Assembly: GCF_028736155.1 (NCBI RefSeq)
Contig: NZ_CP117879.1
Span: 930,001-994,000 of the forward strand
Source: Flavobacterium sp. KACC 22763
GTDB lineage: Bacteria > Bacteroidota > Bacteroidia > Flavobacteriales > Flavobacteriaceae
Direction: 5' to 3'
DNA: 64,000 nt
Shown: positions 1 to 64,000 of the stretch, piece by piece
Position numbering within the stretch: position 1 is the stretch's first letter
Layout: each line of letters starts with the position of its first letter
The notes under the pieces: generated by a model
Told to the model about the DNA's origin: nothing
The model's input: the letters and a program-made list of their open reading frames with translations, nothing else
Databases searched by the model: none
Translations under genes and position numbers: made by a program

Positions 1-460
1 TATTCCAGGAGGAAAAAATACCGATATGATAACCGACATCAGAGCGATTCAGCCCGATGTCAAAATATTGGTTTTCTCTGCCCACGAAGAAGAACAATAT
101 GCTTTAAAATACCTTTCTTCTGGCGCCAACGGTTATGTAGACAAACTCTGCAGCGAAGAAAAAATCATGTTTGCCATTACATCAATTTTCGAATCGGGAA
201 CGTATATTTCTTCTGAATTGGTTAGTAAATTGGTAAATACTCAGACCAGCAAAAAAACTTTAAATCCGTTAGAAGGTTTATCCAAAAGAGAACTTCAAAT
301 TACAGATTTATTGGTTCAGGGAAATGGCAATTTAGAAATTTCAAACCAGCTCAACATTCATATGTCTACCGTGAGCACGTATAAAGCAAGAGTTTTTGAG
401 AAACTAAAAGTCAATAACTTGGTAGAGCTCATCAATTTGTACAAAACGTTTAAAAGTTAA
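1..460 (+). CDS. NarL/LuxR-type response regulator, 5' truncated by the window edge
   Basis: The reading frame is open from base 2, so the gene begins before the window; the ATG at base 26 is an internal Met of the receiver domain. What remains is the second half of a receiver domain (the KILVFSAHEEEQYALKYL strand/helix and the invariant Lys in GYVDK) and a complete LuxR-type helix-turn-helix near the C terminus (LSKRELQITDLLVQGNGNLEISNQL, then STVSTYKARVFEKL). NarL-family regulators bind DNA as dimers after Asp phosphorylation; that Asp lies outside the window. The gene converges on a sensor kinase on the other strand, and the two stop codons share the bases TTAA. The kinase may be the partner, but nothing in the sequence proves it. 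Confidence 0.88.
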   Translation, partial: IPGGKNTDMITDIRAIQPDVKILVFSAHEEEQYALKYLSSGANGYVDKLCSEEKIMFAITSIFESGTYISSELVSKLVNTQTSKKTLNPLEGLSKRELQITDLLVQGNGNLEISNQLNIHMSTVSTYKARVFEKLKVNNLVELINLYKTFKS

Positions 461-3400
461 TTGTACTCAACCATAATTTCAATTGTAGTTCCCTTATCAA
501 TGTCGCTAATAATATTGATGTTTCCTTCAATTAGAATAAGAAGTTCAATAATCATGTGAAGTCCGAGATGATAATTTTTTGAAATCGGATTTTTATAAAA
601 ATTGTGATAATAATCAATAAGCTCTTTGCTCATTCCTTTGCCGTTATCAATAATTTTTAAGTTAAGAATGTTATTCTGTGTAGTGCATAAAAGTGCAATT
701 CTTCCATTTTTGGTGTTTTTTATGGCATTATCAATCAAATTATGAATAATGATGGAAAGGGCTTTTTTGTTTGTTTTCACAAATAAAGCCGTTGGGACAT
801 TATTGATAATGGTATTGTTTTCGGCTTCTGCAATTTTTTCAAAAATCTGAATGCTTTCTTCGATGAGTTCATGTAAAGAATAACATTCATCTTCCAGTTT
901 TTTTCCTTCAATAAAAATAGAAGAGTATTTGATAAGATTTTCGACATACTCATACAGTTGAGAAGTTGATGTCTGCAAAGTTCCCAATTGCTGTTTGAGT
1001 TTTGGATCTTCTTGTATAATGCTGTTTTCAAAAAGATGTTTTATAGAAGAAGACAGGAATTTCAGCGGACTTTTGATATCGTGGCTCATGCTTTTAACCA
1101 ACATTTCGTGCTGTTTAATTTCTTGTTTTAAATTGTTTTCTGCCCTTTCAAGTTTTTTAACGGTAGAAGCTAATTTTTTTGTCTTTTTTGCAATGACTTC
1201 TTCCAGTTGCATTCTTTTCATTCTTTGATAATACAATCGTATGTACCAAAGTGAAATTACAAAACCAGCAGTAAGAAAACAGCAAAGAATGGCAAACCAG
1301 ATAGTCTGGTAGAATTTTGCAGGCACAACAAGAATGACAGTTTTGTAGGCATAATTGGCATCAAAACCAGACAAACTTCTAAAAGTAAGTTTGTAAGTTC
1401 CTGGTGGCAGCGTAGTAAAAGATATCGATTTATCGGCTCTCAGCCTTTCCCAGCGGTCACTGCCAATTTTGTCCATTCTTGCTTCTATGGTCAGGTTTTT
1501 TGGATTGCCATAATAAGGATAAGAAACGAGAAAACTAACCCTCTGAAAATTGTTTTTTAAGACAATAGTATCTTTTGGCAAAAGTGTTTTCTGATCCAGA
1601 ACAACCCTGTCTATAAAAAGATCTTTACTAGGCAGCAAAGGAGTCACTTTATCAGGATTAAAAAATACAATTCCGTTCATAGACGGAAAAGCGATAGTGT
1701 TATTTTTAAGAAGATTGCCGCATGGTTGGCATCCGCCATTAAATTCGTTAATTAGGAAACCATCCGATTTGTTGTATTGATGGTAGTATATTATGGTATT
1801 TTTATTTTTAGAATAGTTGAGCAGCACTCTTCTTGAAACCTGAAAAAGTCCTTTGTTGGTTGATATCCAAAAAAAGCCATTTTTGTCTTCAATGATGCAG
1901 TGCGAAGAATTAAGCGAATTTTCTTCGTCTGTTGGGAAAGAATATAAAGCATGATCGGAGTAGAGATAAAAGCCTTTTTCGTATGTGGTAAGCCAAATTT
2001 TCTGCTGGCTGTCGATAAAAACACTTCTAATATTTAATTTTTCAGTATTTTTTTCAAAATGTATCTTCTCAGTTTTTAAATCATATTGAAATAAACCTTG
2101 ATCTCCACCCAAATAAAGTGCATTTTTGAGCTGGACAATATAATTAATGTTTTTTTTAAAAACAGCTTTTAGCGTTACCATGCCGTTTTTTATAGCATAC
2201 AATTTGGGTTTATGAAATTCGTCTATACCCATAGAAACCCAGATGGTATTGCTATTGTCTTTGAATATTGTTTTCGGATTTTGATTAAAACTATAAGTGA
2301 GATGTTTTTTGTAGCCCGAGTTTTTTAGATAGCAAAGCACATTTAGGTTTCGGCTGATCCAGATATTTTTATCATCGTCAAGAGCAATATTTAGACGCTC
2401 TTCCAAAAAAACGCTTTTAGGAAAAGAAATATTGCCAACAACTTTTTTATCATTAATAATTAATCCTTCAGAAGTGACAATCGTGCTGTCGGTGAAAGCT
2501 TGTGCGGCATAATAGACTTCGGCTCTTCCTGTATTTTTGGTTATAGATTTAAAAGCAGGGAAAGAAATGATGCACAATCCATTTGTACTGCTTCCCAGAT
2601 ATAGCTTTCTATTTTTCTGATCAAAATAAACCGCAATAATATTGCTTGCTTCAAAATCTTTGTATTCAACAATTAATTGGGCTGTCAGTTTGCCATTCTG
2701 ATTTTTTAGCTGATAAATTTTATTTTTTAGAGAAAGAAAAACCTGTCCAGTAGTAATATTCCAAAAGAGCTTTCGGTTGTTTTCTGACGCTTGTATATTC
2801 AGCTTTCCAAACGATTTGCCTTTTTGTGAGAAACAATGATATTCACCATTATCAGTGAGGTAAAAAAGAGAATTATTCAGCGCAAAGAAATTAAAAACAT
2901 TATCGTTTTTAAAAGCTGTTTTAGAAATGCTTTTCATTTTAGAATCGCATAATTCAATCCTCTCATTGTCTACGAAAAATGTATTTCCAGTAGATAATTT
3001 GATATAATAAGGCTCATGCTGATTGATGGTATAGTTTGAAGGAAGGCCATCATGAAAAAAGAAGCGTCTGCCGTTTCGGTCTAAACTAGAACGAGGAGCA
3101 TTTTTTTTGAGTATTTGAACTTTGGCATTCCGAATAAAAACTAGCTCTTTTTTGCTCTCGTTATAACTTGTAAGGCTGTCTTTTTCTATACTTCCGAAAA
3201 TATCAGTGAAACGATTGTGCTCTAGCGAAGTGTTGGATGAATTGAAAACCAGAAAATTATTTCCGTCATAACGCACAATACCATTTTCAGTCGTCATCCA
3301 TATAAAATTATGTTTGCCCTGAACGATTGCCTTTATGCTATTCTGCTGCAGTTCGTTATTGTCCGCAGTGTACCATCTGGCCTTGTAGTTTTGTTGGCAG

Positions 3401-3510
3401 ACCATTTTAGTTGTTAAGAGCAGCAGCAAAAAACAACCATAACGAAAAGAAACAAAAGCCGTCATTTTAGACATCTGACTAATTTTATAGGATACAAACT
3501 TATAAAACAT
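457..3510 (-). CDS. Two-component-propeller sensor histidine kinase (Y_Y_Y type), no receiver domain
   Basis: A 1017-residue sensor kinase. An N-terminal signal/anchor (FGCFLLLLL-like stretch) is followed by a large periplasmic half made of beta-propeller repeats (IWMTTENGIVRYDG, IWLTTYEKGFYLYSD, FWISTNKGLFQVS), then a Y_Y_Y-type Ig-like domain, one membrane helix around residues 735-755, a coiled coil and a kinase core. The H-box is SMSHDIKSPL with His810; the N box is LIDNAIKNTKNG and the G boxes are IIDNGKGMS and HLGLHMI. Unlike the hybrid HTCS proteins of Bacteroidota it ends right after the ATPase domain, so it must signal to a separate regulator; the convergent NarL gene is the obvious candidate. 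Ligand unknown. Met codons a few residues downstream, nearer the hydrophobic stretch, are possible alternative starts. Confidence 0.88.
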   Translation of the reverse strand: MFYKFVSYKISQMSKMTAFVSFRYGCFLLLLLTTKMVCQQNYKARWYTADNNELQQNSIKAIVQGKHNFIWMTTENGIVRYDGNNFLVFNSSNTSLEHNRFTDIFGSIEKDSLTSYNESKKELVFIRNAKVQILKKNAPRSSLDRNGRRFFFHDGLPSNYTINQHEPYYIKLSTGNTFFVDNERIELCDSKMKSISKTAFKNDNVFNFFALNNSLFYLTDNGEYHCFSQKGKSFGKLNIQASENNRKLFWNITTGQVFLSLKNKIYQLKNQNGKLTAQLIVEYKDFEASNIIAVYFDQKNRKLYLGSSTNGLCIISFPAFKSITKNTGRAEVYYAAQAFTDSTIVTSEGLIINDKKVVGNISFPKSVFLEERLNIALDDDKNIWISRNLNVLCYLKNSGYKKHLTYSFNQNPKTIFKDNSNTIWVSMGIDEFHKPKLYAIKNGMVTLKAVFKKNINYIVQLKNALYLGGDQGLFQYDLKTEKIHFEKNTEKLNIRSVFIDSQQKIWLTTYEKGFYLYSDHALYSFPTDEENSLNSSHCIIEDKNGFFWISTNKGLFQVSRRVLLNYSKNKNTIIYYHQYNKSDGFLINEFNGGCQPCGNLLKNNTIAFPSMNGIVFFNPDKVTPLLPSKDLFIDRVVLDQKTLLPKDTIVLKNNFQRVSFLVSYPYYGNPKNLTIEARMDKIGSDRWERLRADKSISFTTLPPGTYKLTFRSLSGFDANYAYKTVILVVPAKFYQTIWFAILCCFLTAGFVISLWYIRLYYQRMKRMQLEEVIAKKTKKLASTVKKLERAENNLKQEIKQHEMLVKSMSHDIKSPLKFLSSSIKHLFENSIIQEDPKLKQQLGTLQTSTSQLYEYVENLIKYSSIFIEGKKLEDECYSLHELIEESIQIFEKIAEAENNTIINNVPTALFVKTNKKALSIIIHNLIDNAIKNTKNGRIALLCTTQNNILNLKIIDNGKGMSKELIDYYHNFYKNPISKNYHLGLHMIIELLILIEGNINIISDIDKGTTIEIMVEYN

Positions 3511-3527
3511 AAATCAGAAATTGCCGT

Positions 3528-3555
3528 TTGTAGTTTTAAATCTACAACGTTGTAG
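3528..3555. promoter_or_regulatory. Triple TTGTAG half-site, candidate operator
   Basis: TTGTAG at 3528-3533 is followed after 8 bp by a perfect 14 bp palindrome, CTACAACGTTGTAG (3542-3555), which contains two further half-sites. The cluster lies between the divergent kinase (start 3510) and the Rossmann gene (start 3640), where a regulator of either gene would bind. The binding protein is not identifiable. Confidence 0.4.
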
Positions 3556-3600
3556 GTGTATTGGTACATTCAGAACAGGCTCTGTAAGGGTTTGTAACGC

Positions 3601-3608
3601 TATATTTG
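3601..3608 (+). promoter_or_regulatory. Bacteroidota -7 box TATATTTG
   Basis: TATATTTG matches the TAnnTTTG -7 consensus of Flavobacterium promoters and lies 31 bp before the ATG at 3640. No TTTG -33 box was found at the usual 19-21 bp spacing, so the promoter may need an activator. Confidence 0.45.
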
Positions 3609-3639
3609 TTCAAAAGGTAAACAACAAAGTTCAAAACAG

Positions 3640-4194
3640 ATGAGGATAGGAGTAATTGGTTTATGCAGTTTTACAATGAATTTTGTGAATAGGGCAGTAG
3701 AGGCTGGACATCAGGTATTATTAAGTTCCACCCGCGAAAATCGTCAGTTTCAGGATCTGGCTAAAAAAATGGGAGAAAATGTAAAATTGGTAAGCAGAAA
3801 CGAAGCTGCAAAAGCCAGTATTTTGATATTATTTATTCCGCGTGAAGATGTTGGACTATTCCTAACGGACTTGCCAGACATGAATGAAAAAATAATAATT
3901 CATGAGAGCAATCCAATTTTTAGCTTAGAATGCTTGAGGCCAAATGCAAAATCTTCATCAGAAATAATTGCATCGCTATTGCCAGAATCTCATGTTATAA
4001 GGGTTCTTAATATAGTTAATCCAGAAGTGCTTTCTATGATAAACCAAAAGCAGAATGACAATGAAATATTTTATACAGGATTGGATAAACAGGCAAAAGA
4101 TAAAGCAAAAGCATTTTTTAAAAGCCTAAATCTTGCTGGCGTAGATTTTGAAGAATTGTACCAACTTCCAATGCATTCTTGTTTCATGAATTAG
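3640..4194 (+). CDS. NAD(P)-binding protein of the F420/NADP oxidoreductase-like family
   Basis: A 184-residue single-domain protein. The N terminus (MRIGVIGLCSFTMNFVNRAVEAGHQVLLSSTR) has the beta-alpha-beta layout of a Rossmann fold, and later strands (ASILILFIPREDV, KIIIHESNP) resemble the NADP-dependent F420 reductase-like family. The nucleotide-binding loop is unusual: the normal GxGxxG is replaced by GLCSFT, with only the first Gly kept, so dinucleotide binding is doubtful. It stands alone between the divergent sensor kinase and the AraC gene and is followed by a terminator-like hairpin. Substrate and pathway cannot be read from the sequence. Confidence 0.65.
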   Translation: MRIGVIGLCSFTMNFVNRAVEAGHQVLLSSTRENRQFQDLAKKMGENVKLVSRNEAAKASILILFIPREDVGLFLTDLPDMNEKIIIHESNPIFSLECLRPNAKSSSEIIASLLPESHVIRVLNIVNPEVLSMINQKQNDNEIFYTGLDKQAKDKAKAFFKSLNLAGVDFEELYQLPMHSCFMN

Positions 4195-4242
4195 AAAATA
4201 TATTACGAAACCAGCTTTGAATAATTAGAATTGTTCAATCCT

Positions 4243-4283
4243 AAATGTTCCCAGAAAAGCTAACTTTCTGGGGCATTTTTTTT
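4243..4283 (+). terminator. Rho-independent terminator
   Basis: The stem ATGTTCCCAGAAA / TTTCTGGGGCAT (one bulge, loop of about 6 nt) is followed by a run of eight T. It closes the gene ending at 4194. Confidence 0.75.
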
Positions 4284-4326
4284 GATTTAAATTGTACAAT
4301 AGATGGCTTTGCGTTAATTTAGTAAT

Positions 4327-5139
4327 ATGAAAATCGAACTGAAACAATCTTCTTTTCTTGAAAAGGAAATCAACGAACCGTATTACAACATTCTTATGTT
4401 TGATGGAGAAGGAGTTTTTTCTGTTGATTTAACCGATTACGATTGCAAGGGAAAAAATCTTTTGTTTTTAACGCCGTATCAGTTATTGCAATGGAAAAGT
4501 TCGACAGCGCTTTTTATAAATATTCTCAGTTTTCATGGAGATTTTTATTGCATTGAATACCATAAAAAAGAAGTGGCTTGCAACGGAATTTTATTTAATG
4601 ATATTTACAGCGAACCTTTTGTAACGGTTTCCAATTTTATTTACGAGGAAATCACGAGCATTATGGAAAGAATGAAAAGGGTAGAAGATTCTGAACAGGA
4701 TTATGATAATTCGATTCTAAAATCCTATTTACAAGTCATTCTCGCTTTAAGCAGTAAAGAAAAACAGCTCAAAATGTCACCTCAGATTCAGGAATCTATT
4801 GGAAACGCTGATATTTTGAAGTTTCAGCATTTGTTAGATACTCATTTTCTAGAAGCAAAAGAAGTCGCTTTTTATGCCTCAAAATACAATTTGAGCGTCA
4901 ATACTTTCAGTAAAAGAATAAAAAAGCATTTCGGAAAATCGCCTTCTCAGCTTATTCAAGATCGCATTGTTTTGGAAGCTAAGAAACTGCTGCATTTGAC
5001 TACGAAGACTATAAAAGAAATCGCAGACGATCTTAATTTTGAAGACGAATTTTATTTCAGCCGATATTTCAAGAAAAGCGTAGGCATTTCGCCGAAAGAA
5101 TTCAGAAAAGAAGTTGGCATTTCTATCGTGGCAAAATAG
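4327..5139 (+). CDS. AraC-family transcriptional regulator
   Basis: A 270-residue regulator. The first ~160 residues form an AraC-type sensing domain without a recognisable ligand signature. The C-terminal ~100 residues carry the double helix-turn-helix: AFYASKYNLSVNTFSKRIKKHFGKSPSQL and IKEIADDLNFEDEFYFSRYFKKSVGISPKEFRK, the second matching the AraC signature well. The next gene, 80 bp downstream on the same strand, is a DUF417 membrane protein. In E. coli an AraC-type regulator (RclR) controls rclC, which encodes a DUF417 protein, so this pair may be an equivalent unit; this rests on gene order only. A perfect palindrome ATTGTACAAT (4291-4300) lies 27 bp before the start codon and could be an autoregulatory site. 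Confidence 0.9.
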   Translation: MKIELKQSSFLEKEINEPYYNILMFDGEGVFSVDLTDYDCKGKNLLFLTPYQLLQWKSSTALFINILSFHGDFYCIEYHKKEVACNGILFNDIYSEPFVTVSNFIYEEITSIMERMKRVEDSEQDYDNSILKSYLQVILALSSKEKQLKMSPQIQESIGNADILKFQHLLDTHFLEAKEVAFYASKYNLSVNTFSKRIKKHFGKSPSQLIQDRIVLEAKKLLHLTTKTIKEIADDLNFEDEFYFSRYFKKSVGISPKEFRKEVGISIVAK

Positions 5140-5194
5140 TCCATGAAAACTCCTTTACGTCCATTTTTATCCAGATAAGCATAAAGTAATTTTG
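5139..5194 (+). promoter_or_regulatory. Promoter region of the DUF417 gene with two GTCCAT direct repeats
   Basis: GTCCAT occurs at 5139-5144 and 5159-5164, 20 bp apart, a spacing that suits the two helix-turn-helix motifs of an AraC monomer. A TAATTTTG -7 box follows at 5187-5194, 25 bp before the ATG. The first repeat begins at the last base of the araC-type stop codon. Confidence 0.5.
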
Positions 5195-5218
5195 ATTTGT
5201 ATTTAAAACATAATCAAA

Positions 5219-5830
5219 ATGGAAAAATTTATACGATTTATTGCGGGTGGACAAAGCAACTTTATTCACTTTTTAAGAATTGCCATATTTGTTGTAATGG
5301 CATGGATTGGCGGATTAAAAGCCTTTAAATATGAGGCTGACGGAATTGTGCCGCTGGTTGCGAATAGTCCGTTTATGGATTTCTTTTATAAAGATGCTAA
5401 TAAACAAGTTACAAATGATGAAGGTAAAACCGTAAAAGCCTACACGCTTTACAAAAACGTTGAAGGTAAAACTGTTGAGAAAAACATTAAATGGCATGAA
5501 GCCAATGGAACTTATATTTTTTCTTACGGATTAGGAACTGTTATTGTTACGATTGGTTTGTTGGTTCTTTTAGGAATTTGGTTTCCTAAAATCGGATTTT
5601 TGGGCGGACTTCTGACATTCGGAATGGCGTTTGTAACCTTATCATTTTTAATCACAACGCCAGAAGTTTACGTTCCAAATTTGGGCGGAGATTTTCCAAC
5701 ACCAGAGTTTGGGTTTCCGTATCTTTCTGTTGGAGGCCGTTTGGTTCTCAAAGACATTATCATGATGAGTGGCGGATTAATCGTAGCTTCAGACAGTGCA
5801 AAGAAAATTTTAAAACGATTTTACGCTTAA
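5219..5830 (+). CDS. DUF417 (YkgB/RclC-like) inner-membrane protein
   Basis: A 203-residue protein with four predicted membrane helices (IAIFVVMAWIGGLKAF; ILVTIGLLVLLGIWF-like; FGMAFVTLSFLI; IIMMSGGLIVAS). The family signature WIGGLKAFKYEADGIVPLVANSPFMDF is clear. A soluble segment of about 45 residues after the first helix (KDANKQVTNDEGKTVKAYTL) contains a short internal duplication, EGKTVKAYTLYKNV / EGKTVEKNIKWHEA. The E. coli homologue RclC belongs to a reactive-chlorine resistance operon. Several genes at the other end of the window deal with peroxide and thiol stress, but a link to this gene is only inferred. Confidence 0.82.
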   Translation: MEKFIRFIAGGQSNFIHFLRIAIFVVMAWIGGLKAFKYEADGIVPLVANSPFMDFFYKDANKQVTNDEGKTVKAYTLYKNVEGKTVEKNIKWHEANGTYIFSYGLGTVIVTIGLLVLLGIWFPKIGFLGGLLTFGMAFVTLSFLITTPEVYVPNLGGDFPTPEFGFPYLSVGGRLVLKDIIMMSGGLIVASDSAKKILKRFYA

Positions 5831-5840
5831 TCGAAAATAA

Positions 5841-5878
5841 AAAAAGCTGCGCAAGGGCTCAGACTTGCACAGCTTTTT
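5841..5878. terminator. Bidirectional terminator between convergent genes
   Basis: AAAAAGCTGcGCAAG (5841-5855) pairs with CTTGCaCAGCTTTTT (5864-5878) around an 8 nt loop, with one C-A mismatch on the + strand that becomes a G-U wobble on the - strand. It separates the DUF417 gene from the last permease gene and can serve both. Confidence 0.8.
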
Positions 5879-5896
5879 ACAAAAACTCAAAACTAA

Positions 5897-8320
5897 TTAT
5901 TCATATTTTAAATATTTCAGCACATCGACTTTTGTTGCTTGATACGCTTTTGCTAAAACAATACATAGCGTTAAAAACAATAAAAGCAAAAAGGAAAGTA
6001 GAAACGGGAGCATCGGAATTTCGATTCTAAAAGCAAAATTATTCAACCATTTCTGCAATAAAACATAGGCAGGAAATACAGCAATAAGAAAACCTATTGC
6101 ACAATACACTACATATTGTTTAGACAGTTCTTTCAATAAGATATTGGTCTCTGCGCCCAAAGTTTTTCGAATCGCAATTTCTTTCATTCTTCTTTGAATG
6201 GAATAAGATGCGAGAGCAAAAAGTCCGAAAAGGGCAATAAGAATTACAATAACATTGAGCAGAGAAAACAAATTTTTCTGCTTTACATAAGACTCGTAAG
6301 TTCGGGCGTATTCTTTATCGGCAAAATCATATTGAAAAGGATATTCGGTATCGACTTTTGTTTTCCAGAATTTTTCAATTGCAGCAATACTACTTTGAAT
6401 CTGATCTGCTTTTAATTTTACGTAGATTCGATTCATTTCATTGGCCATATCCAGAGATTTTATATGATAAAAAGTAATCGGCGGAACATCGACTTCTGGA
6501 CTTAAAAGATTAAAATCTTTTACCACGCCAATAATCCTCATTTTCTGATTTCCAATTTTGATTTCTTTACCAATAGGGTCTTTTATCTGCATTAAAGCCA
6601 ATGATTTTTCATTAACTAAAACAGAATTTATAGTGTCTGAAGCTATGTTTGGACTAAGATTTCTTCCTTTTATTACTTTTATATTTAGCAGATTTAGCAT
6701 GTCATAATCAAGTCCGATTGCTTTTTGTTTGAAAAGCACATCTCGATACCAAATTGGCCATTGTGAATCATCTTCTCCATCAAAAGAAAGAAGACCAGTT
6801 GAAACTTTTTCAACGCCTTTAATTTTTGAAAGTTCCTGTTTTATAGTGTTATATCTTTCAAAAATATTCTTTCCAACATTTTCTCCCTGATAATAGGAAG
6901 ACGGAAGATTTAACGAAATTGCCATAACCTGATCGCCTTTAAAACCAAGGTCTTTATTGTTTAGATATTTAATTTGCTGATAGACAACAACAGAACCAAT
7001 AATAAAAAAGGAAGCAATGGCAAATTGAAAAATCAGCATTCCATTTCTAATCCAAACGCCACTTTTGCTTCGAGCATAATTGCCTCTTAAAACTTTTAAA
7101 GTCTCAAAATTAGCAACATATAAAGCAGGAAATATTCCAGCAAAAACAATGGTTATAATGAAAACTAGTATTAATTGAAGATAAAATTGACTTTCGATTA
7201 TCCTTAAATTTTTCTCCAAAAAAGAATTGTAATAAGGAAGAGCAATTTCTACAATCATTAACGCTAATAAAACCGAAAAAGCTGTCATTAAAAAGGTTTC
7301 AAAAATGAATTGCCAAACAATCTGCTTTTTGGAGGCTCCCAAAACTTTACGAACTCCAACTTCTTTAGCTCTTTTAATCGAATTTGCCGTTGCCAAATTG
7401 ATGTAATTGACAATAGACAGAATAAGAATTAAAATTGATAAGCAAGCCATAATTACCAGAAACTGATAATTTCCTCTTCCTTCCGGATATCCATCAGTAA
7501 CAGAATGCAGCCTAGCAGATGAAAGCGGTTCCATCAAAACTTTGAAACTTCCCATTTTCTTGACCATTTCGGCAGGTGTAAAACCTGCTTGTTTGGCAGT
7601 TCTTACAATAACCTCGTCATAAAATACTTTATCAAGCATTTTTCTGGTCGATTCTACTTTTGATGGATTTTTTAGTTTCACTAATACTTTTAGAACAAAA
7701 AGGCCAGGGTTTTTGTCAGGATCTGCCAAGTCTTTCATGCGGTTTATCACTATGTTTGGTGCGATCGATGAATTTCCTGGAATGCGATAAACACCTGAAA
7801 TTGTAAACGTAGCATCCAAACATTTGATTTGTTTGCCTATTGGGTTTTTATTTCCAAAAAAACGTTCTGCAAGTTTCTCTGAAATGGCAATACTGTTTTC
7901 GTCTTTTATAGCCGATTTGGCATTTCCATAAATAAACTTAAAGGGAAAAAGAGAGAAGAAGTCTTTTTCGGCATTTACGATTTTATCTACAAATTCCTTT
8001 TGCCCATTGTAAACCACTTTGTCTTTTTGATACCATTCATCTGCATAAACAACAGCTTCTACGTTAGGATCATTTTCTAAATGAGGTTTTAAACGTACAG
8101 GATTATTTGCCGTTACCGGCATATCGCTTAATTGCGCTAAAACCTGATAAACTTTGTCTTTTTCTGGATTCCAAGCATTGTAGCTGTGTTCGTCGTTCCA
8201 ATATAGAAGCGCGAAAATTAAACCCGAAATTCCTATTGATAATCCGAGAATATTGAGAGCAGTAAAAAGCTTACTGTGTTTGATTTGATAGATAAATATA
8301 TTGATCCAGTTCTTTAGCAT
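5897..8320 (-). CDS. FtsX/MacB-like ABC transporter permease, third in the operon
   Basis: An 807-residue permease with two repeated units of periplasmic MacB_PCD domain plus FtsX domain. Membrane helices can be seen near the N terminus (FTALNILGLSIGISGLIFALLYW), around residues 285-410 (three helices), after the internal repeat (WIRNGMLIFQFAIASFFIIGSVVVY), and three more at the C terminus. Conserved cytosolic FtsX motifs are RAKEVGVRKVLGASKKQIVWQF and RMKEIAIRKTLGAETNILLKEL. It ends in KVDVLKYLKYE, as do the two upstream paralogues. It follows the second permease by 31 bp in an operon headed by the ATPase gene. Such transporters act mechanically on periplasmic substrates (macrolides, lipoproteins, peptides); the substrate here is unknown. 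Confidence 0.9.
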   Translation of the reverse strand: MLKNWINIFIYQIKHSKLFTALNILGLSIGISGLIFALLYWNDEHSYNAWNPEKDKVYQVLAQLSDMPVTANNPVRLKPHLENDPNVEAVVYADEWYQKDKVVYNGQKEFVDKIVNAEKDFFSLFPFKFIYGNAKSAIKDENSIAISEKLAERFFGNKNPIGKQIKCLDATFTISGVYRIPGNSSIAPNIVINRMKDLADPDKNPGLFVLKVLVKLKNPSKVESTRKMLDKVFYDEVIVRTAKQAGFTPAEMVKKMGSFKVLMEPLSSARLHSVTDGYPEGRGNYQFLVIMACLSILILILSIVNYINLATANSIKRAKEVGVRKVLGASKKQIVWQFIFETFLMTAFSVLLALMIVEIALPYYNSFLEKNLRIIESQFYLQLILVFIITIVFAGIFPALYVANFETLKVLRGNYARSKSGVWIRNGMLIFQFAIASFFIIGSVVVYQQIKYLNNKDLGFKGDQVMAISLNLPSSYYQGENVGKNIFERYNTIKQELSKIKGVEKVSTGLLSFDGEDDSQWPIWYRDVLFKQKAIGLDYDMLNLLNIKVIKGRNLSPNIASDTINSVLVNEKSLALMQIKDPIGKEIKIGNQKMRIIGVVKDFNLLSPEVDVPPITFYHIKSLDMANEMNRIYVKLKADQIQSSIAAIEKFWKTKVDTEYPFQYDFADKEYARTYESYVKQKNLFSLLNVIVILIALFGLFALASYSIQRRMKEIAIRKTLGAETNILLKELSKQYVVYCAIGFLIAVFPAYVLLQKWLNNFAFRIEIPMLPFLLSFLLLLFLTLCIVLAKAYQATKVDVLKYLKYE

Positions 8321-8351
8321 TTTATTGGTGTTTTTTGGTTTTGGAGTTAGT

Positions 8352-10763
8352 TTACTCGTATTTTAAATATTTTAAAACGTCTACTTTGGTCACTTGATAA
8401 GCTTTTGCCAAAACAATGGTCAGCGTTAAAAATAACAGCGAAACAAAAGCCATTAGAAAAGGCAGAAACGGAATATCAATTCGAGAAGCAAAGTTTTCTA
8501 GCCATTTCTGCATTAATAAATAAGCAGGAACAATTCCGATAAGGAAACCAATTATGCAGAAAAGAACATACTGTTTAGATAATTCTTTTAGCAAAATATT
8601 GGTTTCAGCGCCAAGCGTTTTTCTGATGGCAATTTCGCGTAATCTTCTTTCCATAGAAAAAGAAGCCAAAGCAAATAATCCGAAAACAGCAATTAATATT
8701 ACGACAACATTCAGTAAAGCAAACAAGTTTCTCTGATCTTGATACTTTTTATAAGTTCGAGCAAAGTTTTTATCTACAAAACCATATTCAAACGGATATT
8801 CCTGATCGACTTTAGATTTCCAGAATTTTTCTATAGCAGCAATTGTTTCAGGCATTTGATCGGTAGATATTTTAACAGAAATAAAGCGCATCTCGTTATC
8901 TATCCAGTCAAAAGCCTTGATATGGAAAAAAATCATTGGAGCAATGTTATATTCCATTCCGATGTAATGGAAGTTTTTGACAATACCTACAACTTTAAAT
9001 TTTTTTCCTCCAAAAGTGATATCCTGATTTACAGGGTCTTTTACCATTAGGGTTTTTGCCGCGGTTTCATTCAATAAAGCACTAGAAATGCTGTCTGTTG
9101 CCAATTCAGGATTCAAATCTTTTCCTTTGATTACTTGGATTCCTAAAAGATTTAATTGTCCAAAATCCATTGGCATTTGCTGTGTTATGACTTCTTTATT
9201 GGATTTATAATGAAGACCCTGCCAAGAATTTTCGTTGCTGCCAATAGAAAACATTCCAGCAGAAACAGCTTCAACGCCTTTAATTTTCAGCAATTCTTGT
9301 TTAATGAGTTTATACCTTTCGTATTGACTTTTTCCTTTTTGAGGTTTAAAAGAAATGTCCATAACCTGAGTGCCATTAAAACCTAAATCTTTATCCATCA
9401 TAAAGTTTACCTGTTTGTAAACAATAAACGACCCGATAATGAAAAGTGTAGCAATAGAAAATTGTAAAACAAGCATTCCGTTACGAATCCAAACACCGTT
9501 TTTGCTTCTAGAAAAATTGCCTTTTAAGACTTTTAGCGTTTCAAAATTCGAAATATAAACTGCCGGAAAAACTCCTGAAACGATAATAACAAAAAAGAAA
9601 ATTAAAATAAGCTGAAAGTAAAATTGAGTTCCGATTAACGTTAAGTTTTTATTTAAAAAAGCATTATAAAACGGAAGCGAAAGCTCAACGATTACCATTG
9701 CCAGTAAAACAGAAAACAAAGTGATGAGCGTGGTTTCAAAAACAAACTGAGCAATAATTTGCGGTTTTGAAGCGCCAACTATCTTGCGAACTCCAACTTC
9801 TTTAGCACGTCTTACCGCATTTGCAGTAGCCATATTGATGTAGTTTACAGTTGAAAGTATTAAAATTAAGATAGATAAACCCACTACAATTTTTAAGAAC
9901 TGCAAATTGGCGTTTTGTTCAGGAAAAGCATAATTTCCTTGATAAAGTCTTGCTCTTGAAAGTGGAAGAAGCCTTGATTTTATAGGATCTCCATATTGTT
10001 TTATAAACTGTTCAATAGATAATCCCTCAGCTTTTGCCTGTTTTTTGTAGTTGTTTTCGAGAAATATTTTATCTAAGTTTTGAATAACAGCCGTAGTATC
10101 GCTTGGTCTTTTTAGCTTAAGCATTAATCCGTAGCTAAAGCCCCAATTATCTTTGTTTTGCTCTAATTCATCTTCTACAACTGGAGTAATTACAGCAGGC
10201 ATTATCGATGATTTTTCGGGTGTTTTATAAATACCGCGAACTACAAAAATGCGATCAGCATACTTAACTTGTTTGCCCATAGGATTTTCATTCTTAAAAA
10301 TGCGCGAAGCCGTTTCCAGAGAAAGAACCATGCTGTTGCGGTCGCTAAAAGCTGTTTTAGCATTTCCTCGTACAAATTCAAAAGGGAAAAAAGAAAAGAA
10401 ACTTCTTTGAGCCGAAAAAATTTTGTCAACCAATTCTATTTTTCCGTTATATTGAATTGTTTCTTTTGTGTAATACAATCTATAATAACAGTATTGGTCT
10501 AAATAGGAAGTAGTTTCGCTTAACATTCTTCCTGGAATCGGGGAGTTTGATGTCCAAACATTTCCTCCGCCAAAATCGTTCATTACGTTATAAATTTTAT
10601 CTTTCTCAGGATTCCATTGATCGTAAGAATGTTCGTCGTTCCAGTATAGAATGGCAAAGATTAAACCTGCAATTCCTATACTTAAGCCCAATATATTGAG
10701 GGCTGTAAAGAATTTGTTGTTCTTTATATGATAAACAAATATGTTTGTCCAATTTTTAAGCAT
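8352..10763 (-). CDS. FtsX/MacB-like ABC transporter permease, second in the operon
   Basis: 803 residues, with the same architecture as its neighbours: N-terminal helix, periplasmic MacB_PCD domain, three helices, a second helix/PCD unit, three C-terminal helices. The FtsX motifs are RAKEVGVRKIVGASKPQIIAQF and RLREIAIRKTLGAETNILLKEL. It is closer to the first permease than to the third (shared QYNGKIELVDKIFSAQ-like and FALASFSMERRL segments). Only 1 bp separates it from the upstream permease stop. The periplasmic loops differ much more than the membrane parts, which suggests that the paralogues bind different partners or form mixed complexes. Confidence 0.9.
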   Translation of the reverse strand: MLKNWTNIFVYHIKNNKFFTALNILGLSIGIAGLIFAILYWNDEHSYDQWNPEKDKIYNVMNDFGGGNVWTSNSPIPGRMLSETTSYLDQYCYYRLYYTKETIQYNGKIELVDKIFSAQRSFFSFFPFEFVRGNAKTAFSDRNSMVLSLETASRIFKNENPMGKQVKYADRIFVVRGIYKTPEKSSIMPAVITPVVEDELEQNKDNWGFSYGLMLKLKRPSDTTAVIQNLDKIFLENNYKKQAKAEGLSIEQFIKQYGDPIKSRLLPLSRARLYQGNYAFPEQNANLQFLKIVVGLSILILILSTVNYINMATANAVRRAKEVGVRKIVGASKPQIIAQFVFETTLITLFSVLLAMVIVELSLPFYNAFLNKNLTLIGTQFYFQLILIFFFVIIVSGVFPAVYISNFETLKVLKGNFSRSKNGVWIRNGMLVLQFSIATLFIIGSFIVYKQVNFMMDKDLGFNGTQVMDISFKPQKGKSQYERYKLIKQELLKIKGVEAVSAGMFSIGSNENSWQGLHYKSNKEVITQQMPMDFGQLNLLGIQVIKGKDLNPELATDSISSALLNETAAKTLMVKDPVNQDITFGGKKFKVVGIVKNFHYIGMEYNIAPMIFFHIKAFDWIDNEMRFISVKISTDQMPETIAAIEKFWKSKVDQEYPFEYGFVDKNFARTYKKYQDQRNLFALLNVVVILIAVFGLFALASFSMERRLREIAIRKTLGAETNILLKELSKQYVLFCIIGFLIGIVPAYLLMQKWLENFASRIDIPFLPFLMAFVSLLFLTLTIVLAKAYQVTKVDVLKYLKYE

Positions 10764-10764
10764 C

Positions 10765-13176
10765 TTACTCGTATTTTAAGTATTTTAAAACATCCACTTT
10801 TGTTACTTGATAGGCTTTTAGCAATACTATTGTCAGTGTAAGGAAAAGCAAAGACACAAAAGCAAGAATAAAGGGTAGAAGAGTAATATCAATTCGGAAA
10901 GGGAAATTTTTAAGCCATTTCTGCAATAAAAAATAAGCAGGAACAATTCCGATAAAGAAACTAATGATACAGAAGATTATATATTGTTTAGATAGTTCTT
11001 TCAGTAAAGTATTGGTTTCAGCGCCAAGTGTTTTTCTGATTGCAATTTCTTTGAGTCTTCTTTCCATAGAAAAAGAAGCTAAGGCAAACAGCCCGAAAAC
11101 GGCAATTAGAATCACAACAACATTCAATAATGCAAATAAGTTTCTTTGATCTTCGTACTTTTTAAAAGTTTTCGCAAAATTTTTATCTAAGAAATTATAC
11201 TCAAAAGGATATTCTGAATCTACTTTTTTAGACCAATAACTTTTAAGTGCTGATATAGTTTGAGGCATATCTTTTGGTGAAACTTTTACTGTAATAGATC
11301 CGATATTACCTTGTGTCCATTTTTGAGTATTGATATGAAAGAAAATCATTGGACTAATTTCATAATCAAGGCCATAATAATGAAAGTCTTTTACGATTCC
11401 CACAACTTTGTATTTTTGGCCTTGCCAGTCAATAATTTTATCCAAAGGATTTTTTTCATTCATTTTTTTGACTGCTACTTCATTAAGTAATACATTAGAA
11501 ATCGTGTCGGAAGCCAGTTTTTCGGTAAGAAACCGTCCTTTAACTAGTTTAACACCCAACATTTCCAGCATTCCAAAATCAGAACCCAATTGCTGAACGA
11601 GAACTTCTGGAATGCTTTTATAGTGTAATCCACCTTTTGAAGACCAATTTTCTCCAATAGCAAAAGCGCCAGCAGAAACGGCTTCAACACCTTTAAATTT
11701 CTTTATTTCCTCCTTTATGGTTTGATATCGTTTAAATTGTTCTTTGTCCTTTTGTGCTCTAAAAGTGATGTTCATTATTTGAGATCCGTTAAAACCCAAA
11801 TCTTTTTCTACCATAAATTGAACTTGTTGGTATACAATAACAGAACCGATAATAAAGAAAACAGCGATCGAAAATTGTAAAACAAGCATAGTGTTTCTAA
11901 GCCACAAACCGTTTTTGCTGTGCGAAAAATTTCCTTTTAAAACATTCAAAACTTCAAAATTTGAAATGTAAATTGCAGGAAAAACACCACTCACAATTAC
12001 CACAAGAATAAAAATTACAACAAGCTGTAAATAAAATTGAGATCCGATAAGAACTAATTCTTTGTTTAAAAACTGATTGTAAAAAGGCAGAGAAACTTCC
12101 ACAATAACAAGTGCCAATAATAAAGCAAAAAGCATGGTTAGGGCAGTTTCAAATATAAATTGAAGAACAATCTGTCCTTTTGTGGCACCAATTATTTTTC
12201 TCACGCCAACTTCTTTTGCTCGTTTTATAGCATTGGCTGTAGCTAAATTGATATAATTTACAATTGACAGCAATAAAATCACAATTGATAAACCCATCAA
12301 GATTCGTAAAAACTGAAGATTTCCTGTTCCTTCTGGAAACGGATAACTTTCATTGTGAAGTCTAGAATTTTCAAAAGGAACAACTATAGTTTTCAAAGGT
12401 TCTCCGTATGTTTTTATAAACAATTCAAGCGTCATTCCTTCATTTCTTGCTTGTCTTTTATAGTTTTTTTCTATAAATATTTCATCTAAAGATTTGGCTA
12501 CAAATCCAGCATCACTCTTATTTTTCAATTTTAAGATTAAACCAAAATTAAAGCCCCAATGGTCTTTGTGTTTTTCAAGATCTTCTTCAATACTGTTGGT
12601 AACCGCGCTTGGCATCACAACAGATTTTCCAGGTATTTTGTAAACGCCTCGAACAACATACATTTTGTCGGCATATTTTACTTGCTTACCAACTGGGTTT
12701 TCATTTTTAAATAATTGAAAAGCAGTTTCCTCTGAAAAAACAATGCTTTGTGGTTCTTGAAGCGCCGTTTTTGCATTACCATATTTGAATTCATACGGAA
12801 AAAAAGAAAAGAAACTTTTTTGTGCAGAAAAGATCTTATCAACGATTTCTATTTTGCCATTATATTGTACGGTTTCCTTAGTGTAATAGTCATTGAAATA
12901 ACAATAATTTTCTACATATGGAGTAGATGATTTCAATAATGGTGCGGTAATAGCAGAGTTTGTCGCAAAAACATTTCCTTTTCCTACATTATTCATAACA
13001 ATAAATGTCTTATCCCTTTCAGGATTCCATTTATCATACGAGTATTCATCGTTCCAATACAGCGTTGCAAAGATTAAACCTGCAATTCCAATACTCAGAC
13101 CTAGAATGTTCAGAGCTGTAAAAAGCTTGTTATGCTTTAATTGATAAATAAATATATTAATCCAATTCTGAAGCAT
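10765..13176 (-). CDS. FtsX/MacB-like ABC transporter permease, first in the operon
   Basis: 803 residues. Its N terminus, MLQNWINIFIYQLKHNKLFTAL, matches the starts of the other two permeases. The periplasmic domain begins after WNDEYSYDKWNPERDK, and the cytosolic motifs RAKEVGVRKIIGATKGQIVLQF and RLKEIAIRKTLGAETNTLLKEL contact the ATPase in this family. The gene starts 3 bp after the ATPase stop codon, so the two are surely co-transcribed. No membrane-fusion adaptor or outer-membrane factor gene is present in this operon, unlike typical MacA-MacB-TolC sets. Confidence 0.9.
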   Translation of the reverse strand: MLQNWINIFIYQLKHNKLFTALNILGLSIGIAGLIFATLYWNDEYSYDKWNPERDKTFIVMNNVGKGNVFATNSAITAPLLKSSTPYVENYCYFNDYYTKETVQYNGKIEIVDKIFSAQKSFFSFFPYEFKYGNAKTALQEPQSIVFSEETAFQLFKNENPVGKQVKYADKMYVVRGVYKIPGKSVVMPSAVTNSIEEDLEKHKDHWGFNFGLILKLKNKSDAGFVAKSLDEIFIEKNYKRQARNEGMTLELFIKTYGEPLKTIVVPFENSRLHNESYPFPEGTGNLQFLRILMGLSIVILLLSIVNYINLATANAIKRAKEVGVRKIIGATKGQIVLQFIFETALTMLFALLLALVIVEVSLPFYNQFLNKELVLIGSQFYLQLVVIFILVVIVSGVFPAIYISNFEVLNVLKGNFSHSKNGLWLRNTMLVLQFSIAVFFIIGSVIVYQQVQFMVEKDLGFNGSQIMNITFRAQKDKEQFKRYQTIKEEIKKFKGVEAVSAGAFAIGENWSSKGGLHYKSIPEVLVQQLGSDFGMLEMLGVKLVKGRFLTEKLASDTISNVLLNEVAVKKMNEKNPLDKIIDWQGQKYKVVGIVKDFHYYGLDYEISPMIFFHINTQKWTQGNIGSITVKVSPKDMPQTISALKSYWSKKVDSEYPFEYNFLDKNFAKTFKKYEDQRNLFALLNVVVILIAVFGLFALASFSMERRLKEIAIRKTLGAETNTLLKELSKQYIIFCIISFFIGIVPAYFLLQKWLKNFPFRIDITLLPFILAFVSLLFLTLTIVLLKAYQVTKVDVLKYLKYE

Positions 13177-13179
13177 AAA

Positions 13180-13890
13180 CTAGTTGTTAGCAGTTACTAA
13201 AACATCAACATTTCTATGATTTACTTTTTCAGAAAGGATTTCGCCATCTTTCATTAAAATTGTTCTTTGCGAGAAAGAAGCATCGTAATCTGAGTGTGTT
13301 ACCATTAAGATTGTTGATCCGCTGGCATGAAGATCGGTCAACAATTCCATTACTTCATTTCCGTTTCTGCTGTCTAGATTTCCTGTTGGCTCATCGGCCA
13401 AAATAATTTTCGGATTATTGATTAAAGCTCTTGCTACGGCTACACGCTGCTGTTGTCCGCCTGAAAGTTGTTGCGGAAAATGCTTCAATCTATGTGCAAT
13501 TCCTAAGATTTTAGCCATTTCGTTTACTCTTGATTTTCTTTCGGCAGAAGGAACATTGTTATAAATTAAAGGCAGTTCGATATTATCAAAAACGGATAAT
13601 TCATCAATTAAGTTGAAGTTCTGAAAGATGAATCCAATGTTTTCTTTTCTGGCTTGTGATTTTTGTTTTTCCTTTAAACCCACCATTTCCTGATCTAGAA
13701 GTTTATAACTTCCGCTTGAAGCACTGTCTAAAAGTCCGATAATGTTCAATAAGGTCGATTTCCCGCTTCCAGACGGTCCCATAATAGAGACAAAATCGCC
13801 TTGATTGATGGTTAACGAAATTTCACTTAATGCTTTGGTTTCTAATTCCTCAGTTCTAAATACTTTTGAAAGTTTTGTAATGGTAATCAT
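13180..13890 (-). CDS. ABC transporter ATP-binding protein, MacB/LolD type
   Basis: A 236-residue ATPase with all the motifs: Walker A GPSGSGKSTLLNI, Q-loop IFQNFNLIDELSVFDNIELPL, signature LSGGQQQRVAVARAL, Walker B IILADEPTGNLDS and switch His in MVTHSD. The GNLDS and ELSVFDNIELPL motifs place it in the LolD/MacB/FtsE group that powers FtsX-type permeases. It is the first gene of the operon with the three permeases. A sigma-54-dependent response regulator is divergently transcribed 285 bp away, which makes control of this operon by that regulator likely. The intergenic region has one good -24 element, but its -12 element is poor. Confidence 0.95.
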   Translation of the reverse strand: MITITKLSKVFRTEELETKALSEISLTINQGDFVSIMGPSGSGKSTLLNIIGLLDSASSGSYKLLDQEMVGLKEKQKSQARKENIGFIFQNFNLIDELSVFDNIELPLIYNNVPSAERKSRVNEMAKILGIAHRLKHFPQQLSGGQQQRVAVARALINNPKIILADEPTGNLDSRNGNEVMELLTDLHASGSTILMVTHSDYDASFSQRTILMKDGEILSEKVNHRNVDVLVTANN

Positions 13891-14063
13891 AATTTGACTG
13901 TTTTAATTTTTGATTGATTTTCTTTTAAAATTTTTATGCCTTCGGAAATGACAGAAACAAGTCTGAAAATTAAGATAAATTATTTTTAATTTATCGCTAT
14001 TTATTTTGTTATTTGTACTTCCGAAAGGGTTTAATTATTAATGATTTACAAGTTCTAATGTGA

Positions 14064-14079
14064 TTTTCGTGCCAGTAAA
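14064..14079 (-). promoter_or_regulatory. Weak sigma-54 promoter candidate upstream of the ABC operon
   Basis: On the - strand TGGCACGAAAATCACA has a perfect -24 element (TGGCAC) and the correct spacing, but the -12 element reads TCAC instead of TTGC. It lies about 170 bp before the ATPase start. The call rests mainly on the neighbouring sigma-54 activator and is uncertain. Confidence 0.3.
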
Positions 14080-14175
14080 TTAAACCTTGTAAATACCTTG
14101 TTTTTAAAGGATTATTTTTCTGAATAAATTTAAACTGTCCATAAGTGGACACCTTTCGTCCAAAACTGAACAATA

Positions 14176-15525
14176 ATGAAAAAGACCAACGCATCTATTT
14201 TAATCATCGACGATCAGGAAGACATTCTTTTTGCATCAAAAGTCTATCTGAAAAAGTATTTTGAGAACATTTATACGCTCAATAATCCGAAAAACATTGT
14301 CGAATTATTGGCAAAAAATGCCATTGATGTTGTACTGTTAGACATGAATTACAGATTAGGATTTGAAGATGGAAGAGAAGGTTTGTATTTATTGAAAGAA
14401 ATAAAAACGCTTTCGCCAAAAACTGTCGTAATTCTAATGACCGCTTTCGGAAAAGTAGAAACGGCTGTTGAAGGTTTAAAATCGGGTGCTTTTGATTATA
14501 TTCTAAAACCTTGGGAAAATAAAAAGCTTTTAGAATCGGTAAAACAAGCAGTCGATAAAGCCCGAAAAGAGCAGAAGAAAAACAAGGAAGTTGAGATAAA
14601 AGAAGAATTTTTTGTTGGAAGTTCTGAAATCATAAAAAAGGCTTATTCTCTAGCAGATAAAGTTGCAAAAACGGATGCTAATGTTTTGATTTTGGGCGAA
14701 AACGGAACAGGAAAATTTGTTTTGGCACATCATATTCATACCCAATCCGAAAGGAAAAATCAGCCGTTTATCGCAGTTGATTTGGGTTCTTTGAATTCAA
14801 ACATTTTCGAAAGCGAATTGTTTGGTTATGCCAAAGGCGCTTTTACCGATGCTAAAACTGATACAGCGGGACGTTTTGAAATGGCACAAAATGGAACTAT
14901 TTTCTTAGACGAAATAGGAAATGTACCGCTTCATTTACAATCAAAACTTTTGCAAGTTATTCAGACCAAAACCATAACAAGATTGGGAGAAACTAAAGCA
15001 AGACCTTTATACGTTAGAATTATTGCAGCAACCAATTTGAACTTAAAATTAGAAGTTGCCGATAAAAACTTCCGTGAAGACTTGTATTATCGCATCAATA
15101 CGATGGAAATTGTTTTGCCTCCGCTAAGAGAACGCCACGAAGATAAGATTCCGCTTGCCGAATATCTTTTGGATAAAATGATTGAAAAATATAGCCGTGA
15201 CGAAATTACTTTTGACAAAAAAGTCTTAGAACAGATTGAAAAACACGCTTGGAACGGAAATATCCGCGAAATGGAAAATAAGATTGAGCGTGCGGTTATT
15301 CTTTGTGAAAACAACACCATTACCGTTTCTGATCTGGATTTAGAAACGATAACGCCTTACGAGGAAAACTCAGATGATATTCAGCTTTCTTCGGTTGAAA
15401 AAGCAGCAGTTGAAAAAGCTCTTCTTAAAAACAACAATAATATTAGTAAAACTGCCGAAGAATTAGGACTATCAAGAGGCGCGCTGTACAGACGTTTGGA
15501 GAAATTTAATATCAATATCGACTAA
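14176..15525 (+). CDS. Sigma-54-dependent response regulator (NtrC family)
   Basis: A 449-residue activator in three parts. The receiver domain has acidic residues Asp12/Asp13, phospho-acceptor Asp56 in LLDMNYR, and Lys in DYILKPW. The AAA+ domain (about 145-385) has Walker A GENGTGK at 174-180, Walker B TIFLDEIG and the arginine-finger region LYYRINTMEIVLPPLRER. The Fis-type helix-turn-helix is at the C terminus (NISKTAEELGLSRGALYRRLEKF). The sigma-54 contact loop reads GAFTDA (221-226) instead of the textbook GAFTGA. A histidine kinase follows 2 bp downstream in the same operon and the divergent ABC operon is the likely target. The pair plausibly senses envelope stress or a toxic compound, but the signal is unknown. 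Confidence 0.94.
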   Translation: MKKTNASILIIDDQEDILFASKVYLKKYFENIYTLNNPKNIVELLAKNAIDVVLLDMNYRLGFEDGREGLYLLKEIKTLSPKTVVILMTAFGKVETAVEGLKSGAFDYILKPWENKKLLESVKQAVDKARKEQKKNKEVEIKEEFFVGSSEIIKKAYSLADKVAKTDANVLILGENGTGKFVLAHHIHTQSERKNQPFIAVDLGSLNSNIFESELFGYAKGAFTDAKTDTAGRFEMAQNGTIFLDEIGNVPLHLQSKLLQVIQTKTITRLGETKARPLYVRIIAATNLNLKLEVADKNFREDLYYRINTMEIVLPPLRERHEDKIPLAEYLLDKMIEKYSRDEITFDKKVLEQIEKHAWNGNIREMENKIERAVILCENNTITVSDLDLETITPYEENSDDIQLSSVEKAAVEKALLKNNNNISKTAEELGLSRGALYRRLEKFNINID

Positions 15526-15527
15526 TT

Positions 15528-16862
15528 ATGCTGCGGACTTTACAAACTTATAAACTCCTTTTTCTGCGATTAATTTTTATCGTGATCGGAATCGAATTGT
15601 CGCTGTATTTCTTTAGAATTGGTTTGCTTTTTACGGGAATTTTTGGCCTCTGCATGGTTTTTCTGCTAGGAAGGGAAATGTATTTTTATGTTAGAAATAT
15701 GGTGCTGATTTATAATAAAACCATTTCTTCGATATTGCAGGATGACTTTAGTTCTGATTTTTCTAAACATAAATTCAATAGTACTTATAATGAGCTTTTT
15801 ACTTTGTATGAAACTTTAAAAAACAAACAAAATGAGCAAGTTACGAGAGATATTATTTACCGTTCGATTTTAAATAATATAGAATCTGGCATTATTATTT
15901 TACAGAGACAGGAAAGCGATTGGAGTATTTTTTTAATGAACGATTATTTTTCGAGCCATTTTAATGTTCCGAAAGTTTCAAAATGGAAATATCTTAAAAA
16001 TCAGCTACCATCTTTGTGTGAAATTATCGAAGAAGATGATTTTCATGAAATAAAAACTTCAATCGAGCTTAGCATAAATGAACAAAGCAAACAGACGTTT
16101 GTTTTGCAGGCTTCGCGAACTGAAATTTTTGGTCAGGATTATTTTATTGTTTTGTTAGATTCTATTCAGAATGTCGTAGAGAAAAAAGAAAAAGATGCGT
16201 GGATTAATTTGATGAAAGTGATTTCGCATGAATTGCTAAATTCCATCACGCCAATTCGTTCGATCTGCCAGAATCTGGAGGATTTAGTAGAACAAGATTC
16301 GCTTTCTTCAGAAGATTTAGAAGATATAAAAAACAGTGTGCAGACGATGCTGAGACGAAGCGACCATTTGCAGAAATTTGTTGAAGGGTATCGAAAACTA
16401 GCTATGTTGCCTTCTCCTAAAAAAGAAAAAGTAGCATTGCCACAGCTGGTTGAAAATTGCATTCAGGTTATGAATCCGTTATTTAGGAAAAGTAATATCG
16501 AAGTCATTAATGCTGTTACCCAAAATTATCTTATAAATGTCGATTCGCAGCAGATAGAACAAGTATTGATTAATTTATTGACGAATTCGATTAATGCTTT
16601 AGAAAATAGCAATACGAAGCAAATTTCGATTTCGGCGGAAGCCAAAAACAATCGTATTTTTATAAAAGTCTCAGACTCTGGAAAAGGAATCGAAAAAGAA
16701 ATTGAGGACAAAATATTCCTTCCGTTTTTCACCACCCGAACCGAAGGAGCGGGAATTGGATTGACTTTGTCTAAAAATATTATTGAAGCACATGGCGGTT
16801 ATATTTCGCATAAAAACGAAAATGGCAAAACATTTTTTGAGATTAGCTTGATTGAGGATTGA
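15528..16862 (+). CDS. Membrane sensor histidine kinase, partner of the sigma-54 regulator
   Basis: A 444-residue kinase with two closely spaced N-terminal membrane helices (LLFLRLIFIVIGIELSLYFF, LLFTGIFGLCMVFLL) and almost no periplasmic loop, so it probably senses within the membrane or cytoplasm. A PAS-like region (about 105-215) follows. The H-box is VISHELLNSITPI with His234, the N box LINLLTNSINALEN, and the G boxes VSDSGKGIEKE and GAGIGLTLSKNII, arranged as in NtrB/AtoS-type kinases. It begins 2 bp after the response regulator stop, so they form one operon. Confidence 0.93.
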   Translation: MLRTLQTYKLLFLRLIFIVIGIELSLYFFRIGLLFTGIFGLCMVFLLGREMYFYVRNMVLIYNKTISSILQDDFSSDFSKHKFNSTYNELFTLYETLKNKQNEQVTRDIIYRSILNNIESGIIILQRQESDWSIFLMNDYFSSHFNVPKVSKWKYLKNQLPSLCEIIEEDDFHEIKTSIELSINEQSKQTFVLQASRTEIFGQDYFIVLLDSIQNVVEKKEKDAWINLMKVISHELLNSITPIRSICQNLEDLVEQDSLSSEDLEDIKNSVQTMLRRSDHLQKFVEGYRKLAMLPSPKKEKVALPQLVENCIQVMNPLFRKSNIEVINAVTQNYLINVDSQQIEQVLINLLTNSINALENSNTKQISISAEAKNNRIFIKVSDSGKGIEKEIEDKIFLPFFTTRTEGAGIGLTLSKNIIEAHGGYISHKNENGKTFFEISLIED

Positions 16863-16888
16863 TAGTTTCTTGAAAGTTTTTGTTTTTA

Positions 16889-17020
16889 AACACATAGAAA
16901 CATAGATTTTTCTTTCTCAAAAAAGACAATTGAAAGAAACTAGTTTCTAACACATAGCTATGTGTATTTTAGCTAGTGAAACGCCTTTAATAAGCCCAAT
17001 AAACTATGTTTCTATGTGTT
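16889..17020 (+). repeat. Hairpin/MITE-like element, copy A (complete)
   Basis: A 132 bp element bounded by a perfect 17 bp inverted repeat, AACACATAGAAACATAG at 16889-16905 and its complement at 17004-17020. Inside are two further palindromes, GAAACTAGTTTC and ACACATAGCTATGTGT, and the oriented motif GTGAAACGCCTT. It lies between two convergent genes. Further copies are at 19945, 20596, 23012 and (truncated) 39058. Confidence 0.85.
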
Positions 17021-17041
17021 ATAATTTTGCAGAAAAGTGAA

Positions 17042-17929
17042 TTAGATTTTCTTAGTTAGAATTTTTAGTTTATTATTTTTAAAATTCACTTCAGAAATAA
17101 TGGTAGCAGAAAAAATCAAAGTTCCGCCCAAAAGCAGTCGCCATGAAAGATTTTCACCTAAAATAAAGAACGCTCCAATTGCGCCAAAAACAGGTTCAAA
17201 CAAATAAATAACTGCTACACGCTCTGCCGATAAATAGCGTTGTGAAATGTTTGAAACCGTATACATAAAAGCGGTAGAAAATAAAGCACAGTAAATTACG
17301 CCCATCCAAAACGTATTATTTTGTGGCAGCCATTCTGATGTACTGTCTGTTATCGCTATAAAAAAAGTGAAAAGCGCACAAAACGCAAACATTGGAACAA
17401 TAGAATACAAAAGATTTTTGGTGGCCGAATGTTTTTCAACAGCAATCAAATAAACTGCAAAAGCAAAGGCTCCCGCAATGGTAAATAAGTCTCCAAAGTT
17501 TATGGTAAATTTATCCTGAATGGCAATAATAAATAACCCAGTTAAAGCCGTCAAAGCTGCAATCCAGATTTTTAGTGAAGCGTTGGTTTTATAAATTGCA
17601 AGTTTTAATAACGGAATAATAATTACGGTTAATCCTGCAATAAAAGAACATTGTGAGGCATCTGTATATTTAAGTCCAACAGTTTGAAGCTGAATACCTA
17701 AAAACATTGGAACGGCAAGCAAAAAGCCTGTTTTAATAGCTTCTCGATTAATGTCTTTGACATATTTCCAAAAAATAATACTCAATACCACAACAGCTAA
17801 CAAGAAACGATAGAATAAAAATACGTTTAGCGAATAGTGGCCAATTGCCATTTTCGTAACAGAGTAAGATACTCCCCAAAATGCAGTGCCAAGAATTAAT
17901 AAAAACAATAAAAGCTGTCTTCTTTCCAT
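17042..17929 (-). CDS. EamA/DMT-superfamily transporter
   Basis: A 295-residue integral membrane protein with ten hydrophobic segments in two EamA repeats. The first begins LLLFLLILGTAFWGVSYSVTKMAI and has the typical FYRFLLAVVVLSIIF second helix; the second repeat ends in VFGAIGAFFILGENLSWRLLLGGTLIFSATIISE, a conserved family signature. These proteins export amino acids, metabolites or drugs; the substrate cannot be told from sequence. It starts 1 bp after the upstream acetyltransferase stop, so the two form an operon, which is divergent from a LysR regulator gene that may control it. Confidence 0.9.
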   Translation of the reverse strand: MERRQLLLFLLILGTAFWGVSYSVTKMAIGHYSLNVFLFYRFLLAVVVLSIIFWKYVKDINREAIKTGFLLAVPMFLGIQLQTVGLKYTDASQCSFIAGLTVIIIPLLKLAIYKTNASLKIWIAALTALTGLFIIAIQDKFTINFGDLFTIAGAFAFAVYLIAVEKHSATKNLLYSIVPMFAFCALFTFFIAITDSTSEWLPQNNTFWMGVIYCALFSTAFMYTVSNISQRYLSAERVAVIYLFEPVFGAIGAFFILGENLSWRLLLGGTLIFSATIISEVNFKNNKLKILTKKI

Positions 17930-17930
17930 T

Positions 17931-18452
17931 TTAAATCAATACTTTTTTCATCATTAAATCGGTTTGCTCGTCGTTGCCTAATCTAAAAATATGCGTATCA
18001 AATTGAACGAAACCATTTTTAGTATAGAAACTTACTGCTCTAAAATTCTTTTCCCAAACGCCAAGCCACATGTAAGTAGCTTTTATTTCTTCGGCAATTT
18101 CTTCTGCTTGAGCGTATAACGCCTGAGCAACTTTTTTACCGTGAAATTCTTTTGCAACATAGATACGTTCAATTTCTAAGGCATTTAAATCTTCTTTTTC
18201 GGTTTGTGCATCAGCTGTATTCAATTTTAAGTAACCAACTATTTTTTCATCTAAAACAGCTAAATAGAAATGCGATGAAGGATTGTTTAATTCTGTCGTA
18301 AGTTTTTCTATAGCGAAGCTTTCGTCCAGATATTTTTTCATGTTTTCTTCGCTGTTGACATCAGCAAAAGTCTCAGAAAAGGTTTGTCTGCCAATTGATT
18401 GCAATTTTAAAACGTCATCAGTTGTGGCTTTGGTTATTTTTAGCGTGTTCAT
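17931..18452 (-). CDS. GNAT-family N-acetyltransferase
   Basis: A 173-residue GCN5-related acetyltransferase. Motif A is IERIYVAKEFHGKKVAQALYAQAEEIA, with the acetyl-CoA pyrophosphate loop HGKKVAQ in place of the usual Q/RxxGxG/A. The central strand KIVGYLKLN and the C-terminal FYTKNGFVQFDTHIFRLGND are also typical. Such enzymes acetylate small amines, peptides or drugs. It is first in an operon with the DMT transporter gene, a common pairing of modification and export. The LysR gene starts 63 bp away on the other strand, so the promoters overlap. Confidence 0.88.
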   Translation of the reverse strand: MNTLKITKATTDDVLKLQSIGRQTFSETFADVNSEENMKKYLDESFAIEKLTTELNNPSSHFYLAVLDEKIVGYLKLNTADAQTEKEDLNALEIERIYVAKEFHGKKVAQALYAQAEEIAEEIKATYMWLGVWEKNFRAVSFYTKNGFVQFDTHIFRLGNDEQTDLMMKKVLI

Positions 18453-18515
18453 TTCTTATTTCTTTAATGCGTTAAAAGCTATTTTTTGTTTGTGATAAAT
18501 GCGTAAATTGCATCA

Positions 18516-19379
18516 ATGGATTTACAGCAGATTAAATATTTTTTGGCCTTAGCCCGCGAACTTCATTTCTGGAACACCGCCGGAAAAATGAACATTACAC
18601 AATCGGCACTTAGCCGTCAGATTCAGTCTCTTGAGAATCAGCTTGGTGTTCAGTTGTTTGAGCGCAACAAACGCAATGTGAAACTTACTGCTGCAGGCCA
18701 GTTCTTAAAAGAAAAATGGGAGGTAGAATTGAGTAAATTAGAGTTTATTCATCAATCTGCCCGCCAAATTCAGCTAGGGGAGAGCGGTACGATTACCATT
18801 TCTCATCCCGATTCTATTTCGGCTTCTCTAATGCCCGAAATTTTGTCGCGCATTTCAGAAGCTTTTCCAAAATTAAAAATCAAACTGGTTCAGGTATTGT
18901 ACGAGAATCAGCAGGATTTTCTGCGAAATTATAAAATTGATCTGGCGATTACCAGAGATATTAATAATGCAAAAGATATTCAATCTCAAAAAATCTATAC
19001 CGATCACTTAGCAGTTGTAGTTCCAGAAGATCATCCATATCGAACGCCCGAGGATTTTACTAAAGAAACTCTTGCGTCTCAAAAGTTTATTTTGCCAACC
19101 AATGACGAAGGAAGCAGTTACAGTGACCTTATTCAGAGATTATTCAATTCTTTGGATAACGCGCCAGAAGCCTATCTTCAGTCTGAATTTGGTTCTTCTA
19201 TAATTGCTTTGGTTCGAAAAGGACTCGGAATAGCCATTTTACCCGATTCGTATGTCTTTCATGAAATTCCAGGAATTCGATTTATCAAATTACCGCTAGA
19301 AACCGATCTTTATGTCAATTGGAGAACCGAAGATCATAATCCCGTGCTGGCTAATGTTTTGAAATTGATTATTCCGTAA
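18516..19379 (+). CDS. LysR-family transcriptional regulator
   Basis: A 287-residue regulator with the N-terminal winged helix-turn-helix MDLQQIKYFLALARELHFWNTAGKMNITQSALSRQIQSLENQLGVQLFERN, followed by a LysR substrate-binding domain (TITISHPDSISASLMPEIL to the C terminus). Position 3 of the conserved AA(R/K)xLxxxQ segment is altered (NTAGKMNITQ). LysR regulators usually act on a divergent neighbour, here the acetyltransferase/DMT operon only 63 bp away. The inducer is unknown. Its stop is 4 bp from the convergent acetyltransferase stop. Confidence 0.92.
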   Translation: MDLQQIKYFLALARELHFWNTAGKMNITQSALSRQIQSLENQLGVQLFERNKRNVKLTAAGQFLKEKWEVELSKLEFIHQSARQIQLGESGTITISHPDSISASLMPEILSRISEAFPKLKIKLVQVLYENQQDFLRNYKIDLAITRDINNAKDIQSQKIYTDHLAVVVPEDHPYRTPEDFTKETLASQKFILPTNDEGSSYSDLIQRLFNSLDNAPEAYLQSEFGSSIIALVRKGLGIAILPDSYVFHEIPGIRFIKLPLETDLYVNWRTEDHNPVLANVLKLIIP

Positions 19380-19383
19380 ACCG

Positions 19384-19830
19384 TTAAGCTCTCAGCATTC
19401 CGATATGCGGAATTCCGTCTTCATCATACACTTCACCTTGTTCTATAAATCCCAAAGACTGATAGAATTTGGATAAATGATATTGCGCACTAATTCGGAT
19501 TGGACCTTTTCCGAATTTTTCTTCACAGCCCGCAATTGAAGCTTCCATTAGTTTTACTCCTAAACCTAATCCGCGATGCGATTTGGCAATTACAACTCTT
19601 CCTATTGAAACTTCATCATACGATACTCCTTTTGGAAGTAAACGAGTCACACCTGCCAATTCGTTATCGACATAATACAATAAATGAAAACCTTTCTGGT
19701 CTTTATTGTCTAAATCGAGATATGGACAGTTTTGTTCTACTACAAAAACATCGCTTCTCAACCGAAGCATATTGTACAATTCGTGATTGGATAATTCGTC
19801 AAAAGATTTAATGGAATGGCTGAATGTCAT
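19384..19830 (-). CDS. ElaA-like GNAT acetyltransferase
   Basis: A 148-residue protein that matches the ElaA subgroup of GNAT enzymes: LSNHELYNMLRLRSDVFVVEQNCPYLDLDNKDQ at the N terminus, acetyl-CoA loop SHRGLGLGVKLMEASI in the middle, and ISAQYHLSKFYQSLGF near the end. The substrate of ElaA is not established. A TATCTTTG -7 box lies 27 bp before the start codon. It is a single gene between the convergent LysR gene and the repeat copy B region. Confidence 0.9.
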   Translation of the reverse strand: MTFSHSIKSFDELSNHELYNMLRLRSDVFVVEQNCPYLDLDNKDQKGFHLLYYVDNELAGVTRLLPKGVSYDEVSIGRVVIAKSHRGLGLGVKLMEASIAGCEEKFGKGPIRISAQYHLSKFYQSLGFIEQGEVYDEDGIPHIGMLRA

Positions 19831-19856
19831 TTTTAATTTTAGGCTTTAATTTTTGA

Positions 19857-19864
19857 CAAAGATA
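19857..19864 (-). promoter_or_regulatory. -7 box TATCTTTG of the ElaA-like gene
   Basis: It reads CAAAGATA on the + strand and matches TAnnTTTG. It is 27 bp upstream of the ATG at 19830. No matching -33 box was seen. Confidence 0.45.
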
Positions 19865-19944
19865 AAAGCCTTAGTAATGATATAAAATGCTATTTTTTTA
19901 TCAGGTGATGTGAAAAATGCATTAATTTATTGAGGATTTTTTTT

Positions 19945-20085
19945 AACACATAGAAACATAGTTTGTAGGACTTAAGAAAGGCGTTTCACTTTTCTAAAAA
20001 TCACATAGCTATTATCTATGTGTTAGAAACTCGTTTCTTTCAATTACCTTTTTTTGAGAAAGAAAAATCTATGTTTCTATGTGTT
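19945..20085 (-). repeat. Hairpin/MITE-like element, copy B (complete, inverted orientation)
   Basis: 141 bp with perfect 17 bp inverted ends (19945-19961 and 20069-20085). The motif AAGGCGTTTCAC shows that it is in the opposite orientation to copy A. It fills most of the 326 bp gap 19831-20156; the rest holds the ElaA promoter and a terminator. Confidence 0.85.
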
Positions 20086-20092
20086 TAAAAAA

Positions 20093-20131
20093 CAAAAAAA
20101 CTTTGCCAAAGCCTAATGCTCTGACAAAGTT
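20093..20131 (-). terminator. Terminator of the SMR transporter gene
   Basis: On the - strand the stem AACTTTG/CAAAGTT, with additional pairs in the loop (GAGC/GCTT region), is followed by seven T, a G and six T. Confidence 0.65.
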
Positions 20132-20156
20132 GTATCCAAATTCGTGTAATATATTT

Positions 20157-20483
20157 TTAGTGAGAAACTGCCTTTAACCCAACAATAGAACCAACTAAAG
20201 TAGCCAAGAAAAACAATCTCCAGAAAGCTGCTGGTTCTTTAAAAATAAATATTCCAACTAAAACAGTTCCTACAGCTCCAATTCCAGTCCACACAGCATA
20301 AGCAGTTCCTAGCGGAAGCGTTTCTGTAGCTTTCATTAGTAAAAGCATACTAATGGTTAAAGATATAAAGAAGCCAATATACCAATAGTACATTTCGGTA
20401 CCAGTAGTTGCTTTTGCTTTTCCGAGACATGATGCGAAGGCTACTTCAAATAGACCCGCGATGATTAAAATAATCCAGTTCAT
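20157..20483 (-). CDS. sugE: Small multidrug resistance protein of the SugE/Gdx type
   Basis: A 108-residue four-helix SMR protein. The essential proton/substrate carboxylate is Glu13 in AGLFEVAFA. The segment LPLGTAYAVWTGIGAVGTVLVGI, with its WTGIGAVG motif, points to the SugE/Gdx subgroup rather than EmrE; characterised Gdx members export guanidinium by proton antiport as dual-topology dimers. I saw no guanidine riboswitch in the 270 bp upstream. The gene stands alone, with repeat copies B and C on either side. Confidence 0.9.
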   Translation of the reverse strand: MNWIILIIAGLFEVAFASCLGKAKATTGTEMYYWYIGFFISLTISMLLLMKATETLPLGTAYAVWTGIGAVGTVLVGIFIFKEPAAFWRLFFLATLVGSIVGLKAVSH

Positions 20484-20595
20484 ATAGTTAAAATTTTGTG
20501 ATGCAAAGTTCTTTTATGGAAATCAGAAAAAAATTAACAAATGATAAAAAATGAAGTTATTTTACTACCATTGAAATAGAACAAAATTTAATTTT

Positions 20596-20733
20596 AACAC
20601 ATATAAACATAGATTTTTTAATTGCTCCTTTTAATAAGATTAGAGAAAAAGCTAGCTTTCACACATAGCTATGTGTATTGAAATTAGTGAAACGCCTTTT
20701 TTAAAGTTTCTAAAAGCTATGTTTCTATGTGTT
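20596..20733 (+). repeat. Hairpin/MITE-like element, copy C
   Basis: 138 bp in the same orientation as copy A. The left end AACACATATAAACATAG (20596-20612) has one mismatch to the right end at 20717-20733. The internal palindrome ACACATAGCTATGTGT and the GTGAAACGCCTT motif are intact, while the inner GAAACTAGTTTC palindrome has decayed. It lies between the sugE promoter and the Crp/Fnr gene stop. Confidence 0.83.
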
Positions 20734-20755
20734 AAAATAATTTCCACTAACTGTG

Positions 20756-21319
20756 TTATTTTAATTCTGCACGAATTCTGCTTAAACTGACTTGTGTTAT
20801 TCCCAAATAAGAAGCAATGTGTCCTAGTTGAACTCTTTGCAAGAGTTCGGGATGATCTTTCATTAATTCCAAATAGCGTTCAGAAGCATTTTTGAATTGT
20901 TTAGAAATCAAACGTTCTTCGGTTTTGATTAATTCTTTTTCTGCAAATTTTCGTCCCCAATTGGCTATATGAACATCTTCATTAAAGAGTTTTCTAAGAT
21001 TTTCCGTTTTGAGTTCGTACAATTCGCAGTCTTCCAAAAGTTCGATGGTTTCATAACCAGGTTGATCTTCCACATAACTTTTCATCGAAATAATGGTTTC
21101 GCCTTCTTTTCCAAACCAAAACGTAACTTCATTATCTCTTTCTACATAAGCTCGTACTAATCCTTTTTTTATAAAATAAATATTAGATTCTACTTTATTG
21201 GCTTTTAGCAAAATATGCCCTTTAGCAAAAGCAATTTCGGTGACATTGTTTTGCAAAGCAAGCTTAGATTGCTCAGGAAGTTGGTGTATGTAATCGAGAA
21301 TTTTGGAAATATCCATCAA
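20756..21319 (-). CDS. Crp/Fnr-family transcriptional regulator
   Basis: A 187-residue protein with an N-terminal cyclic-nucleotide-binding fold (HILLKANKVESNIYFIKKGLVRAYVERDNEVTFWFGKEGETIIS) and a short C-terminal helix-turn-helix (VQLGHIASYLGITQVSLSRIRAEL). The phosphate-binding cassette of true cAMP receptors is absent, and there are no clustered Cys for an iron-sulfur centre, so the signal is unknown. It lies downstream of the efflux operon on the same strand, but a strong terminator separates them, so it is probably its own unit. Confidence 0.9.
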   Translation of the reverse strand: MMDISKILDYIHQLPEQSKLALQNNVTEIAFAKGHILLKANKVESNIYFIKKGLVRAYVERDNEVTFWFGKEGETIISMKSYVEDQPGYETIELLEDCELYELKTENLRKLFNEDVHIANWGRKFAEKELIKTEERLISKQFKNASERYLELMKDHPELLQRVQLGHIASYLGITQVSLSRIRAELK

Positions 21320-21381
21320 CGGAATTTTATTATTTTGGAATAAAGGTAAAAAGTAAACGGTAAAATGAGTGTTGGTTTTAT

Positions 21382-21414
21382 AAAAAAAAATCCCGTTTCA
21401 AAATAGAAACGGGA
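21382..21414 (-). terminator. Strong terminator of the RND efflux operon
   Basis: TCCCGTTTC (21391-21399) and GAAACGGGA (21406-21414) form a perfect 9 bp stem with a 6 nt loop, followed on the - strand by a run of ten T. It is 62 bp past the outer-membrane factor stop. Confidence 0.9.
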
Positions 21415-21476
21415 CTTAAAAACAACCTCTGCGATGAGCTATTATAAACAGAAGCCATTTTTGACCAACATATAAA

Positions 21477-22967
21477 CTAATTTATTCCTCCGCCTAAAGC
21501 TTTGTACAGCAATACTTGAGAGTTTGCATTTCGAAGTTGGATATCAACAAAATCCAATTCGGCTTGCAATTTATTTTTTTGCGCATTGATGATTTCCAGA
21601 TAATTAGCATAACCGCTCAAATACAAGTCGTTTGAGACATTTACAGCAATTTCGAGATGATCAATTTCGTTCAATTTATATTTTAAAACATCTTCATAAG
21701 CTTCATTTCTGTGCAGTAAAGCACTTAATTCGTTGAACGCTGTCGTCACTGCGTTTTGATATTGAAGGAATGAGATTTCCTGCCTTCTATTAGAAACATA
21801 AAATTCCTGTTTGATTTGTCCTTTATTGAAAACAGGAGCTGTTAATCCGCCCAATAACTGCCATGCAAAAGAACCCGCGTCAAAAAGAGTGTTGAATGAG
21901 AATGAGTTGAATCCTGCATAACCGCCTAGATTTACTGTTGGGAAAAAGGCAGCGCGAGCCGATTTAGCATCGGCGTTACTTGCTAATAATTCGAAGTAAG
22001 CTTCAGATACATCGGGTCTTTTATGAATGATAGAATCTACACTTATTTTTTGGTTTAAAACTTCTAAATGTCCAGCTAAGAAATCGTTGCTTCGGTCAAT
22101 TTTTCCGCCATATTCCCCCAAAAGAGTCAATAAAGCTTTCTCTGTCTGATCAATGCTTAAATGCAGTTCTGAGGCTTCGGCATGAATGTTATTGTTTTGC
22201 GCATTAAATTGCTGTACAGCCAATTCTGTAGCTTTTCCAACAGATCTTTGTGCAGAAACAATATCGAGAGCTCTTTCCTGCGTTTTCAAGTTGTTATCGT
22301 AAATCGACTTTTGTTTATCTAAAGCAATCAGCTTGAAATACAAGTCGGCAACATCACTTAAAAGACGTGTTTGCAAAAATCGCATTCCTTGTTGTGAAGC
22401 AAAAAATCGCTGTTGCGCTGCTTTTTTACGGTTGCTTAGTTTTCCCCAGATATCCGCTTCCCAAGAAACTTTTGCTCCTAGAAAAAAGTTAGGAGAAACA
22501 TTTTCATTGATTTTTTGTTTGTCTGTAATATTCTGAGAAAAGTTAGTATCAAAGTTCCCAACGCCTTCCATCGTATATTTTCCGTAATGCGTTCCCGAAG
22601 CATCCGCCACAAAATCTAAAGAAGGAAGAAGCGCCAGTTTTGCCACTTTTAAATGTGAATTGGCAATTAAAATTCTTTCCTGCATAATTAAGTAATCAGG
22701 ATTCTTGGCAATGGCTTTCTTTAATAAAGCTTCTAATTTTGGGTCTTTAAAAAAGGTTTCTGTTTTTAATGGAATAAAAGTCTCGTTTGATGCTTCTTTT
22801 CTTTGTGCATCAAAATTTTCTGGAAGCTTTGCAGCGTCTAGTTTTGTACTGACTTTAGGTGCAGAACAAGCTGTCAAAAGTAAAATTCCGGTTATTACAA
22901 CGGCACTTTTGGTTGTCCTTAGAAACTGCACATCAGCATTTTTATATTGATTTAATATCTCTTTCAT
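21477..22967 (-). CDS. NodT-family outer-membrane efflux lipoprotein (TolC/OprM type)
   Basis: A 496-residue outer-membrane factor. The signal peptide ends in the lipobox LLTAC, so the mature protein would be lipid-anchored at that Cys. Two OEP repeats follow, with long coiled-coil helices (ALLKKAIAKNPDYLIMQERILIANSHLKVAKLALLPSLDFVADASG; RPDVSEAYFELLASNADAKSARAAFFPTVNLGG). Three copies form a trimeric channel across the outer membrane. It is the last gene of the adaptor-pump-channel operon; a repeat element (copy D) lies in the 243 bp gap to the pump gene. A long N-terminal hydrophilic stretch before the signal core suggests that a start a few codons downstream is possible. Confidence 0.93.
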   Translation of the reverse strand: MKEILNQYKNADVQFLRTTKSAVVITGILLLTACSAPKVSTKLDAAKLPENFDAQRKEASNETFIPLKTETFFKDPKLEALLKKAIAKNPDYLIMQERILIANSHLKVAKLALLPSLDFVADASGTHYGKYTMEGVGNFDTNFSQNITDKQKINENVSPNFFLGAKVSWEADIWGKLSNRKKAAQQRFFASQQGMRFLQTRLLSDVADLYFKLIALDKQKSIYDNNLKTQERALDIVSAQRSVGKATELAVQQFNAQNNNIHAEASELHLSIDQTEKALLTLLGEYGGKIDRSNDFLAGHLEVLNQKISVDSIIHKRPDVSEAYFELLASNADAKSARAAFFPTVNLGGYAGFNSFSFNTLFDAGSFAWQLLGGLTAPVFNKGQIKQEFYVSNRRQEISFLQYQNAVTTAFNELSALLHRNEAYEDVLKYKLNEIDHLEIAVNVSNDLYLSGYANYLEIINAQKNKLQAELDFVDIQLRNANSQVLLYKALGGGIN

Positions 22968-23011
22968 TGTTTAATTTTATTTGTTCAATCTTTTGTCTAA
23001 ATTTTTATTTT

Positions 23012-23196
23012 AACACATAGAAACATAGATTTTTCTTTTCAAAAGGGAGTTGAAAGAAACTAGTTTCTAACACATAGCTGAATGAACATAGTCCAAAGTT
23101 TCAACTTTGGGATCTGGTGATTACCATACAGCTATGTTTATTTAAGTTAAGTGAAACGCCTTTAAACGCTTTCCAAATCCTATGATTCTATGTGTT
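23012..23196 (+). repeat. Hairpin/MITE-like element, copy D with a nested insertion
   Basis: 185 bp; left end 23012-23028, right end 23180-23196 with one mismatch. The element is interrupted inside its central ACACATAGC|TATGTGT palindrome by about 50 bp that contain a second hairpin, CCAAAGTT-TC-AACTTTGG. The motif GTGAAACGCCTTTAA remains. It lies inside the efflux operon between pump and channel genes. Confidence 0.8.
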
Positions 23197-23210
23197 TAAA
23201 AAATTACACA

Positions 23211-26200
23211 TTAAGATTTACTCATTCGTTTTTCCAATTTTGCAAACAGTATGTAAAGTCCAGGAATGATTAAAAGACCAAACACAGTTCCGATTAACAT
23301 TCCACCTGCAGCTGCCGTACCGATCGAACGGTTACCAATTGCACCCGCACCAGAAGCGATACACAACGGAATCAATCCTGAAATAAAAGCAAAAGAGGTC
23401 ATCAAAATAGGACGGAAACGAAGTCTTGCTCCTTCAATTGCCGCTTCGACAATATCGCGTCCGAGTTTATTTTGTGCCATAGCAAACTCTACAATCAGAA
23501 TGGCGTTCTTGGCGAGCAGACCAATCAGCATGACGAGTGCTACTTGAGCGTAAATGTTATTATCGAGTCCAACCATTACAAGCGCAATGTAAGAACCAAA
23601 AACTCCAACCGGTAGACTTAATAATACTGGAAACGGAAGCAATAAACTTTCGTATTGAGCGGCAAGCAATAAGTATACAAAAAGTATACAAAGCGCAAAA
23701 ATGTATATGGTTTGGTTACCAGAAAGAATCTCTTCACGTGTCATACCAGACCATTCCAATTCGAAACGGCTTGGCAGTTTTTCAGCCGCAATTTTTTCTA
23801 CAGCAGCAATAGCATCTCCAGAGCTATAACCTTCGGCTGGTTCACCGTTAATCATAGCCGACATGTACATGTTGTAACGCGTTAAAACCTCAGGACCGTA
23901 AACTCTTTCTAATTTGATGAAAGTAGAAAACGGAACCATTTCGCCTGCATCATTCTTCAAATACATATCCAGAATGCTTTCTGGGTTTTGACGGAATTGC
24001 GGACTTGCCTGAACCATTACTTTATACATTTGAGAGAAACGGATAAAATTGGTTGCATAAAATGAACCTAACATGGTTTGCAAAGTGCTCATGGCATTAT
24101 CAACCGAAATTCCTTTTTTGGCCGCCAAATCGTAATCAATATGAATTAAATACTGCGGGAAAGTGGCATCAAAACTTGAGAAAGAGTTCTGAATTTCTGG
24201 CGAAGCATTTAGTTCTTTTATAAATTCTTTGGTCACTTTATCGGTATTGGTAATGCTTCCTCCAGATTTATCCAGCAAACGAAGCTCAAAACCACTCGTG
24301 TTACCAAAACCAGGAACGGTTGGCGGTGCAAAAATCTCGATTTGCGCATCAGTAATGTTTTTGGTTTTTTCTGTAAGTTCCGCCATGAATTCGGTTACCG
24401 AAATATCACGTTCACTCCAGTCTTTTAAGTTGATCATTCCCATACCGTACGAAGCTCCAGCGATTTCAGTTACAATACTGTATCCTGCAAGAGTCGTTAC
24501 GTTGTCTACACCTTTAATTCCTTGAGCAATTTTAGTCACTTCATCCAAAGCTTTTTCGGTACGTTCTACGGTTGCTCCTTGTGGTGTTGTAACACTTACG
24601 TAAACCATTCCCTGATCTTCAGTTGGGATAAATCCTGAGGCTAAGAATTTTGTTGTTCCCCAAGTTAATACGCAAAACAGCACCAATAAACCAACAGTAA
24701 CGGTATTACGATCAGCAAATTTTACTAATACTTTGATGTATTTTGACGTAATATTATCAAACCAATGATTGAATCTATGGAAGAAACGGTCTAAAAGCGA
24801 TTTTTTCTCTTTGTTTGGATCGTGCGCTTTAAGCATAATAGCACAAAGGGCAGGAGTAAGGGTAAGGGCGTTAATACCCGAAATCACGATACTAATTGCC
24901 ATTGTCAATGAGAACTGCCTGTAGAAAACCCCGACAGGACCGCTTAAGAAAGCAACGGGAATAAATACCGCGGCCATTACAATTGTAATTGCAATAACGG
25001 CACCTGTAATTTCTTTCATGGCGCTAATGGTAGCTTCCATTGGCGACATATGTTCTTCGGAGATTTTTACGTGAACGGCTTCGACTACGACAATCGCATT
25101 ATCGACCACAATTCCGATGGAAAGTACTAAAGCGAAAAGTGTCAATAAGTTAATCGAGAATCCCATCATCGACATAAAGGTAAACGAACCAATAAGTGCT
25201 ACAGGAACTGCCAATACTGGAATCAAAGTCGATCTCCAATCTTGAAGGAAAAGGAAAACAACGAACGCTACTAAAATAAAGGCTTCAACCAGTGTTCTCA
25301 ATACTTCATGAATCGAAGCGTCAAGGAAACGGGAAACGTCGTAGGCAATATTAAATTCCATTCCAGGAGGAAAAGAAGAACCTTTTAATTCGGTCATTTT
25401 TTCTTTTACGCTAGCAATAACTTCAGAAGCATTCGAACCTGGACGTTGTTTTAGCATGATTGATGCAGAAGGTTTTCCATCGGTTTTAGAAACCATTCCG
25501 TAACTCATCGCACCAAATTCGATTTTCGAAATGTCTTTTAATCTTAAAATAGTTCCATCTGGATTCGCTCTTAACGGAATTTCCTCATATTGTTTTGGTT
25601 CGAAGAATTTTCCACCATACTTAATTACATATTGCAGCTGATTGTTCATTTGTCCCGAACCTTCACCAACTTTACCAGGTGCAGCAGAAATGTTTTGTTT
25701 TTGAAGGGAATTAATAACCTCATTTGCCGATATATTGTACGAAAGCATCTTTTCTGGATCTAGCCAAACACGCATTGAATATTCTTTCTGACCCATGATT
25801 TCGGCACGTCCGACACCATCAATACGTTTTAATTCCTGAAGGATATTAATATCGGTAAAGTTGAAGATAAACTGTTCATCTTGAGTTTTGTCGGTACTAG
25901 TAATATTCAAGTACATCAACATACTGTTCACCTCTTTTTCGGTTGTAACTCCGGCGCGAATTACCTCTTCTGGGAGCTCATCCAGAATCGTGGTAACCCT
26001 GTTCTGCACGTTTACGGCAGCCAGATCGGGATCGGTTCCTACTTCAAAGAAAACCTGAATTAAAGTCAAACCATCGTTGGAAGTTACTGTTGACATATAG
26101 GTCATTCCAGGCACACCATTTATGGCTCTTTCTAACGGAAGGGCGACGGCATTGGCCGAAACCTCTGCGTTTGCTCCTGTATATTTTGCTGTAACGGTTA

Positions 26201-26327
26201 CAGACGGTGGTACAATGTCTGGGAATTGGGTAATAGGGAGCTGAAATAATGCCAGCAATCCCAGAAGGACTATCATAACCGAGATGATTAATGACAATAT
26301 TTTCCTCCTGATAAATAACTCTATCAT
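23211..26327 (-). CDS. RND multidrug efflux pump, HAE1/AcrB family
   Basis: A 1038-residue inner-membrane pump with the usual twelve helices and two large periplasmic domains. The N terminus (MIELFIRRKILSLIISVMIVLLGLLALFQLPITQFPDIVPP) and signature segments such as NVQNRV, GSNASEVI and the central FVYLLLAAQYESL are diagnostic of HAE1. The proton-relay Lys in LLAKNAILIVEFA is present, but the AcrB Asp407-Asp408 pair is Asp409-Asn410 here (GIVVDNAIVVVEAV). It lies 50 bp after the adaptor gene. It would drive export of hydrophobic drugs, dyes or bile-like compounds using the proton gradient. Confidence 0.96.
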   Translation of the reverse strand: MIELFIRRKILSLIISVMIVLLGLLALFQLPITQFPDIVPPSVTVTAKYTGANAEVSANAVALPLERAINGVPGMTYMSTVTSNDGLTLIQVFFEVGTDPDLAAVNVQNRVTTILDELPEEVIRAGVTTEKEVNSMLMYLNITSTDKTQDEQFIFNFTDINILQELKRIDGVGRAEIMGQKEYSMRVWLDPEKMLSYNISANEVINSLQKQNISAAPGKVGEGSGQMNNQLQYVIKYGGKFFEPKQYEEIPLRANPDGTILRLKDISKIEFGAMSYGMVSKTDGKPSASIMLKQRPGSNASEVIASVKEKMTELKGSSFPPGMEFNIAYDVSRFLDASIHEVLRTLVEAFILVAFVVFLFLQDWRSTLIPVLAVPVALIGSFTFMSMMGFSINLLTLFALVLSIGIVVDNAIVVVEAVHVKISEEHMSPMEATISAMKEITGAVIAITIVMAAVFIPVAFLSGPVGVFYRQFSLTMAISIVISGINALTLTPALCAIMLKAHDPNKEKKSLLDRFFHRFNHWFDNITSKYIKVLVKFADRNTVTVGLLVLFCVLTWGTTKFLASGFIPTEDQGMVYVSVTTPQGATVERTEKALDEVTKIAQGIKGVDNVTTLAGYSIVTEIAGASYGMGMINLKDWSERDISVTEFMAELTEKTKNITDAQIEIFAPPTVPGFGNTSGFELRLLDKSGGSITNTDKVTKEFIKELNASPEIQNSFSSFDATFPQYLIHIDYDLAAKKGISVDNAMSTLQTMLGSFYATNFIRFSQMYKVMVQASPQFRQNPESILDMYLKNDAGEMVPFSTFIKLERVYGPEVLTRYNMYMSAMINGEPAEGYSSGDAIAAVEKIAAEKLPSRFELEWSGMTREEILSGNQTIYIFALCILFVYLLLAAQYESLLLPFPVLLSLPVGVFGSYIALVMVGLDNNIYAQVALVMLIGLLAKNAILIVEFAMAQNKLGRDIVEAAIEGARLRFRPILMTSFAFISGLIPLCIASGAGAIGNRSIGTAAAGGMLIGTVFGLLIIPGLYILFAKLEKRMSKS

Positions 26328-26377
26328 TTTAAATGTTTTAGATAAATAATTAAATAACTGTTTTACAGATCGATAAT

Positions 26378-27472
26378 CTACATTTGTTTCATGTTGATTT
26401 TATCGCCGTCTCTCAATGATTGTGTGCCTTCTTGCACGATTAGGTCATCGCTTTTTAGACCTTCGTTTAAGATGTACACATCATCTAGAGTGGTTTCGAT
26501 TGTAACATTTGTCATTTTAACTACTCCATCTTTGTTCACGCGGAAAACGTACTGTTTGTCCTGAATAGAAAAAACAGCTTTCTGCGGAATTAAAATTGCA
26601 TTGGTTTTTGGCTCTGAAATAATGAGTTTGCCAGAAGTTCCGTGTTTGATAAATCCTTGCGGATTATGAAATTTTGCTTTGTATTGAATAGAACCAGTTT
26701 GTCTGTCGATTTCTCCGTCAGCAGTTCTTAATTCTCCTTTTTGATCGTAAACTTGTCCGTTTGGCAATACCAATTTGATATCGCCCTGAGTGTTTAAGGT
26801 TTTGTCTTCCATCATTTGGAAATACGTATTCTCTGGAATTGAGAAATACGCATAAACATCATCTAATTGAGAAACCGTGGTCAATAACGAACCGTTTTCT
26901 ACCAAGCTTCCTTCTTTGAACGGAATACGGTCAATTGTTCCGTCAAATGGCGCGCGGATAGTGGTAAAGCTAATCTGTTGGTTGATTGCTTTTCTTTCTG
27001 CAGCTGCGTGAGCCAATTTTGCGGAAGCGGCATCATTTTTTGCTTTAGATAATTCCAATTCTTTGTCTGCAATTACTTTTTTATTGAAAAGAGTTTGCGC
27101 CTGTTCCAATTCCACCGTTGCAATTCTTAAATCGGCTTTTGCGCTTTTGTAAACCGCTTCGGCTTTTAGAAGTTGAATCTGAAGTTCAACATCGCTTATT
27201 TTAAAAAGGATTTGCCCTTTTTTTACTTTTTGTCCTTCGCTAACGTAAACTTTGTCTAATAGACCTGGAATACGCACGTGAATTTCTACATTGTTTTTAG
27301 CATGTACATCGGCAACAAATTTGCTCGAAACTATAGTGTCTTTAAGAGTTACCTTATAAATAGGAACTGTTTTTATGTTGTTTGAATCTTTTTTTGCTTT
27401 ATCTCCGCACGAGACTAAAACGAATAAAGCCAAGGTGCATAAAAGGAATGGATTTTTATAAATGCTCATCAT
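26378..27472 (-). CDS. RND efflux periplasmic adaptor (AcrA/MexA family) lipoprotein
   Basis: A 364-residue adaptor. The signal peptide with lipobox (LFVLVSCGDK) predicts a lipid anchor. The lipoyl/barrel-sandwich half-motifs RIPGLLDKVYVSEGQKVKKGQILFKI and IRAPFDGTIDRIPFKEGSLVENGSLLTTV flank an alpha-helical hairpin, and the beta-barrel and membrane-proximal domains follow. It is the first gene of the efflux operon. No dedicated TetR/AcrR or MarR repressor is adjacent; the 119-residue gene upstream is not a recognisable regulator. Confidence 0.95.
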   Translation of the reverse strand: MMSIYKNPFLLCTLALFVLVSCGDKAKKDSNNIKTVPIYKVTLKDTIVSSKFVADVHAKNNVEIHVRIPGLLDKVYVSEGQKVKKGQILFKISDVELQIQLLKAEAVYKSAKADLRIATVELEQAQTLFNKKVIADKELELSKAKNDAASAKLAHAAAERKAINQQISFTTIRAPFDGTIDRIPFKEGSLVENGSLLTTVSQLDDVYAYFSIPENTYFQMMEDKTLNTQGDIKLVLPNGQVYDQKGELRTADGEIDRQTGSIQYKAKFHNPQGFIKHGTSGKLIISEPKTNAILIPQKAVFSIQDKQYVFRVNKDGVVKMTNVTIETTLDDVYILNEGLKSDDLIVQEGTQSLRDGDKINMKQM

Positions 27473-27689
27473 TAGGTTTAAATTTTTGAATAAATAGATG
27501 TGCTCCCTTGATACTGAAATATGGGGAGTCTGAATTTGGATTTTGAAAATAATAAGGCTTACGGATGCTTCTTATTTAAAAAAGTACCGTTTTAGAGAAT
27601 TGTTTTTATAGCAATATCAGCTCAATCACATACGTAAATGAGGTATTGTTCCAGAATACTAGAATATAAAAACGACGAAATTTTGCAGC

Positions 27690-28049
27690 CTAGAAAAGTT
27701 GGTACAAATGAAGATGGGGATGCCTCTCGATATGGTATATTGAAGCTATACCATAGATTAAGCTTTCTTTATAAAGCTTAAAATTAACCAAATTGCTGAG
27801 ATACGGAGCTTTGATCGTACTTTGTTCCAAAGTAGTCGCTCTGCATTTCATTTTCTTTTTGAGCTTATAATGAACTTCTAAATTTTTAGAAGAAGAAAAG
27901 TCAGAAGAAAAAATCTGCGTGTCGTCTGCCGCAACGCTATCTAAGGTAATACAGCTGCTGAAAGTATAAATCGGCGAATACGTTTCGGTGCCTCTGAAAA
28001 AACAAAGCAACGAAAGTAAAACGATATATATGAACTTAGTGGGTTTCAT
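27690..28049 (-). CDS. Hypothetical exported small protein
   Basis: 119 residues of unknown family. The N terminus KPTKFIYIVLLSLLCFFRG looks like a signal peptide, followed by a Ser/Thr-rich segment with Cys in FSSCITLD and a basic region KLKKKMKCRATT, and the end is His-rich (HIERHPHLHLYQLF). It lies 217 bp upstream of the efflux adaptor gene on the same strand, and a -7-like box precedes it. The function is unknown and it could be a non-coding stretch; the signal-like start and orientation are the main support. Confidence 0.45.
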   Translation of the reverse strand: MKPTKFIYIVLLSLLCFFRGTETYSPIYTFSSCITLDSVAADDTQIFSSDFSSSKNLEVHYKLKKKMKCRATTLEQSTIKAPYLSNLVNFKLYKESLIYGIASIYHIERHPHLHLYQLF

Positions 28050-28364
28050 ACAACTACAGCAGGAATTACAATTTTGTTTCTTAGAAAGTGGGATTAATTA
28101 TTCTTTAAGGTGCGCCAAATATAGTAATTTGAAAAGTAAGGGTTCTTAAAATTTTCTAAAAACTATGAGATTTAAAAATTTGATAATAATTGGGGGTGGT
28201 TTTTAGAGGGTTGGTTTTTTAGTGCCTTTCTTTTTATGAGATAGTATTGATTGGAATTGGAAAAATTCAGCCTTTAATTGGAAAGTTGTACATTTTTTGT
28301 TCCAGAAAGTTGTCTTTGCATTGGATATTAAATTACTTTTAATTGAATATTTTAAAAGTGTCTT
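28050..28364. other. 315 bp intergenic region between divergent genes
   Basis: The only recognisable element is TATATTTG on the - strand at 28116-28123, a -7 box about 67 bp before the small exported gene. No repeat, RNA or further ORF was seen. Confidence 0.35.
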
Positions 28365-28760
28365 ATGAAATCAAGTGTTCTTGGAGCAATAAAATTGATA
28401 TGTGTTTTTATATTTATTTTGCTATTCTTTAATTGTAATAAAAAGAGCGACTCAATTACTATCACAGTACATTCAATTGATAGTAAAACGAAATTGCCAA
28501 GACTTAAAACTTTTGATACAATCGAAGTAAGAACAGAAGGATTTGGTTTTATAAAAAAGACCTTTAAGAAAGTGGCAGAATACACAACAGATTCTACTGG
28601 TTCAGTTAAAATTATGCTTGATGGAACAGAAGGATATAATTTTTTGCTTCGCGGACCCAATATTTATGGCTCTGCAGAATTTTCTGAAGCATTTACCAAG
28701 GAAAAATTAAAAGATGGCCAAGAGGTGAATATAGAAGTTATTTCTCTTGATAATAAATAA
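28365..28760 (+). CDS. Small lipoprotein of unknown function
   Basis: 131 residues. The N terminus MKSSVLGAIKLICVFIFILLFFNCNKK is a signal peptide with lipobox Cys. The rest (ITITVHSIDSKTKLPRLKTFDTIEVRTEGFG) looks like a small beta-sandwich, similar in pattern to carboxypeptidase-regulatory or transthyretin-like folds, with a TTDSTGSVKIML strand. It opens a run of small exported proteins on the + strand; the next starts 5 bp later. In Bacteroidota such runs are often immunity or surface proteins next to toxin genes, but no function is shown here. Confidence 0.7.
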   Translation: MKSSVLGAIKLICVFIFILLFFNCNKKSDSITITVHSIDSKTKLPRLKTFDTIEVRTEGFGFIKKTFKKVAEYTTDSTGSVKIMLDGTEGYNFLLRGPNIYGSAEFSEAFTKEKLKDGQEVNIEVISLDNK

Positions 28761-28765
28761 TTAAG

Positions 28766-29203
28766 ATGAGAAAGGGAAGATTTTTATTGCTTTTAGTATT
28801 GTTAGTTATTTCGTGTACTCCAAAAGACACAATGAATTGTCATTACAAAATTAAATTTAAAAATAACTCTGATAGAGTTTTATATATCGAAACATCATCA
28901 GACACAATTTTATATAATTATAGCGATCCTAGACCTTATGCGACCAATACTCTTGTAAAAGCGAAAGCAGGTAATGATAATGTAGAAATAGGAACTGCCT
29001 ATTTTCAAAGAAATGGAAAGCCAATGTGCATTGAGGATTTATATCAGAATGAAGAAAAAATATATTTATTTGTTTACGATTCTGTTGCATTAGGAAATAA
29101 AAAATGGGAAGAGATTACAAGGGATTATCTTATTGCTAAAAGGTTTGATTTTAGTTTGAATGAATTAAGAAAATCTGATTTTACTGTAGAGTATAGTGAT
29201 TAA
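28766..29203 (+). CDS. Small lipoprotein, paralogue of the gene at 30441
   Basis: 145 residues with signal peptide and lipobox (LLVLLVISCTPKD). The mature part, NCHYKIKFKNNSDRVLYIETSSD to SLNELRKSDFTVEYSD, aligns along its full length with the lipoprotein at 30441-30881: both share CHYxIKxKNNxDxxLYI, GNxNVEIGxxxFxxxGxPxCIED, EKxYxFxYDS and NKKWEE. The family is not recognised by name. It begins 5 bp after the preceding lipoprotein gene, so they are probably co-transcribed. The duplication suggests an adaptive family, possibly immunity proteins. Confidence 0.75.
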   Translation: MRKGRFLLLLVLLVISCTPKDTMNCHYKIKFKNNSDRVLYIETSSDTILYNYSDPRPYATNTLVKAKAGNDNVEIGTAYFQRNGKPMCIEDLYQNEEKIYLFVYDSVALGNKKWEEITRDYLIAKRFDFSLNELRKSDFTVEYSD

Positions 29204-29272
29204 AAATCACTCCAATATGCAGGAAGAAGCTCTATCAATAAGGTTTTAGGAGAAAAAGTCCAAAGGCTTAGC
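29204..29272 (+). pseudogene. Possible C-terminal remnant of a toxin or larger protein
   Basis: A start-less reading frame with the sequence YAGRSSINKVLGEKVQRL followed by DK-stop lies between the lipoprotein stop and the 78-residue gene. It has the charged helical composition of a protein C terminus, and it sits where the tail of a polymorphic toxin would be, just before a small candidate immunity gene. The frame is only about 22 codons long, so chance cannot be excluded. Confidence 0.3.
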
Positions 29273-29291
29273 GATAAATAAAATTGAAAAT

Positions 29292-29528
29292 ATGTATTTT
29301 ATAATGATTTGCGAATATCGCACAGGAATTATTTTAGAGTTAGACTGTAAAACTAGATTTAATGATTTTGATGGGCAGGGAAATATTCCTAGATTGTCGT
29401 TTTTTGACTTAGAGAGCGCTGAAAAAAAGGCTGTAGAATTAATCAAAAGTAATAATGAACTGGAAGTTTCTATAGTTAGTGAAAATGACGTAGCATTTTC
29501 TAAAAGGCTTAGTTATAAAGATCTATAA
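29292..29528 (+). CDS. Small soluble protein, possible immunity protein
   Basis: 78 residues, acidic and without a signal peptide: MICEYRTGIILELDCKTRFNDFDGQGN, then SFFDLESAEKKAVELIKSNNELEVSIVSEN. The alternating strand and helix pattern is that of a small alpha/beta protein. The second Met (residue 5) could also be the start. It directly follows the possible toxin-tail remnant, so a cytoplasmic immunity role is plausible but unproven. No family recognised. Confidence 0.5.
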   Translation: MYFIMICEYRTGIILELDCKTRFNDFDGQGNIPRLSFFDLESAEKKAVELIKSNNELEVSIVSENDVAFSKRLSYKDL

Positions 29529-29605
29529 ATCTGCAAATAACTTTTGTGTCTGATAGCGCGGGGAATGGTTCATTATTGATAGTTTTGATGCTGAATAATA
29601 TAATT

Positions 29606-30187
29606 ATGAAAAGTAAAATTACCTTCTTTTGTTTGTTTTATGTACTCATTTTAAATGCACAAAAAAACAAAGATTTAACAATTAAAATTTTAAGCAAGAA
29701 AATTGTTGAAAATCAAAATGTCGACTTTGTTATAAAGAATCACACGAAAGAAAATTATTATATTTTGGTTGATACACTTTTCTTAGCGGATGCAAAATAT
29801 GACAACGACTATTTTTTGAATCCCTATTTTGTTTTAGAGGATAAAAAAAATAATGAGGTTCTTAAAATTTCCGATATATCAGAAAAGGCAAGTAATGTTG
29901 ATTTAAATAATAATCAGAGTTTTACTTTGGTAGAAATAAAATCAAGGGAAAAACTGTATTTCAAGTTACAATTTAAAGTAAAGAGAAATATCAGTAACCA
30001 ACAAACTACTTATTTTTTAGTAGACCGAAAGGAAAAATATTATGCATCACTAAAGTATAAACTGTCTGAAATGTTTGTAGATATGAGCTATGTTAAAAAA
30101 ATAATAGAGTCTCTCAAAAAAAAAGACTATAAGGTATTTACAGGCGCAATTGAATCAAATAAGATTCCAGTAGTTTTTGCTGAATAA
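29606..30187 (+). CDS. Exported protein of unknown function
   Basis: 193 residues from the ATG at 29606, chosen because a signal peptide starts there (MKSKITFFCLFYVLILNAQ); the upstream 20 codons of the same frame (from a GTG) would bury it. The mature part begins KNKDLTIKILSKKIVENQNVDFVIKNHTKENYYILVDTL, an Ig-like beta-sandwich pattern, and ends in a Lys-rich helix and GAIESNKIPVVFAE. No family recognised. It lies in the run of small exported proteins and could be another immunity-type gene. Confidence 0.65.
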   Translation: MKSKITFFCLFYVLILNAQKNKDLTIKILSKKIVENQNVDFVIKNHTKENYYILVDTLFLADAKYDNDYFLNPYFVLEDKKNNEVLKISDISEKASNVDLNNNQSFTLVEIKSREKLYFKLQFKVKRNISNQQTTYFLVDRKEKYYASLKYKLSEMFVDMSYVKKIIESLKKKDYKVFTGAIESNKIPVVFAE

Positions 30188-30224
30188 TTGTGTGAATTAT
30201 TTATAATGATTTCCCTATAAAGAA

Positions 30225-30395
30225 GATTTGCAACCCGTATCCCTAAAGCATATCTACAAAGTGATAGAAAAAAATAAAAATTGTTAGGACAAATAAGATT
30301 TGATAATTGTAACGGGCACGGATTGCAAATCCGCGCTATCTGGATTTTTAAGAAGTATTTAGGATGGCGCAAAGTCGGAGACATTTGTGCAGCAC
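30225..30395. repeat. Remnant repeat region with two short inverted elements
   Basis: GATTTGCAAcCCGTatCCC at 30225-30243 and its imperfect complement at 30314-30331 bound a segment of about 107 bp. Beyond it, GCGCAAAGTCGGAGACATTT at 30367-30386 is the reverse complement (one mismatch) of a segment in the terminator hairpin at 30931. Both are outside any convincing gene and explain most of the 253 bp gap. Confidence 0.55.
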
Positions 30396-30440
30396 TAGTG
30401 GGGAAGACTTCGGAGAGCTGGGAGAATAATTATAAATAAT

Positions 30441-30881
30441 ATGAAAAAGATAATATTATTATTGATTGCATTTAGTCTGATAAGTGCTTGTCAAGAGCCA
30501 AAAGATAGAAGTGATTGTCATTACAGTATTAAAATTAAAAACAATACAGATAAGATCTTGTATATCTATAGAGGATTTGATTCATTTATGCCGTCAGGAG
30601 ACTTTCGTTCGGATCCATATTTTAAGCCTGTAGCTGCATTTGCTGGTAACGGAAATGTAGAGATTGGAGAAATTCGTTTTACAGGTGGTGGAAGACCAAT
30701 ATGTATTGAAGATGCAATGGGGATAAATGAAAAATTATATATATTTATATATGATTCCACGTTTATTGCTAACAAAAAATGGGAAGAAGTTTTAAAGGAC
30801 AGTCTTATAGATAGACGACTTGAAGTTACTATAAAAGAATTGATAGAAAATAGTTTTATAATAAATTATGATAAAAAATGA
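30441..30881 (+). CDS. Small lipoprotein, paralogue of the gene at 28766
   Basis: 146 residues with signal peptide and lipobox (IAFSLISACQEPKD). The mature protein repeats the motifs of the 28766 gene (CHYSIKIKNNTDKILYI, GNGNVEIGEIRFTGGGRPICIED, EKLYIFIYDS, NKKWEEVLKDSLI). The two are clearly diverged copies, about 40% identical by eye, with the most variation in the segment after LYI. It stands alone between repeat remnants and a terminator. Confidence 0.75.
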   Translation: MKKIILLLIAFSLISACQEPKDRSDCHYSIKIKNNTDKILYIYRGFDSFMPSGDFRSDPYFKPVAAFAGNGNVEIGEIRFTGGGRPICIEDAMGINEKLYIFIYDSTFIANKKWEEVLKDSLIDRRLEVTIKELIENSFIINYDKK

Positions 30882-30930
30882 TTTAGCCCCTCGCTGATCT
30901 GAAAAGAGTTTCAAACTTAAATTAAAAAGC

Positions 30931-30964
30931 TGCGCAAATGTCTCTGACTTTGCGCATTTTTTTT
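30931..30964 (+). terminator. Terminator of the small lipoprotein gene
   Basis: TGCGCAAA...TTTGCGCA with an inner GTC-TCT-GAC stem is followed by eight or more T. The hairpin belongs to a local repeat family also seen at 5841 and (inverted) at 30367. Confidence 0.75.
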
Positions 30965-31001
30965 GGTCTTAGAATTTTTAAACGTGATAAAAGTCTCCGA
31001 C

Positions 31002-31024
31002 TTTTTAAGATGTCATCTTAAAAA
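31002..31024. terminator. Near-perfect palindrome, possible terminator of the TPR gene
   Basis: TTTTTAAGATG and CATCTTAAAAA are perfect complements separated by one base, 7 bp past the stop of the - strand TPR gene. In RNA the centre would open to a small loop. Confidence 0.45.
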
Positions 31025-31030
31025 CTAAAA

Positions 31031-32755
31031 TCACTCCAAAATACTAGAAGAACCCTTAATCTCAAAATCAGCATACTGCCAAGCATCATTAAAAGAGGTT
31101 TTAATTTTTAAAGCCTCTTTTTCTTTTTTCTGTAGTGTTAAAGAGTTGTAAAGTCCGATTAGGGCAAAGCCGTTTTTCGGGAGTGTTTGTAAATCTTGTT
31201 TGTATACTTTTTCAGCTTCGGCGTATTTTCCAGCTTTCAGTAAAATAGTGCCTAAATAATGTCTAACGGAGAAAAACCAGTCTGGCGGTTCGTTGTAATT
31301 TAACTGATCTTCAATTTCTATTGCTTTGTTTAAAAGAACAATGGCTTTATCCAAATTATTCTTTTTGGCCTCAACACCTGCTGAAAGCACATTAGCAGCA
31401 ATCTGAACAAGATCATAAGTCGTATTGATATTCCAAATTGTAACCTCTTTTAAGGTTTTATCTTTGGCTAATTGGTTTAGAGAAGCAAGCTGTTTTTCGG
31501 CATTGGCAATGTCATTTTTTCCGAGATATGCCATTCCTCTGGCATAATGCCAAATTGCATTTGGATATACGAGATCTTTTTCAGGTTGTGGAATCTCCAC
31601 GATTTTATCCCACATCGAGAATTTTACAGCGATATAATACGGAATGCTATAATAATGCTGTAATGTTCCCCAGCCAGCCTCACGCATGATTTTAGGAGAC
31701 ATATGCTGCTGTAATATTTGTGCCGATTCCCAAGCTAATTTTGAATTTCCTTCTAAAGCCGCTGTAGCTACCAAAAAATGATAATTGTGCGGATAATAGG
31801 CTAGAGGATAAGCGCCTTGTGCATGGCAGGCAGTTGTATACAAACTATCAATTTTAACCGCTTCAATGTTAGAAAGTGTGCCCTCATGATAATCTCCCGT
31901 ACGAATGTAAATATGAGATGGCATGTGAACTAAATGTCCCGAACCAGGAACTAAAGTTTCTAGTAATTTAGCACTTTTGAGTCCGTTTTCTGGATGAGCA
32001 GAAGCTTCTACAGCATGAACCAAAAAATGATGTGCGCCTGGATGTTTCGGATTTTTTTTAATTAATTCGTTTAGAACAGCTAGTATTTCGGGAGTCCATT
32101 TTTTAGGTACTCCAGTACCTTTTTCATACAAATCCCACGGATGAAGATTCATCTGCGATTCCGCGTAAAGCGCGCCAATATCTGGATCTGAAGGAAACTG
32201 AGCGTATACTTTTTTCATCGCTTCGGAATACGCAATGTCAAGCGGTTTTCTGTCTGCGGGAGGATTTTTAGCATAACGCACTAATAATGCATCAATCATA
32301 GCAATTTCTTTCGGAGAACACTTGGCAGAAAGTTTTTTAGCTTTTTGAGCCGCATCATAAGCACGCTGAAAATTATCTTCTTCCATTCCCGCATTATAAT
32401 TCGGACCTAAAACATACGCAAAACCCCAATACGCCATAGCACAATTCGGATCTAAACGTGAAGCTTCATAAAATGATCTTGCTGCTTCGGCATGATTGAA
32501 TCCGTAAGCCAGCATCATTCCTTGATTGAAGTATTCCTGTGCTTCGGGATTATGGGTTGTAATTTTAAAATTTACACCATCAAGACCTTTAAATTTTGGT
32601 GCTTTTTTGTTTTGGGTGTACCAATCTTTATCGTTCGTTTTCGGAATATAGCACCCTTGCGAAGCACTGACTTTAACTGATTTGGGTTCTGTGTTTTTTT
32701 CTTTACAGCAAACAAAAAGAAGAAAAACCGCAATTAGGAAGTAATTATATTTCAT
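31031..32755 (-). CDS. Tetratricopeptide-repeat lipoprotein
   Basis: 574 residues. The signal peptide ends in a lipobox (LLFVCCKEKN). TPR-like helix pairs run through the protein: EAQEYFNQGMMLAYGFNHAEAARSFYEASRLDPNCAMAYWGFAYV near the N terminus and KAIVLLNKAIEIEDQ plus AKVYKQDLQTLPKNGFALIGLYNSL near the end. The stretch MPSHIYIRTGDYHEGT with several nearby His residues (HPGAHHFLVHAVEASAHPE) is a conserved feature of this TPR family and might bind metal. No enzymatic role is established. It is a single gene facing away from the pentose phosphate genes. Confidence 0.85.
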   Translation of the reverse strand: MKYNYFLIAVFLLFVCCKEKNTEPKSVKVSASQGCYIPKTNDKDWYTQNKKAPKFKGLDGVNFKITTHNPEAQEYFNQGMMLAYGFNHAEAARSFYEASRLDPNCAMAYWGFAYVLGPNYNAGMEEDNFQRAYDAAQKAKKLSAKCSPKEIAMIDALLVRYAKNPPADRKPLDIAYSEAMKKVYAQFPSDPDIGALYAESQMNLHPWDLYEKGTGVPKKWTPEILAVLNELIKKNPKHPGAHHFLVHAVEASAHPENGLKSAKLLETLVPGSGHLVHMPSHIYIRTGDYHEGTLSNIEAVKIDSLYTTACHAQGAYPLAYYPHNYHFLVATAALEGNSKLAWESAQILQQHMSPKIMREAGWGTLQHYYSIPYYIAVKFSMWDKIVEIPQPEKDLVYPNAIWHYARGMAYLGKNDIANAEKQLASLNQLAKDKTLKEVTIWNINTTYDLVQIAANVLSAGVEAKKNNLDKAIVLLNKAIEIEDQLNYNEPPDWFFSVRHYLGTILLKAGKYAEAEKVYKQDLQTLPKNGFALIGLYNSLTLQKKEKEALKIKTSFNDAWQYADFEIKGSSSILE

Positions 32756-32942
32756 TGCAAAATGGTTTTGAAATTATATAATCAGTGTAAAAGCTCGAGA
32801 AGAATAAAAAAAGATGCTTATAGTATAATAGTTTGATACGGAGAGTATTAAACAAAATTAAATAAAAAAGAAGTAGGTTTTTTAAATATTTGTTTTTCAG
32901 TGTTTTGTGGTCGGCTTTTGAATTGTTTTGAGCATAAAAGTT

Positions 32943-33015
32943 CTCCCGCAGATTTTGCAGATTTAGTAGATTTTTTTAATTAGAATATCTGCCAAATCTG
33001 CCAGATCTGCGAGAG
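32943..33015. repeat. CTCCCGCAGATT hairpin element, copy 1
   Basis: About 73 bp; the left arm CTCCCGCAGATTTTGCAGAT pairs with the right arm ending in ATCTGCGAGAG. Copies lie at 39176-39240 and 61719-61782. It fills the gap 32756-33086 together with the terminator; the rest of that gap shows no gene. Confidence 0.75.
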
Positions 33016-33027
33016 AAAAAAAATCAA

Positions 33028-33062
33028 AAAAATAAGGTCTACACTTTTCAGCATAGACCTTA
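33028..33062 (-). terminator. Terminator of the gnd-zwf-pgl cluster
   Basis: TAAGGTCTA (33033-33041) pairs with TAGACCTTA (33054-33062) around a 12 nt loop, followed on the - strand by a T run (ATTTTTTTG). It is 25 bp past the pgl stop. Confidence 0.8.
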
Positions 33063-33086
33063 AATTATATGGAAATAAATAATTTC

Positions 33087-33803
33087 TTAGTTTGTTCCTG
33101 CAGCAACTTTATCCACCAAAAACAATAATTCGCCCGAAACGGGTTTGATTAATTGCATTGGGTATAAAGTCGGATTGTATTCGCCAGTTGTTACTTCTTT
33201 CAAAGCGTGAACTTTCTTTTCTCCAAAAGCGACAACCACAATTTTTTCTGCTTTATTGATTAATGGAGCTGTAAGCGTGATACGATACATTTTTTGTGGA
33301 GCCAAATAATAAGCATCAACCCATTTAGTTTGTTCTTCTAGAACTGCTTCACCTGGAAAAAGAGAAGCTGTGTGTCCGTCGTCTCCCATGCCCAAAAGAA
33401 TCAGATCAAATTTTCCTTCTTCACCTAAAAGAGTTCTGATAGACTTTTCGTATTTAGCTGCATAAGCCTCAGGTGTAACACCATCTTTGTACATTTCAAA
33501 AATGTTTTCTTGCGGAATAGGAACGTGGCTTAATAAAGTTGAATAAGACATTTTAGCATTACTCAAATCATCATTTAACGGAACCCATCTTTCGTCACCC
33601 CAAAAAATATACACTTTGCTCCAGTCTATTTTATTTTTGTAAGCATCAGAAGCCAATAATTTATAGATTCCAGCAGGAGAAGAACCTCCTGTAAGAACAG
33701 CTGTAAATTGGTCTTTTGCAGCAATTGCCTTCTGAGCCGATTCTACAAAAAGATCTGCTGCTTTAGTATTAATTTCGTCGGTGTTATTGTATATCTGTAC
33801 CAT
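33087..33803 (-). CDS. pgl: 6-phosphogluconolactonase
   Basis: A 238-residue protein of the DevB/SOL family. Signature segments are FTAVLTGGSSPAGIYKLLA (phosphate-binding Gly loop), VYIFWGDERWVPLNDDLSNAKM and FDLILLGMGDDGHTASLFPG, which carries the catalytic His. It hydrolyses 6-phosphoglucono-lactone to 6-phosphogluconate in the cytoplasm, the second step of the oxidative pentose phosphate pathway. It is the last gene of the cluster, its start overlaps the end of zwf by 20 bp, and a clear terminator follows. Confidence 0.96.
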   Translation of the reverse strand: MVQIYNNTDEINTKAADLFVESAQKAIAAKDQFTAVLTGGSSPAGIYKLLASDAYKNKIDWSKVYIFWGDERWVPLNDDLSNAKMSYSTLLSHVPIPQENIFEMYKDGVTPEAYAAKYEKSIRTLLGEEGKFDLILLGMGDDGHTASLFPGEAVLEEQTKWVDAYYLAPQKMYRITLTAPLINKAEKIVVVAFGEKKVHALKEVTTGEYNPTLYPMQLIKPVSGELLFLVDKVAAGTN

Positions 33804-35325
33804 CTAGAATTTCTTCTTCTTTTTTAATGTTTTGTGTATTCGGAATCCATTTGTGTCCTTGACGTGCCAATAATTCGTCGGCTTCTTCTGGACCCCAGCT
33901 TCCTGCTTTGTAATTTGGGAAATTGGTTGGAGCAGTTGTTTTCCAAACTTGCTGAATCGTTTCAATCGCATCCCAAGCTTCTTCCACCTGATCCCAACGC
34001 ATAAATAGAGTAGGATCTCCTGCCAAAGCATCGGCTAACAAAGTTTCGTAAGCTTCTGGAGACATCGTAGAACATTCAAAATAATCAAAAACCATTTCAG
34101 CAGGTCGTAAAGACATAGACAAACCTGGTTTTTTAGTCATAAACTGTAATTTGATGTCCATAGACGGCTGAATATTAATAATCAGTCGGTTAGGAGTCAT
34201 ACCTTCTTTTCCGTAAGAAAATGAAGAATGCGGGACTGGTTTAAACTGAATGATGATCGAAGACTGTTTTTCTTCCATTCTTTTTCCTGAACGCAAATAG
34301 AACGGAATTCCTTGCCATCTCCAGTTGTCCAGATAAATTTTCATTGCCACATACGTTTCTGTATTAGAATCTGGAGCAATTCCTTTATCCTGACGGTAAC
34401 CTGGAACTGGTTTTCCGTTAATTTCTCCAGCGTCGTATTGACCTCTTACAATGTAATGGTCAACTTCTTCCGGTTTAATTCTGCGGATTGATTTCAAGAC
34501 ATCTGCTTTACGATTTCTAATGTCGTCTGCTGCCAAAGAAGCAGGCGCTTCCATAGCTGTCATACATAAAATCTGAAACAAATGATTCTGAATCATGTCT
34601 TTCAATGCACCAACACCTTCATAGAACCCGCCGCGTTCTTCAACGCCGACTTCTTCTGCAACGGTAATCTGCACGAAATCAATAAAATTACGGCTCCATA
34701 AAGGCTCAAACATTGAATTTCCAAAACGGAAAGCCAAAATATTCTGAACCGTTTCTTTTCCTAAATAATGGTCAATTCTATAAATCTGCTCTTCTTTGAA
34801 AGTCTGCGAAAGCATTTCATTCAACTCGATTGCAGAAGCTTTATCGTAACCAAAAGGTTTTTCAATAATAATACGATCCTGTTTGGCATTCGCCGCAAGG
34901 CCAATTTTCTTGATATTGCTCGAAATGGTCGAGATAAAAGAAGGTGTTATAGAAAGATAGAAAAGACGGTTTGAACGTTCGCCAAAAGCGAGATCAAAAT
35001 TGTTGATTTTCTCGTTTAATCCGATATACGATTCTTCCTTGTCAATATCAAGACTGTGATAAGTGATGTGCGAAAGAAACTTTTCTGTTTCTGGATCATT
35101 AATGCCTTTTCTTCTTGAGAATAGATTTAGATTTTCTGCTACATAAGCGCGAAAATCTTCATTGGTTTTCTCAGCTCTTCCAAGAGCAATAATCTGAAAC
35201 TTTTCAGACATGCGTCCGTCAAGGTACAGATTTTGAAAAGCGGGGAAGAGCTTTCTTTTTGCTAGATCCCCAGTTCCTCCAAAAATAACAATGATGGTTG
35301 GATTCTTTAGTTTATTTTTAGTCAT
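33784..35325 (-). CDS. zwf: Glucose-6-phosphate 1-dehydrogenase
   Basis: 513 residues from the ATG at 35325 (MTKNKLKNPTIIVIFGGTGDLAKRKLFPAF). An ATG 33 codons upstream is open in the same frame but would overlap gnd and add a low-complexity Lys/Thr extension, so I prefer the internal start. GGTGDLAKRK is the coenzyme-binding motif and RIDHYLGKETVQN the active-site signature with catalytic His. It oxidises glucose 6-phosphate to the lactone with NADP. It lies between gnd and pgl, so all enzymes of the oxidative branch are encoded together. Confidence 0.96.
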   Translation of the reverse strand: MTKNKLKNPTIIVIFGGTGDLAKRKLFPAFQNLYLDGRMSEKFQIIALGRAEKTNEDFRAYVAENLNLFSRRKGINDPETEKFLSHITYHSLDIDKEESYIGLNEKINNFDLAFGERSNRLFYLSITPSFISTISSNIKKIGLAANAKQDRIIIEKPFGYDKASAIELNEMLSQTFKEEQIYRIDHYLGKETVQNILAFRFGNSMFEPLWSRNFIDFVQITVAEEVGVEERGGFYEGVGALKDMIQNHLFQILCMTAMEAPASLAADDIRNRKADVLKSIRRIKPEEVDHYIVRGQYDAGEINGKPVPGYRQDKGIAPDSNTETYVAMKIYLDNWRWQGIPFYLRSGKRMEEKQSSIIIQFKPVPHSSFSYGKEGMTPNRLIINIQPSMDIKLQFMTKKPGLSMSLRPAEMVFDYFECSTMSPEAYETLLADALAGDPTLFMRWDQVEEAWDAIETIQQVWKTTAPTNFPNYKAGSWGPEEADELLARQGHKWIPNTQNIKKEEEILDGTDIQ

Positions 35326-35359
35326 TGTGTGGTTTAGTTGTGTTGTTTTTTTAGTTGTC

Positions 35360-36778
35360 TTATTCAGTCCATTGGGTATGGAAAACGCCTTCTTTGTCGA
35401 TACGTTCGTAAGTGTGTGCTCCAAAGAAATCGCGTTGTGCCTGAATTAGGTTTGTTGGCAGATTTGCAGATCTGTAAGCATCGAAATACGATAACGAATT
35501 CATTAATCCTGAAACTGGCAATCCTTTTTGAACTGCAAACTGAATTACAGAACGCATTCCTGCTTGATTTTCGGTTAGTTTTGAAGCAATTTCAGAATCT
35601 AAAAGCAAGTTTGGCAAGTCTGATTTTGCGACATATGCTTTTCTGAAATCTTCTAAAATAGTCGCACGAATAATACATCCGCCACGCCAGATTTTAGCAA
35701 CTGTTTCTAAGTTTAATCCGTAATTATATTCTTTAGAAGCCGTGTGAAGCTGAGCTAAACCTTGAGCGTAAGTTACTACGATAGAAAAGAACAAAGCCGA
35801 TTTTAAAGATGCAATTGCCTCGTTTTGAGAAACATTTGCTTCATCAGCGTTCCAAACTAACTTTTTAGCAGCTTCAATTCTTTCTGGTTTGGTTTTAGAC
35901 ATATCGCGCATGTTAACCGCTGCGTCGATTGTCGGAACTGGAACTTGCAAGTCCATTGCATTTTGCGAAGTCCATTTCCCTGTTCCTTTAGATCTTGCCC
36001 AATCCGAAATTTTATTAATTAAAAGACCTCCGTCTGTATCTTCTTGTTTTAAGATTTTTCCTGTGATTTCAATCAGATACGATCTCAAATCATCAGTCTG
36101 GTTCCATTCTTCAAAAGTTTTCTGAATCGTTGCATCATCTAGATTATAACCTCTTTTCATTAAGTCATAAATCTCAGAGATTAATTGCATGATTCCGTAT
36201 TCAATTCCGTTATGGACCATTTTTACATAGTTTCCAGCAGAACCGTTTCCTAAATATTCTACGCAAGGTTCGCCATCTACTTTTGCCGCAATTGCTTCAA
36301 AAATAGGACGTAATCTTTCATAAGCTTTCTGATCTCCACCAGGCATCATAGCAGGACCGAAACGTGCGCCTTTTTCACCACCCGAAATTCCCATTCCAAA
36401 GAAGTGGATTCCCTTTTCAGACAATTCAATAAATCTTCTGTCAGTATCAGTAAAATAAGTGTTTCCGCCGTCAATAATGATGTCTCCTTTATCTAAGTGA
36501 GGCAATAAACTTGCAATGGCGCTGTCAACTGGTTTTCCAGCAGGAACCAATAACATAATTGCTCTTGGCTGCTGAATAAGCTCCACAAAATGTTTTACAT
36601 CTGTCGTTGCTTCAATAGTGTGATTGGCATCGGCTTCTTGTTGAAGAGAATTGACTTTTTCGGTGTCTAAGTCTAAACCTGCAGCCGCAAAGTTATGGCT
36701 GGCGATATTTAAAAGTAGGTTACGACCCATTACGCCGAGTCCTACAATTCCAAAATCAAATTTGCTCATAGTTTTCAA
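35360..36778 (-). CDS. gnd: 6-phosphogluconate dehydrogenase, decarboxylating
   Basis: 472 residues, the family's usual length. The NADP-binding motif is FGIVGLGVMGRNLLLNIASHNF, the substrate-binding signature is FFGMGISGGEKGARFGPAMMPGG, and the catalytic Lys/Asn region is GNGSAGNYVKMVHNGIEYGIMQLISE. It converts 6-phosphogluconate to ribulose 5-phosphate, CO2 and NADPH. It is the first gene of the gnd-zwf-pgl set; a start at the second Met (MSKFDF) is equally possible. The 34 bp gap to zwf supports co-transcription. Confidence 0.96.
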   Translation of the reverse strand: MKTMSKFDFGIVGLGVMGRNLLLNIASHNFAAAGLDLDTEKVNSLQQEADANHTIEATTDVKHFVELIQQPRAIMLLVPAGKPVDSAIASLLPHLDKGDIIIDGGNTYFTDTDRRFIELSEKGIHFFGMGISGGEKGARFGPAMMPGGDQKAYERLRPIFEAIAAKVDGEPCVEYLGNGSAGNYVKMVHNGIEYGIMQLISEIYDLMKRGYNLDDATIQKTFEEWNQTDDLRSYLIEITGKILKQEDTDGGLLINKISDWARSKGTGKWTSQNAMDLQVPVPTIDAAVNMRDMSKTKPERIEAAKKLVWNADEANVSQNEAIASLKSALFFSIVVTYAQGLAQLHTASKEYNYGLNLETVAKIWRGGCIIRATILEDFRKAYVAKSDLPNLLLDSEIASKLTENQAGMRSVIQFAVQKGLPVSGLMNSLSYFDAYRSANLPTNLIQAQRDFFGAHTYERIDKEGVFHTQWTE

Positions 36779-37155
36779 TTAACTAAATTATTAGAAGAAT
36801 GTTTTTGCAGCAAAAAGTAAGAGAAAGTATGGTAATTCTTTTTCATTCAATGTTTTGCCAAAAAACAATGGTTATTTTAATCTTACATTTCAAAATGTAG
36901 ACCGCTAAGTTAGAGAAAAATGCTGAAAAATAAGGGGTAAAATCGTTCACTTTTGGTCTTTATTGTGATACTTTTTATGTGTGAAAATTACGCTTATTAC
37001 CGTTGTTTTTCAACTAAATCGTTGTAATACTGGTGATGCCAATTATATAAAAAAAATATAAGAAAGGGTATTGAAAATATAGGAATTCAGGTAATTTTGA
37101 AAATGTAATCATTGGATCCAAGATTTAATACATCAAATTATTATATCCCTTTTAT
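36779..37155. other. 377 bp intergenic region between divergent genes
   Basis: It contains promoters that I cannot place with confidence. The only structure is a short palindrome, TACATTT-CA-AAATGTA, at 36884-36899. No ORF or repeat copy seen. Confidence 0.4.
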
Positions 37156-38919
37156 ATGCCAAGTAACATAAAGCTTGTTTTGACAGTTATTTTATTGATG
37201 CTTATTTCGGGTATCTTTTTTAAGGTAAATGCTCAGTCCATATTAGAAAACGAAATATCTGTTCATGCAGACAAGAAACCATTAGGCAGTGTTTTGGGGT
37301 TAATGGAAGAAAAAGGAAGTTTTAGATTTGCTTATTATGGCAAACTGGCTGTAAAAGATAGCATCGTTAGCATCCATGCCGATAATAGTACCATAAAAGG
37401 AGCTTTAGATCAGTTGTTAGGTGCTAAATATGAATATAAAGAATCGCCAGGATACATTATTGTGCGTTATGCTCCGTTAGAATTGGCTCTTGTATTGGAA
37501 AAAAATACCGTTATGAGTGACGGACAGCAAATTGTAATTGGTTATATTATAGATACAAAAACGAACAATCGTATTGAGAATGTGAGTGTATTAGAGAAAA
37601 ATGCACTGCTGTCTACATTGACCAATAAGGATGGTTTTTTTGAACTTCGATTAAAAAATGCGCCTCAAGCTATAGAACTGACAGCCGTTAAGGAGAATTA
37701 TAAAACGGTGACGATGGTGTTTCTTTCTGAAATTAAAATTCAGATGGGAGACAAAAAGAATAAAACAGATTATATTGATGGTGATTTTTCTGCAATTGAA
37801 AGATCAGGAATTGGACGTTTCTTTATTTCTTCCAAACAAAGAATACAAGCGCTCAATCTGGGCGGATTTATTTCTAAAGTCCCCGTACAGGCTTCTTTAG
37901 TTCCGAGTATCAGCACGCGAGGAATGCTGAATACGCAGATTGTCAATAATTTTTCGCTAAATATATTAGGAGGTTATAATGCTGGAGTTCGCGGATTAGA
38001 AATGGCTGGACTTTACAATATTAACCGTATGAATGTCGATGCGCTTCAAATAGCCGGAATATTTAATACTGTTGGAGGATCTGTAAACGGAATTCAGTTA
38101 GCTGGAATCTATAATAATGTTTTTGGCAATTTAAGAGGCTTGCAGATAAGCGGTATTCATAATAGTGTGAAAGGCTCGCAAATAGGTTTGCAAATGGGCG
38201 GTATTTATAACAACGTTTATAAAGATTCTAAAGGACTTCAAATTGCAGGAATTGGTAATACAGTAAAAGGTTCTCAAAACGGATTACAGCTTTCGGGAAT
38301 TTACAATATTGGAAAAGATACCGTGCGAGGCGCTCAAATTACTGGACTTTTTAATTATGCCAAAGAATTAAATGGAGTCCAATTTGGATTAGTCAACATT
38401 ACAGATTCGCCATCTGGTTATAGTTTTGGTCTCTTAAACTTTAAAAAAGGCGGTTATAAAAAAATCAGCATTACGAGTAACGAAATCTCAGATATAAATC
38501 TTGCTGTAAAAACAGGAGATCATAAAATGTATACCATTTTAATGGCGGGAAGAAGCGATCGAAAAGAAGAAGAAAAGTTATTTTCTTTTGGAATCGGATT
38601 AGGAAAAAACATTCCGTTGGGGAAACGCTTCACTTTTAATCCCGAATTTAGCACGCAGTATCTCTATCTAGGAAACTGGGATATCTATAATTCCTTATCT
38701 AAATTTGATTCCTCTTTTTCTTTTCAATTGTGTAAAGGCGTAGCAATATCTGCAGGCCCTTCTTTGAATTTTTATTGGTCTGAGAAACAAGATAAATACG
38801 GTAATGCAAACACTTCTACATTTGTTCAGGATCGTACTAAGAATTATACTATAATTAAAAATAACAGCAAAGATATTTTGGGTTGGATAGGATGGAGTTT
38901 TGGATTGACTTTTTTTTAG
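37156..38919 (+). CDS. STN and carboxypeptidase-regulatory domain protein with surface repeats
   Basis: 587 residues. A signal peptide (LVLTVILLMLISGIFF) is followed by an STN domain (ISVHADKKPLGSVLGLMEEKGSFRFAYYGK ... STIKGALDQLLGAKYEYKE), a CarboxypepD_reg-like sandwich (IVIGYIIDTKTNNRIENVSVLEKN), and from about residue 275 to 430 at least six repeats of about 20 residues with core G(L/I)Q(I/L)(A/S)GI(Y/F/H)N. These repeats resemble the LA_2272-type surface repeats. The C terminus looks like beta-strands (FSFQLCKGVAISAGPSLNFYW). STN domains usually signal to an anti-sigma factor or a TonB receptor, yet neither is adjacent. Likely an outer-membrane or periplasmic protein. Confidence 0.8.
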   Translation: MPSNIKLVLTVILLMLISGIFFKVNAQSILENEISVHADKKPLGSVLGLMEEKGSFRFAYYGKLAVKDSIVSIHADNSTIKGALDQLLGAKYEYKESPGYIIVRYAPLELALVLEKNTVMSDGQQIVIGYIIDTKTNNRIENVSVLEKNALLSTLTNKDGFFELRLKNAPQAIELTAVKENYKTVTMVFLSEIKIQMGDKKNKTDYIDGDFSAIERSGIGRFFISSKQRIQALNLGGFISKVPVQASLVPSISTRGMLNTQIVNNFSLNILGGYNAGVRGLEMAGLYNINRMNVDALQIAGIFNTVGGSVNGIQLAGIYNNVFGNLRGLQISGIHNSVKGSQIGLQMGGIYNNVYKDSKGLQIAGIGNTVKGSQNGLQLSGIYNIGKDTVRGAQITGLFNYAKELNGVQFGLVNITDSPSGYSFGLLNFKKGGYKKISITSNEISDINLAVKTGDHKMYTILMAGRSDRKEEEKLFSFGIGLGKNIPLGKRFTFNPEFSTQYLYLGNWDIYNSLSKFDSSFSFQLCKGVAISAGPSLNFYWSEKQDKYGNANTSTFVQDRTKNYTIIKNNSKDILGWIGWSFGLTFF

Positions 38920-39005
38920 AAATTTCTAATAATTTCCGAGCGATGTGATTATTCCCTTAATGCTTAAACTTTGACTTTCTTGTCGAATAATTTTAAACAG
39001 ATAGC

Positions 39006-39021
39006 CCCGATAACTATCGGG
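39006..39021. repeat. CCCGATAACTATCGGG palindrome
   Basis: A 16 bp inverted repeat with one central mismatch; the perfect form CCCGATAGCTATCGGG occurs at 58268, 59018 and 59122. Confidence 0.7.
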
Positions 39022-39057
39022 ATAGATTTTTTTTGATCCGTAAAAAGAATAAAAAAT

Positions 39058-39145
39058 GAAACTAGTTTCTAACACATAGTAACTATGTGAATTAATGTAA
39101 GTGAAACGCCTTTATACACAATCTGCATCTATGTTTCTATGTGTT
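39058..39145 (+). repeat. Hairpin/MITE-like element, copy E (5' truncated)
   Basis: The GAAACTAGTTTC palindrome, the ACACATAGT-A-ACTATGTG core, GTGAAACGCCTTTA and the 17 bp right end (39129-39145) are present. The left terminal repeat is missing, with other repeat DNA in its place. It lies between the STN protein and HxlR genes. Confidence 0.75.
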
Positions 39146-39175
39146 TAAAATAATTGTTTGCGTCTCTCTATTTTT

Positions 39176-39240
39176 CTCTCGCAGATTCAGCTGATAAAGC
39201 AGATTTTTTTGATTTGTATAATCTGCAAAATCTGCGGGAG
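39176..39240. repeat. CTCTCGCAGATT hairpin element, copy 2
   Basis: 65 bp; CTCTCGCAGATT at the left pairs with AATCTGCGGGAG at the right around an AT-rich centre. It completes the content of the 327 bp gap 38920-39246 together with copy E and the palindrome at 39006. Confidence 0.75.
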
Positions 39241-39246
39241 AATATT

Positions 39247-39591
39247 TTAAGAGTTTCGAATAATCTCCTTTCGATGCGATTTTCCCCATTTGATCATTTC
39301 TTCGATTACAGGACCAAAAGATTTGCAATACGGCGTAGACTCGTATTTCACCTGAATTTCGGCATCGCGATCTTCAGTTCTTTTTATAAGCATATTCAAT
39401 TCCATTTCTTTGAGTTCTCGCGAAAGCATTCTAGTCGTAATTCCCGGAATACTGCGTTCGATTTCCCTGAAACGATGATTTCCGTTGCAGATTGAATTGA
39501 TGATCGGTAAACGCCATTTTCCGCCTAAAACATGCAGCGTGTCCTGAAGCGCCTGTACTTCTTCTTTCTGATTTCTTTCCATAGTATTCAA
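39247..39591 (-). CDS. HxlR-family transcriptional regulator
   Basis: 114 residues, the normal length for this winged-helix family. Signatures are DTLHVLGGKWRLPIINSICNGNHRFREIERSIPGITTRMLSRELKEMELNMLIKR and YESTPYCKSFGPVIEEMIKWGKSHR. One Cys lies in SICNGNHR and one in PYCKSF; in redox-sensing HxlR proteins such as HypR and YodB a Cys near the N terminus is the sensor, but the position here differs, so redox sensing is only a possibility. It is divergent from a short-chain dehydrogenase gene, the classical arrangement for a repressor and its target. Confidence 0.92.
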   Translation of the reverse strand: MNTMERNQKEEVQALQDTLHVLGGKWRLPIINSICNGNHRFREIERSIPGITTRMLSRELKEMELNMLIKRTEDRDAEIQVKYESTPYCKSFGPVIEEMIKWGKSHRKEIIRNS

Positions 39592-39794
39592 TTTTTTTCA
39601 AAGTTTTTCCGCCACGAATGCACGAATTTTTTTTCAAAGTTTTCCCTACGAATTATATTGATTGAATATCAATAATTAGTGTAATTAATCACATTTTTCG
39701 ACATAGATTATAAAAAATAAATTCGTGAATTACTTCGTCTGTCCCTTCGGTCGAGTCGTGGCTATAATTTTTTCCATTGAAGAATCAAATTAGT

Positions 39795-39849
39795 TTGGTA
39801 TACTCCATGATACTGGTTACAAAGTTATACCAATTTGAATTTAAATTTG
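39795..39849 (+). promoter_or_regulatory. Promoter/operator of the short-chain dehydrogenase gene
   Basis: TTGGTATA (39795-39802) and TATACCAA (39826-39833) form a perfect 8 bp inverted repeat with a 23 bp spacer. The second arm lies between the expected -33 position and the TAAATTTG -7 box (39842-39849), so a bound dimer would block RNA polymerase. HxlR is the natural candidate. Confidence 0.5.
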
Positions 39850-39876
39850 CCAAATAAATTTTAAATAATCAGAAAG

Positions 39877-40620
39877 ATGGAAAATCTAAAAAATAAAACA
39901 GCCGTCATCACAGGCGGAAACAGCGGAATAGGTTACGCAACAGCCAAACAATTAAAAGAGCAAGGCGCAAACATAATTATTACAGGAAGAAGAAAAGAAG
40001 CTATAGAAAAAGCCGCTTTAGAACTAGGCGTTACCGCCATCACAGCAGACCAATCGAATATTTCGGATATCGAAAAACTGGCAGAAAAGGTAAAAGCCGA
40101 TTTCGGTTCGGTTGATATTTTGTTTATCAATGCGGGAATCGCGGGTTTAGGAACCATCGAACAAACCACAGAAGAATTGTACGACAGCATTATGAATGTG
40201 AACTTAAAAGGCGCTTTTTTCACTTTAAGCAAATTTATCCCAATTCTGAACGACGGTGCTTCGGTGGTTTTTCTTTCTTCGAATACTGCGAGTATGCCGG
40301 GTCCAGGATCTTCGGTTTATTCAGCGAGTAAAACGGCTTTGAATTCGTTTATGAGATCGGCGGCTTTAGAATTAGCGCCCAGAAAGATTCGTGTTAATTC
40401 GGTTAGTCCAGGACCAACCCAAACCGAAGTCATGAACAAAGTAGGTCTGGACGAAACCACCGTGAAAGGCATTATGGATGTTGTAGTAGAAAAAGTGCCT
40501 TTAAAACAAATGGGAAGGGCAGAAGATGTGGGTCAAATGGTTTCCTATCTAAGTAGTGATGCCGCGGTGTTTATGACTGGAGCTGATGTTATTATGGATG
40601 GTGGGATGAGTTTGGGGTGA
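39877..40620 (+). CDS. Short-chain dehydrogenase/reductase
   Basis: A 247-residue classical SDR. NADP-binding motif TGGNSGIGYATAKQL, Asn in FINAGIAG, catalytic Ser in VVFLSSNTAS and Tyr-x3-Lys in VYSASKTALN. The ending MTGADVIMDGGMSLG is typical. The Arg pair after the second strand (ITGRRKEAIE) suggests NADPH over NADH. The substrate is unknown; HxlR-controlled SDRs often handle reactive carbonyls or quinones. A terminator follows and the HxlR gene is divergent. Confidence 0.93.
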   Translation: MENLKNKTAVITGGNSGIGYATAKQLKEQGANIIITGRRKEAIEKAALELGVTAITADQSNISDIEKLAEKVKADFGSVDILFINAGIAGLGTIEQTTEELYDSIMNVNLKGAFFTLSKFIPILNDGASVVFLSSNTASMPGPGSSVYSASKTALNSFMRSAALELAPRKIRVNSVSPGPTQTEVMNKVGLDETTVKGIMDVVVEKVPLKQMGRAEDVGQMVSYLSSDAAVFMTGADVIMDGGMSLG

Positions 40621-40651
40621 TTTTGTTTTGGATTTTTTTTAATTGAAAAAT

Positions 40652-40681
40652 AGAGCTTGTAGAAAACAAGCTCTTTTTTTT
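40652..40681 (+). terminator. Terminator of the SDR gene
   Basis: AGAGCTTGT-AGAAA-ACAAGCTCT is a perfect 9 bp stem followed by eight T. It separates the SDR and McrC genes, which converge. Confidence 0.9.
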
Positions 40682-40689
40682 ATAAAACT

Positions 40690-41943
40690 TTATTTTGTAC
40701 TGGCAAATTGTTTAACAATTCTTCTAATTTCTTCTTGCCATTTTAATACTTCATCTTCTACATTAATCAAAACAACACTGCATATTTTACTATCATGTTT
40801 GCCATCTTTTTTTAGATATACTCCTGCTTTACTATTTTTATTATCTCCTGGATAAACCAAAGCTACTTTATTAGCATCGTAATATTCATGATAGACGTAC
40901 ATTTGTCTTAAGTCATCTGGAGAAGGATTAAAACCATTTAGATTTTTCCATTTTGTATCTAATACAATATTTCCATCATAAGTTTCAATATAGATATCTG
41001 GTTTCATCGCAGTTCTTCTGCCATTTTCAGGTTTCCAAAAAAACTTTGACGTTTGCGCTTTTATTTTAATGAAATCAGTTGTATTTTTCTTTAAGCTCGC
41101 ATATATAAATTGTTCCCATAAAAGATTCATATCAAACATCAGAGCCAAGACATGGTTTTTTCCTTTAGTTACATCTGGATGATATTTGAGAAGTAATAAC
41201 TTTGCAATTTCTATGGCTTTTTGATAATGCTTGTTTTTTCTATTGTATATTAATTTTTCAAAAGTAGAATCTGAAACTTTTATATCTGGCATTTCAGGAA
41301 AATTCAATAATAAAACACCAATTCGACTGTGTAAATCATTATTGCTATTGATTTGTTTTAGTAATCTTAAGGTTTTGTAAATAATGAAATGTAAAGTGTG
41401 TTCAACATCATATATAGAATGACGAACATAAAAGCGTTCTTTATGAATTAGATTCTGTTGAATGTGTTTGCTAAACTGTAAACTCCCTTTTAAAGTAGTA
41501 ATATTTTCTTCTTTTTTTCTATATTTTTTGACCAATCCATTATGGAATAGATATTCTACTTCTTTAATAAATAGTTCAAAATACAAATCAAGAATAGTAT
41601 TGGGCTTTATTTTAAGGTTGCTGTTACTTGTAGATTTTATATCAAAACTTCCCACAGTCCTTAGCATTCCAATTAATAAATTACGCCATTTTTTGTCTTC
41701 TTCTTTTGAGTGAGGAATTTTGTCTGCCTTTGGCAATACTTCTATTAATGTATTACCAACTTGAATAACACCAACGTGTTCATTAAATTGAACGCCATTG
41801 TAGACTAATTTATAAAAAGGTTTTCCATTACCATAATAACGTTCTAAAGCTTCAAATTGATCTTTGGTGATTTTCTTTTCACCTTTATCAAAACGAAGAG
41901 TTTCATGTTCAAATACGACAATATTTTCTTTTATTTCAGCCAA
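40690..41943 (-). CDS. mcrC: McrC-like nuclease subunit of a type IV restriction system
   Basis: 417 residues. The N-terminal half (LERYYGNGKPFYKLVYNGVQFNEHVGVIQVGNTLIEVLPK) matches the McrC (McrBC 5-methylcytosine restriction) family. The C-terminal half carries the PD-(D/E)xK nuclease core: Asp in RTAMKPDIYIETYDG and Asp-Thr-Lys in NIVLDTKWKNLNG. McrC stimulates McrB GTP hydrolysis and cuts DNA with modified cytosines. It starts 1 bp after the McrB stop, so they are translated together. The final ~40 residues end right at the terminator shared with the SDR gene. Confidence 0.92.
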   Translation of the reverse strand: MAEIKENIVVFEHETLRFDKGEKKITKDQFEALERYYGNGKPFYKLVYNGVQFNEHVGVIQVGNTLIEVLPKADKIPHSKEEDKKWRNLLIGMLRTVGSFDIKSTSNSNLKIKPNTILDLYFELFIKEVEYLFHNGLVKKYRKKEENITTLKGSLQFSKHIQQNLIHKERFYVRHSIYDVEHTLHFIIYKTLRLLKQINSNNDLHSRIGVLLLNFPEMPDIKVSDSTFEKLIYNRKNKHYQKAIEIAKLLLLKYHPDVTKGKNHVLALMFDMNLLWEQFIYASLKKNTTDFIKIKAQTSKFFWKPENGRRTAMKPDIYIETYDGNIVLDTKWKNLNGFNPSPDDLRQMYVYHEYYDANKVALVYPGDNKNSKAGVYLKKDGKHDSKICSVVLINVEDEVLKWQEEIRRIVKQFASTK

Positions 41944-41944
41944 A

Positions 41945-44590
41945 CTATTTATTCATTAGAATTTTAAGAGCTTTTTCAAAACTCATAATTTCTCCATGTT
42001 TATCTTTAAATATAACCTCCTTGTCTTTTCTGTAATCAATAATTTTATAAATATTTTTGTTGTCGAAATCGTCTGGAGTATCATAAAAATCAGCAAAAAT
42101 ATTTGTTGAGGCTTTCTCTTCTTGTAAGTGAACAAACCCCTTTCCTAATACTAAACCTAGTTTATTATAATCCCCAAAGAAATATTCTTGTAATAAAGGA
42201 ATAATATTTTTATAAAAGGATTCTATTATTGAATTCTCATTTTTATTGAGTAAGTAAGAATGTCCTATTTTATGATCTTTGTCTAATAGTTTTTCAATCC
42301 TTGTATTGATCGTTTTCAATATATCAGAAGCTGAATATCCATAAATACTATTTTGCAAGTCTTTTAAATCGTAAAGAGGAGGCATTTCTTCAAAACAAAA
42401 ACGTCTTCGTAAAGCGGTGTCCAGAGCTTCAATACTTCTGTCGGCAGTATTCATTGTCCCAATAATAAATAAATTAGGAGGTACTGAAAAATATCTTTCT
42501 GAATACGGTAGTTTTACAATTATTTCATCATGGCTTAGTCTTTTTTCTGCTTCGATAAGTGTAATTAATTCGCCAAATATTGATGAAACATTTCCTCTGT
42601 TAATTTCGTCAATGAATAATCCAAAAGGCGAAGCACCACTAAATTTTTCTCTTCTTTGTTCTTTAGTGTAATTTAAAATGCAGTCTGACAAACTTGAAAA
42701 CCCTGCTAATTTAGCAGCTTCATCGCAACATTTGTAAAAAATACCATCTCTCACAAAATAGCTTAAATCAGAATTTTCTTGATCCTCTTCATTTAATCTT
42801 GGCTTTATTCCCTCTATAAAATCTTCATATGTAAAGGATTGATGAAAAGTTACAAACTCAAAGTTGTTTTTTGTTTCTCGTTTATTTTTAAAACTTTTAA
42901 TTTCATTACCTAATTCACATATATTAGTAATAAGTTCTTTTTTTTCTGGAATTATCTTCCAAAGGGAATTAGAAAATTTATTAAAAATTAGTGGATCTGT
43001 ACGTTTTGTATAGTCAACAGTTTTAGACTCCTTTATTGTATGCTGTGAAAGTTGTCCCCATAAAGTTTGGTCAATACTTTCAGTATTAGAAGCATTAAGT
43101 TTTATTTTTATAAATTGATGTTCTTTGATTTGTGGAACTGACATTAATTTGTTTTCCACATATAATGTAAGTGCAATAACTTGCCACCAAGTTAATTTGC
43201 TTATTTTTTCTATTAAAAACTCTTCTTTTGAAATAGCTTTACTGTTCTCAATAAATTGAGAACAAAAATCATGCTTTAATTTATGGGTTTTTCCAGTTCC
43301 TGGTGGGCCGTAAAGAATTTGATTTAAATTTTCAGACATAATTTTAGTTATATTTGTGCTTGTAATAATATTGTTTTTTAGCTCAAATTGAGTGTCAAAA
43401 TAGGGTACAAATAATTTGGTATTTGCTTCTTTTACTTCTCTAGTAGGTATAATAATACATGTAGAATTATCATTGGGTGTCCACCATTTTTTTTCATCAT
43501 TATAAGGCTCTTCTTTAATTGCTTCCGAAATAATTTCATAGGAGCGTTGTAGCCAGCCATCATCACCAAAATCTTCATATTCACAATAGGTAGCATCGCT
43601 CGTTATTCTGCCTATTACTTCTAAATTGCTGTTACCTCTGCACATATAGAAGTAATCTCCTATTTTCATTTCTTTTTCAAATGTTTCTCCCTGCGTTTGG
43701 GAAGAAACTCCTTTTGCTTTGGTTTGACTATGAACTATGATTAAATAGTTGTCGTTAAAGTAAGTAAAGGCTTTATCATCAATATCCTTTGGACTCATTG
43801 AAACTTTAAAAATAGATTCATTATCATTTAAATCAACTACATTCAATTTAGATTTCCCTTCTTTTTTCTGATAAACACGTTTGTTGAATAAGGTATCATG
43901 ATATGTGAAGAAAGAGGTGAACTTGAATATTCCATTATCATTAATTTCTTTTTTTATTTTCTCTATCCTTGAGACATTGTTCGATTTAAGACTTTTACGC
44001 TTATAGTTTTTATTTTTCTGAAGTACTTCATCAATTAACAGTCCTTCTATGCTGATGTTAATGTCTAATTCTTTTGGAAAGTCAATTAAGCCTTCTTTGG
44101 AATTACTTTTGACATTTTGAAAACCTGAATTATCATCTAATATAACAATACGATCATGTTCTTTAAAAGTTTGAGATAGTGCATTATATTTTTCTTGTGA
44201 TGATAAGATGTAAAAGTTAATGAAATTTTGTTTATTTACATCGGCTATAAGCTGGTTTAGATCTAACTTTAGAGGGTGAATGAAAGGCTGAAAGTTAGCC
44301 TTAACCCTTGATATAAGTTCAGGGTATGCGCTATTTAGTCTAAGAAATTGGTCATTTTGGCAATTTATTTCCTCAATATTTATACACAACAAACTCTTTC
44401 CAAAGTTAACTTCACTTACTTTTCCTATAAGTAATTTATCATTTGAAATAAAAATTGCGTTATCATTTTCTTTTAGTTGTCCATATATATTATCCCAGCG
44501 ATTGCTAGCAGGATCTTCCCACAGGATGGTTCCATTTTTAGAATTATATTGGCTTAAAATACTGATTCTTGTAAGTAAAGTTTTTGTCAT
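41945..44590 (-). CDS. mcrB: McrB-like GTPase with an extra EVE/PUA-like domain
   Basis: 881 residues, about twice the length of E. coli McrB. The C-terminal AAA+ GTPase domain has Walker A LYGPPGTGKTHKL (Lys434), Walker B FGLFIDEINRGNVSSIFGELITLIE, sensor FIIGTMNTADRSIEALDTALRRRFCF, and a downstream GHSYLL region typical of McrB. Before it, around residues 310-400, MKIGDYFYMCRGNSNLEVIGRITSD ... WWTPNDNSTCIIIP resembles an EVE (PUA-like) domain, a fold that binds modified bases. The first 300 residues are of unknown family and probably contain another DNA-recognition module. Defence against phage DNA with modified cytosine is the expected role. Confidence 0.9.
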   Translation of the reverse strand: MTKTLLTRISILSQYNSKNGTILWEDPASNRWDNIYGQLKENDNAIFISNDKLLIGKVSEVNFGKSLLCINIEEINCQNDQFLRLNSAYPELISRVKANFQPFIHPLKLDLNQLIADVNKQNFINFYILSSQEKYNALSQTFKEHDRIVILDDNSGFQNVKSNSKEGLIDFPKELDINISIEGLLIDEVLQKNKNYKRKSLKSNNVSRIEKIKKEINDNGIFKFTSFFTYHDTLFNKRVYQKKEGKSKLNVVDLNDNESIFKVSMSPKDIDDKAFTYFNDNYLIIVHSQTKAKGVSSQTQGETFEKEMKIGDYFYMCRGNSNLEVIGRITSDATYCEYEDFGDDGWLQRSYEIISEAIKEEPYNDEKKWWTPNDNSTCIIIPTREVKEANTKLFVPYFDTQFELKNNIITSTNITKIMSENLNQILYGPPGTGKTHKLKHDFCSQFIENSKAISKEEFLIEKISKLTWWQVIALTLYVENKLMSVPQIKEHQFIKIKLNASNTESIDQTLWGQLSQHTIKESKTVDYTKRTDPLIFNKFSNSLWKIIPEKKELITNICELGNEIKSFKNKRETKNNFEFVTFHQSFTYEDFIEGIKPRLNEEDQENSDLSYFVRDGIFYKCCDEAAKLAGFSSLSDCILNYTKEQRREKFSGASPFGLFIDEINRGNVSSIFGELITLIEAEKRLSHDEIIVKLPYSERYFSVPPNLFIIGTMNTADRSIEALDTALRRRFCFEEMPPLYDLKDLQNSIYGYSASDILKTINTRIEKLLDKDHKIGHSYLLNKNENSIIESFYKNIIPLLQEYFFGDYNKLGLVLGKGFVHLQEEKASTNIFADFYDTPDDFDNKNIYKIIDYRKDKEVIFKDKHGEIMSFEKALKILMNK

Positions 44591-44664
44591 TATAAAGATA
44601 ATTGAAATCGATGTTTACTCTTAAAAAGATAATTGTTTATACAATAATAATCAATTATTAAAGA

Positions 44665-45213
44665 CTATTTAATTTTCTTTAAAACAGTCAAAAGCTTTGG
44701 GATTTTATCAACCTGAGTTTCAGTCCAAAATGTATAATTTAAAATTTTATCATTATCATAGCTATTTAGTTTTATCGTAATTCTTCTGGTTCTTTCATTA
44801 ACAAAATAATACATTGTCATTTCCTTAGCTTTGAAAATAAATTCAGAAGATTTATCCTTAAGTTTTAAATCAAGGTTTGGAATAACATTATCTTCTACAA
44901 AATTTATAAATTCTTCAATTTCATCGATGCCAATCCAGGCTGTTTTATAAATGTCTGGGTTTTTAATATACATATCTATTTGCAAAGCATTTACTTTTGT
45001 TCCTGCTTTTAAGTCAATAACTTCAATTGGATAAAAGTTTACCACTTCACCAATTCCAGATTTGAACTCAGCTGTAGTATTCCAATCTTTATTAATTCTA
45101 GTGAATTGAGCTTTGTCAATAAATTGTCTTGTTGTTGATTCTATATTTTCTTTTTGAGAATAAGAAAAAATAGAAAATAGAATTAAGCTAATTGAGAGTA
45201 AATTTTTCATCAT
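44665..45213 (-). CDS. Exported protein of unknown function
   Basis: 182 residues with a signal peptide (MKNLLSISLILFSIFSYSQ). The mature part has two lobes: EVVNFYPIEVIDLKAGTKVNALQIDMYIKN and WIGIDEIEEFINFVEDNVIPNLDLKLKDKSSEFIFKAKEMTMYYFVN. It has no recognisable family motif. It lies between the McrBC genes and the type VI module, both on the same strand. It could be a further immunity-type protein or unrelated. Confidence 0.65.
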   Translation of the reverse strand: MMKNLLSISLILFSIFSYSQKENIESTTRQFIDKAQFTRINKDWNTTAEFKSGIGEVVNFYPIEVIDLKAGTKVNALQIDMYIKNPDIYKTAWIGIDEIEEFINFVEDNVIPNLDLKLKDKSSEFIFKAKEMTMYYFVNERTRRITIKLNSYDNDKILNYTFWTETQVDKIPKLLTVLKKIK

Positions 45214-45376
45214 GCAATTATTTTTATTGTTGTTTGTACAAAGATTTTTCTTTTGTATTTAATACTATTATGGAAATCCGTAATCTGCCTACATTTATTG
45301 GCAAGTCTACCAATAATTAAAATCCAAAACAATAAGTACTTATACGGTATTTTCCCAAAAGCAAATAAAAAAAAAC

Positions 45377-45407
45377 AAAACCCTCAATCTCAAAGATCAA
45401 GGGTTTT
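45377..45407 (-). terminator. Terminator downstream of the 77-residue gene
   Basis: AAAACCCT-CA-ATC pairs with GAT-CA-AGGGTTTT around a 5 nt loop, with a small internal loop; a T run (GTTTTTTTTT) follows on the - strand. Confidence 0.75.
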
Positions 45408-45432
45408 AATTTTTTTCAAAAAGAATAAACCT

Positions 45433-45666
45433 TTACTCCAAATCCAGATAAGGATCTAAAATTTCGGCTAGTTCATTGAGCCAATAGAAGCTGTCTCCAA
45501 GTTTGGCAGCGTTTAACTGAATGTTTTCTTGATCGTTGAGAACGCCCAATGCGAGGGTTAGATTTACCTGTCTTATGGCTCTCGCCATATCGAGTGGGTC
45601 AATTCTGTCGTTGAAGAAATTCATTAGACCAATTTCGGCTTCTTTTGAAAGGGTTTTGGTACTCAT
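45433..45666 (-). CDS. Small protein of unknown function
   Basis: 77 residues from the ATG at 45666: MSTKTLSKEAEIGLMNFFN, then DPLDMARAIRQVNLTLALGVLND and LGDSFYWLNELAEILDPYLDLE. Predicted mostly helical and acidic. The same frame stays open upstream for about 40 more codons (WYGGGIGNNRNASVSVGHLS), so a longer form from an ATG or TTG near 45762-45768 is possible. The start at 45666 is preceded by a 22 bp sequence that is repeated before another ATG 121 bp upstream. It lies downstream of the type VI effector and immunity genes; no family recognised. Confidence 0.6.
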   Translation of the reverse strand: MSTKTLSKEAEIGLMNFFNDRIDPLDMARAIRQVNLTLALGVLNDQENIQLNAAKLGDSFYWLNELAEILDPYLDLE

Positions 45667-45805
45667 AACTCTGTAATTTAGGAATATAAAACCCATGTAG
45701 CTTAGGTGTCCTACGCTTACAGAAGCGTTACGGTTGTTTCCAATGCCGCCACCATACCACATGGGCAAGAAGTTTTTTAAGTATCATAATTCTGTAATTT
45801 AGGAA
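45663..45805 (-). promoter_or_regulatory. Duplicated translation-start region with a 19-codon upstream ORF
   Basis: TCATAAnTCTGTAATTTAGG and the next two bases occur at 45663-45684 and 45784-45805 (one difference). Read on the - strand each copy ends in ATGA. The upstream ATG (45787) opens a 19-codon ORF, MILKKLLAHVVWWRHWKQP, ending at 45728. CCCATGT and ACATGGG form inverted arms between the copies. It could be a leader peptide or the scar of an insertion. Confidence 0.4.
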
Positions 45806-45976
45806 GCGCAAATATATTAAAAAAGAAGTTGGTTTAATAGTATTAAAAGTAGTAAAATTCTTGAAATATGTTTTTTTAGAATACTACTTCTTCGGAAAAT
45901 GATTGCTCAAGGTAGTAGTGCTATTTTTTTGTAGTGAAGTTGGTCATTAGTTCGAGCGAAACGCTCGGAAGATTCT

Positions 45977-46741
45977 TTAATATTCTTGCAAATTATTAAT
46001 CCATTTTTGTTGGTCATTATTTAATGTATCGAACTGCATTATTACTTCTAGATTTATTGTTTTTTCAATGTTGTGAGGTGTTTCCATATCTAATGTTTGT
46101 ACTATCGGTTCACTTTCACTATAATAAGATGCTTTTATTTTATTTATTATTAGTATATAGTTTTTTAGTTGAAAAATGGTACTTATTTTCCTGTTGTCTT
46201 CTTTTACACTAAAATGAAATTTTAGTTTAAGTTCTGATAATAATTTTTCATAACCAGTTTCCTTTTCTTTTGAATTATAGCAAATAACAGCTAATAGTAG
46301 GTTATTAGTATCTGACATCATTTGAAAATGATTAAATCTTAAATTTTTATAGAAATATGATGTATCATCTTCTGTATATCTGTTGAGAGAAAATACTTTT
46401 CCAATTATTTTTTCCGCATCATCTGTATAATTAATTTGATTGTTTAACTCGTTAGCATATATGTTTTTCATAGAAACATATCGTGTTTCATAATATTTGG
46501 AAAATGCTTCTTTCGCATTTATCGTTTTATAAATATTGTTCTCATTGGGCAATAAATATTTGGTAGAATCTTTATCCACAAAATTTGCAAGAAAAAATTC
46601 TTTTACATTTACTTTTTTGTTCAAATTTTCAAAATTGGTATAACCCTTTTGTGAGTATGCAAAGTTAAGGACAATGTGACAGAGTAAAATTGAAAATACT
46701 TTTGCCTTTAGTGATTTCTTGTTTTTATTTAATGTGATCAT
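45977..46741 (-). CDS. Exported protein, candidate second immunity protein
   Basis: 254 residues from the ATG at 46741, chosen because a signal peptide begins there (MITLNKNKKSLKAKVFSILLCHIVLNFAYSQ); an upstream ATG at 46819 would overlap the DUF2931 gene by 58 bp and bury the signal. The mature part (NLNKKVNVKEFFLANFVDKDSTKYLLPNENN ...) has no recognised domain. It follows the DUF2931 lipoprotein gene by 20 bp on the same strand, so it belongs to the effector operon and is probably periplasmic, where protection from a phospholipase effector would be needed. Confidence 0.65.
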   Translation of the reverse strand: MITLNKNKKSLKAKVFSILLCHIVLNFAYSQKGYTNFENLNKKVNVKEFFLANFVDKDSTKYLLPNENNIYKTINAKEAFSKYYETRYVSMKNIYANELNNQINYTDDAEKIIGKVFSLNRYTEDDTSYFYKNLRFNHFQMMSDTNNLLLAVICYNSKEKETGYEKLLSELKLKFHFSVKEDNRKISTIFQLKNYILIINKIKASYYSESEPIVQTLDMETPHNIEKTINLEVIMQFDTLNNDQQKWINNLQEY

Positions 46742-46761
46742 ATTTAATTTTTTAGTTTCTT

Positions 46762-47913
46762 TTACTTTTCCTGCCAATAATCGAACTCTGGAAATTGAAT
46801 AGGTTCTCTGCCTTGCCATTTAGGGAATACAAAATCTTTTGGAAGCGAGTATTGCGATATTTCAAAATCATTTTTTTCTAAATTGAATTTAGATGCTCTA
46901 AATTTCATTATTTCAATTTTTTCTTTTGAATTTTCAAACCATATCCTTCCAAATGTGTATGGTTTATTTTTTGAAACTTTATCCATTCCTACAGCAAGAA
47001 ATACATCTTTTCCATATTGTTCTTGAAATTTTAATAGTTGTTTATCTAAATTAATAGGTAAAACAATTTGTGATTCATACCATTCGTTGCCATCTCTTGA
47101 ATGCCATCGCATCCAAAATTGCACAGGAAGCTTTTTACCTTTTTCAACTTTTAGCTTTACATTCTCATTCCATTTTATATATGGAATCGGATCTTCATTT
47201 GAATATATTACACTACCATCTTTGGTATAGCCAGAAATGGCTATACTATAATCTTTTTTATCTTCTTCTTCACTTGAAAACGCAATGTCATAATCATATT
47301 CTTTTTCTTCTTTCTCCCAAATAGAATAAGGAATGCCGTGAATTTTCCAATAAGCAAGATAATTGCCCCATGATTTTATCTCTTTTTTTTTGTAGTCATC
47401 ATCTATATTTTGATCTTCTTCTCCTTTCAAAATTTTAAATTTTGCTATTTCAGTACTGGCATCCCCTCCCTGCATCCATAGAGTTATATTACCACCAGGA
47501 GCCATTCCGGCAACAATTACGCCATAGTCGTTTTGAACTCCATAAGAATCTATTACTTTTTTTTTAAACAATTCGAGAATTTTTTCTCTAGGCAATTTAA
47601 AACCTCCTCTATATACTAAGTTGTCGATTGAACAGACCCATTTTACCGCCATACTATCAGGAACGGGTTTGTATTTGTCGCCTCCAACATAACCGCCGCT
47701 AGTAATGCCCCATCCTTGATCTGCTCCTGTGCCAGAAGAAGCACCAGCAATGCTTTTCCCTTGATAAAAATATTCTACAAAAGGTGCGCCTGATGGGTAA
47801 TTTTTTGGACCAGAAAGTCCAGCATTCCAGTCGAATGTATCTTTGGGCTGACAGCTGACAAATAAACCAATGATTAAAAAATTGCATAAAAAAAAACTAA
47901 CTTTTGGGTGCAT
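46762..47913 (-). CDS. DUF2931 lipoprotein, likely type VI immunity protein
   Basis: 383 residues with a lipobox (LIIGLFVSCQPKD). The body matches my recollection of DUF2931: FDWNAGLSGPKNYPSGAPFVEYFYQGKSIAGASSGTGADQGWG, then YKPVPDSMAVKWVCSIDN. DUF2931 proteins are commonly encoded next to type VI lipase effectors. Its start overlaps the effector gene by 17 bp, a sign of tight co-expression. A lipid-anchored periplasmic inhibitor that neutralises the neighbouring effector is the most plausible role. Confidence 0.78.
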   Translation of the reverse strand: MHPKVSFFLCNFLIIGLFVSCQPKDTFDWNAGLSGPKNYPSGAPFVEYFYQGKSIAGASSGTGADQGWGITSGGYVGGDKYKPVPDSMAVKWVCSIDNLVYRGGFKLPREKILELFKKKVIDSYGVQNDYGVIVAGMAPGGNITLWMQGGDASTEIAKFKILKGEEDQNIDDDYKKKEIKSWGNYLAYWKIHGIPYSIWEKEEKEYDYDIAFSSEEEDKKDYSIAISGYTKDGSVIYSNEDPIPYIKWNENVKLKVEKGKKLPVQFWMRWHSRDGNEWYESQIVLPINLDKQLLKFQEQYGKDVFLAVGMDKVSKNKPYTFGRIWFENSKEKIEIMKFRASKFNLEKNDFEISQYSLPKDFVFPKWQGREPIQFPEFDYWQEK

Positions 47914-49831
47914 AAACTTCTCTTTTATAAATTACTTTATCCGCTTTTATAATTGGCTCAACAGGCTCATTGATAAAAACATAGTCTGATAAAAAATGAT
48001 GATCTCCTGTTTGCACTGTTAAAAAATCATTTTCTAAACCGCCATAATGTGCTGATAAATGAACGTAATTGTGGTGTATGTGTTTGTAGATCTCGTAATC
48101 TATCTCGTAGGTTGAATTTTTGTCTTTGTTTTCTTCTTTTGAAGTAGCACGCATAATTTCTAAATACTTTCGCAATATATCAAATGATTCCGTTTCGGGA
48201 ATTTCGTATTCAAATTTATATGGAGGCTTTGGAGAGGCTTCATCGTAACTTTTAAAGAATGGCACATCATTTTCTATTGCCTTTTCTAGCATAAGTTGCA
48301 TGGGCACGAGCGAATACTTGTTTGAAATATATCTAGAATCTTTAAGCACATAGTGATCTGAGTTTTTGGTTTGGTATACTTGATACATTGGGTTATTTGA
48401 GATGGTTTTTCCCTCATCTGGAAAATCATTGGGTGCTTTTATCTCTCTGCTAAATACGCTTGTTCCCATAGAATTTGGCGAAATGCTGGTTTCGGTAACG
48501 TGATCGTAGGTATTTACAAATTGCAGCTCTTCATTACTGCAAATAAATCTGTCTGTATAAAATTGCTTAAATTTCTGCATCTGGGAGAGGGTTTCTTTAT
48601 TGCCAAGCGGTACATCAAAATAACTTAGTACAGGCTCATAATGGGTTAACTCTGCATACCCTCCGCCAATATCGGAGTGGGAGCCTATCATACCTAGCGT
48701 ATAACCTTGTTCTGATGGGGTAAAAGCAAAGTTTTTCCGCCATTCTGTAGAGGCTTTTATATGGAAAACTTTACCTATTTTAAGACTTCCTATATTGGTT
48801 TTTATTTCTGGTAATACTTCCTGAGCCAAGGGAGCAAGATATAAGTAGGGTATAAGGGACCCGCCAAGCCCTAATTTGTAGCCCATATTTTCTTTTACAA
48901 TCATATCGGATATTACGGTATCGAAAATTCCTAAAAAACGTATTTCGATTTTGTAGGTTTCTCCCACAGGCAGATGCCCTTTTGCACTAAGCTCAAATCC
49001 TAATTTTCCTCCGGCATGTTTATCGATTATTTTTTTTCCAGAGGGTAAAGGGTATTTATCATAAGGATCATTGATCATTTCATTTCTGTACGTGGCTTTT
49101 TTCATCACTTCGTTGCAAAAATGCCTTGCAGCAGCAGCTCCTCTGCTAAAGCCAAATACATCAATTACAATTTTATTGATTTTTTTGTCTTTGGTTACTG
49201 CACTAAACTGATCTTGCACTACTTTTTCAATGCCCTCGTGTACACGGCTTATTACACCCCAAGTATCTCTGGCCAAACCTGAACCCAAAATATCATCTGG
49301 CTTTCCTTGTTTTGTGCCGATACCTTCTACATATTGTTTAAGAATTATATGTTTTCCATATTCAGGATATTTTTTTTTATCTTCATAATCTTTCGTTTTA
49401 ATCTCTTTATACAAATCAAAAAGTTTGGCAATATTCGAATAAGGATTCCAGTAGCTGTCACGATCTGTAATTTTTACTTTTATTTTTTTACTTTTTTTGT
49501 CCTTATCTTCTATTGTAATTTCTGTTTCTTTGTTTGCAGGAATATCTTTTGGGTCTATTCTGTCGGTATTACTTTTAATTTTAGAATAATAGACACTTTC
49601 AGAGTTGAAGCGATTGTTTCCTGTGCCGTCAAAAAACATTCCCACATATACATTTACTGAGTTTTCGGGCTGTTTTGGTACATACTTTTCTGGTTCACCA
49701 TAGGTATGATTTTCTGCAAAATAATCGATAAATCCGTTTGAGTTGTGTTCAATTCCTTCTTTGGCATAAACTCTAGAAACTCCACCTGTTTTCTCAACAA
49801 TGTTTCCTTTTACTCTAATATATTCTGACAT
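47897..49831 (-). CDS. DUF2235/Tle1-like type VI lipase effector
   Basis: 644 residues. An N-terminal ~55 residues of unknown type precede the DUF2235 alpha/beta-hydrolase domain: VNVYVGMFFDGTGNNRFNSE, then nucleophile Ser229 in DVFGFSRGAAAARHF (GxSxG) and LGMIGSHSDIGGGYAEL with His385/Asp387. Tle1-type members are phospholipases delivered by type VI secretion into the periplasm of rivals. There is no signal peptide, as expected for a VgrG cargo. Encoded in the order VgrG, 113-residue protein, this effector, DUF2931 lipoprotein. The C-terminal ~150 residues are not recognised and may hold the membrane-targeting part. Confidence 0.85.
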   Translation of the reverse strand: MSEYIRVKGNIVEKTGGVSRVYAKEGIEHNSNGFIDYFAENHTYGEPEKYVPKQPENSVNVYVGMFFDGTGNNRFNSESVYYSKIKSNTDRIDPKDIPANKETEITIEDKDKKSKKIKVKITDRDSYWNPYSNIAKLFDLYKEIKTKDYEDKKKYPEYGKHIILKQYVEGIGTKQGKPDDILGSGLARDTWGVISRVHEGIEKVVQDQFSAVTKDKKINKIVIDVFGFSRGAAAARHFCNEVMKKATYRNEMINDPYDKYPLPSGKKIIDKHAGGKLGFELSAKGHLPVGETYKIEIRFLGIFDTVISDMIVKENMGYKLGLGGSLIPYLYLAPLAQEVLPEIKTNIGSLKIGKVFHIKASTEWRKNFAFTPSEQGYTLGMIGSHSDIGGGYAELTHYEPVLSYFDVPLGNKETLSQMQKFKQFYTDRFICSNEELQFVNTYDHVTETSISPNSMGTSVFSREIKAPNDFPDEGKTISNNPMYQVYQTKNSDHYVLKDSRYISNKYSLVPMQLMLEKAIENDVPFFKSYDEASPKPPYKFEYEIPETESFDILRKYLEIMRATSKEENKDKNSTYEIDYEIYKHIHHNYVHLSAHYGGLENDFLTVQTGDHHFLSDYVFINEPVEPIIKADKVIYKREVYAPKS

Positions 49832-49835
49832 AAAA

Positions 49836-50177
49836 TTATTTTTCTTCGGTTATGGTATAGGTTAAAAAATCTATAGCATGAAACTGCCCATCAGCATAAA
49901 AGGTTTTGTTAGCAATTTCTTCTATTTGTTCTTTTGGCATCATGATAATGAGACTGCCATCTGATTTTCTAATTTCATCGCCCATTTTTTCTAATCTAAA
50001 AGGCTCAAAATTAATTCGGATATGACAGGCATGATTGGTCATGTGGTTTCCATAAGGATCGCTATAACTGACATTGCTGTCTTTCAATAAAAAATGAGCG
50101 CCGTTTTTAGAGTTGTGAAAACTGTAATTGCCAATGCTTCCCATTATGGTAATACCGCAGATTGTTTTTATTGCCAT
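49836..50177 (-). CDS. Unrecognised small protein between VgrG and effector
   Basis: 113 residues: MAIKTICGITIMGSIGNYSFHNSKNGAHF, then NHMTNHACHIRINFEPFRLEKMGDEIRKSDGSLIIMMPKEQIEEIANKTFYADGQFHAIDFL. No PAAR, DUF4123, DUF1795 or DUF2169 motif is visible. It is 5 bp from the VgrG stop and 4 bp from the effector start, exactly where an adaptor or spike-tip protein is usually encoded. The mixed beta and helix pattern with several His suits a small binding protein. Its role as a loading adaptor is inferred from position alone. Confidence 0.75.
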   Translation of the reverse strand: MAIKTICGITIMGSIGNYSFHNSKNGAHFLLKDSNVSYSDPYGNHMTNHACHIRINFEPFRLEKMGDEIRKSDGSLIIMMPKEQIEEIANKTFYADGQFHAIDFLTYTITEEK

Positions 50178-50182
50178 CTTAG

Positions 50183-51991
50183 TTAGTTTTGTCTTGTTTT
50201 CTCACTACTATTGTTTTTAATATCCTTATCAGAATGGAACTCGTGACCTAAATCGCTCTGAGTAATTATTTTACTCTCAGAAGCTAAGTTTCGGTCTTTT
50301 TTTACCTCCGAGTTTGAATTCCCTTCTATATTAATATGATTATCTCCAGCAACATGTAGTATTTTGTCCAATCCGACACTAGTGTCTAAAATTCCTCCAA
50401 TACTTGAAGTTTTATTTAGTATTGCTGTTTCAGAGATATTAGTTCCAGCTACATAAGTTATACTTTCACTCGCTTCAAAAACAATATTTTTAGCGCGTAT
50501 GGTAACTGTTTCAGGAGAGGTAATATTAATATTTTTGCCTTCTTCATCTAGCTGAATTTCATTTCCACTTGGGTCAGAGAGTATGATGCACACTTTTTCA
50601 ATAAACTTGAAAAGCTGTCCAAAAGGGAGTTTCCAGCCTTTAATTCGGTTTTTTGTATCAAAGAAATCGGGCATTTCTTTTCCGTTATAAAAGGTGCCAG
50701 AAATATACGGGCGTTCTGCATTGTTGGCTTCAAAACTTACCTGAACCTCTTCTCCAATTTCAGGTCTAAAATAAAGTCCTTTTCCAGAGCCAGAGTAAGG
50801 CTGTACTACACGCATCCAATCACTTTTGCTTGTCCAGCCGTTCCAGAAGAACTCCACTTTTATGCGTCCCATTTTTTCGGGGTCATTATTGTCAATTACT
50901 ATTGCGGGCTGACTTTCGGCGGGAGCAAATGCTGTTACGTCTGTGTAGTGTGGCGCTGCGACATCGGCAGGAATAGCTTTAAATTTGCAGGTATAATTTC
51001 CGTTTACTTCAGAGCGGTGTACAATTTCAACAGCCAGTAAATGATGTTCTACGTTTTTGTTTTCAATAGAAAAAGTCTGTCCCAAGCCTATAGGCAGATA
51101 AGAAGTACCGCTGTAGAATATGCTGTTGGCGTCGCGTCCTGCGGTCTGCATTTTTACCATTTCATCAATCTCATCCTTATTCTGAGCATTGCTTGTATAT
51201 GCGCCATTTTCGAGTCCGGGTCTTACAATGTAAGGTTGCTTAAAAACAGCTAGCGTGGCAAATCGGTCTCGGCTTCCTTCGGAGGTTTTTTCTGCACCAT
51301 TTTTTATATTAGAAGCATTTTTGTAGTCATAACTGCTGAAGGAAGTTTTATGAGAAACTAAGTTGGCTTCGATGCTAAAGTTATGTAGCGAAGATTCGTT
51401 TATAAGTTTTATTTCGGTATTTTTAATTTGACCGAACTGCATACGCATTCCATCAAAATAAAACCATTGTGCATAACGTGCAGAAAGGCGTTTAAGGAAA
51501 TCAAAGCTTGTTTCATTATACTGAGTCTTAAAGCTGAATTCTTTTGTGTAAGTAGGCATAATGGCTTCTCTCTGATAGAATTCTCCCGAATTTTCTTCTG
51601 CTAAAATTTCGAGTCCAATCTGTTGGAGGTTTTTCTCGCGAAAGATTCTGGATTTTAGCATATCATCAAGAGCAATGGTATGACTTGTTCCTGTTACGTG
51701 CAGTCCAGCTGGGCTCCCGTGCAGATCGATAGAGCCTAATTTTGTAATTCTTCCTTTAGACATTAAGCGTATGCCTTTTACTTTAAAGGTAAATATGACT
51801 TCGCTGCCAATATAATTGCTAAAGGCTTTTTCCTGATCCTGCGGGGCAATAATAGGTTTTCCTGTGTATTGCCAAAAGAAAGAAAAATAATGATGGTCTG
51901 CCATTTTTTGAGAAAGCTCGAGATTGTAATAAATAACATTTTGGGTAAAGCCTTCTATAGTAATATGTACCTGTTCTGTGAATTTTGACAT
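50183..51991 (-). CDS. vgrG: Type VI secretion spike protein VgrG, Bacteroidota type
   Basis: 602 residues. The N-terminal gp27-like half (VHITIEGFTQNVIYYNLELSQKMADHHYFSFFWQYTGKP ... SFDFLKRLSARYAQWFYFDG) and the gp5 OB fold (AIVIDNNDPEKMGRIKVEFFWNGWTSKSDWMRVVQPYSGSGKGLYFRPEIGEEVQVSF) are clear. The C terminus is a beta-helical needle (GNEIQLDEEGKNINITSPETVTIRAKNIVFE) ending in a short hydrophilic tail, with no fused effector domain. This is the form used by the type VI system of Bacteroidota (T6SS iii). It heads the effector cassette. No tss structural genes are in the window, so this is an orphan vgrG module. Confidence 0.92.
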   Translation of the reverse strand: MSKFTEQVHITIEGFTQNVIYYNLELSQKMADHHYFSFFWQYTGKPIIAPQDQEKAFSNYIGSEVIFTFKVKGIRLMSKGRITKLGSIDLHGSPAGLHVTGTSHTIALDDMLKSRIFREKNLQQIGLEILAEENSGEFYQREAIMPTYTKEFSFKTQYNETSFDFLKRLSARYAQWFYFDGMRMQFGQIKNTEIKLINESSLHNFSIEANLVSHKTSFSSYDYKNASNIKNGAEKTSEGSRDRFATLAVFKQPYIVRPGLENGAYTSNAQNKDEIDEMVKMQTAGRDANSIFYSGTSYLPIGLGQTFSIENKNVEHHLLAVEIVHRSEVNGNYTCKFKAIPADVAAPHYTDVTAFAPAESQPAIVIDNNDPEKMGRIKVEFFWNGWTSKSDWMRVVQPYSGSGKGLYFRPEIGEEVQVSFEANNAERPYISGTFYNGKEMPDFFDTKNRIKGWKLPFGQLFKFIEKVCIILSDPSGNEIQLDEEGKNINITSPETVTIRAKNIVFEASESITYVAGTNISETAILNKTSSIGGILDTSVGLDKILHVAGDNHINIEGNSNSEVKKDRNLASESKIITQSDLGHEFHSDKDIKNNSSEKTRQN

Positions 51992-52430
51992 TTTTTAGAA
52001 ATTTAAATAAGGTAATGATTGGTTAAATTGAAATCTATTTTTTAAGAACTTGGCATTGCCGAAAATCGATTCTTTGAAGGTCAGTTCTATTGATAGAGCA
52101 TTAGAATTTGCTCATGCTGGTACGTTTTTCTTTGTTGATTTGTAGTTTGCTAGAAATCTCATTCTGTTTGTTTTAAGGTTAATTTGATGCAATAGTTTTG
52201 CAATCCTTTTTTTGATATAGAGGAGAATAGTGGGATTTCTAAAATGTAGTTGGATTTACTGCTAGTATATGCGCAGTATTTTTAGTGCGGTATTATGGTA
52301 AATATAGACAGGAAGAAATAATAGCGACTACCTCTAAAAGACAAAAAAATAATAGAATAGGGTATTTCGAGAATCACTAAATAAAAACAAAAGCAAAGTT
52401 TTCTTAAAAAACTAACAATAAAAAAAAGGC
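51992..52430. other. Intergenic region upstream of vgrG and oxyR
   Basis: About 440 bp of AT-rich DNA. I saw no convincing gene, RNA or repeat. A 38-codon open stretch on the - strand (52000-52115) has no start codon. Confidence 0.35.
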
Positions 52431-52462
52431 AACTTAGTACCTTAGCAACTCAGTACCTTAGA
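52431..52462. repeat. Two 16 bp tandem repeats before oxyR
   Basis: AACTTAGTACCTTAGC is followed directly by AACTCAGTACCTTAGA and a partial third unit, AACTAG, ending 6 bp before the oxyR ATG (52474). The repeat lies in the leader and overlaps the ribosome-binding position. Confidence 0.7.
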
Positions 52463-52473
52463 AACTAGAAAAC

Positions 52474-53439
52474 ATGACAATTCAGCAGTTAAAATATATA
52501 GTCGCTTTAGACGAAGAACGGCATTTTGCAAGAGCTGCCGAAGTTTGTATGGTAACGCAGCCCGGACTTACCATTCAGTTAAAAAATCTGGAAGAAGAAA
52601 TCGGAATTAAGATTTTTGATCGAAATAAAGTGCCGTTGACACCAACCGTTTTAGGAATTGAAATTATTAATAAAGCCAAAAAGATACTTCGTGAAGTGGA
52701 TGAAATTCGTGATTTTGTGATCAACGAAAAAAATCTGCTGGAAGGAGAACTAAAACTTGGCATTATTTCCACTTTATCGCCTTATCTGATTCCACTGTTT
52801 ATTCAGGCAATGAAAGAAGCGGCGCCCAAAGTGCATTTTATTATTAAAGAAGGATATACGGGGCATTTAATGCGCGATTTGGAAACGGGTGCAATTGACG
52901 TTGCGATTATGGCTACGCCAACAGGAAATCCGAATTTAATAGAACATGTTGTTTTTAAAGAACCGTTTGTTGCCTATTTAAATCAGACGCATCCTATGGC
53001 GAATGATGAATTTTACGAAATGCAGCCCGGCGACAAAACCGAACTATTATTACTGCATCACGAATATTGTTACAACGCACAATTATTAGACATCTGCGGA
53101 CTAAAAACATCCGATAAAATAAAGGAACAATTTACGTACGATATTAATTCGATAGAAACCTTAAAAAATCTAGTTCGAGCCCATTTAGGATTTGCGATTA
53201 TTCCAAAGCTTTCTACTTTAAACGAAACAGGCGCACTTTTTAAACCTTTCAAAGAACCTGTTCCCGTAAGAGAAATAAGTCTAGTAGTTTCCGATTCCTT
53301 CTCCAAGAAATTATTACTGGAGAAAATGAATGAAGCAATCTGGAACTGCCTTCCTGAGTCATTAAAAAAAGATTTCTCGTATAAGAAAATCCATTGGAAC
53401 GATTCGCCTTATTTTATTAAAGCGATTAGCAAGCTTTAA
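52474..53439 (+). CDS. oxyR: Hydrogen peroxide sensor OxyR (LysR family)
   Basis: 321 residues. The helix-turn-helix is MTIQQLKYIVALDEERHFARAAEVCMVTQPGLTIQLKNLEEEIG. In the regulatory domain LLLLHHEYCYNAQLLDICGLK contains two Cys separated by eight residues; counted from this start they are Cys199 and Cys208, the same numbers and spacing as the redox pair of E. coli OxyR. Peroxide would form the disulfide and switch the tetramer on DNA. The downstream genes include OsmC and Ohr peroxidases, fitting a peroxide-stress region. A large hairpin follows the gene. Confidence 0.95.
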   Translation: MTIQQLKYIVALDEERHFARAAEVCMVTQPGLTIQLKNLEEEIGIKIFDRNKVPLTPTVLGIEIINKAKKILREVDEIRDFVINEKNLLEGELKLGIISTLSPYLIPLFIQAMKEAAPKVHFIIKEGYTGHLMRDLETGAIDVAIMATPTGNPNLIEHVVFKEPFVAYLNQTHPMANDEFYEMQPGDKTELLLLHHEYCYNAQLLDICGLKTSDKIKEQFTYDINSIETLKNLVRAHLGFAIIPKLSTLNETGALFKPFKEPVPVREISLVVSDSFSKKLLLEKMNEAIWNCLPESLKKDFSYKKIHWNDSPYFIKAISKL

Positions 53440-53447
53440 AAATTTTC

Positions 53448-53504
53448 AATACTAAAATTCCAAATTCCAAGCATACAGTAATTGGAATTTGGAATTTTAG
53501 TATT
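53448..53504. repeat. Perfect 23 bp inverted repeat downstream of oxyR
   Basis: Arms 53448-53470 and 53482-53504 (core ACTAAAATTCCAAATTCCAA) are perfectly complementary with an 11 nt loop. They could end oxyR transcription, although no T run follows. Related ATTCCAAATTCCAA strings occur at 54600-54650 and 60367-60400. Confidence 0.85.
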
Positions 53505-53547
53505 GGAATTTCCCCAATCCATTGGAATTTGGATTTTAGATACAGTT

Positions 53548-53680
53548 TTGTCATTTCGACTGAAAGGAGAAATCTTCGCAAGTAGCTCCGTCTAGAATGT
53601 CGCCAATCTTTGTAGAGTTCCTTGCGAAGATTTGCTTCGCCAGTTCGCTATCGCTCGGGTCTCCTTCGTCGAAATGACAA
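53548..53680. repeat. Element with 13 bp terminal inverted repeats (TTGTCATTTCGAC)
   Basis: TTGTCATTTCGAC at 53548-53560 and GTCGAAATGACAA at 53668-53680 bound a 133 bp unit. Inside, GGAGAAATCTTCGCAAG pairs with CTTGCGAAGATTT ... CTCC, giving a long cruciform. This is a non-coding repeat like those common in Flavobacterium. Confidence 0.8.
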
Positions 53681-53696
53681 GATTATGTGAATTTAT

Positions 53697-53792
53697 GATT
53701 ATCAATTATCAATTAACAATTATTAATTAACAATTATTAATTAACAATTATCAATTATCAATTATCAATTAACCATTAATAATTCACCATTC
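53697..53792. repeat. AT-rich tandem array of TATCAATTA / TAACAATTA units
   Basis: Eight or more short units of the form AT(T/C)AATTAACAATTA and ATTATCAATTA follow each other up to the stop codon of the next gene. Low-complexity DNA without coding potential. Confidence 0.75.
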
Positions 53793-53796
53793 ACAA

Positions 53797-54558
53797 TTAT
53801 TTACTCGCTTCAATAATCACATTCGCCACTTTCTCTGGCTGAGAAATAAATACCACGTGGCTACCTTTAATTTCGGTGATTTTTGTGTTAGAGCGTTTGT
53901 ACATGGCGTGCTGAATACTCGGAACAATACTTTTATCTTCAGTCGCTACGATTCCGTAAGAAGGTTTCGTTCTCCACGCGGCTTTAGTTATTGGTGTTAA
54001 AAAGCCTTGCGCATGGAAAGCACCTTGTGAAGCATACATAAAATCGGCTTGTTCTTTGCTCAAATCTCCTGCAAAACCAGCGTGAAATTTAGCTTTGTCA
54101 TAATAAGCGATTCCTTTTTCATCTGGAGGCAATACACCATTTTCTGGAGCTGGAGGAGCAGTTTGCAGCCACTGAACAGAATTTTCGCCATTATCAGGCT
54201 GTAAAGCCGCTACGTAAACCAAAGCTGCTACTTTTGGGTGATTTCCAGCTTCTGTAATTACAGTTCCTCCCCAAGAATGTCCCACCAAAATAGTTGGTCC
54301 GTCTTGTTTGTCTAAGGCTAAGTTTGTAGCTTGAACGTCATCTTCCAAAGAACTCAACGGATTCTGAACAATGGTTACGTTATAACCTTTTTTAGTCAAA
54401 ACCTTGTATAAACCTTGCCATCCAGAACCATCTGCAAAGGCACCGTGAACTAATACGACATTTTTAATTTTAGGATTAGTTTGTGCATTTACGTTTGTGA
54501 ATGCTAAACTAAAAATTAGTACTGCGAATGCTAAAAAACTTTTAAATATTGTTTTCAT
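53797..54558 (-). CDS. Exported alpha/beta hydrolase
   Basis: 253 residues with a signal peptide (FLAFAVLIFSLAFTNVNAQ). The hydrolase fold is plain: oxyanion region VVLVHGAFADGSGWQ, nucleophile Ser in ILVGHSWGGTVITEAG and catalytic His in EIKGSHVVFISQPEKVA. It resembles the salicylate esterase/hydroxynitrile lyase-like group annotated as alpha/beta fold hydrolase. Likely periplasmic. It lies between OxyR and OsmC genes; a stress-linked role is suggested only by position. Confidence 0.88.
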   Translation of the reverse strand: MKTIFKSFLAFAVLIFSLAFTNVNAQTNPKIKNVVLVHGAFADGSGWQGLYKVLTKKGYNVTIVQNPLSSLEDDVQATNLALDKQDGPTILVGHSWGGTVITEAGNHPKVAALVYVAALQPDNGENSVQWLQTAPPAPENGVLPPDEKGIAYYDKAKFHAGFAGDLSKEQADFMYASQGAFHAQGFLTPITKAAWRTKPSYGIVATEDKSIVPSIQHAMYKRSNTKITEIKGSHVVFISQPEKVANVIIEASK

Positions 54559-54662
54559 TTTATTTAGATTTTAAATTTTGAATAGAAATTCCAATTTTGA
54601 AAATTCCAAATTCCAATTTTCCATTCAGGCTTGGAATTTGGGATTTTTGTATTGGGATTTAT

Positions 54663-55079
54663 TTAAAGTAAAGTGATTGATAAAGTAATCTCCGTATTCA
54701 GTAATTTAGAAATTGGACAAATTTCTTTTGCTTTTTGAGCAGTTTGCTGAAAGTCTTCTGCTGAAATTCCAGGTACTTTTCCTGTAAGTTCTAAAGCAAT
54801 TAAAGTAATAGTTCCGTCTTCAAAAGTCACTTTAGCAGTGGTATCTAAATCTTCTGGAACAAAACCAGCCTCAGATAATAAAAAGCTCAACTGCATTGTA
54901 AAACATCCAGAATGTGCCGCTGCGATTAATTCTTCAGGATTGGTTCCGACACCTTGCTCAAAACGAGTTTTAAATGATAATTGCGCATTGTCTAAAGTTG
55001 TGCTTTGTGTACTGATGGTTCCTTTTCCTTCCATTCCTGTACCTTTCCAGTTTGCGTTTGCTCTTCTTGTAAATTTCAT
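54663..55079 (-). CDS. osmC: OsmC-type peroxiredoxin
   Basis: 138 residues. The OsmC signature includes the paired Cys: VGTNPEELIAAAHSGCFTMQLSFLLSEAG and KEICPISKLLN, with the conserved Arg in KTRFEQG. These proteins reduce organic hydroperoxides in the cytoplasm through the two Cys. A good Bacteroidota promoter (TTTG ... TACCTTTG) lies about 60-90 bp upstream. Two genes of the same superfamily are present in this region, this one and the Ohr-type gene at 60469. Confidence 0.94.
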   Translation of the reverse strand: MKFTRRANANWKGTGMEGKGTISTQSTTLDNAQLSFKTRFEQGVGTNPEELIAAAHSGCFTMQLSFLLSEAGFVPEDLDTTAKVTFEDGTITLIALELTGKVPGISAEDFQQTAQKAKEICPISKLLNTEITLSITLL

Positions 55080-55141
55080 GATTTCTATTTTTTAAAGTTA
55101 TTTTTTTAGATGCTCAAATCATTTCTTTGATTTTGATGAGA

Positions 55142-55173
55142 CAAAGGTATAGGGAAGGTGTTTATTAATCAAA
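55142..55173 (-). promoter_or_regulatory. Complete Bacteroidota promoter of osmC
   Basis: On the - strand TTTG (55170-55173) is followed after 20 bp by TACCTTTG (55142-55149). Both boxes match the consensus TTTG-N19-21-TAnnTTTG. The start codon is at 55079, giving a leader of about 55 nt. Confidence 0.65.
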
Positions 55174-55285
55174 TTAATAATTTTTAGTATTTATAAAAAT
55201 AATTTATAAGTATTGATTAGATTGAGGTTAGAACACAAAAGACTTTAAATAATAATTTTTCGAAAACTTCCTTTTGAAAATGAAT

Positions 55286-55375
55286 GCCCTAGCCCTGATA
55301 GTAGCGGCATCCTTTTGTGGCGGGGTTCGCCACAAAAGATATAGCGGATAGAAGGAAATAGCTCCTAATCAATAT
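55286..55375 (+). ncRNA. Structured RNA resembling the Flavo-1 motif
   Basis: GCCCTAGCCCTGAT, then GCGGCATC, then a perfect 11 bp stem CTTTTGTGGCG-gggtt-CGCCACAAAAG, then ATATAGCGGATAG and AGGAAATAGCTCC. The outer pairs AGC/GCT and CCT/AGG close the structure. The conserved blocks and architecture recall a structured repeat that is frequent in Flavobacterium genomes and, to my memory, corresponds to the Flavo-1 RNA motif. A covariance search is needed for the name. It occupies much of the 490 bp gap 55080-55572. Confidence 0.5.
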
Positions 55376-55572
55376 CAATACTTCATTTTAGTCCACTTTA
55401 CTTGTGGCAGAATACAATCTTAAATCAAGAAAAGAAGAATCATTTAGGTACTTATTTGGTTTCAAATTATAATGTGAAACAAAGTAAGCTGCTGATTTCT
55501 AGTTTTATTTATGCGGTGAATCTAATTTTATACGAAAGAATTTTATACGACGATCGAGAAAATAAGTTTTCA

Positions 55573-58155
55573 ATGAATAATCTAACTTTTAAATTTATGA
55601 GAAATGCTTTTCTAATACTTGGAGTTTGTTTGAGTGCAGTTTTGTTCTCGTGCAAAAAAGATAAAGATACGGAGCAGTCAAGTTCTGATACTGGAAAATC
55701 TGAAACTGCCGACTCTACATTAATTGCAGATCGTGGCTGGCCTCGTGAAGCGGAGAATAACGGTACAAAACTGGTTTATTATCAGCCTCAGGTAGACGAT
55801 TGGAAAGATTTTAAAGAACTCACAGCTCGAGTGGCTTTTTCGCTGACTCCAAAAGACGGAAAACAGGTTTTGGGCGTGGCTTCATTAAAAGCAGAAACTT
55901 TGGTAGACAAAGACAACCGAAGCGCTTTTATTAAAAATCTTCAGGTAACCGATATACGTTTTCCTGCTCTGGATAAAAAGAAAGTGCCAGAAATGGAAAA
56001 GCTGTTTAAAGAAACGTTGCCTCAGAGCGGAGATCCTATTTCAGTAGATCGTATTTTGGCAGATTTAAGTCATACCAAAAGTCCGGCAAAGGGAATTGCG
56101 GGTAAAAACGATCCTCCAACTATTTTTTATAGCACGAATCCGTCGATTTTGCTTATTGTGCAAGGCGAACCCGTTTTGGTGCCTGTAGAAAAAACAGATA
56201 TTCAATATGTAGTAAATACCAATTGGGATTTGTTTTTTGATAAAACGACAAAAGATTATTATTTGTTGGTGGAGAATATCTGGTTGACTTCGAAAAATGT
56301 AGCAGGCAAATGGACCAAAACAACCAAATTGCCTTCGGGTTTAAGTAATCTGCCTTCGGGACAGAATTTTGATGATGTTAAGAAAATGATTCCGCCTCCG
56401 TCTTCTGGCGGAGCTCCAGAGGTTTTCTACAGCAATAAACCAGCTGAATTGATTGCTATAAACGGAAGTCCGAAGTTTGAAAAAATTCCAGGAACGAAAT
56501 TGTTATACATTGATAATACCGAAAATGACGTTTTTGCCGACGAAAATAAAGGGCAGTATTATGTATTATTGTCGGGAAGATGGTTTAAGTCTAAAGAACT
56601 AACAGGTCCGTGGAGTTATGCCAGCAATAGTCTTCCGGCCGATTTTGCTAAAATTCCGAAAGATTCTCCACGTGCGAATGTATTGTCATCTGTGCCAGGA
56701 ACGCAGGAAGCAAATGATGCTGTAATGTTATCTCAGGTTCCGACAACGGCTATTTTAAAGAAATCGGATGCTGAGGCAAAAGTAAAAGTATCGTATGATG
56801 GTGGAACTCCTCAGTTTAAACCTATTGATGGAACGAAAATGCAATATGCAAGCAATACGCAAGAGAAGATCGTAAAAGTGGGTGATTTGTATTATTTGTG
56901 TTTTCAGGCAGTTTGGTTTATGTCGACAAGCCCGAATGGGCCTTGGAAAACATGCGATTCTGTTCCGAAAGAAATTTATACGATTCCACCAAGTTCGCCA
57001 GTATATAATGTTACGTATGTAACGCAAACCACAACCGACACAACGGTTGAAAGCAGTGCAACGGCGGGTTATTTGGGCGCTTTTATTATTGGTGCTACAT
57101 TCGGCGCTATCTTAACATATGGTACAGGATGGTATTATCCTCCTTATATGTATTACGGCGGAATGTATCCAATTTATCGTCCGTGGCCTTATGCGTACGG
57201 AGGTGGAGCGGTTTACAATCCGTGGACAGGAGGCTATGCCGCAGGTAGACGCGTTTACGGACCTTATGGCGCAGCGGGAACTTCGGCTTGGTACAATCCT
57301 GCAACAGGAAGATACGGGCGTTCTGCAAGCGTGCAAGGCTGGTATGGCGGACGCACGGCTGCAAGCACATACAATCCGTGGACGGGTAATTATGCGAGAA
57401 CCAATCAAGGACATAATGCGTACGCGCAATGGGGACATTCGGCTGCGACAAACGGAAATCAGTGGGCACAAACGGGACATATCACCACAAGACGCGGAAC
57501 TGCGATTGGTTATGAAACTTCTGGCGGAAATAAAGGTGTAATTACACACAGAAGAGGCGGAGGAACTACAATTCATACCAATAATAATGTTTACGCAGGC
57601 CACGACGGACATGTTTATAAAAGAGACGCCAACGGAAACTGGAGTCATTATAATAATGGAAACGGCGGTTGGACACAAGCAGGAACTTTGGGTTCGTCGA
57701 AAAAAGCGGGTGAAGGGATTCAGAATAGAGCTAACCAAGGACTTGGAGCAAATGGCGCTGGAGAACGAATTCAACGCGATAATCAAGGGCTTGGTGCAAA
57801 TGGAGCAGGAGAAAGGATTCAGCGCGATAACAATCAGGGACTTGGAGCAAATGGAGCGGGAGAACGAATGCAGCGTGACAACCAAAATCTAGGTGGTGAA
57901 ACCCGAATGGGTGATGGAATGCAACGAGATAATTTCCCTAAAGCAGATCAAACGCTCGGACAGCCTAATAAACCGCTTGGAGAAGCTGGACGTCCAGATA
58001 TTACAAATGATCTAGACCGTTCGGCTATGTCAAGAGACCGTGGTGAAATGCAAACCAGAAATTTTCAAAATATCCAAAGAAGCGGAGGTTTTAATGGAGG
58101 CGGCTTTGGCGGTGGCGGTTTTAGAGGCGGAGGAGGCTTTAGAGGTAGAAGATAA
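55573..58155 (+). CDS. Large repeat-rich lipoprotein with Gly-rich C terminus
   Basis: 860 residues from the ATG at 55573 (MNNLTFKFMRNAFLILGVCLSAVLFSCKKDKD); the ATG at 55597 is equally good, and upstream in-frame codons lack signal-peptide character. The lipobox is LFSCKK. Residues ~190-490 contain three copies of a domain with motif (I/V)FYS(T/N)xP ... Y(V/I)xNT(N/E) ... YYxLxxxxWxxSxxxxGxW. A hydrophobic helix (LGAFIIGATFGAILTYGTGWY) leads into Tyr/Gly-rich repeats with YNPWTGxYA, then three 16-17 residue units (NQGLGANGAGERIQRD) and the end FGGGGFRGGGGFRGRR. Probably an envelope or surface protein; I cannot name the function. Confidence 0.85.
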   Translation: MNNLTFKFMRNAFLILGVCLSAVLFSCKKDKDTEQSSSDTGKSETADSTLIADRGWPREAENNGTKLVYYQPQVDDWKDFKELTARVAFSLTPKDGKQVLGVASLKAETLVDKDNRSAFIKNLQVTDIRFPALDKKKVPEMEKLFKETLPQSGDPISVDRILADLSHTKSPAKGIAGKNDPPTIFYSTNPSILLIVQGEPVLVPVEKTDIQYVVNTNWDLFFDKTTKDYYLLVENIWLTSKNVAGKWTKTTKLPSGLSNLPSGQNFDDVKKMIPPPSSGGAPEVFYSNKPAELIAINGSPKFEKIPGTKLLYIDNTENDVFADENKGQYYVLLSGRWFKSKELTGPWSYASNSLPADFAKIPKDSPRANVLSSVPGTQEANDAVMLSQVPTTAILKKSDAEAKVKVSYDGGTPQFKPIDGTKMQYASNTQEKIVKVGDLYYLCFQAVWFMSTSPNGPWKTCDSVPKEIYTIPPSSPVYNVTYVTQTTTDTTVESSATAGYLGAFIIGATFGAILTYGTGWYYPPYMYYGGMYPIYRPWPYAYGGGAVYNPWTGGYAAGRRVYGPYGAAGTSAWYNPATGRYGRSASVQGWYGGRTAASTYNPWTGNYARTNQGHNAYAQWGHSAATNGNQWAQTGHITTRRGTAIGYETSGGNKGVITHRRGGGTTIHTNNNVYAGHDGHVYKRDANGNWSHYNNGNGGWTQAGTLGSSKKAGEGIQNRANQGLGANGAGERIQRDNQGLGANGAGERIQRDNNQGLGANGAGERMQRDNQNLGGETRMGDGMQRDNFPKADQTLGQPNKPLGEAGRPDITNDLDRSAMSRDRGEMQTRNFQNIQRSGGFNGGGFGGGGFRGGGGFRGRR
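57733..57879 (+). repeat. Three in-frame 48-51 bp tandem repeats
   Basis: The units encode NQGLGANGAGERIQRD, the same again, and a 17-residue N-NQGLGANGAGERMQRD; a degenerate fourth unit follows up to 57930. Unit length is a multiple of three, so copy number can change without shifting the frame. Confidence 0.85.
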
Positions 58156-58194
58156 AAAGTCGAAAGTTTAAATAAAAGTTAGTTATAATTCAGA

Positions 58195-58236
58195 AAAATC
58201 AGGATGGCGGTAAAATGCTAATCCTGATTTTTTTTG
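58195..58236 (+). terminator. Terminator of the large lipoprotein gene
   Basis: AAAATCAGGAT pairs with ATCCTGATTTT around a 15 nt loop, followed by a T run (eight or more). Confidence 0.75.
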
Positions 58237-58249
58237 CATGCTGTTTATT

Positions 58250-58440
58250 AACCGCAAAGTTCGCAATCCCGATAGCTATCGGGATACGCAAGGCACACAA
58301 GGATATTTTTAGAGTTAAACTTATTAAAAGTGTTAAGAACGCAAAACTTTGTGAGAATAAAACTTTACGACTTCGCGTCTTTGCGAGATTAAAAAACTTA
58401 GCGAGTCTTGCGTAAATCTTAGCGTGCTTTGCGGTTAATC
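58250..58440. repeat. CGCAAAG repeat block with CCCGATAGCTATCGGG palindrome
   Basis: A perfect 20 bp palindrome, ATCCCGATAGCTATCGGGAT (58266-58285), sits in a non-coding stretch rich in CGCAAAG, GCGTCTTTGCGAG and TTGCG words on both strands. Similar text recurs at 59010-59240 and 61807-61850. Confidence 0.65.
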
Positions 58441-58473
58441 TCTCAAACATTTCACAACTCACAACTCACACGC

Positions 58474-58548
58474 TGTCCAGTTCACCTTAGAGTTTGTCCG
58501 TTTCACCTATTTTCTGATTTCGTATGAAGGGTTATCGAAATACTTTTG
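58474..58548 (+). promoter_or_regulatory. Promoter of the cupin gene with two 13 bp direct repeats
   Basis: TGTCCAGTTCACC (58474-58486) and TGTCCGTTTCACC (58495-58507) start 21 bp apart. The -7 box TACTTTTG is at 58541-58548, 33 bp after the second repeat. The ATG follows at 58592. The same layout precedes the hydrolase gene at 59380. Confidence 0.7.
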
Positions 58549-58591
58549 ACGAAGAAATTAACAGAAAAACAAATAATTTAAATCAGAAGTT

Positions 58592-59002
58592 ATGGAAACG
58601 AAAAAACAAAAAACATGGGTTATAATCGCAATAATTGTTTTAGGAATCATTGCCTTTTTAGTTCCGAATCAGATTACCGCACAAGGAGTAAAACGTATCG
58701 ATTTGCAAAAACATGATCTAAGTACTCCAGGAAAAGAAATGGTTCAGGCACGAATCGATTTTGACGGACATTCAGTTTTTGGGAAACATTCTCATCCAGG
58801 CGAAGAAGTAATTTATGTGGTTGAAGGTTCGTTGGAATATAAGATAGAAGGTGAAAGACCAGTAACACTAAAAGCAGGAGAAGTGCTTTTTATTCCAGCA
58901 GGTGTAGTGCATTCTGCTAAAAATAATACAAATGCTAAAGCATCAGAACTGGCGACTTATATAGTGGAAAAAGGAAAACCTATTTTGACTATGAAGAATT
59001 AA
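58592..59002 (+). CDS. Exported cupin-domain protein
   Basis: 136 residues. A signal peptide or anchor (TWVIIAIIVLGIIAFLVPNQITAQ) precedes a single cupin barrel: HSHPGEEVIYVVEGSLEYKIEGERPVTLKAGEVLFIPAGVVHSAKN. The His and Glu residues of HSHPGEE and the His in VVHSAKN are the metal ligands of cupins. The protein is probably periplasmic; substrate unknown. It shares its regulatory region design with the hydrolase gene at 59380. Confidence 0.88.
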   Translation: METKKQKTWVIIAIIVLGIIAFLVPNQITAQGVKRIDLQKHDLSTPGKEMVQARIDFDGHSVFGKHSHPGEEVIYVVEGSLEYKIEGERPVTLKAGEVLFIPAGVVHSAKNNTNAKASELATYIVEKGKPILTMKN

Positions 59003-59240
59003 ATTTTTAACCGCAATCCCGATAGCTATCGGGAGCAAAGGTTTTTTTACTATTGGTTTCTGCTGAAATACGCAAAGTTCGCAAAGCTTTGTGTGAATCT
59101 TGGGCTTTTTAATCTCGCAATCCCGATAGCTATCGGGAGCGAAGTCGCAAAGTTTTATTCTCACAGTTTTGCGAACTTAAAGAAACTTAGTTTCAACTCA
59201 GAAAAACTTTGTGCACTCTGCGAAAATCCTTTGCGAACTC
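59003..59240. repeat. CGCAAAG repeat block with two CCCGATAGCTATCGGG palindromes
   Basis: Perfect 16 bp palindromes lie at 59018-59033 and 59122-59137, each preceded by CGCAAT or GCAAT and followed by GAGC. The stretch repeats words of the block at 58250. No ORF is supported here. Confidence 0.65.
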
Positions 59241-59260
59241 TGCGATACAAAATCTTACCC

Positions 59261-59335
59261 TGTCCGCTTCAACCCAAACTTTGTCCACTTCACCTTTTTT
59301 TACCTTTTAAAACAAGCATTGTCAAGATACCTTTG
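59261..59335 (+). promoter_or_regulatory. Promoter of the hydrolase gene with two 13 bp direct repeats
   Basis: TGTCCGCTTCAAC (59261-59273) and TGTCCACTTCACC (59282-59294) start 21 bp apart. The -7 box TACCTTTG is at 59328-59335, again 33 bp after the second repeat. The sequence TTTGACGAAGAAATTAAC after the box is identical to the one upstream of the cupin gene. Confidence 0.7.
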
Positions 59336-59379
59336 ACGAAGAAATTAACTGATAATCAACTAATCAAAAAATAAAAATT

Positions 59380-60366
59380 ATGAAAACACTATCAAATATT
59401 CTAATCGCTATTCTTTTTATGAATGCAGCTTTCACTCAAGCACAGACTTCAACACAAAAAACAATTGAAGTAAACAGTTCTTTAGGAACTTTAAAACAAA
59501 TTAATGCTGGATTATTAAATGTAGGTTATACTGAAGCAGGTCCGTCAAACGGAACTCCAGTAATTTTGCTTCACGGCTGGCCTTATGATATTCATAGTTA
59601 CAACGAAGTCGTTCCGATTTTGGTGGCAAAAGGATACCACGTTTTTACACCTTATTTAAGAGGATTTGGAACTACAACTTTCCTTTCTAAAGAAACTTTC
59701 AGAAACGGTCAGCAAGCTGCTTTAGCAAGTGATATTATCGCTTTTATGGACGCCCTTAAAATTGACAAAGCCGTAATTGGTGGTTTCGATTGGGGCGCAA
59801 GAACAGCAGTGGTAGTATCTGCACTTTGGCCAGAACGCGTAAAAGGTTTGGTTTCTGTAAGTGGTTATTTGGTGGTGAATTTAGAAGCAAACTTAAAACC
59901 TCTTCCTCCAACAGCTGAGTTAGGATGGTGGTACCAATATTATTTCGCAACCGAAAGAGGAAAACAAGGTTATACTCAAAACACGTACGATTTTAATAAA
60001 CTAATCTGGAAAATCGCTTCACCGTTATGGAATTTTGACAAAGCAACTTACGATCAAACAGCTCAATCTTTTGATAATCCAGATCACGTAGCAATTGTGA
60101 TTCATAATTACAGATGGAGACAATCTCTAGAAGCAGGTGAGGCTAAATACGATAATCTAGAAAAACGTTTGGCAGCAAAACCAGAAATTAAAGTTCCAAC
60201 TATTACAATAGGAAGTGATTTTGACGGCGCTTTCGCGGATGGAAAAGCGTATGCAAACAAATTCATAGGAAAATACGAACACAGAATTTTAAAAGGAATC
60301 GGACACAATGTTCCGCAAGAAGATCCAAAGGCATTTGCACAAGCTATAATTGATGTTTCTAAATAA
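59380..60366 (+). CDS. Exported alpha/beta hydrolase, epoxide hydrolase/dehalogenase-like
   Basis: 328 residues with a signal peptide (ILIAILFMNAAFTQAQ). Motifs are HGWPYDIHSYNEVVPILVAKGYHVFTPYLRGFGTT (HGxP oxyanion region), GGFDWGARTAVVVSALWPERVKG with Asp as nucleophile instead of Ser, and GIGHNVPQEDPKAF with the catalytic His. The Asp nucleophile points to epoxide hydrolase, haloalkane dehalogenase or fluoroacetate dehalogenase relatives. Probably periplasmic. It shares promoter architecture with the cupin gene and is followed by Ohr-type and DUF1223 genes. Confidence 0.88.
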   Translation: MKTLSNILIAILFMNAAFTQAQTSTQKTIEVNSSLGTLKQINAGLLNVGYTEAGPSNGTPVILLHGWPYDIHSYNEVVPILVAKGYHVFTPYLRGFGTTTFLSKETFRNGQQAALASDIIAFMDALKIDKAVIGGFDWGARTAVVVSALWPERVKGLVSVSGYLVVNLEANLKPLPPTAELGWWYQYYFATERGKQGYTQNTYDFNKLIWKIASPLWNFDKATYDQTAQSFDNPDHVAIVIHNYRWRQSLEAGEAKYDNLEKRLAAKPEIKVPTITIGSDFDGAFADGKAYANKFIGKYEHRILKGIGHNVPQEDPKAFAQAIIDVSK

Positions 60367-60468
60367 ATTCCAATTTTTTGAAATTCCAAATTCCAAAATT
60401 CAATGGCAATTACAATGTCAAAAATCAATATCAAATAATTTAATATCAATAATTTAAAGTTTAAAATC

Positions 60469-60879
60469 GTGGAAACAAAAGTTTTATACACAGGAAAAAC
60501 ACATACAACAGGTGGTAGAGAAGGAGCTTCTCAAAGTTCAGACGAACAATTGAATATCAAATTAAGTGCACCGGGATCTTCACGTCCGGGAACAAATCCA
60601 GAACAGTTGTTTGCTGCGGGATGGTCAGCTTGTTTTATTGGAGCTTTAGGAATTGCGGCTTCTAAACTTGGCGTTAGGCTTCCAGCAGAAACCGCTGTAG
60701 ATGCCGAAGTGGATTTGTGCGTAACAGAAGGAGAATATTCTCTTCAGGCAAGATTAAATATCAGCCTTCCTGGAATTGATATTCAAACTGCAGAAGCTTT
60801 GGCGGCGCAAGCGCATCAGACTTGTCCGTATTCTAAAGCTACTAGAGGAAATATAAATGTTGAGATTAATATTCTTTAA
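60469..60879 (+). CDS. ohr: Ohr-type organic hydroperoxide reductase
   Basis: 136 residues. It starts with ETKVLYTGKTHTTGGREG as Ohr proteins do. The active-site Cys lie in GTNPEQLFAAGWSACFIGALG and AHQTCPYSKATRGN, with the conserved Arg in SSRPGTNPEQ. It reduces organic and fatty-acid hydroperoxides using lipoylated or dithiol donors. I saw no MarR/OhrR repressor next to it; control by OxyR or by the LytTR system in this region is possible. It starts 103 bp after the hydrolase stop. Confidence 0.94.
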   Translation: METKVLYTGKTHTTGGREGASQSSDEQLNIKLSAPGSSRPGTNPEQLFAAGWSACFIGALGIAASKLGVRLPAETAVDAEVDLCVTEGEYSLQARLNISLPGIDIQTAEALAAQAHQTCPYSKATRGNINVEINIL

Positions 60880-60968
60880 AAAGAGTTTTAAGTTATGAAT
60901 TATGAGTTATGAGTTGATTCGAGAACTCAACTCTCAACTAACCTGTCAGGTTTAATTAAATAGAAATT

Positions 60969-61700
60969 ATGAAAAGGATAAAAATAATATTGATTTTTTC
61001 GCTGTTTCTTTTGATTGGAAATAGCATATTCAGCCAAAACAATTCAAAAAGTTTTGCACTTTTAGAATTATACACTTCAGAAGGCTGTTCGAGCTGTCCG
61101 CCAGCAGATGAATTGCTGGGAAGAATTCAGAATGAATACCGTGATAAAAACGTTTATGTATTGGCGTATCATGTCGATTATTGGGACAAACAAGGTTGGA
61201 AAGATGTTTTCAGCAGTGCCGATTTCACCAAAAGACAATATGATTATGCTCAATTTCTAGGAAAAGAACCAATCTACACGCCTCAAGTAATCATTAACGG
61301 AAAAACAGATTATATCGGTTCTCAGGAAACAAGCCTCAGAAACGGAATTAAATCGGCGCTTTCAAAACCAGTTTCGACGAGTTTAAGTTTAGAAGCAAAT
61401 CAAAATGCGAATTCCTTTTCTGTAAATTATAATGTAGAAAGCACTTCAAGAAACAGTCGTTTATTAATTGCTGTTGTTCAGAAAGAAGCTAAAAGCAATG
61501 TGAAAAGAGGAGAGAATGCTCATAGGGTTTTGTCGCATTATCAAATTGTTCGTAATCTGCAATCTGTAGATTTAAATAAATCCAAAAAAGGAACAGCATC
61601 GATTCATCTTCCTAAAAATTATAATGCACAGGATTTCGAAATTATTGGCTTTGTTCAAGATATGAATTCAGGTGCTATTTTGGGAGTTAAGAGAGCTTAG
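60969..61700 (+). CDS. DUF1223 thioredoxin-fold exported protein
   Basis: 243 residues with a signal peptide (IILIFSLFLLIGNSIFS). The DUF1223 signature is FALLELYTSEGCSSCPPADELLGRI, with a CxxC motif (CSSC) in the position of the thioredoxin active site, then VYVLAYHVDYWDKQGWKDVF and IYTPQVIINGKTDYIGS with the cis-Pro. It is likely a periplasmic thiol-disulfide or redox-related protein; the family's reaction is not known. Its position behind the ohr gene suggests an oxidative-stress set. Confidence 0.88.
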   Translation: MKRIKIILIFSLFLLIGNSIFSQNNSKSFALLELYTSEGCSSCPPADELLGRIQNEYRDKNVYVLAYHVDYWDKQGWKDVFSSADFTKRQYDYAQFLGKEPIYTPQVIINGKTDYIGSQETSLRNGIKSALSKPVSTSLSLEANQNANSFSVNYNVESTSRNSRLLIAVVQKEAKSNVKRGENAHRVLSHYQIVRNLQSVDLNKSKKGTASIHLPKNYNAQDFEIIGFVQDMNSGAILGVKRA

Positions 61701-61718
61701 TTTTAGTATTAAAATATT

Positions 61719-61782
61719 CTCTCGCAGATTTTGGAGATTATGCAGATAAAAGAATCCGCTAGATCTGCTAAATCTGCGAGAG
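61719..61782. repeat. CTCTCGCAGATT hairpin element, copy 3
   Basis: 64 bp; CTCTCGCAGATT pairs with AATCTGCGAGAG perfectly, with more AGATCTGC-type words in the centre. See copies at 32943 and 39176. Confidence 0.75.
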
Positions 61783-61922
61783 AAATTTTCTCATTTCACA
61801 AAAAAAGAGGATAAAAACTTTGCGACTCCGCGTCTTTGCGAGATTAAAAAAGGAAATCGAAATTATCTGCAAAATCTGCTAAAATCCTATAAAATCTGCA
61901 TGAAATCTTTTTCAAATAAACC

Positions 61923-61930
61923 TATCTTTG
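61923..61930 (+). promoter_or_regulatory. -7 box TATCTTTG of the LytS/LytTR operon
   Basis: It matches TAnnTTTG and is 29 bp before the kinase ATG at 61959. No TTTG box at the usual distance upstream. Confidence 0.45.
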
Positions 61931-61958
61931 ATTCTCAGGATAACAAACCAATTACAAT

Positions 61959-62975
61959 ATGGAAAAAACAAAACGTTTTCAGGTTTCGCTCAAAGTCATT
62001 TGGGGAAGTTCGATTGCATTGGCAGTTATGGCTTCAATACCTAAATTATTTGATGCCGATTCTACACCTGGAGATCTTATTATAAATTCTTCAATTACAC
62101 TCCTGTTTTCCCTTTTTATATGGTATTACAACATTTACAGTTTGCCAAAATTTTCTGCAAATCATGCCAATAAAAGTCTCTTTAATTGGAAGCTTTTACT
62201 GAGTGTTATTCTAGGGATTGTGCTGATGGTGATTCTGGTAATTGCACATCAGGAACTGTTTCAGGTTTCAAAAATGGATGCGCCAATCATGTTTGAACTT
62301 CGAGGAGTTTTAATCAACTTGATTGTATATATGTTTTTGCATTTGCTTTTTCAAAACTATCAGACACAGCAAATGGGAGTTGAGCTGGAACGTACCAAAG
62401 CTGTAAATTTAGGCGCTCAATACGAATTATTAAAACAGCAGGTAAATCCGCATTTTTTGTTTAATAGTTTGAATACGCTGAAATCTATGGTTGATATCCA
62501 AGATCCGCAGAGTTCAGATTTTATATTGAAATTATCCGATTTTTATCGTTTTACGCTTGAAAGTCGAAAAATGGATTTGATTCCGCTAAGCGAAGAACTT
62601 CAGATTTTAGATTCGTACGTTTATCTGTTGAAAGCACGTTTTGAAGACGGATTTGTTTTAGAAAACGAAGTAAATCCAAAACAGTACGATTCGGCAATTC
62701 CGCCTTTCACATTGCAATTATTGATTGAAAACTGCATCAAACATAATGTCGTTTCTTTAGACAAACCTTTAAAAATAAGACTTTATACAGAAAACGAGTT
62801 TTTGGTAGTTGAAAATAAAATTCAGCTCAAAAGAGGCGCGGTTTCTACAGGTGTTGGCTTAGATAACATCAATCAGCGTTTTATGCACTTGATTCACAAA
62901 GAAATTGAAATTGACAAAGACGAAACTACCTTTAAAGTAAAAATACCACTTAATTATGACTATCATAATAATTGA
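61959..62975 (+). CDS. LytS-type sensor histidine kinase
   Basis: 338 residues. Four N-terminal membrane helices (IALAVMASIPKLF, LIINSSITLLFSLFIWYYNIYSL, LLLSVILGIVLMVILVIAHQ, LINLIVYMFLHLLFQNY) are followed by a His_kinase domain with QQVNPHFLFNSLNTLKSMVD (phospho-His) and an ATPase domain with LLIENCIKHNVV and GVGLDNINQRF. There is no periplasmic sensor domain, so a membrane-embedded signal is likely. It overlaps the response regulator gene by 20 bp and forms a two-component pair with it. Confidence 0.93.
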   Translation: MEKTKRFQVSLKVIWGSSIALAVMASIPKLFDADSTPGDLIINSSITLLFSLFIWYYNIYSLPKFSANHANKSLFNWKLLLSVILGIVLMVILVIAHQELFQVSKMDAPIMFELRGVLINLIVYMFLHLLFQNYQTQQMGVELERTKAVNLGAQYELLKQQVNPHFLFNSLNTLKSMVDIQDPQSSDFILKLSDFYRFTLESRKMDLIPLSEELQILDSYVYLLKARFEDGFVLENEVNPKQYDSAIPPFTLQLLIENCIKHNVVSLDKPLKIRLYTENEFLVVENKIQLKRGAVSTGVGLDNINQRFMHLIHKEIEIDKDETTFKVKIPLNYDYHNN

Positions 62976-63723
62976 AGATGAAGTAAAAACAGCCAAAGCA
63001 CTTGGTCAGCTAATTCTGAGCATCAGACCCGATGTTCAGATTTTGTCGTATATACAAAGCATTGATGGCGCAGTAGATTATCTTTTAGAAAATGATCAGC
63101 CAGATCTTATTTTTATGGATATTCAGCTGGCAGACGGTCAGTGTTTTGAGATTTTTAAGAATGTTGAGGTTTTATCGCCTGTTATTTTCTGTACCGCTTT
63201 TGATGATTATGCGATTGAAGCTTTTAAGTCAAACGGAATTGATTATGTGCTGAAACCTTTTTCGAGAGATAGCATTTCGCAAGCTTTGAAGAAAGCTGGA
63301 GAACTGAAAAACTTCTTTCAGAGAAATAAAAAAGCGATGCCCGATTTTGATTATTTGCTTACGCGAAATGGAGAAAACAAAGGAAAAAGCAGTTTTTTAG
63401 TTTTCAAAAACAACAAATATCAAACGGTTTTAACGGAGAATATTGCATTTTTTTTCATTAAAAACGAAACGCCAACAATTATGACTTTAGATAAAAACGA
63501 ATATCCGCTAACACAGTCGTTAGATGAAATTCATAAACTTTTATCGCCAATTCAGTTCTTTAGAATCAATAGACAATATTTGGTTAATTTTTCTTCAATT
63601 AGAGAAGCAGAACATTATTTTTCCCGCAAGATAATTGTAAAACTAAGTGTTCCAACAGAAGAAAAATTATTGGTTGGAAAAGAGAAAGCAACCGCATTTT
63701 TAAGCTGGTTAGAAAATAGATAA
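62956..63723 (+). CDS. LytTR-family response regulator
   Basis: 255 residues. The receiver domain has acidic residues Glu7/Asp8 and phospho-acceptor Asp55 in LIFMDIQL. The C-terminal LytTR domain (SFLVFKNNKYQTVLTENIAFFFIKNETPTIMTLDKNEYPLTQSLDEIHKLLSPIQFFRINRQYLVNF) binds direct repeats spaced by about 21 bp in known family members. Repeats with that spacing occur in front of the cupin and hydrolase genes, 3-4 kb upstream. It is the partner of the LytS kinase. Confidence 0.94.
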   Translation: MTIIIIEDEVKTAKALGQLILSIRPDVQILSYIQSIDGAVDYLLENDQPDLIFMDIQLADGQCFEIFKNVEVLSPVIFCTAFDDYAIEAFKSNGIDYVLKPFSRDSISQALKKAGELKNFFQRNKKAMPDFDYLLTRNGENKGKSSFLVFKNNKYQTVLTENIAFFFIKNETPTIMTLDKNEYPLTQSLDEIHKLLSPIQFFRINRQYLVNFSSIREAEHYFSRKIIVKLSVPTEEKLLVGKEKATAFLSWLENR

Positions 63724-63760
63724 CCAATTAATTCATGGTTGATTTGGATAAATTAATTGG
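63724..63760. terminator. Hairpin downstream of the LytTR operon
   Basis: CCAATTAATT (63724-63733) and AATTAATTGG (63751-63760) are perfect complements, with a 17 nt loop. It starts right after the stop codon. A/T-rich stem, so a weak terminator at best. Confidence 0.45.
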
Positions 63761-63767
63761 CTTGATT

Positions 63768-63848
63768 TTATAATCCAGGAAACATAAAACAGCTTATAAA
63801 GAACAAAGCTGAAAGTATAAAACAGAGAATTAGGATAATCTTTTTCAT
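63768..63848 (-). CDS. Very small hydrophobic peptide (26 residues)
   Basis: A 26-codon frame on the - strand encodes MKKIILILCFILSALFF and then ISCFMFPGL, a signal-peptide or membrane-anchor sequence with a lipobox-like ISC. Such miniature lipopeptides are plausible but rarely proven. It lies between the hairpin of the LytTR operon and a strong terminator on its upstream side. Low certainty. Confidence 0.3.
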   Translation of the reverse strand: MKKIILILCFILSALFFISCFMFPGL

Positions 63849-63877
63849 TTTGATTTGTATTAATAATAAAAAATAGT

Positions 63878-63910
63878 AAAATGCCTAATATTCAATTATT
63901 AGGCATTTTT
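63878..63910. terminator. Bidirectional terminator
   Basis: AAAATGCCTAATA (63878-63890) and TATTAGGCATTTT (63897-63909) form a perfect 13 bp stem with a 6 nt loop, followed by T on the + strand and preceded by A on it. Confidence 0.85.
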
Positions 63911-63929
63911 ATTTTAATGTAATTTTGTT

Positions 63930-64000
63930 TTAATTGATTTCTGAAGGAACATAAGTTGCCGTATACAGTTTTCTATACATTGCATAAGTCACACTTACCA
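63930..64000 (-). CDS. C-terminal end of a gene that continues beyond the window
   Basis: On the - strand the frame reads VTYAMYRKLYTATYVPSEIN and then stop (TAA at 63930-63932), open to the window edge. It lies directly before the strong terminator, as expected for a gene end. Only about 23 residues are visible, so no family can be named. Confidence 0.45.
   Translation of the reverse strand, partial: VSVTYAMYRKLYTATYVPSEIN

Follow-up and report, generated by a model that had tools for sequence, protein, structure and literature searches.

Two neighboring genes of Flavobacterium sp. KACC 22763, one for a cupin-domain protein and one for an alpha/beta hydrolase, are preceded by the same pair of direct repeats, and the locus thus raises the question of which protein reads these repeats and where else they are read. 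Both genes lie in the stretch analyzed here (the window), which comprises 64,000 nucleotides of contig NZ_CP117879.1 (positions 930,001 to 994,000). In front of each gene TGTCCnnTTCAnC occurs twice in exact copies that start 21 bp apart, and the second copy ends exactly 33 bp before a -7 box (TACTTTTG and TACCTTTG, respectively), as an earlier note on this sequence had described. The form TAnnTTTG at -12 to -5 is that of the flavobacterial sigma-A -7 box in the available part of the literature (PMC9723704). The same note held that no good -33 box is present, which is nearly right, yet a TTT is kept 10 bases past copy 2 (100, 93 and 78% conserved in 73 related promoters), whereas the G that would complete a TTTG is absent (4%). 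It had also relied on two unrelated genes sharing so precise a geometry. The geometry stands but the independence does not: promoters A and B have 21 of 25 bases in common 3′ of the -7 box, one of the two is thus probably a copy of the other, and the better evidence comes from a third promoter and from promoters in other taxonomic orders.

Table 1. Features of the locus. Positions count from the first base of the window, except for the third pair, which lies beyond its end and is numbered on the genome.
Feature	Position	Strand	Basis or remark
Pair A half-site 1 (TGTCCAGTTCACC)	58474..58486	+	exact sequence match
Pair A half-site 2 (TGTCCGTTTCACC)	58495..58507	+	exact sequence match
Cupin promoter, degenerate -33 element TTT, 10 bases past copy 2	58518..58520	+	sequence; columns conserved in 73 promoters
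Cupin promoter, -7 box TACTTTTG, 33 bp past pair A	58541..58548	+	sequence; TTTG so placed in 94/94 related pairs
Cupin-domain protein, 136 aa	58592..59002	+	Pfam Cupin_2
Pair B half-site 1 (TGTCCGCTTCAAC)	59261..59273	+	exact sequence match
Pair B half-site 2 (TGTCCACTTCACC)	59282..59294	+	exact sequence match
Hydrolase promoter, degenerate -33 element TTT, 10 bases past copy 2	59305..59307	+	sequence; conserved columns
Hydrolase promoter, -7 box TACCTTTG, 33 bp past pair B	59328..59335	+	sequence; TTTG so placed in 94/94 related pairs
Alpha/beta hydrolase, 328 aa	59380..60366	+	Pfam Abhydrolase_1
Ohr family peroxiredoxin	60469..60879	+	NCBIfam TIGR03561 above cut-off
DUF1223 protein	60969..61700	+	Pfam
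LytS-type histidine kinase, 338 aa, hydrophobic N-terminal part	61959..62975	+	PF06580, 87.6 bits
LytTR response regulator LytTR1, proposed binder of the pairs	62956..63723	+	receiver PF00072 and LytTR PF04397, above Pfam cut-off
Third pair (pair C)	genome 994397-994430	-	397 bp beyond window end; before DoxX-like gene

The LytS/LytTR pair that had been placed 2.6 kb past the hydrolase start is indeed there, with the kinase gene beginning 2,579 bp after that start and overlapping the LytTR1 gene by 20 bp. LytTR1 has the receiver and LytTR domains of a two-component regulator and adjoins a PF06580-type membrane kinase with hydrophobic N-terminal segments; its residues E7, D8, E9, D55, T80 and K100 are invariant in a 7-sequence alignment. 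The genome holds 17 LytTR matches altogether. A second LytS/LytTR pair, at L001:14463-16318, lies 3.7 kb past the first (LytTR2, genome 998562-999314) and is followed by an RND-adaptor-like gene (by eye). Among the enzymes of the cluster, the hydrolase has the haloalkane dehalogenase model as its best NCBIfam match (56.7 bits, far under the cut-off of 265), and the ohr gene probably shares one transcript with it, to judge from their co-orientation and the 102-bp gap between them. Upstream of the cluster, a second alpha/beta hydrolase gene and a second OsmC-family gene lie on the reverse strand at 53797-55079, some 3.5 kb before the cupin gene, with no repeat pair near them, and positions 57600-58155 encode the repetitive C-terminus of a 917-aa protein (GERIQRDNQGLGANGA units and a Gly-rich tail). 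The gaps upstream of both promoters contain a perfect 16-bp palindrome, CCCGATAGCTATCGGG (58268-58283, 59018-59033 and 59122-59137), which is a dispersed repeat with 43 exact places in the genome against none for its reversed control.

Across the 5.56-Mb genome there are eight exact half-sites. Six of them make up three 21-bp pairs, which surround the LytS/LytTR genes in a span of 5,957 bp; the other two stand alone inside reading frames (judged by eye), and a whole-genome scan that allowed up to two mismatches found no pair beyond these three. Pair C has the same 33-bp distance to a -7-like box (CACATTTG), and the gene behind it, which is placed beyond the LytS/LytTR genes on the opposite strand, encodes a DoxX_2 protein. 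The kinase gene itself has no pair immediately in front of it. Lone half-sites with at most one mismatch are no rarity in the window, where 5 were counted against 2.65 expected from shuffles, with 15 of 100 shuffles reaching 5.

The pair and LytTR1 are inherited together within the genus. At up to two mismatches, the threshold used hereafter unless stated otherwise, the pair occurs at 81 places in 40 of 249 Flavobacterium genomes, and the reversed control pattern gave 11 matches in 249 genomes; these scans, together with the genome-wide half-site counts, rule out a chance origin of the pairs. A LytTR1 orthologue (at least 83% identity over the full length, with the 10 best candidates per genome scored) is present in 37 of the 249. 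The earlier note had proposed that the repeats define a LytTR regulon and that co-occurrence with orthologues of this regulator would bear on it, and the proposal is well supported on this point: the pair is found in 34 of the 37 genomes with LytTR1 and in 6 of the 212 without (Fisher p 3e-32, relatedness of the genomes being ignored), and in 33 of the 34 a match adjoins the regulator. Counted by place, 73 of the 81 lie within 10 kb of a LytTR1-type gene, two lie elsewhere in LytTR1 genomes (G052, and G079 at position 192521) and six lie in genomes that lack LytTR1.

The exceptions were looked at individually. G052 has its sole pair at this threshold off-locus, in a reading frame, and two 3-mismatch pairs at the regulator locus, while in the three genomes with LytTR1 and no such pair (G013, G054 and G230) scoring with a matrix derived from the remaining promoters picks up weaker pairs in front of the same genes, at an unchanged distance from the -7 box. 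Five of the six pair-bearing genomes that lack LytTR1 look like chance: of their stray matches with one or two mismatches (G185, G139, G078, G030 and G224), taken together with the off-locus match of G052, none of six has TTTG at +38 and three lie in reading frames. The sixth, G057, is the only one of the 249 genomes with an exact pair and no LytTR1. Its pair and promoter are intact and precede a doxX gene truncated after 27 codons (L129, about 7200-8250); the genome has no LytTR1 or hydrolase orthologue, there is no cupin, ohr, DUF1223 or kinase match in the 18-kb stretch analyzed, and the locus now holds other genes, an SDR enzyme and an HxlR-type regulator (by eye). This pair looks like the remnant of a deleted cluster. 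The hydrolase gene is found in exactly the same 37 genomes as LytTR1, so the presence statistic in the genus cannot by itself separate regulator from target, and cases that break this link were therefore sought in LytTR2, in the outgroups discussed below and in G244, where a second LytTR, 78% identical, is accompanied by a further pair in front of an ohr-type gene, and neither a hydrolase nor a cupin match lies beside it.

The position of the pair relative to the promoter is strictly conserved. With up to three mismatches allowed at loci that carry LytTR1 or its 71-78% identical paralogues, TTTG stands at positions 38-41 past copy 2 in all 94 pairs (73 of 73 with at most two mismatches and 21 of 21 with three), which bears out the promoter-bound arrangement expected of such a regulon; a 3-mismatch pair outside this set, beside a 57%-identical regulator (L142), has its TTTG likewise placed. 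In the column profile of the 73 pairs GTC, TT and TTTG are invariant, an A at 17 and TTT at 19-21 of the spacer are conserved and a T-run follows copy 2; the -7 box starts with TA in 55 and with CA in 18, and the 7-mer CATTTCA is the commonest form of copy 1. A scan for the exact pair in a contig collection with one genome for each of 84,980 species, from which genomes very near that of the window may be missing, returned 65 stretches, 42 of them from Flavobacterium. TTTG stands at +38 in 56 of 56 Flavobacterium pairs, some of these stretches being from the same species as the genus set. Site, geometry, conservation and co-inheritance with LytTR1 are all read directly from the genomes.

The genes behind the 94 pairs form a short list, as judged by the top BLAST match to the first ATG-initiated frame of at least 80 aa: hydrolase (33), doxX (28), cupin (18), an epoxide hydrolase with an EHN domain (9), nitrilase (4; NCBIfam Nit6803 model at 478.2 bits, just below the cut-off of 502.6), ohr (1) and one other. 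The family names suggest a response to, or handling of, organic peroxides, epoxides, nitriles and other reactive organic compounds. We found nothing relevant on this gene set in Flavobacterium in the papers searched.

Outside the genus, the exact pair was found in 23 stretches. Fourteen were set aside, namely seven tandem 21-bp repeat arrays, five with the pair inside an ORF of at least 100 aa and two Pseudomonas stretches without such an ORF, and the nine Bacteroidota loci kept have no ORF of that length over the pair. TTTG stands at +38 in five of the nine (L035, L052, L059, L086 and L095), with the full TAnnTTTG in L095 only; it stands at +19 behind the four exact pairs of L044, L060 (twice) and L063, and at neither place in L040. 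L044, L060 and L063 belong to one Saprospiraceae genome (MAG-138), in which two of the four pairs precede long secreted-type proteins (by eye). At four of the nine loci, two from Cytophagales and two from Saprospiraceae, the exact pair with TTTG at +38 adjoins a LytTR gene whose product is 39-41% identical to LytTR1. In a tree these four proteins group with LytTR1 in one clade (support 100/98), which excludes the 15 further LytTR proteins that entered it from the window's own genome (one of the 17 matches, L204, being absent). No LytTR1-like gene was found in the available stretch of L035, L040, L044, L060 or L063, whose exact pairs are intergenic. The genes downstream, where visible, differ from the Flavobacterium targets: a small protein without a Pfam match in L052 (that of L059 is similar) and a DJ-1/PfpI protein in L095, the contig of L086 ending first. 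Because presence of the pair was the criterion for the outgroup loci, and similarity to LytTR1 that for their LytTRs, the link that they suggest between the pair and the LytTR1 clade is strong but not blind. At up to one mismatch the pair occurs in just 8 of 392 genomes of the phylum, six of them within the genus, and the TGTCC-type half-site is therefore narrow; of the other two (G495 and G523), the former carries its pair, with one mismatch, immediately behind a LytTR gene and has no TTTG at +38.

These patterns make it very likely that the pair is the operator of LytTR1, which would bind it and activate the genes for the cupin protein, the hydrolase (with ohr as a probable co-target) and DoxX, as well as those for the epoxide hydrolase and the nitrilase in relatives; binding, activation and the signal behind them we infer from the comparisons above. 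Another factor, LytTR2 for example, might instead occupy the pair, with LytTR1 merely co-inherited. LytTR2 is encoded nearby in this genome and in several relatives, and also in G057, where LytTR1 is gone, but its orthologues (at least 78% identity) are present in 21 of 249 genomes, 15 of which have the pair, so that 25 of the 40 pair genomes lack it; moreover, five genomes with LytTR2 and neither LytTR1 nor its remnant have no pair, and the outgroup pairs follow the LytTR1 clade, all of which leaves this reading quite improbable. It is hardly credible that a promoter region was copied before several genes and that its repeats have no regulatory role: the kinship of promoters A and B past the -7 box and the recurrence of the stretch ACGAAGAAATTAAC in relatives speak for copying, but across the 73 pairs the half-site core bases and the TTTG are nearly or fully invariant amid columns that vary, promoter C has just 10 of 25 bases in common past its -7 box, and the pairs in other orders precede other genes.

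LytTR1 might also bind the pair and repress, or only fine-tune, the genes behind it. Sequence alone does not reveal whether the effect is positive or negative. The pair stands upstream of the -33 and -7 elements without overlapping them, and the -33 element is weak. According to the available part of one study (PMC6193735), LytTR repeats are strongly biased toward a position 10 bp upstream of the -35 box, from which they activate; we regard repression or fine-tuning as improbable. In the operator reading that we prefer, the membrane kinase would phosphorylate the adjoining LytTR1 upon a signal, and two LytTR1 molecules would then bind the two TGTCCnnTTCAnC half-sites on the same side of the helix, 21 bp being two turns, one turn (10 bp) upstream of the weak -33 element, from where LytTR1 may recruit sigma-A RNA polymerase to the TAnnTTTG promoter. 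Transcription is predicted to begin a few bases past the TTTG.

A general consensus for LytTR half-sites has reportedly been described by Nikolskaya and Galperin. LytTR sites are given as 9-11-nt repeats separated by 11-13 nt in the accessible text of a published study (PMC4847170), and by that definition the 21-bp period and the fixed place upstream of -33 and -7 have the layout of a LytTR site; the arrangement also fits the bias to 10 bp upstream of -35. Several described systems resemble it in part, as far as the available portions of the two sources go. The LRS-like operons of Bacteroides, of the same phylum, have a nearly identical predicted layout (TCCGGTATTCA, 11 bp, ACCGGAAATCA, 11 bp, TGTA as -33, 19 bp, TATCTTTG; PMC6193735, Table 3), yet they differ in a 22-bp period, another half-site and a site before their own operon, and their regulator is a membrane-bound LytTR protein with an NfeD/DUF2154 partner (PMC6193735), whereas the partner here is a kinase. 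The YpdA/YpdB system of E. coli likewise consists of a LytS-type kinase and a LytTR response regulator, and its direct repeat GGCATTTCAT shares the 7-mer CATTTCA with the commonest form of copy 1 here, but the 5′ end of its half-site is different and the target promoter studied is that of yhjX (PMC4847170). The HdrRM and BrsRM systems of Streptococcus have two direct repeats (e.g., ACCACTTAT), mostly 12 bp apart (a 21-bp period), from which an activator works 4-11 bp upstream of a -35 sequence, but an inhibitory membrane protein takes the place of the kinase and the promoters are of the -35/-10 type (PMC6193735).

LytTR1 itself fits neither the BtsR model nor the LRS type. Its score against the BtsR model NF008677 (74.2 bits) is below the cut-off of 246, no YpdB-named family is among the best 25 of 28 NCBIfam families, and with a histidine kinase as partner and a receiver domain of its own it departs from the LRS type, in which a regulator is paired with an inhibitory membrane protein and no kinase. 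The suggestion of a new LytTR specificity thus survives in part: the half-site is distinct, but the predicted TCCGGTATTCA of Bacteroides and the GGCATTTCAT of YpdB are close to it in form. In the titles and abstract openings covered, a body outside which most of the subscription literature lies, no published target site of a Flavobacterium LytTR regulator was found; a LytTR gene was mutated in a coevolution study of F. johnsoniae, according to its available part (PMC10197871). What would be new here is the proposed regulon with its own half-site, while the arrangement is of a known LytTR type, and the nearest published case in the sources as available is the predicted Bacteroides repeat (PMC6193735).

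The same geometry in a looser form may extend beyond this clade. A protein search of the phylum gave matches in 119 of 392 genomes, and a forward test used 40 of the first 47 LytTR loci (seven extra copies from genomes already used were omitted), the proteins being 33-58% identical to LytTR1 and not its orthologues (4 of the 40 are genus paralogues), with 40 stretches from the same genome set, unscreened for LytTR genes, as control. The pattern TTCA-N17-TTCA-N38/N39-TTTG occurs 18 times in 15 of the 40 LytTR loci and 3 times in the controls, the N39 distance having been known beforehand from the window and N38 not. In a 26 x 45 grid of spacings with a mean of 0.56 only the N38, N39 and (17,59) cells reach 5, and no control cell exceeds 4. 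Five of the 18 matches lie in reading frames by a crude check. The independent cases are fewer than 18, since some promoters are homologous: in one family (L255, L262 and L269) the matches precede homologous 339-aa genes, which are by position the kinase genes of LytTR operons, and in L264 and L266 they precede homologous 808-aa genes. In the former family the pair and a TTTG 5-6 bases before the ATG stand at L255:9211, L262:9579 and L269:6079, with the 339-aa gene directly upstream of the LytTR gene, an arrangement suggestive of a kinase-regulator operon under its own control, whose transcript may be leaderless. The (17,59) cell holds 13 matches, of which 5 are third repeats before an N38 pair; such triple 21-bp repeats with TTCA cores and TTTG 38 bp past the last were seen at L253:5545, L264:5906, L266:8523, L267:9662 and L272:2861, with an ORF shortly downstream in four of the five. 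The 5′ parts of the half-sites differ among LytTR loci (e.g., ATCCCGATTCAT twice in L264), and these data hint that many LytTR promoters of Bacteroidota have the period and the promoter distance in common, with a 5′ part that is clade-specific. In the window's own genome the loose pattern TTCA-N17-TTCA-N39-TTTG is not discriminating alone: it gives 11 matches against 3 for the reversed control, three being the modules described here and eight lying elsewhere, two of the eight within 10 kb of another LytTR match.

On this basis many kinase-linked LytTR regulators of Bacteroidota could share one promoter grammar, with two or three TTCA-core half-sites spaced at a strict period of 21 bp, 33-34 bp between the end of the last one and a TTTG-type -7 box, and only the 5′ part varying between clades; in one Saprospiraceae genome the box would be about two helical turns nearer. 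We put this forward as a tentative generalization, somewhat short of even odds, because 5 of the 18 matches fall into two homologous groups and because of the result for the loose pattern in the own genome. If it is true, targets beside LytTR genes across the phylum would be readable from geometry, and the rigid geometry offers a way to seek other LytTR regulons there. For Flavobacterium, the locus brings together a regulator, its probable operator, a promoter spacing and a compact, detoxification-type target set, which makes the proposed regulon directly testable.
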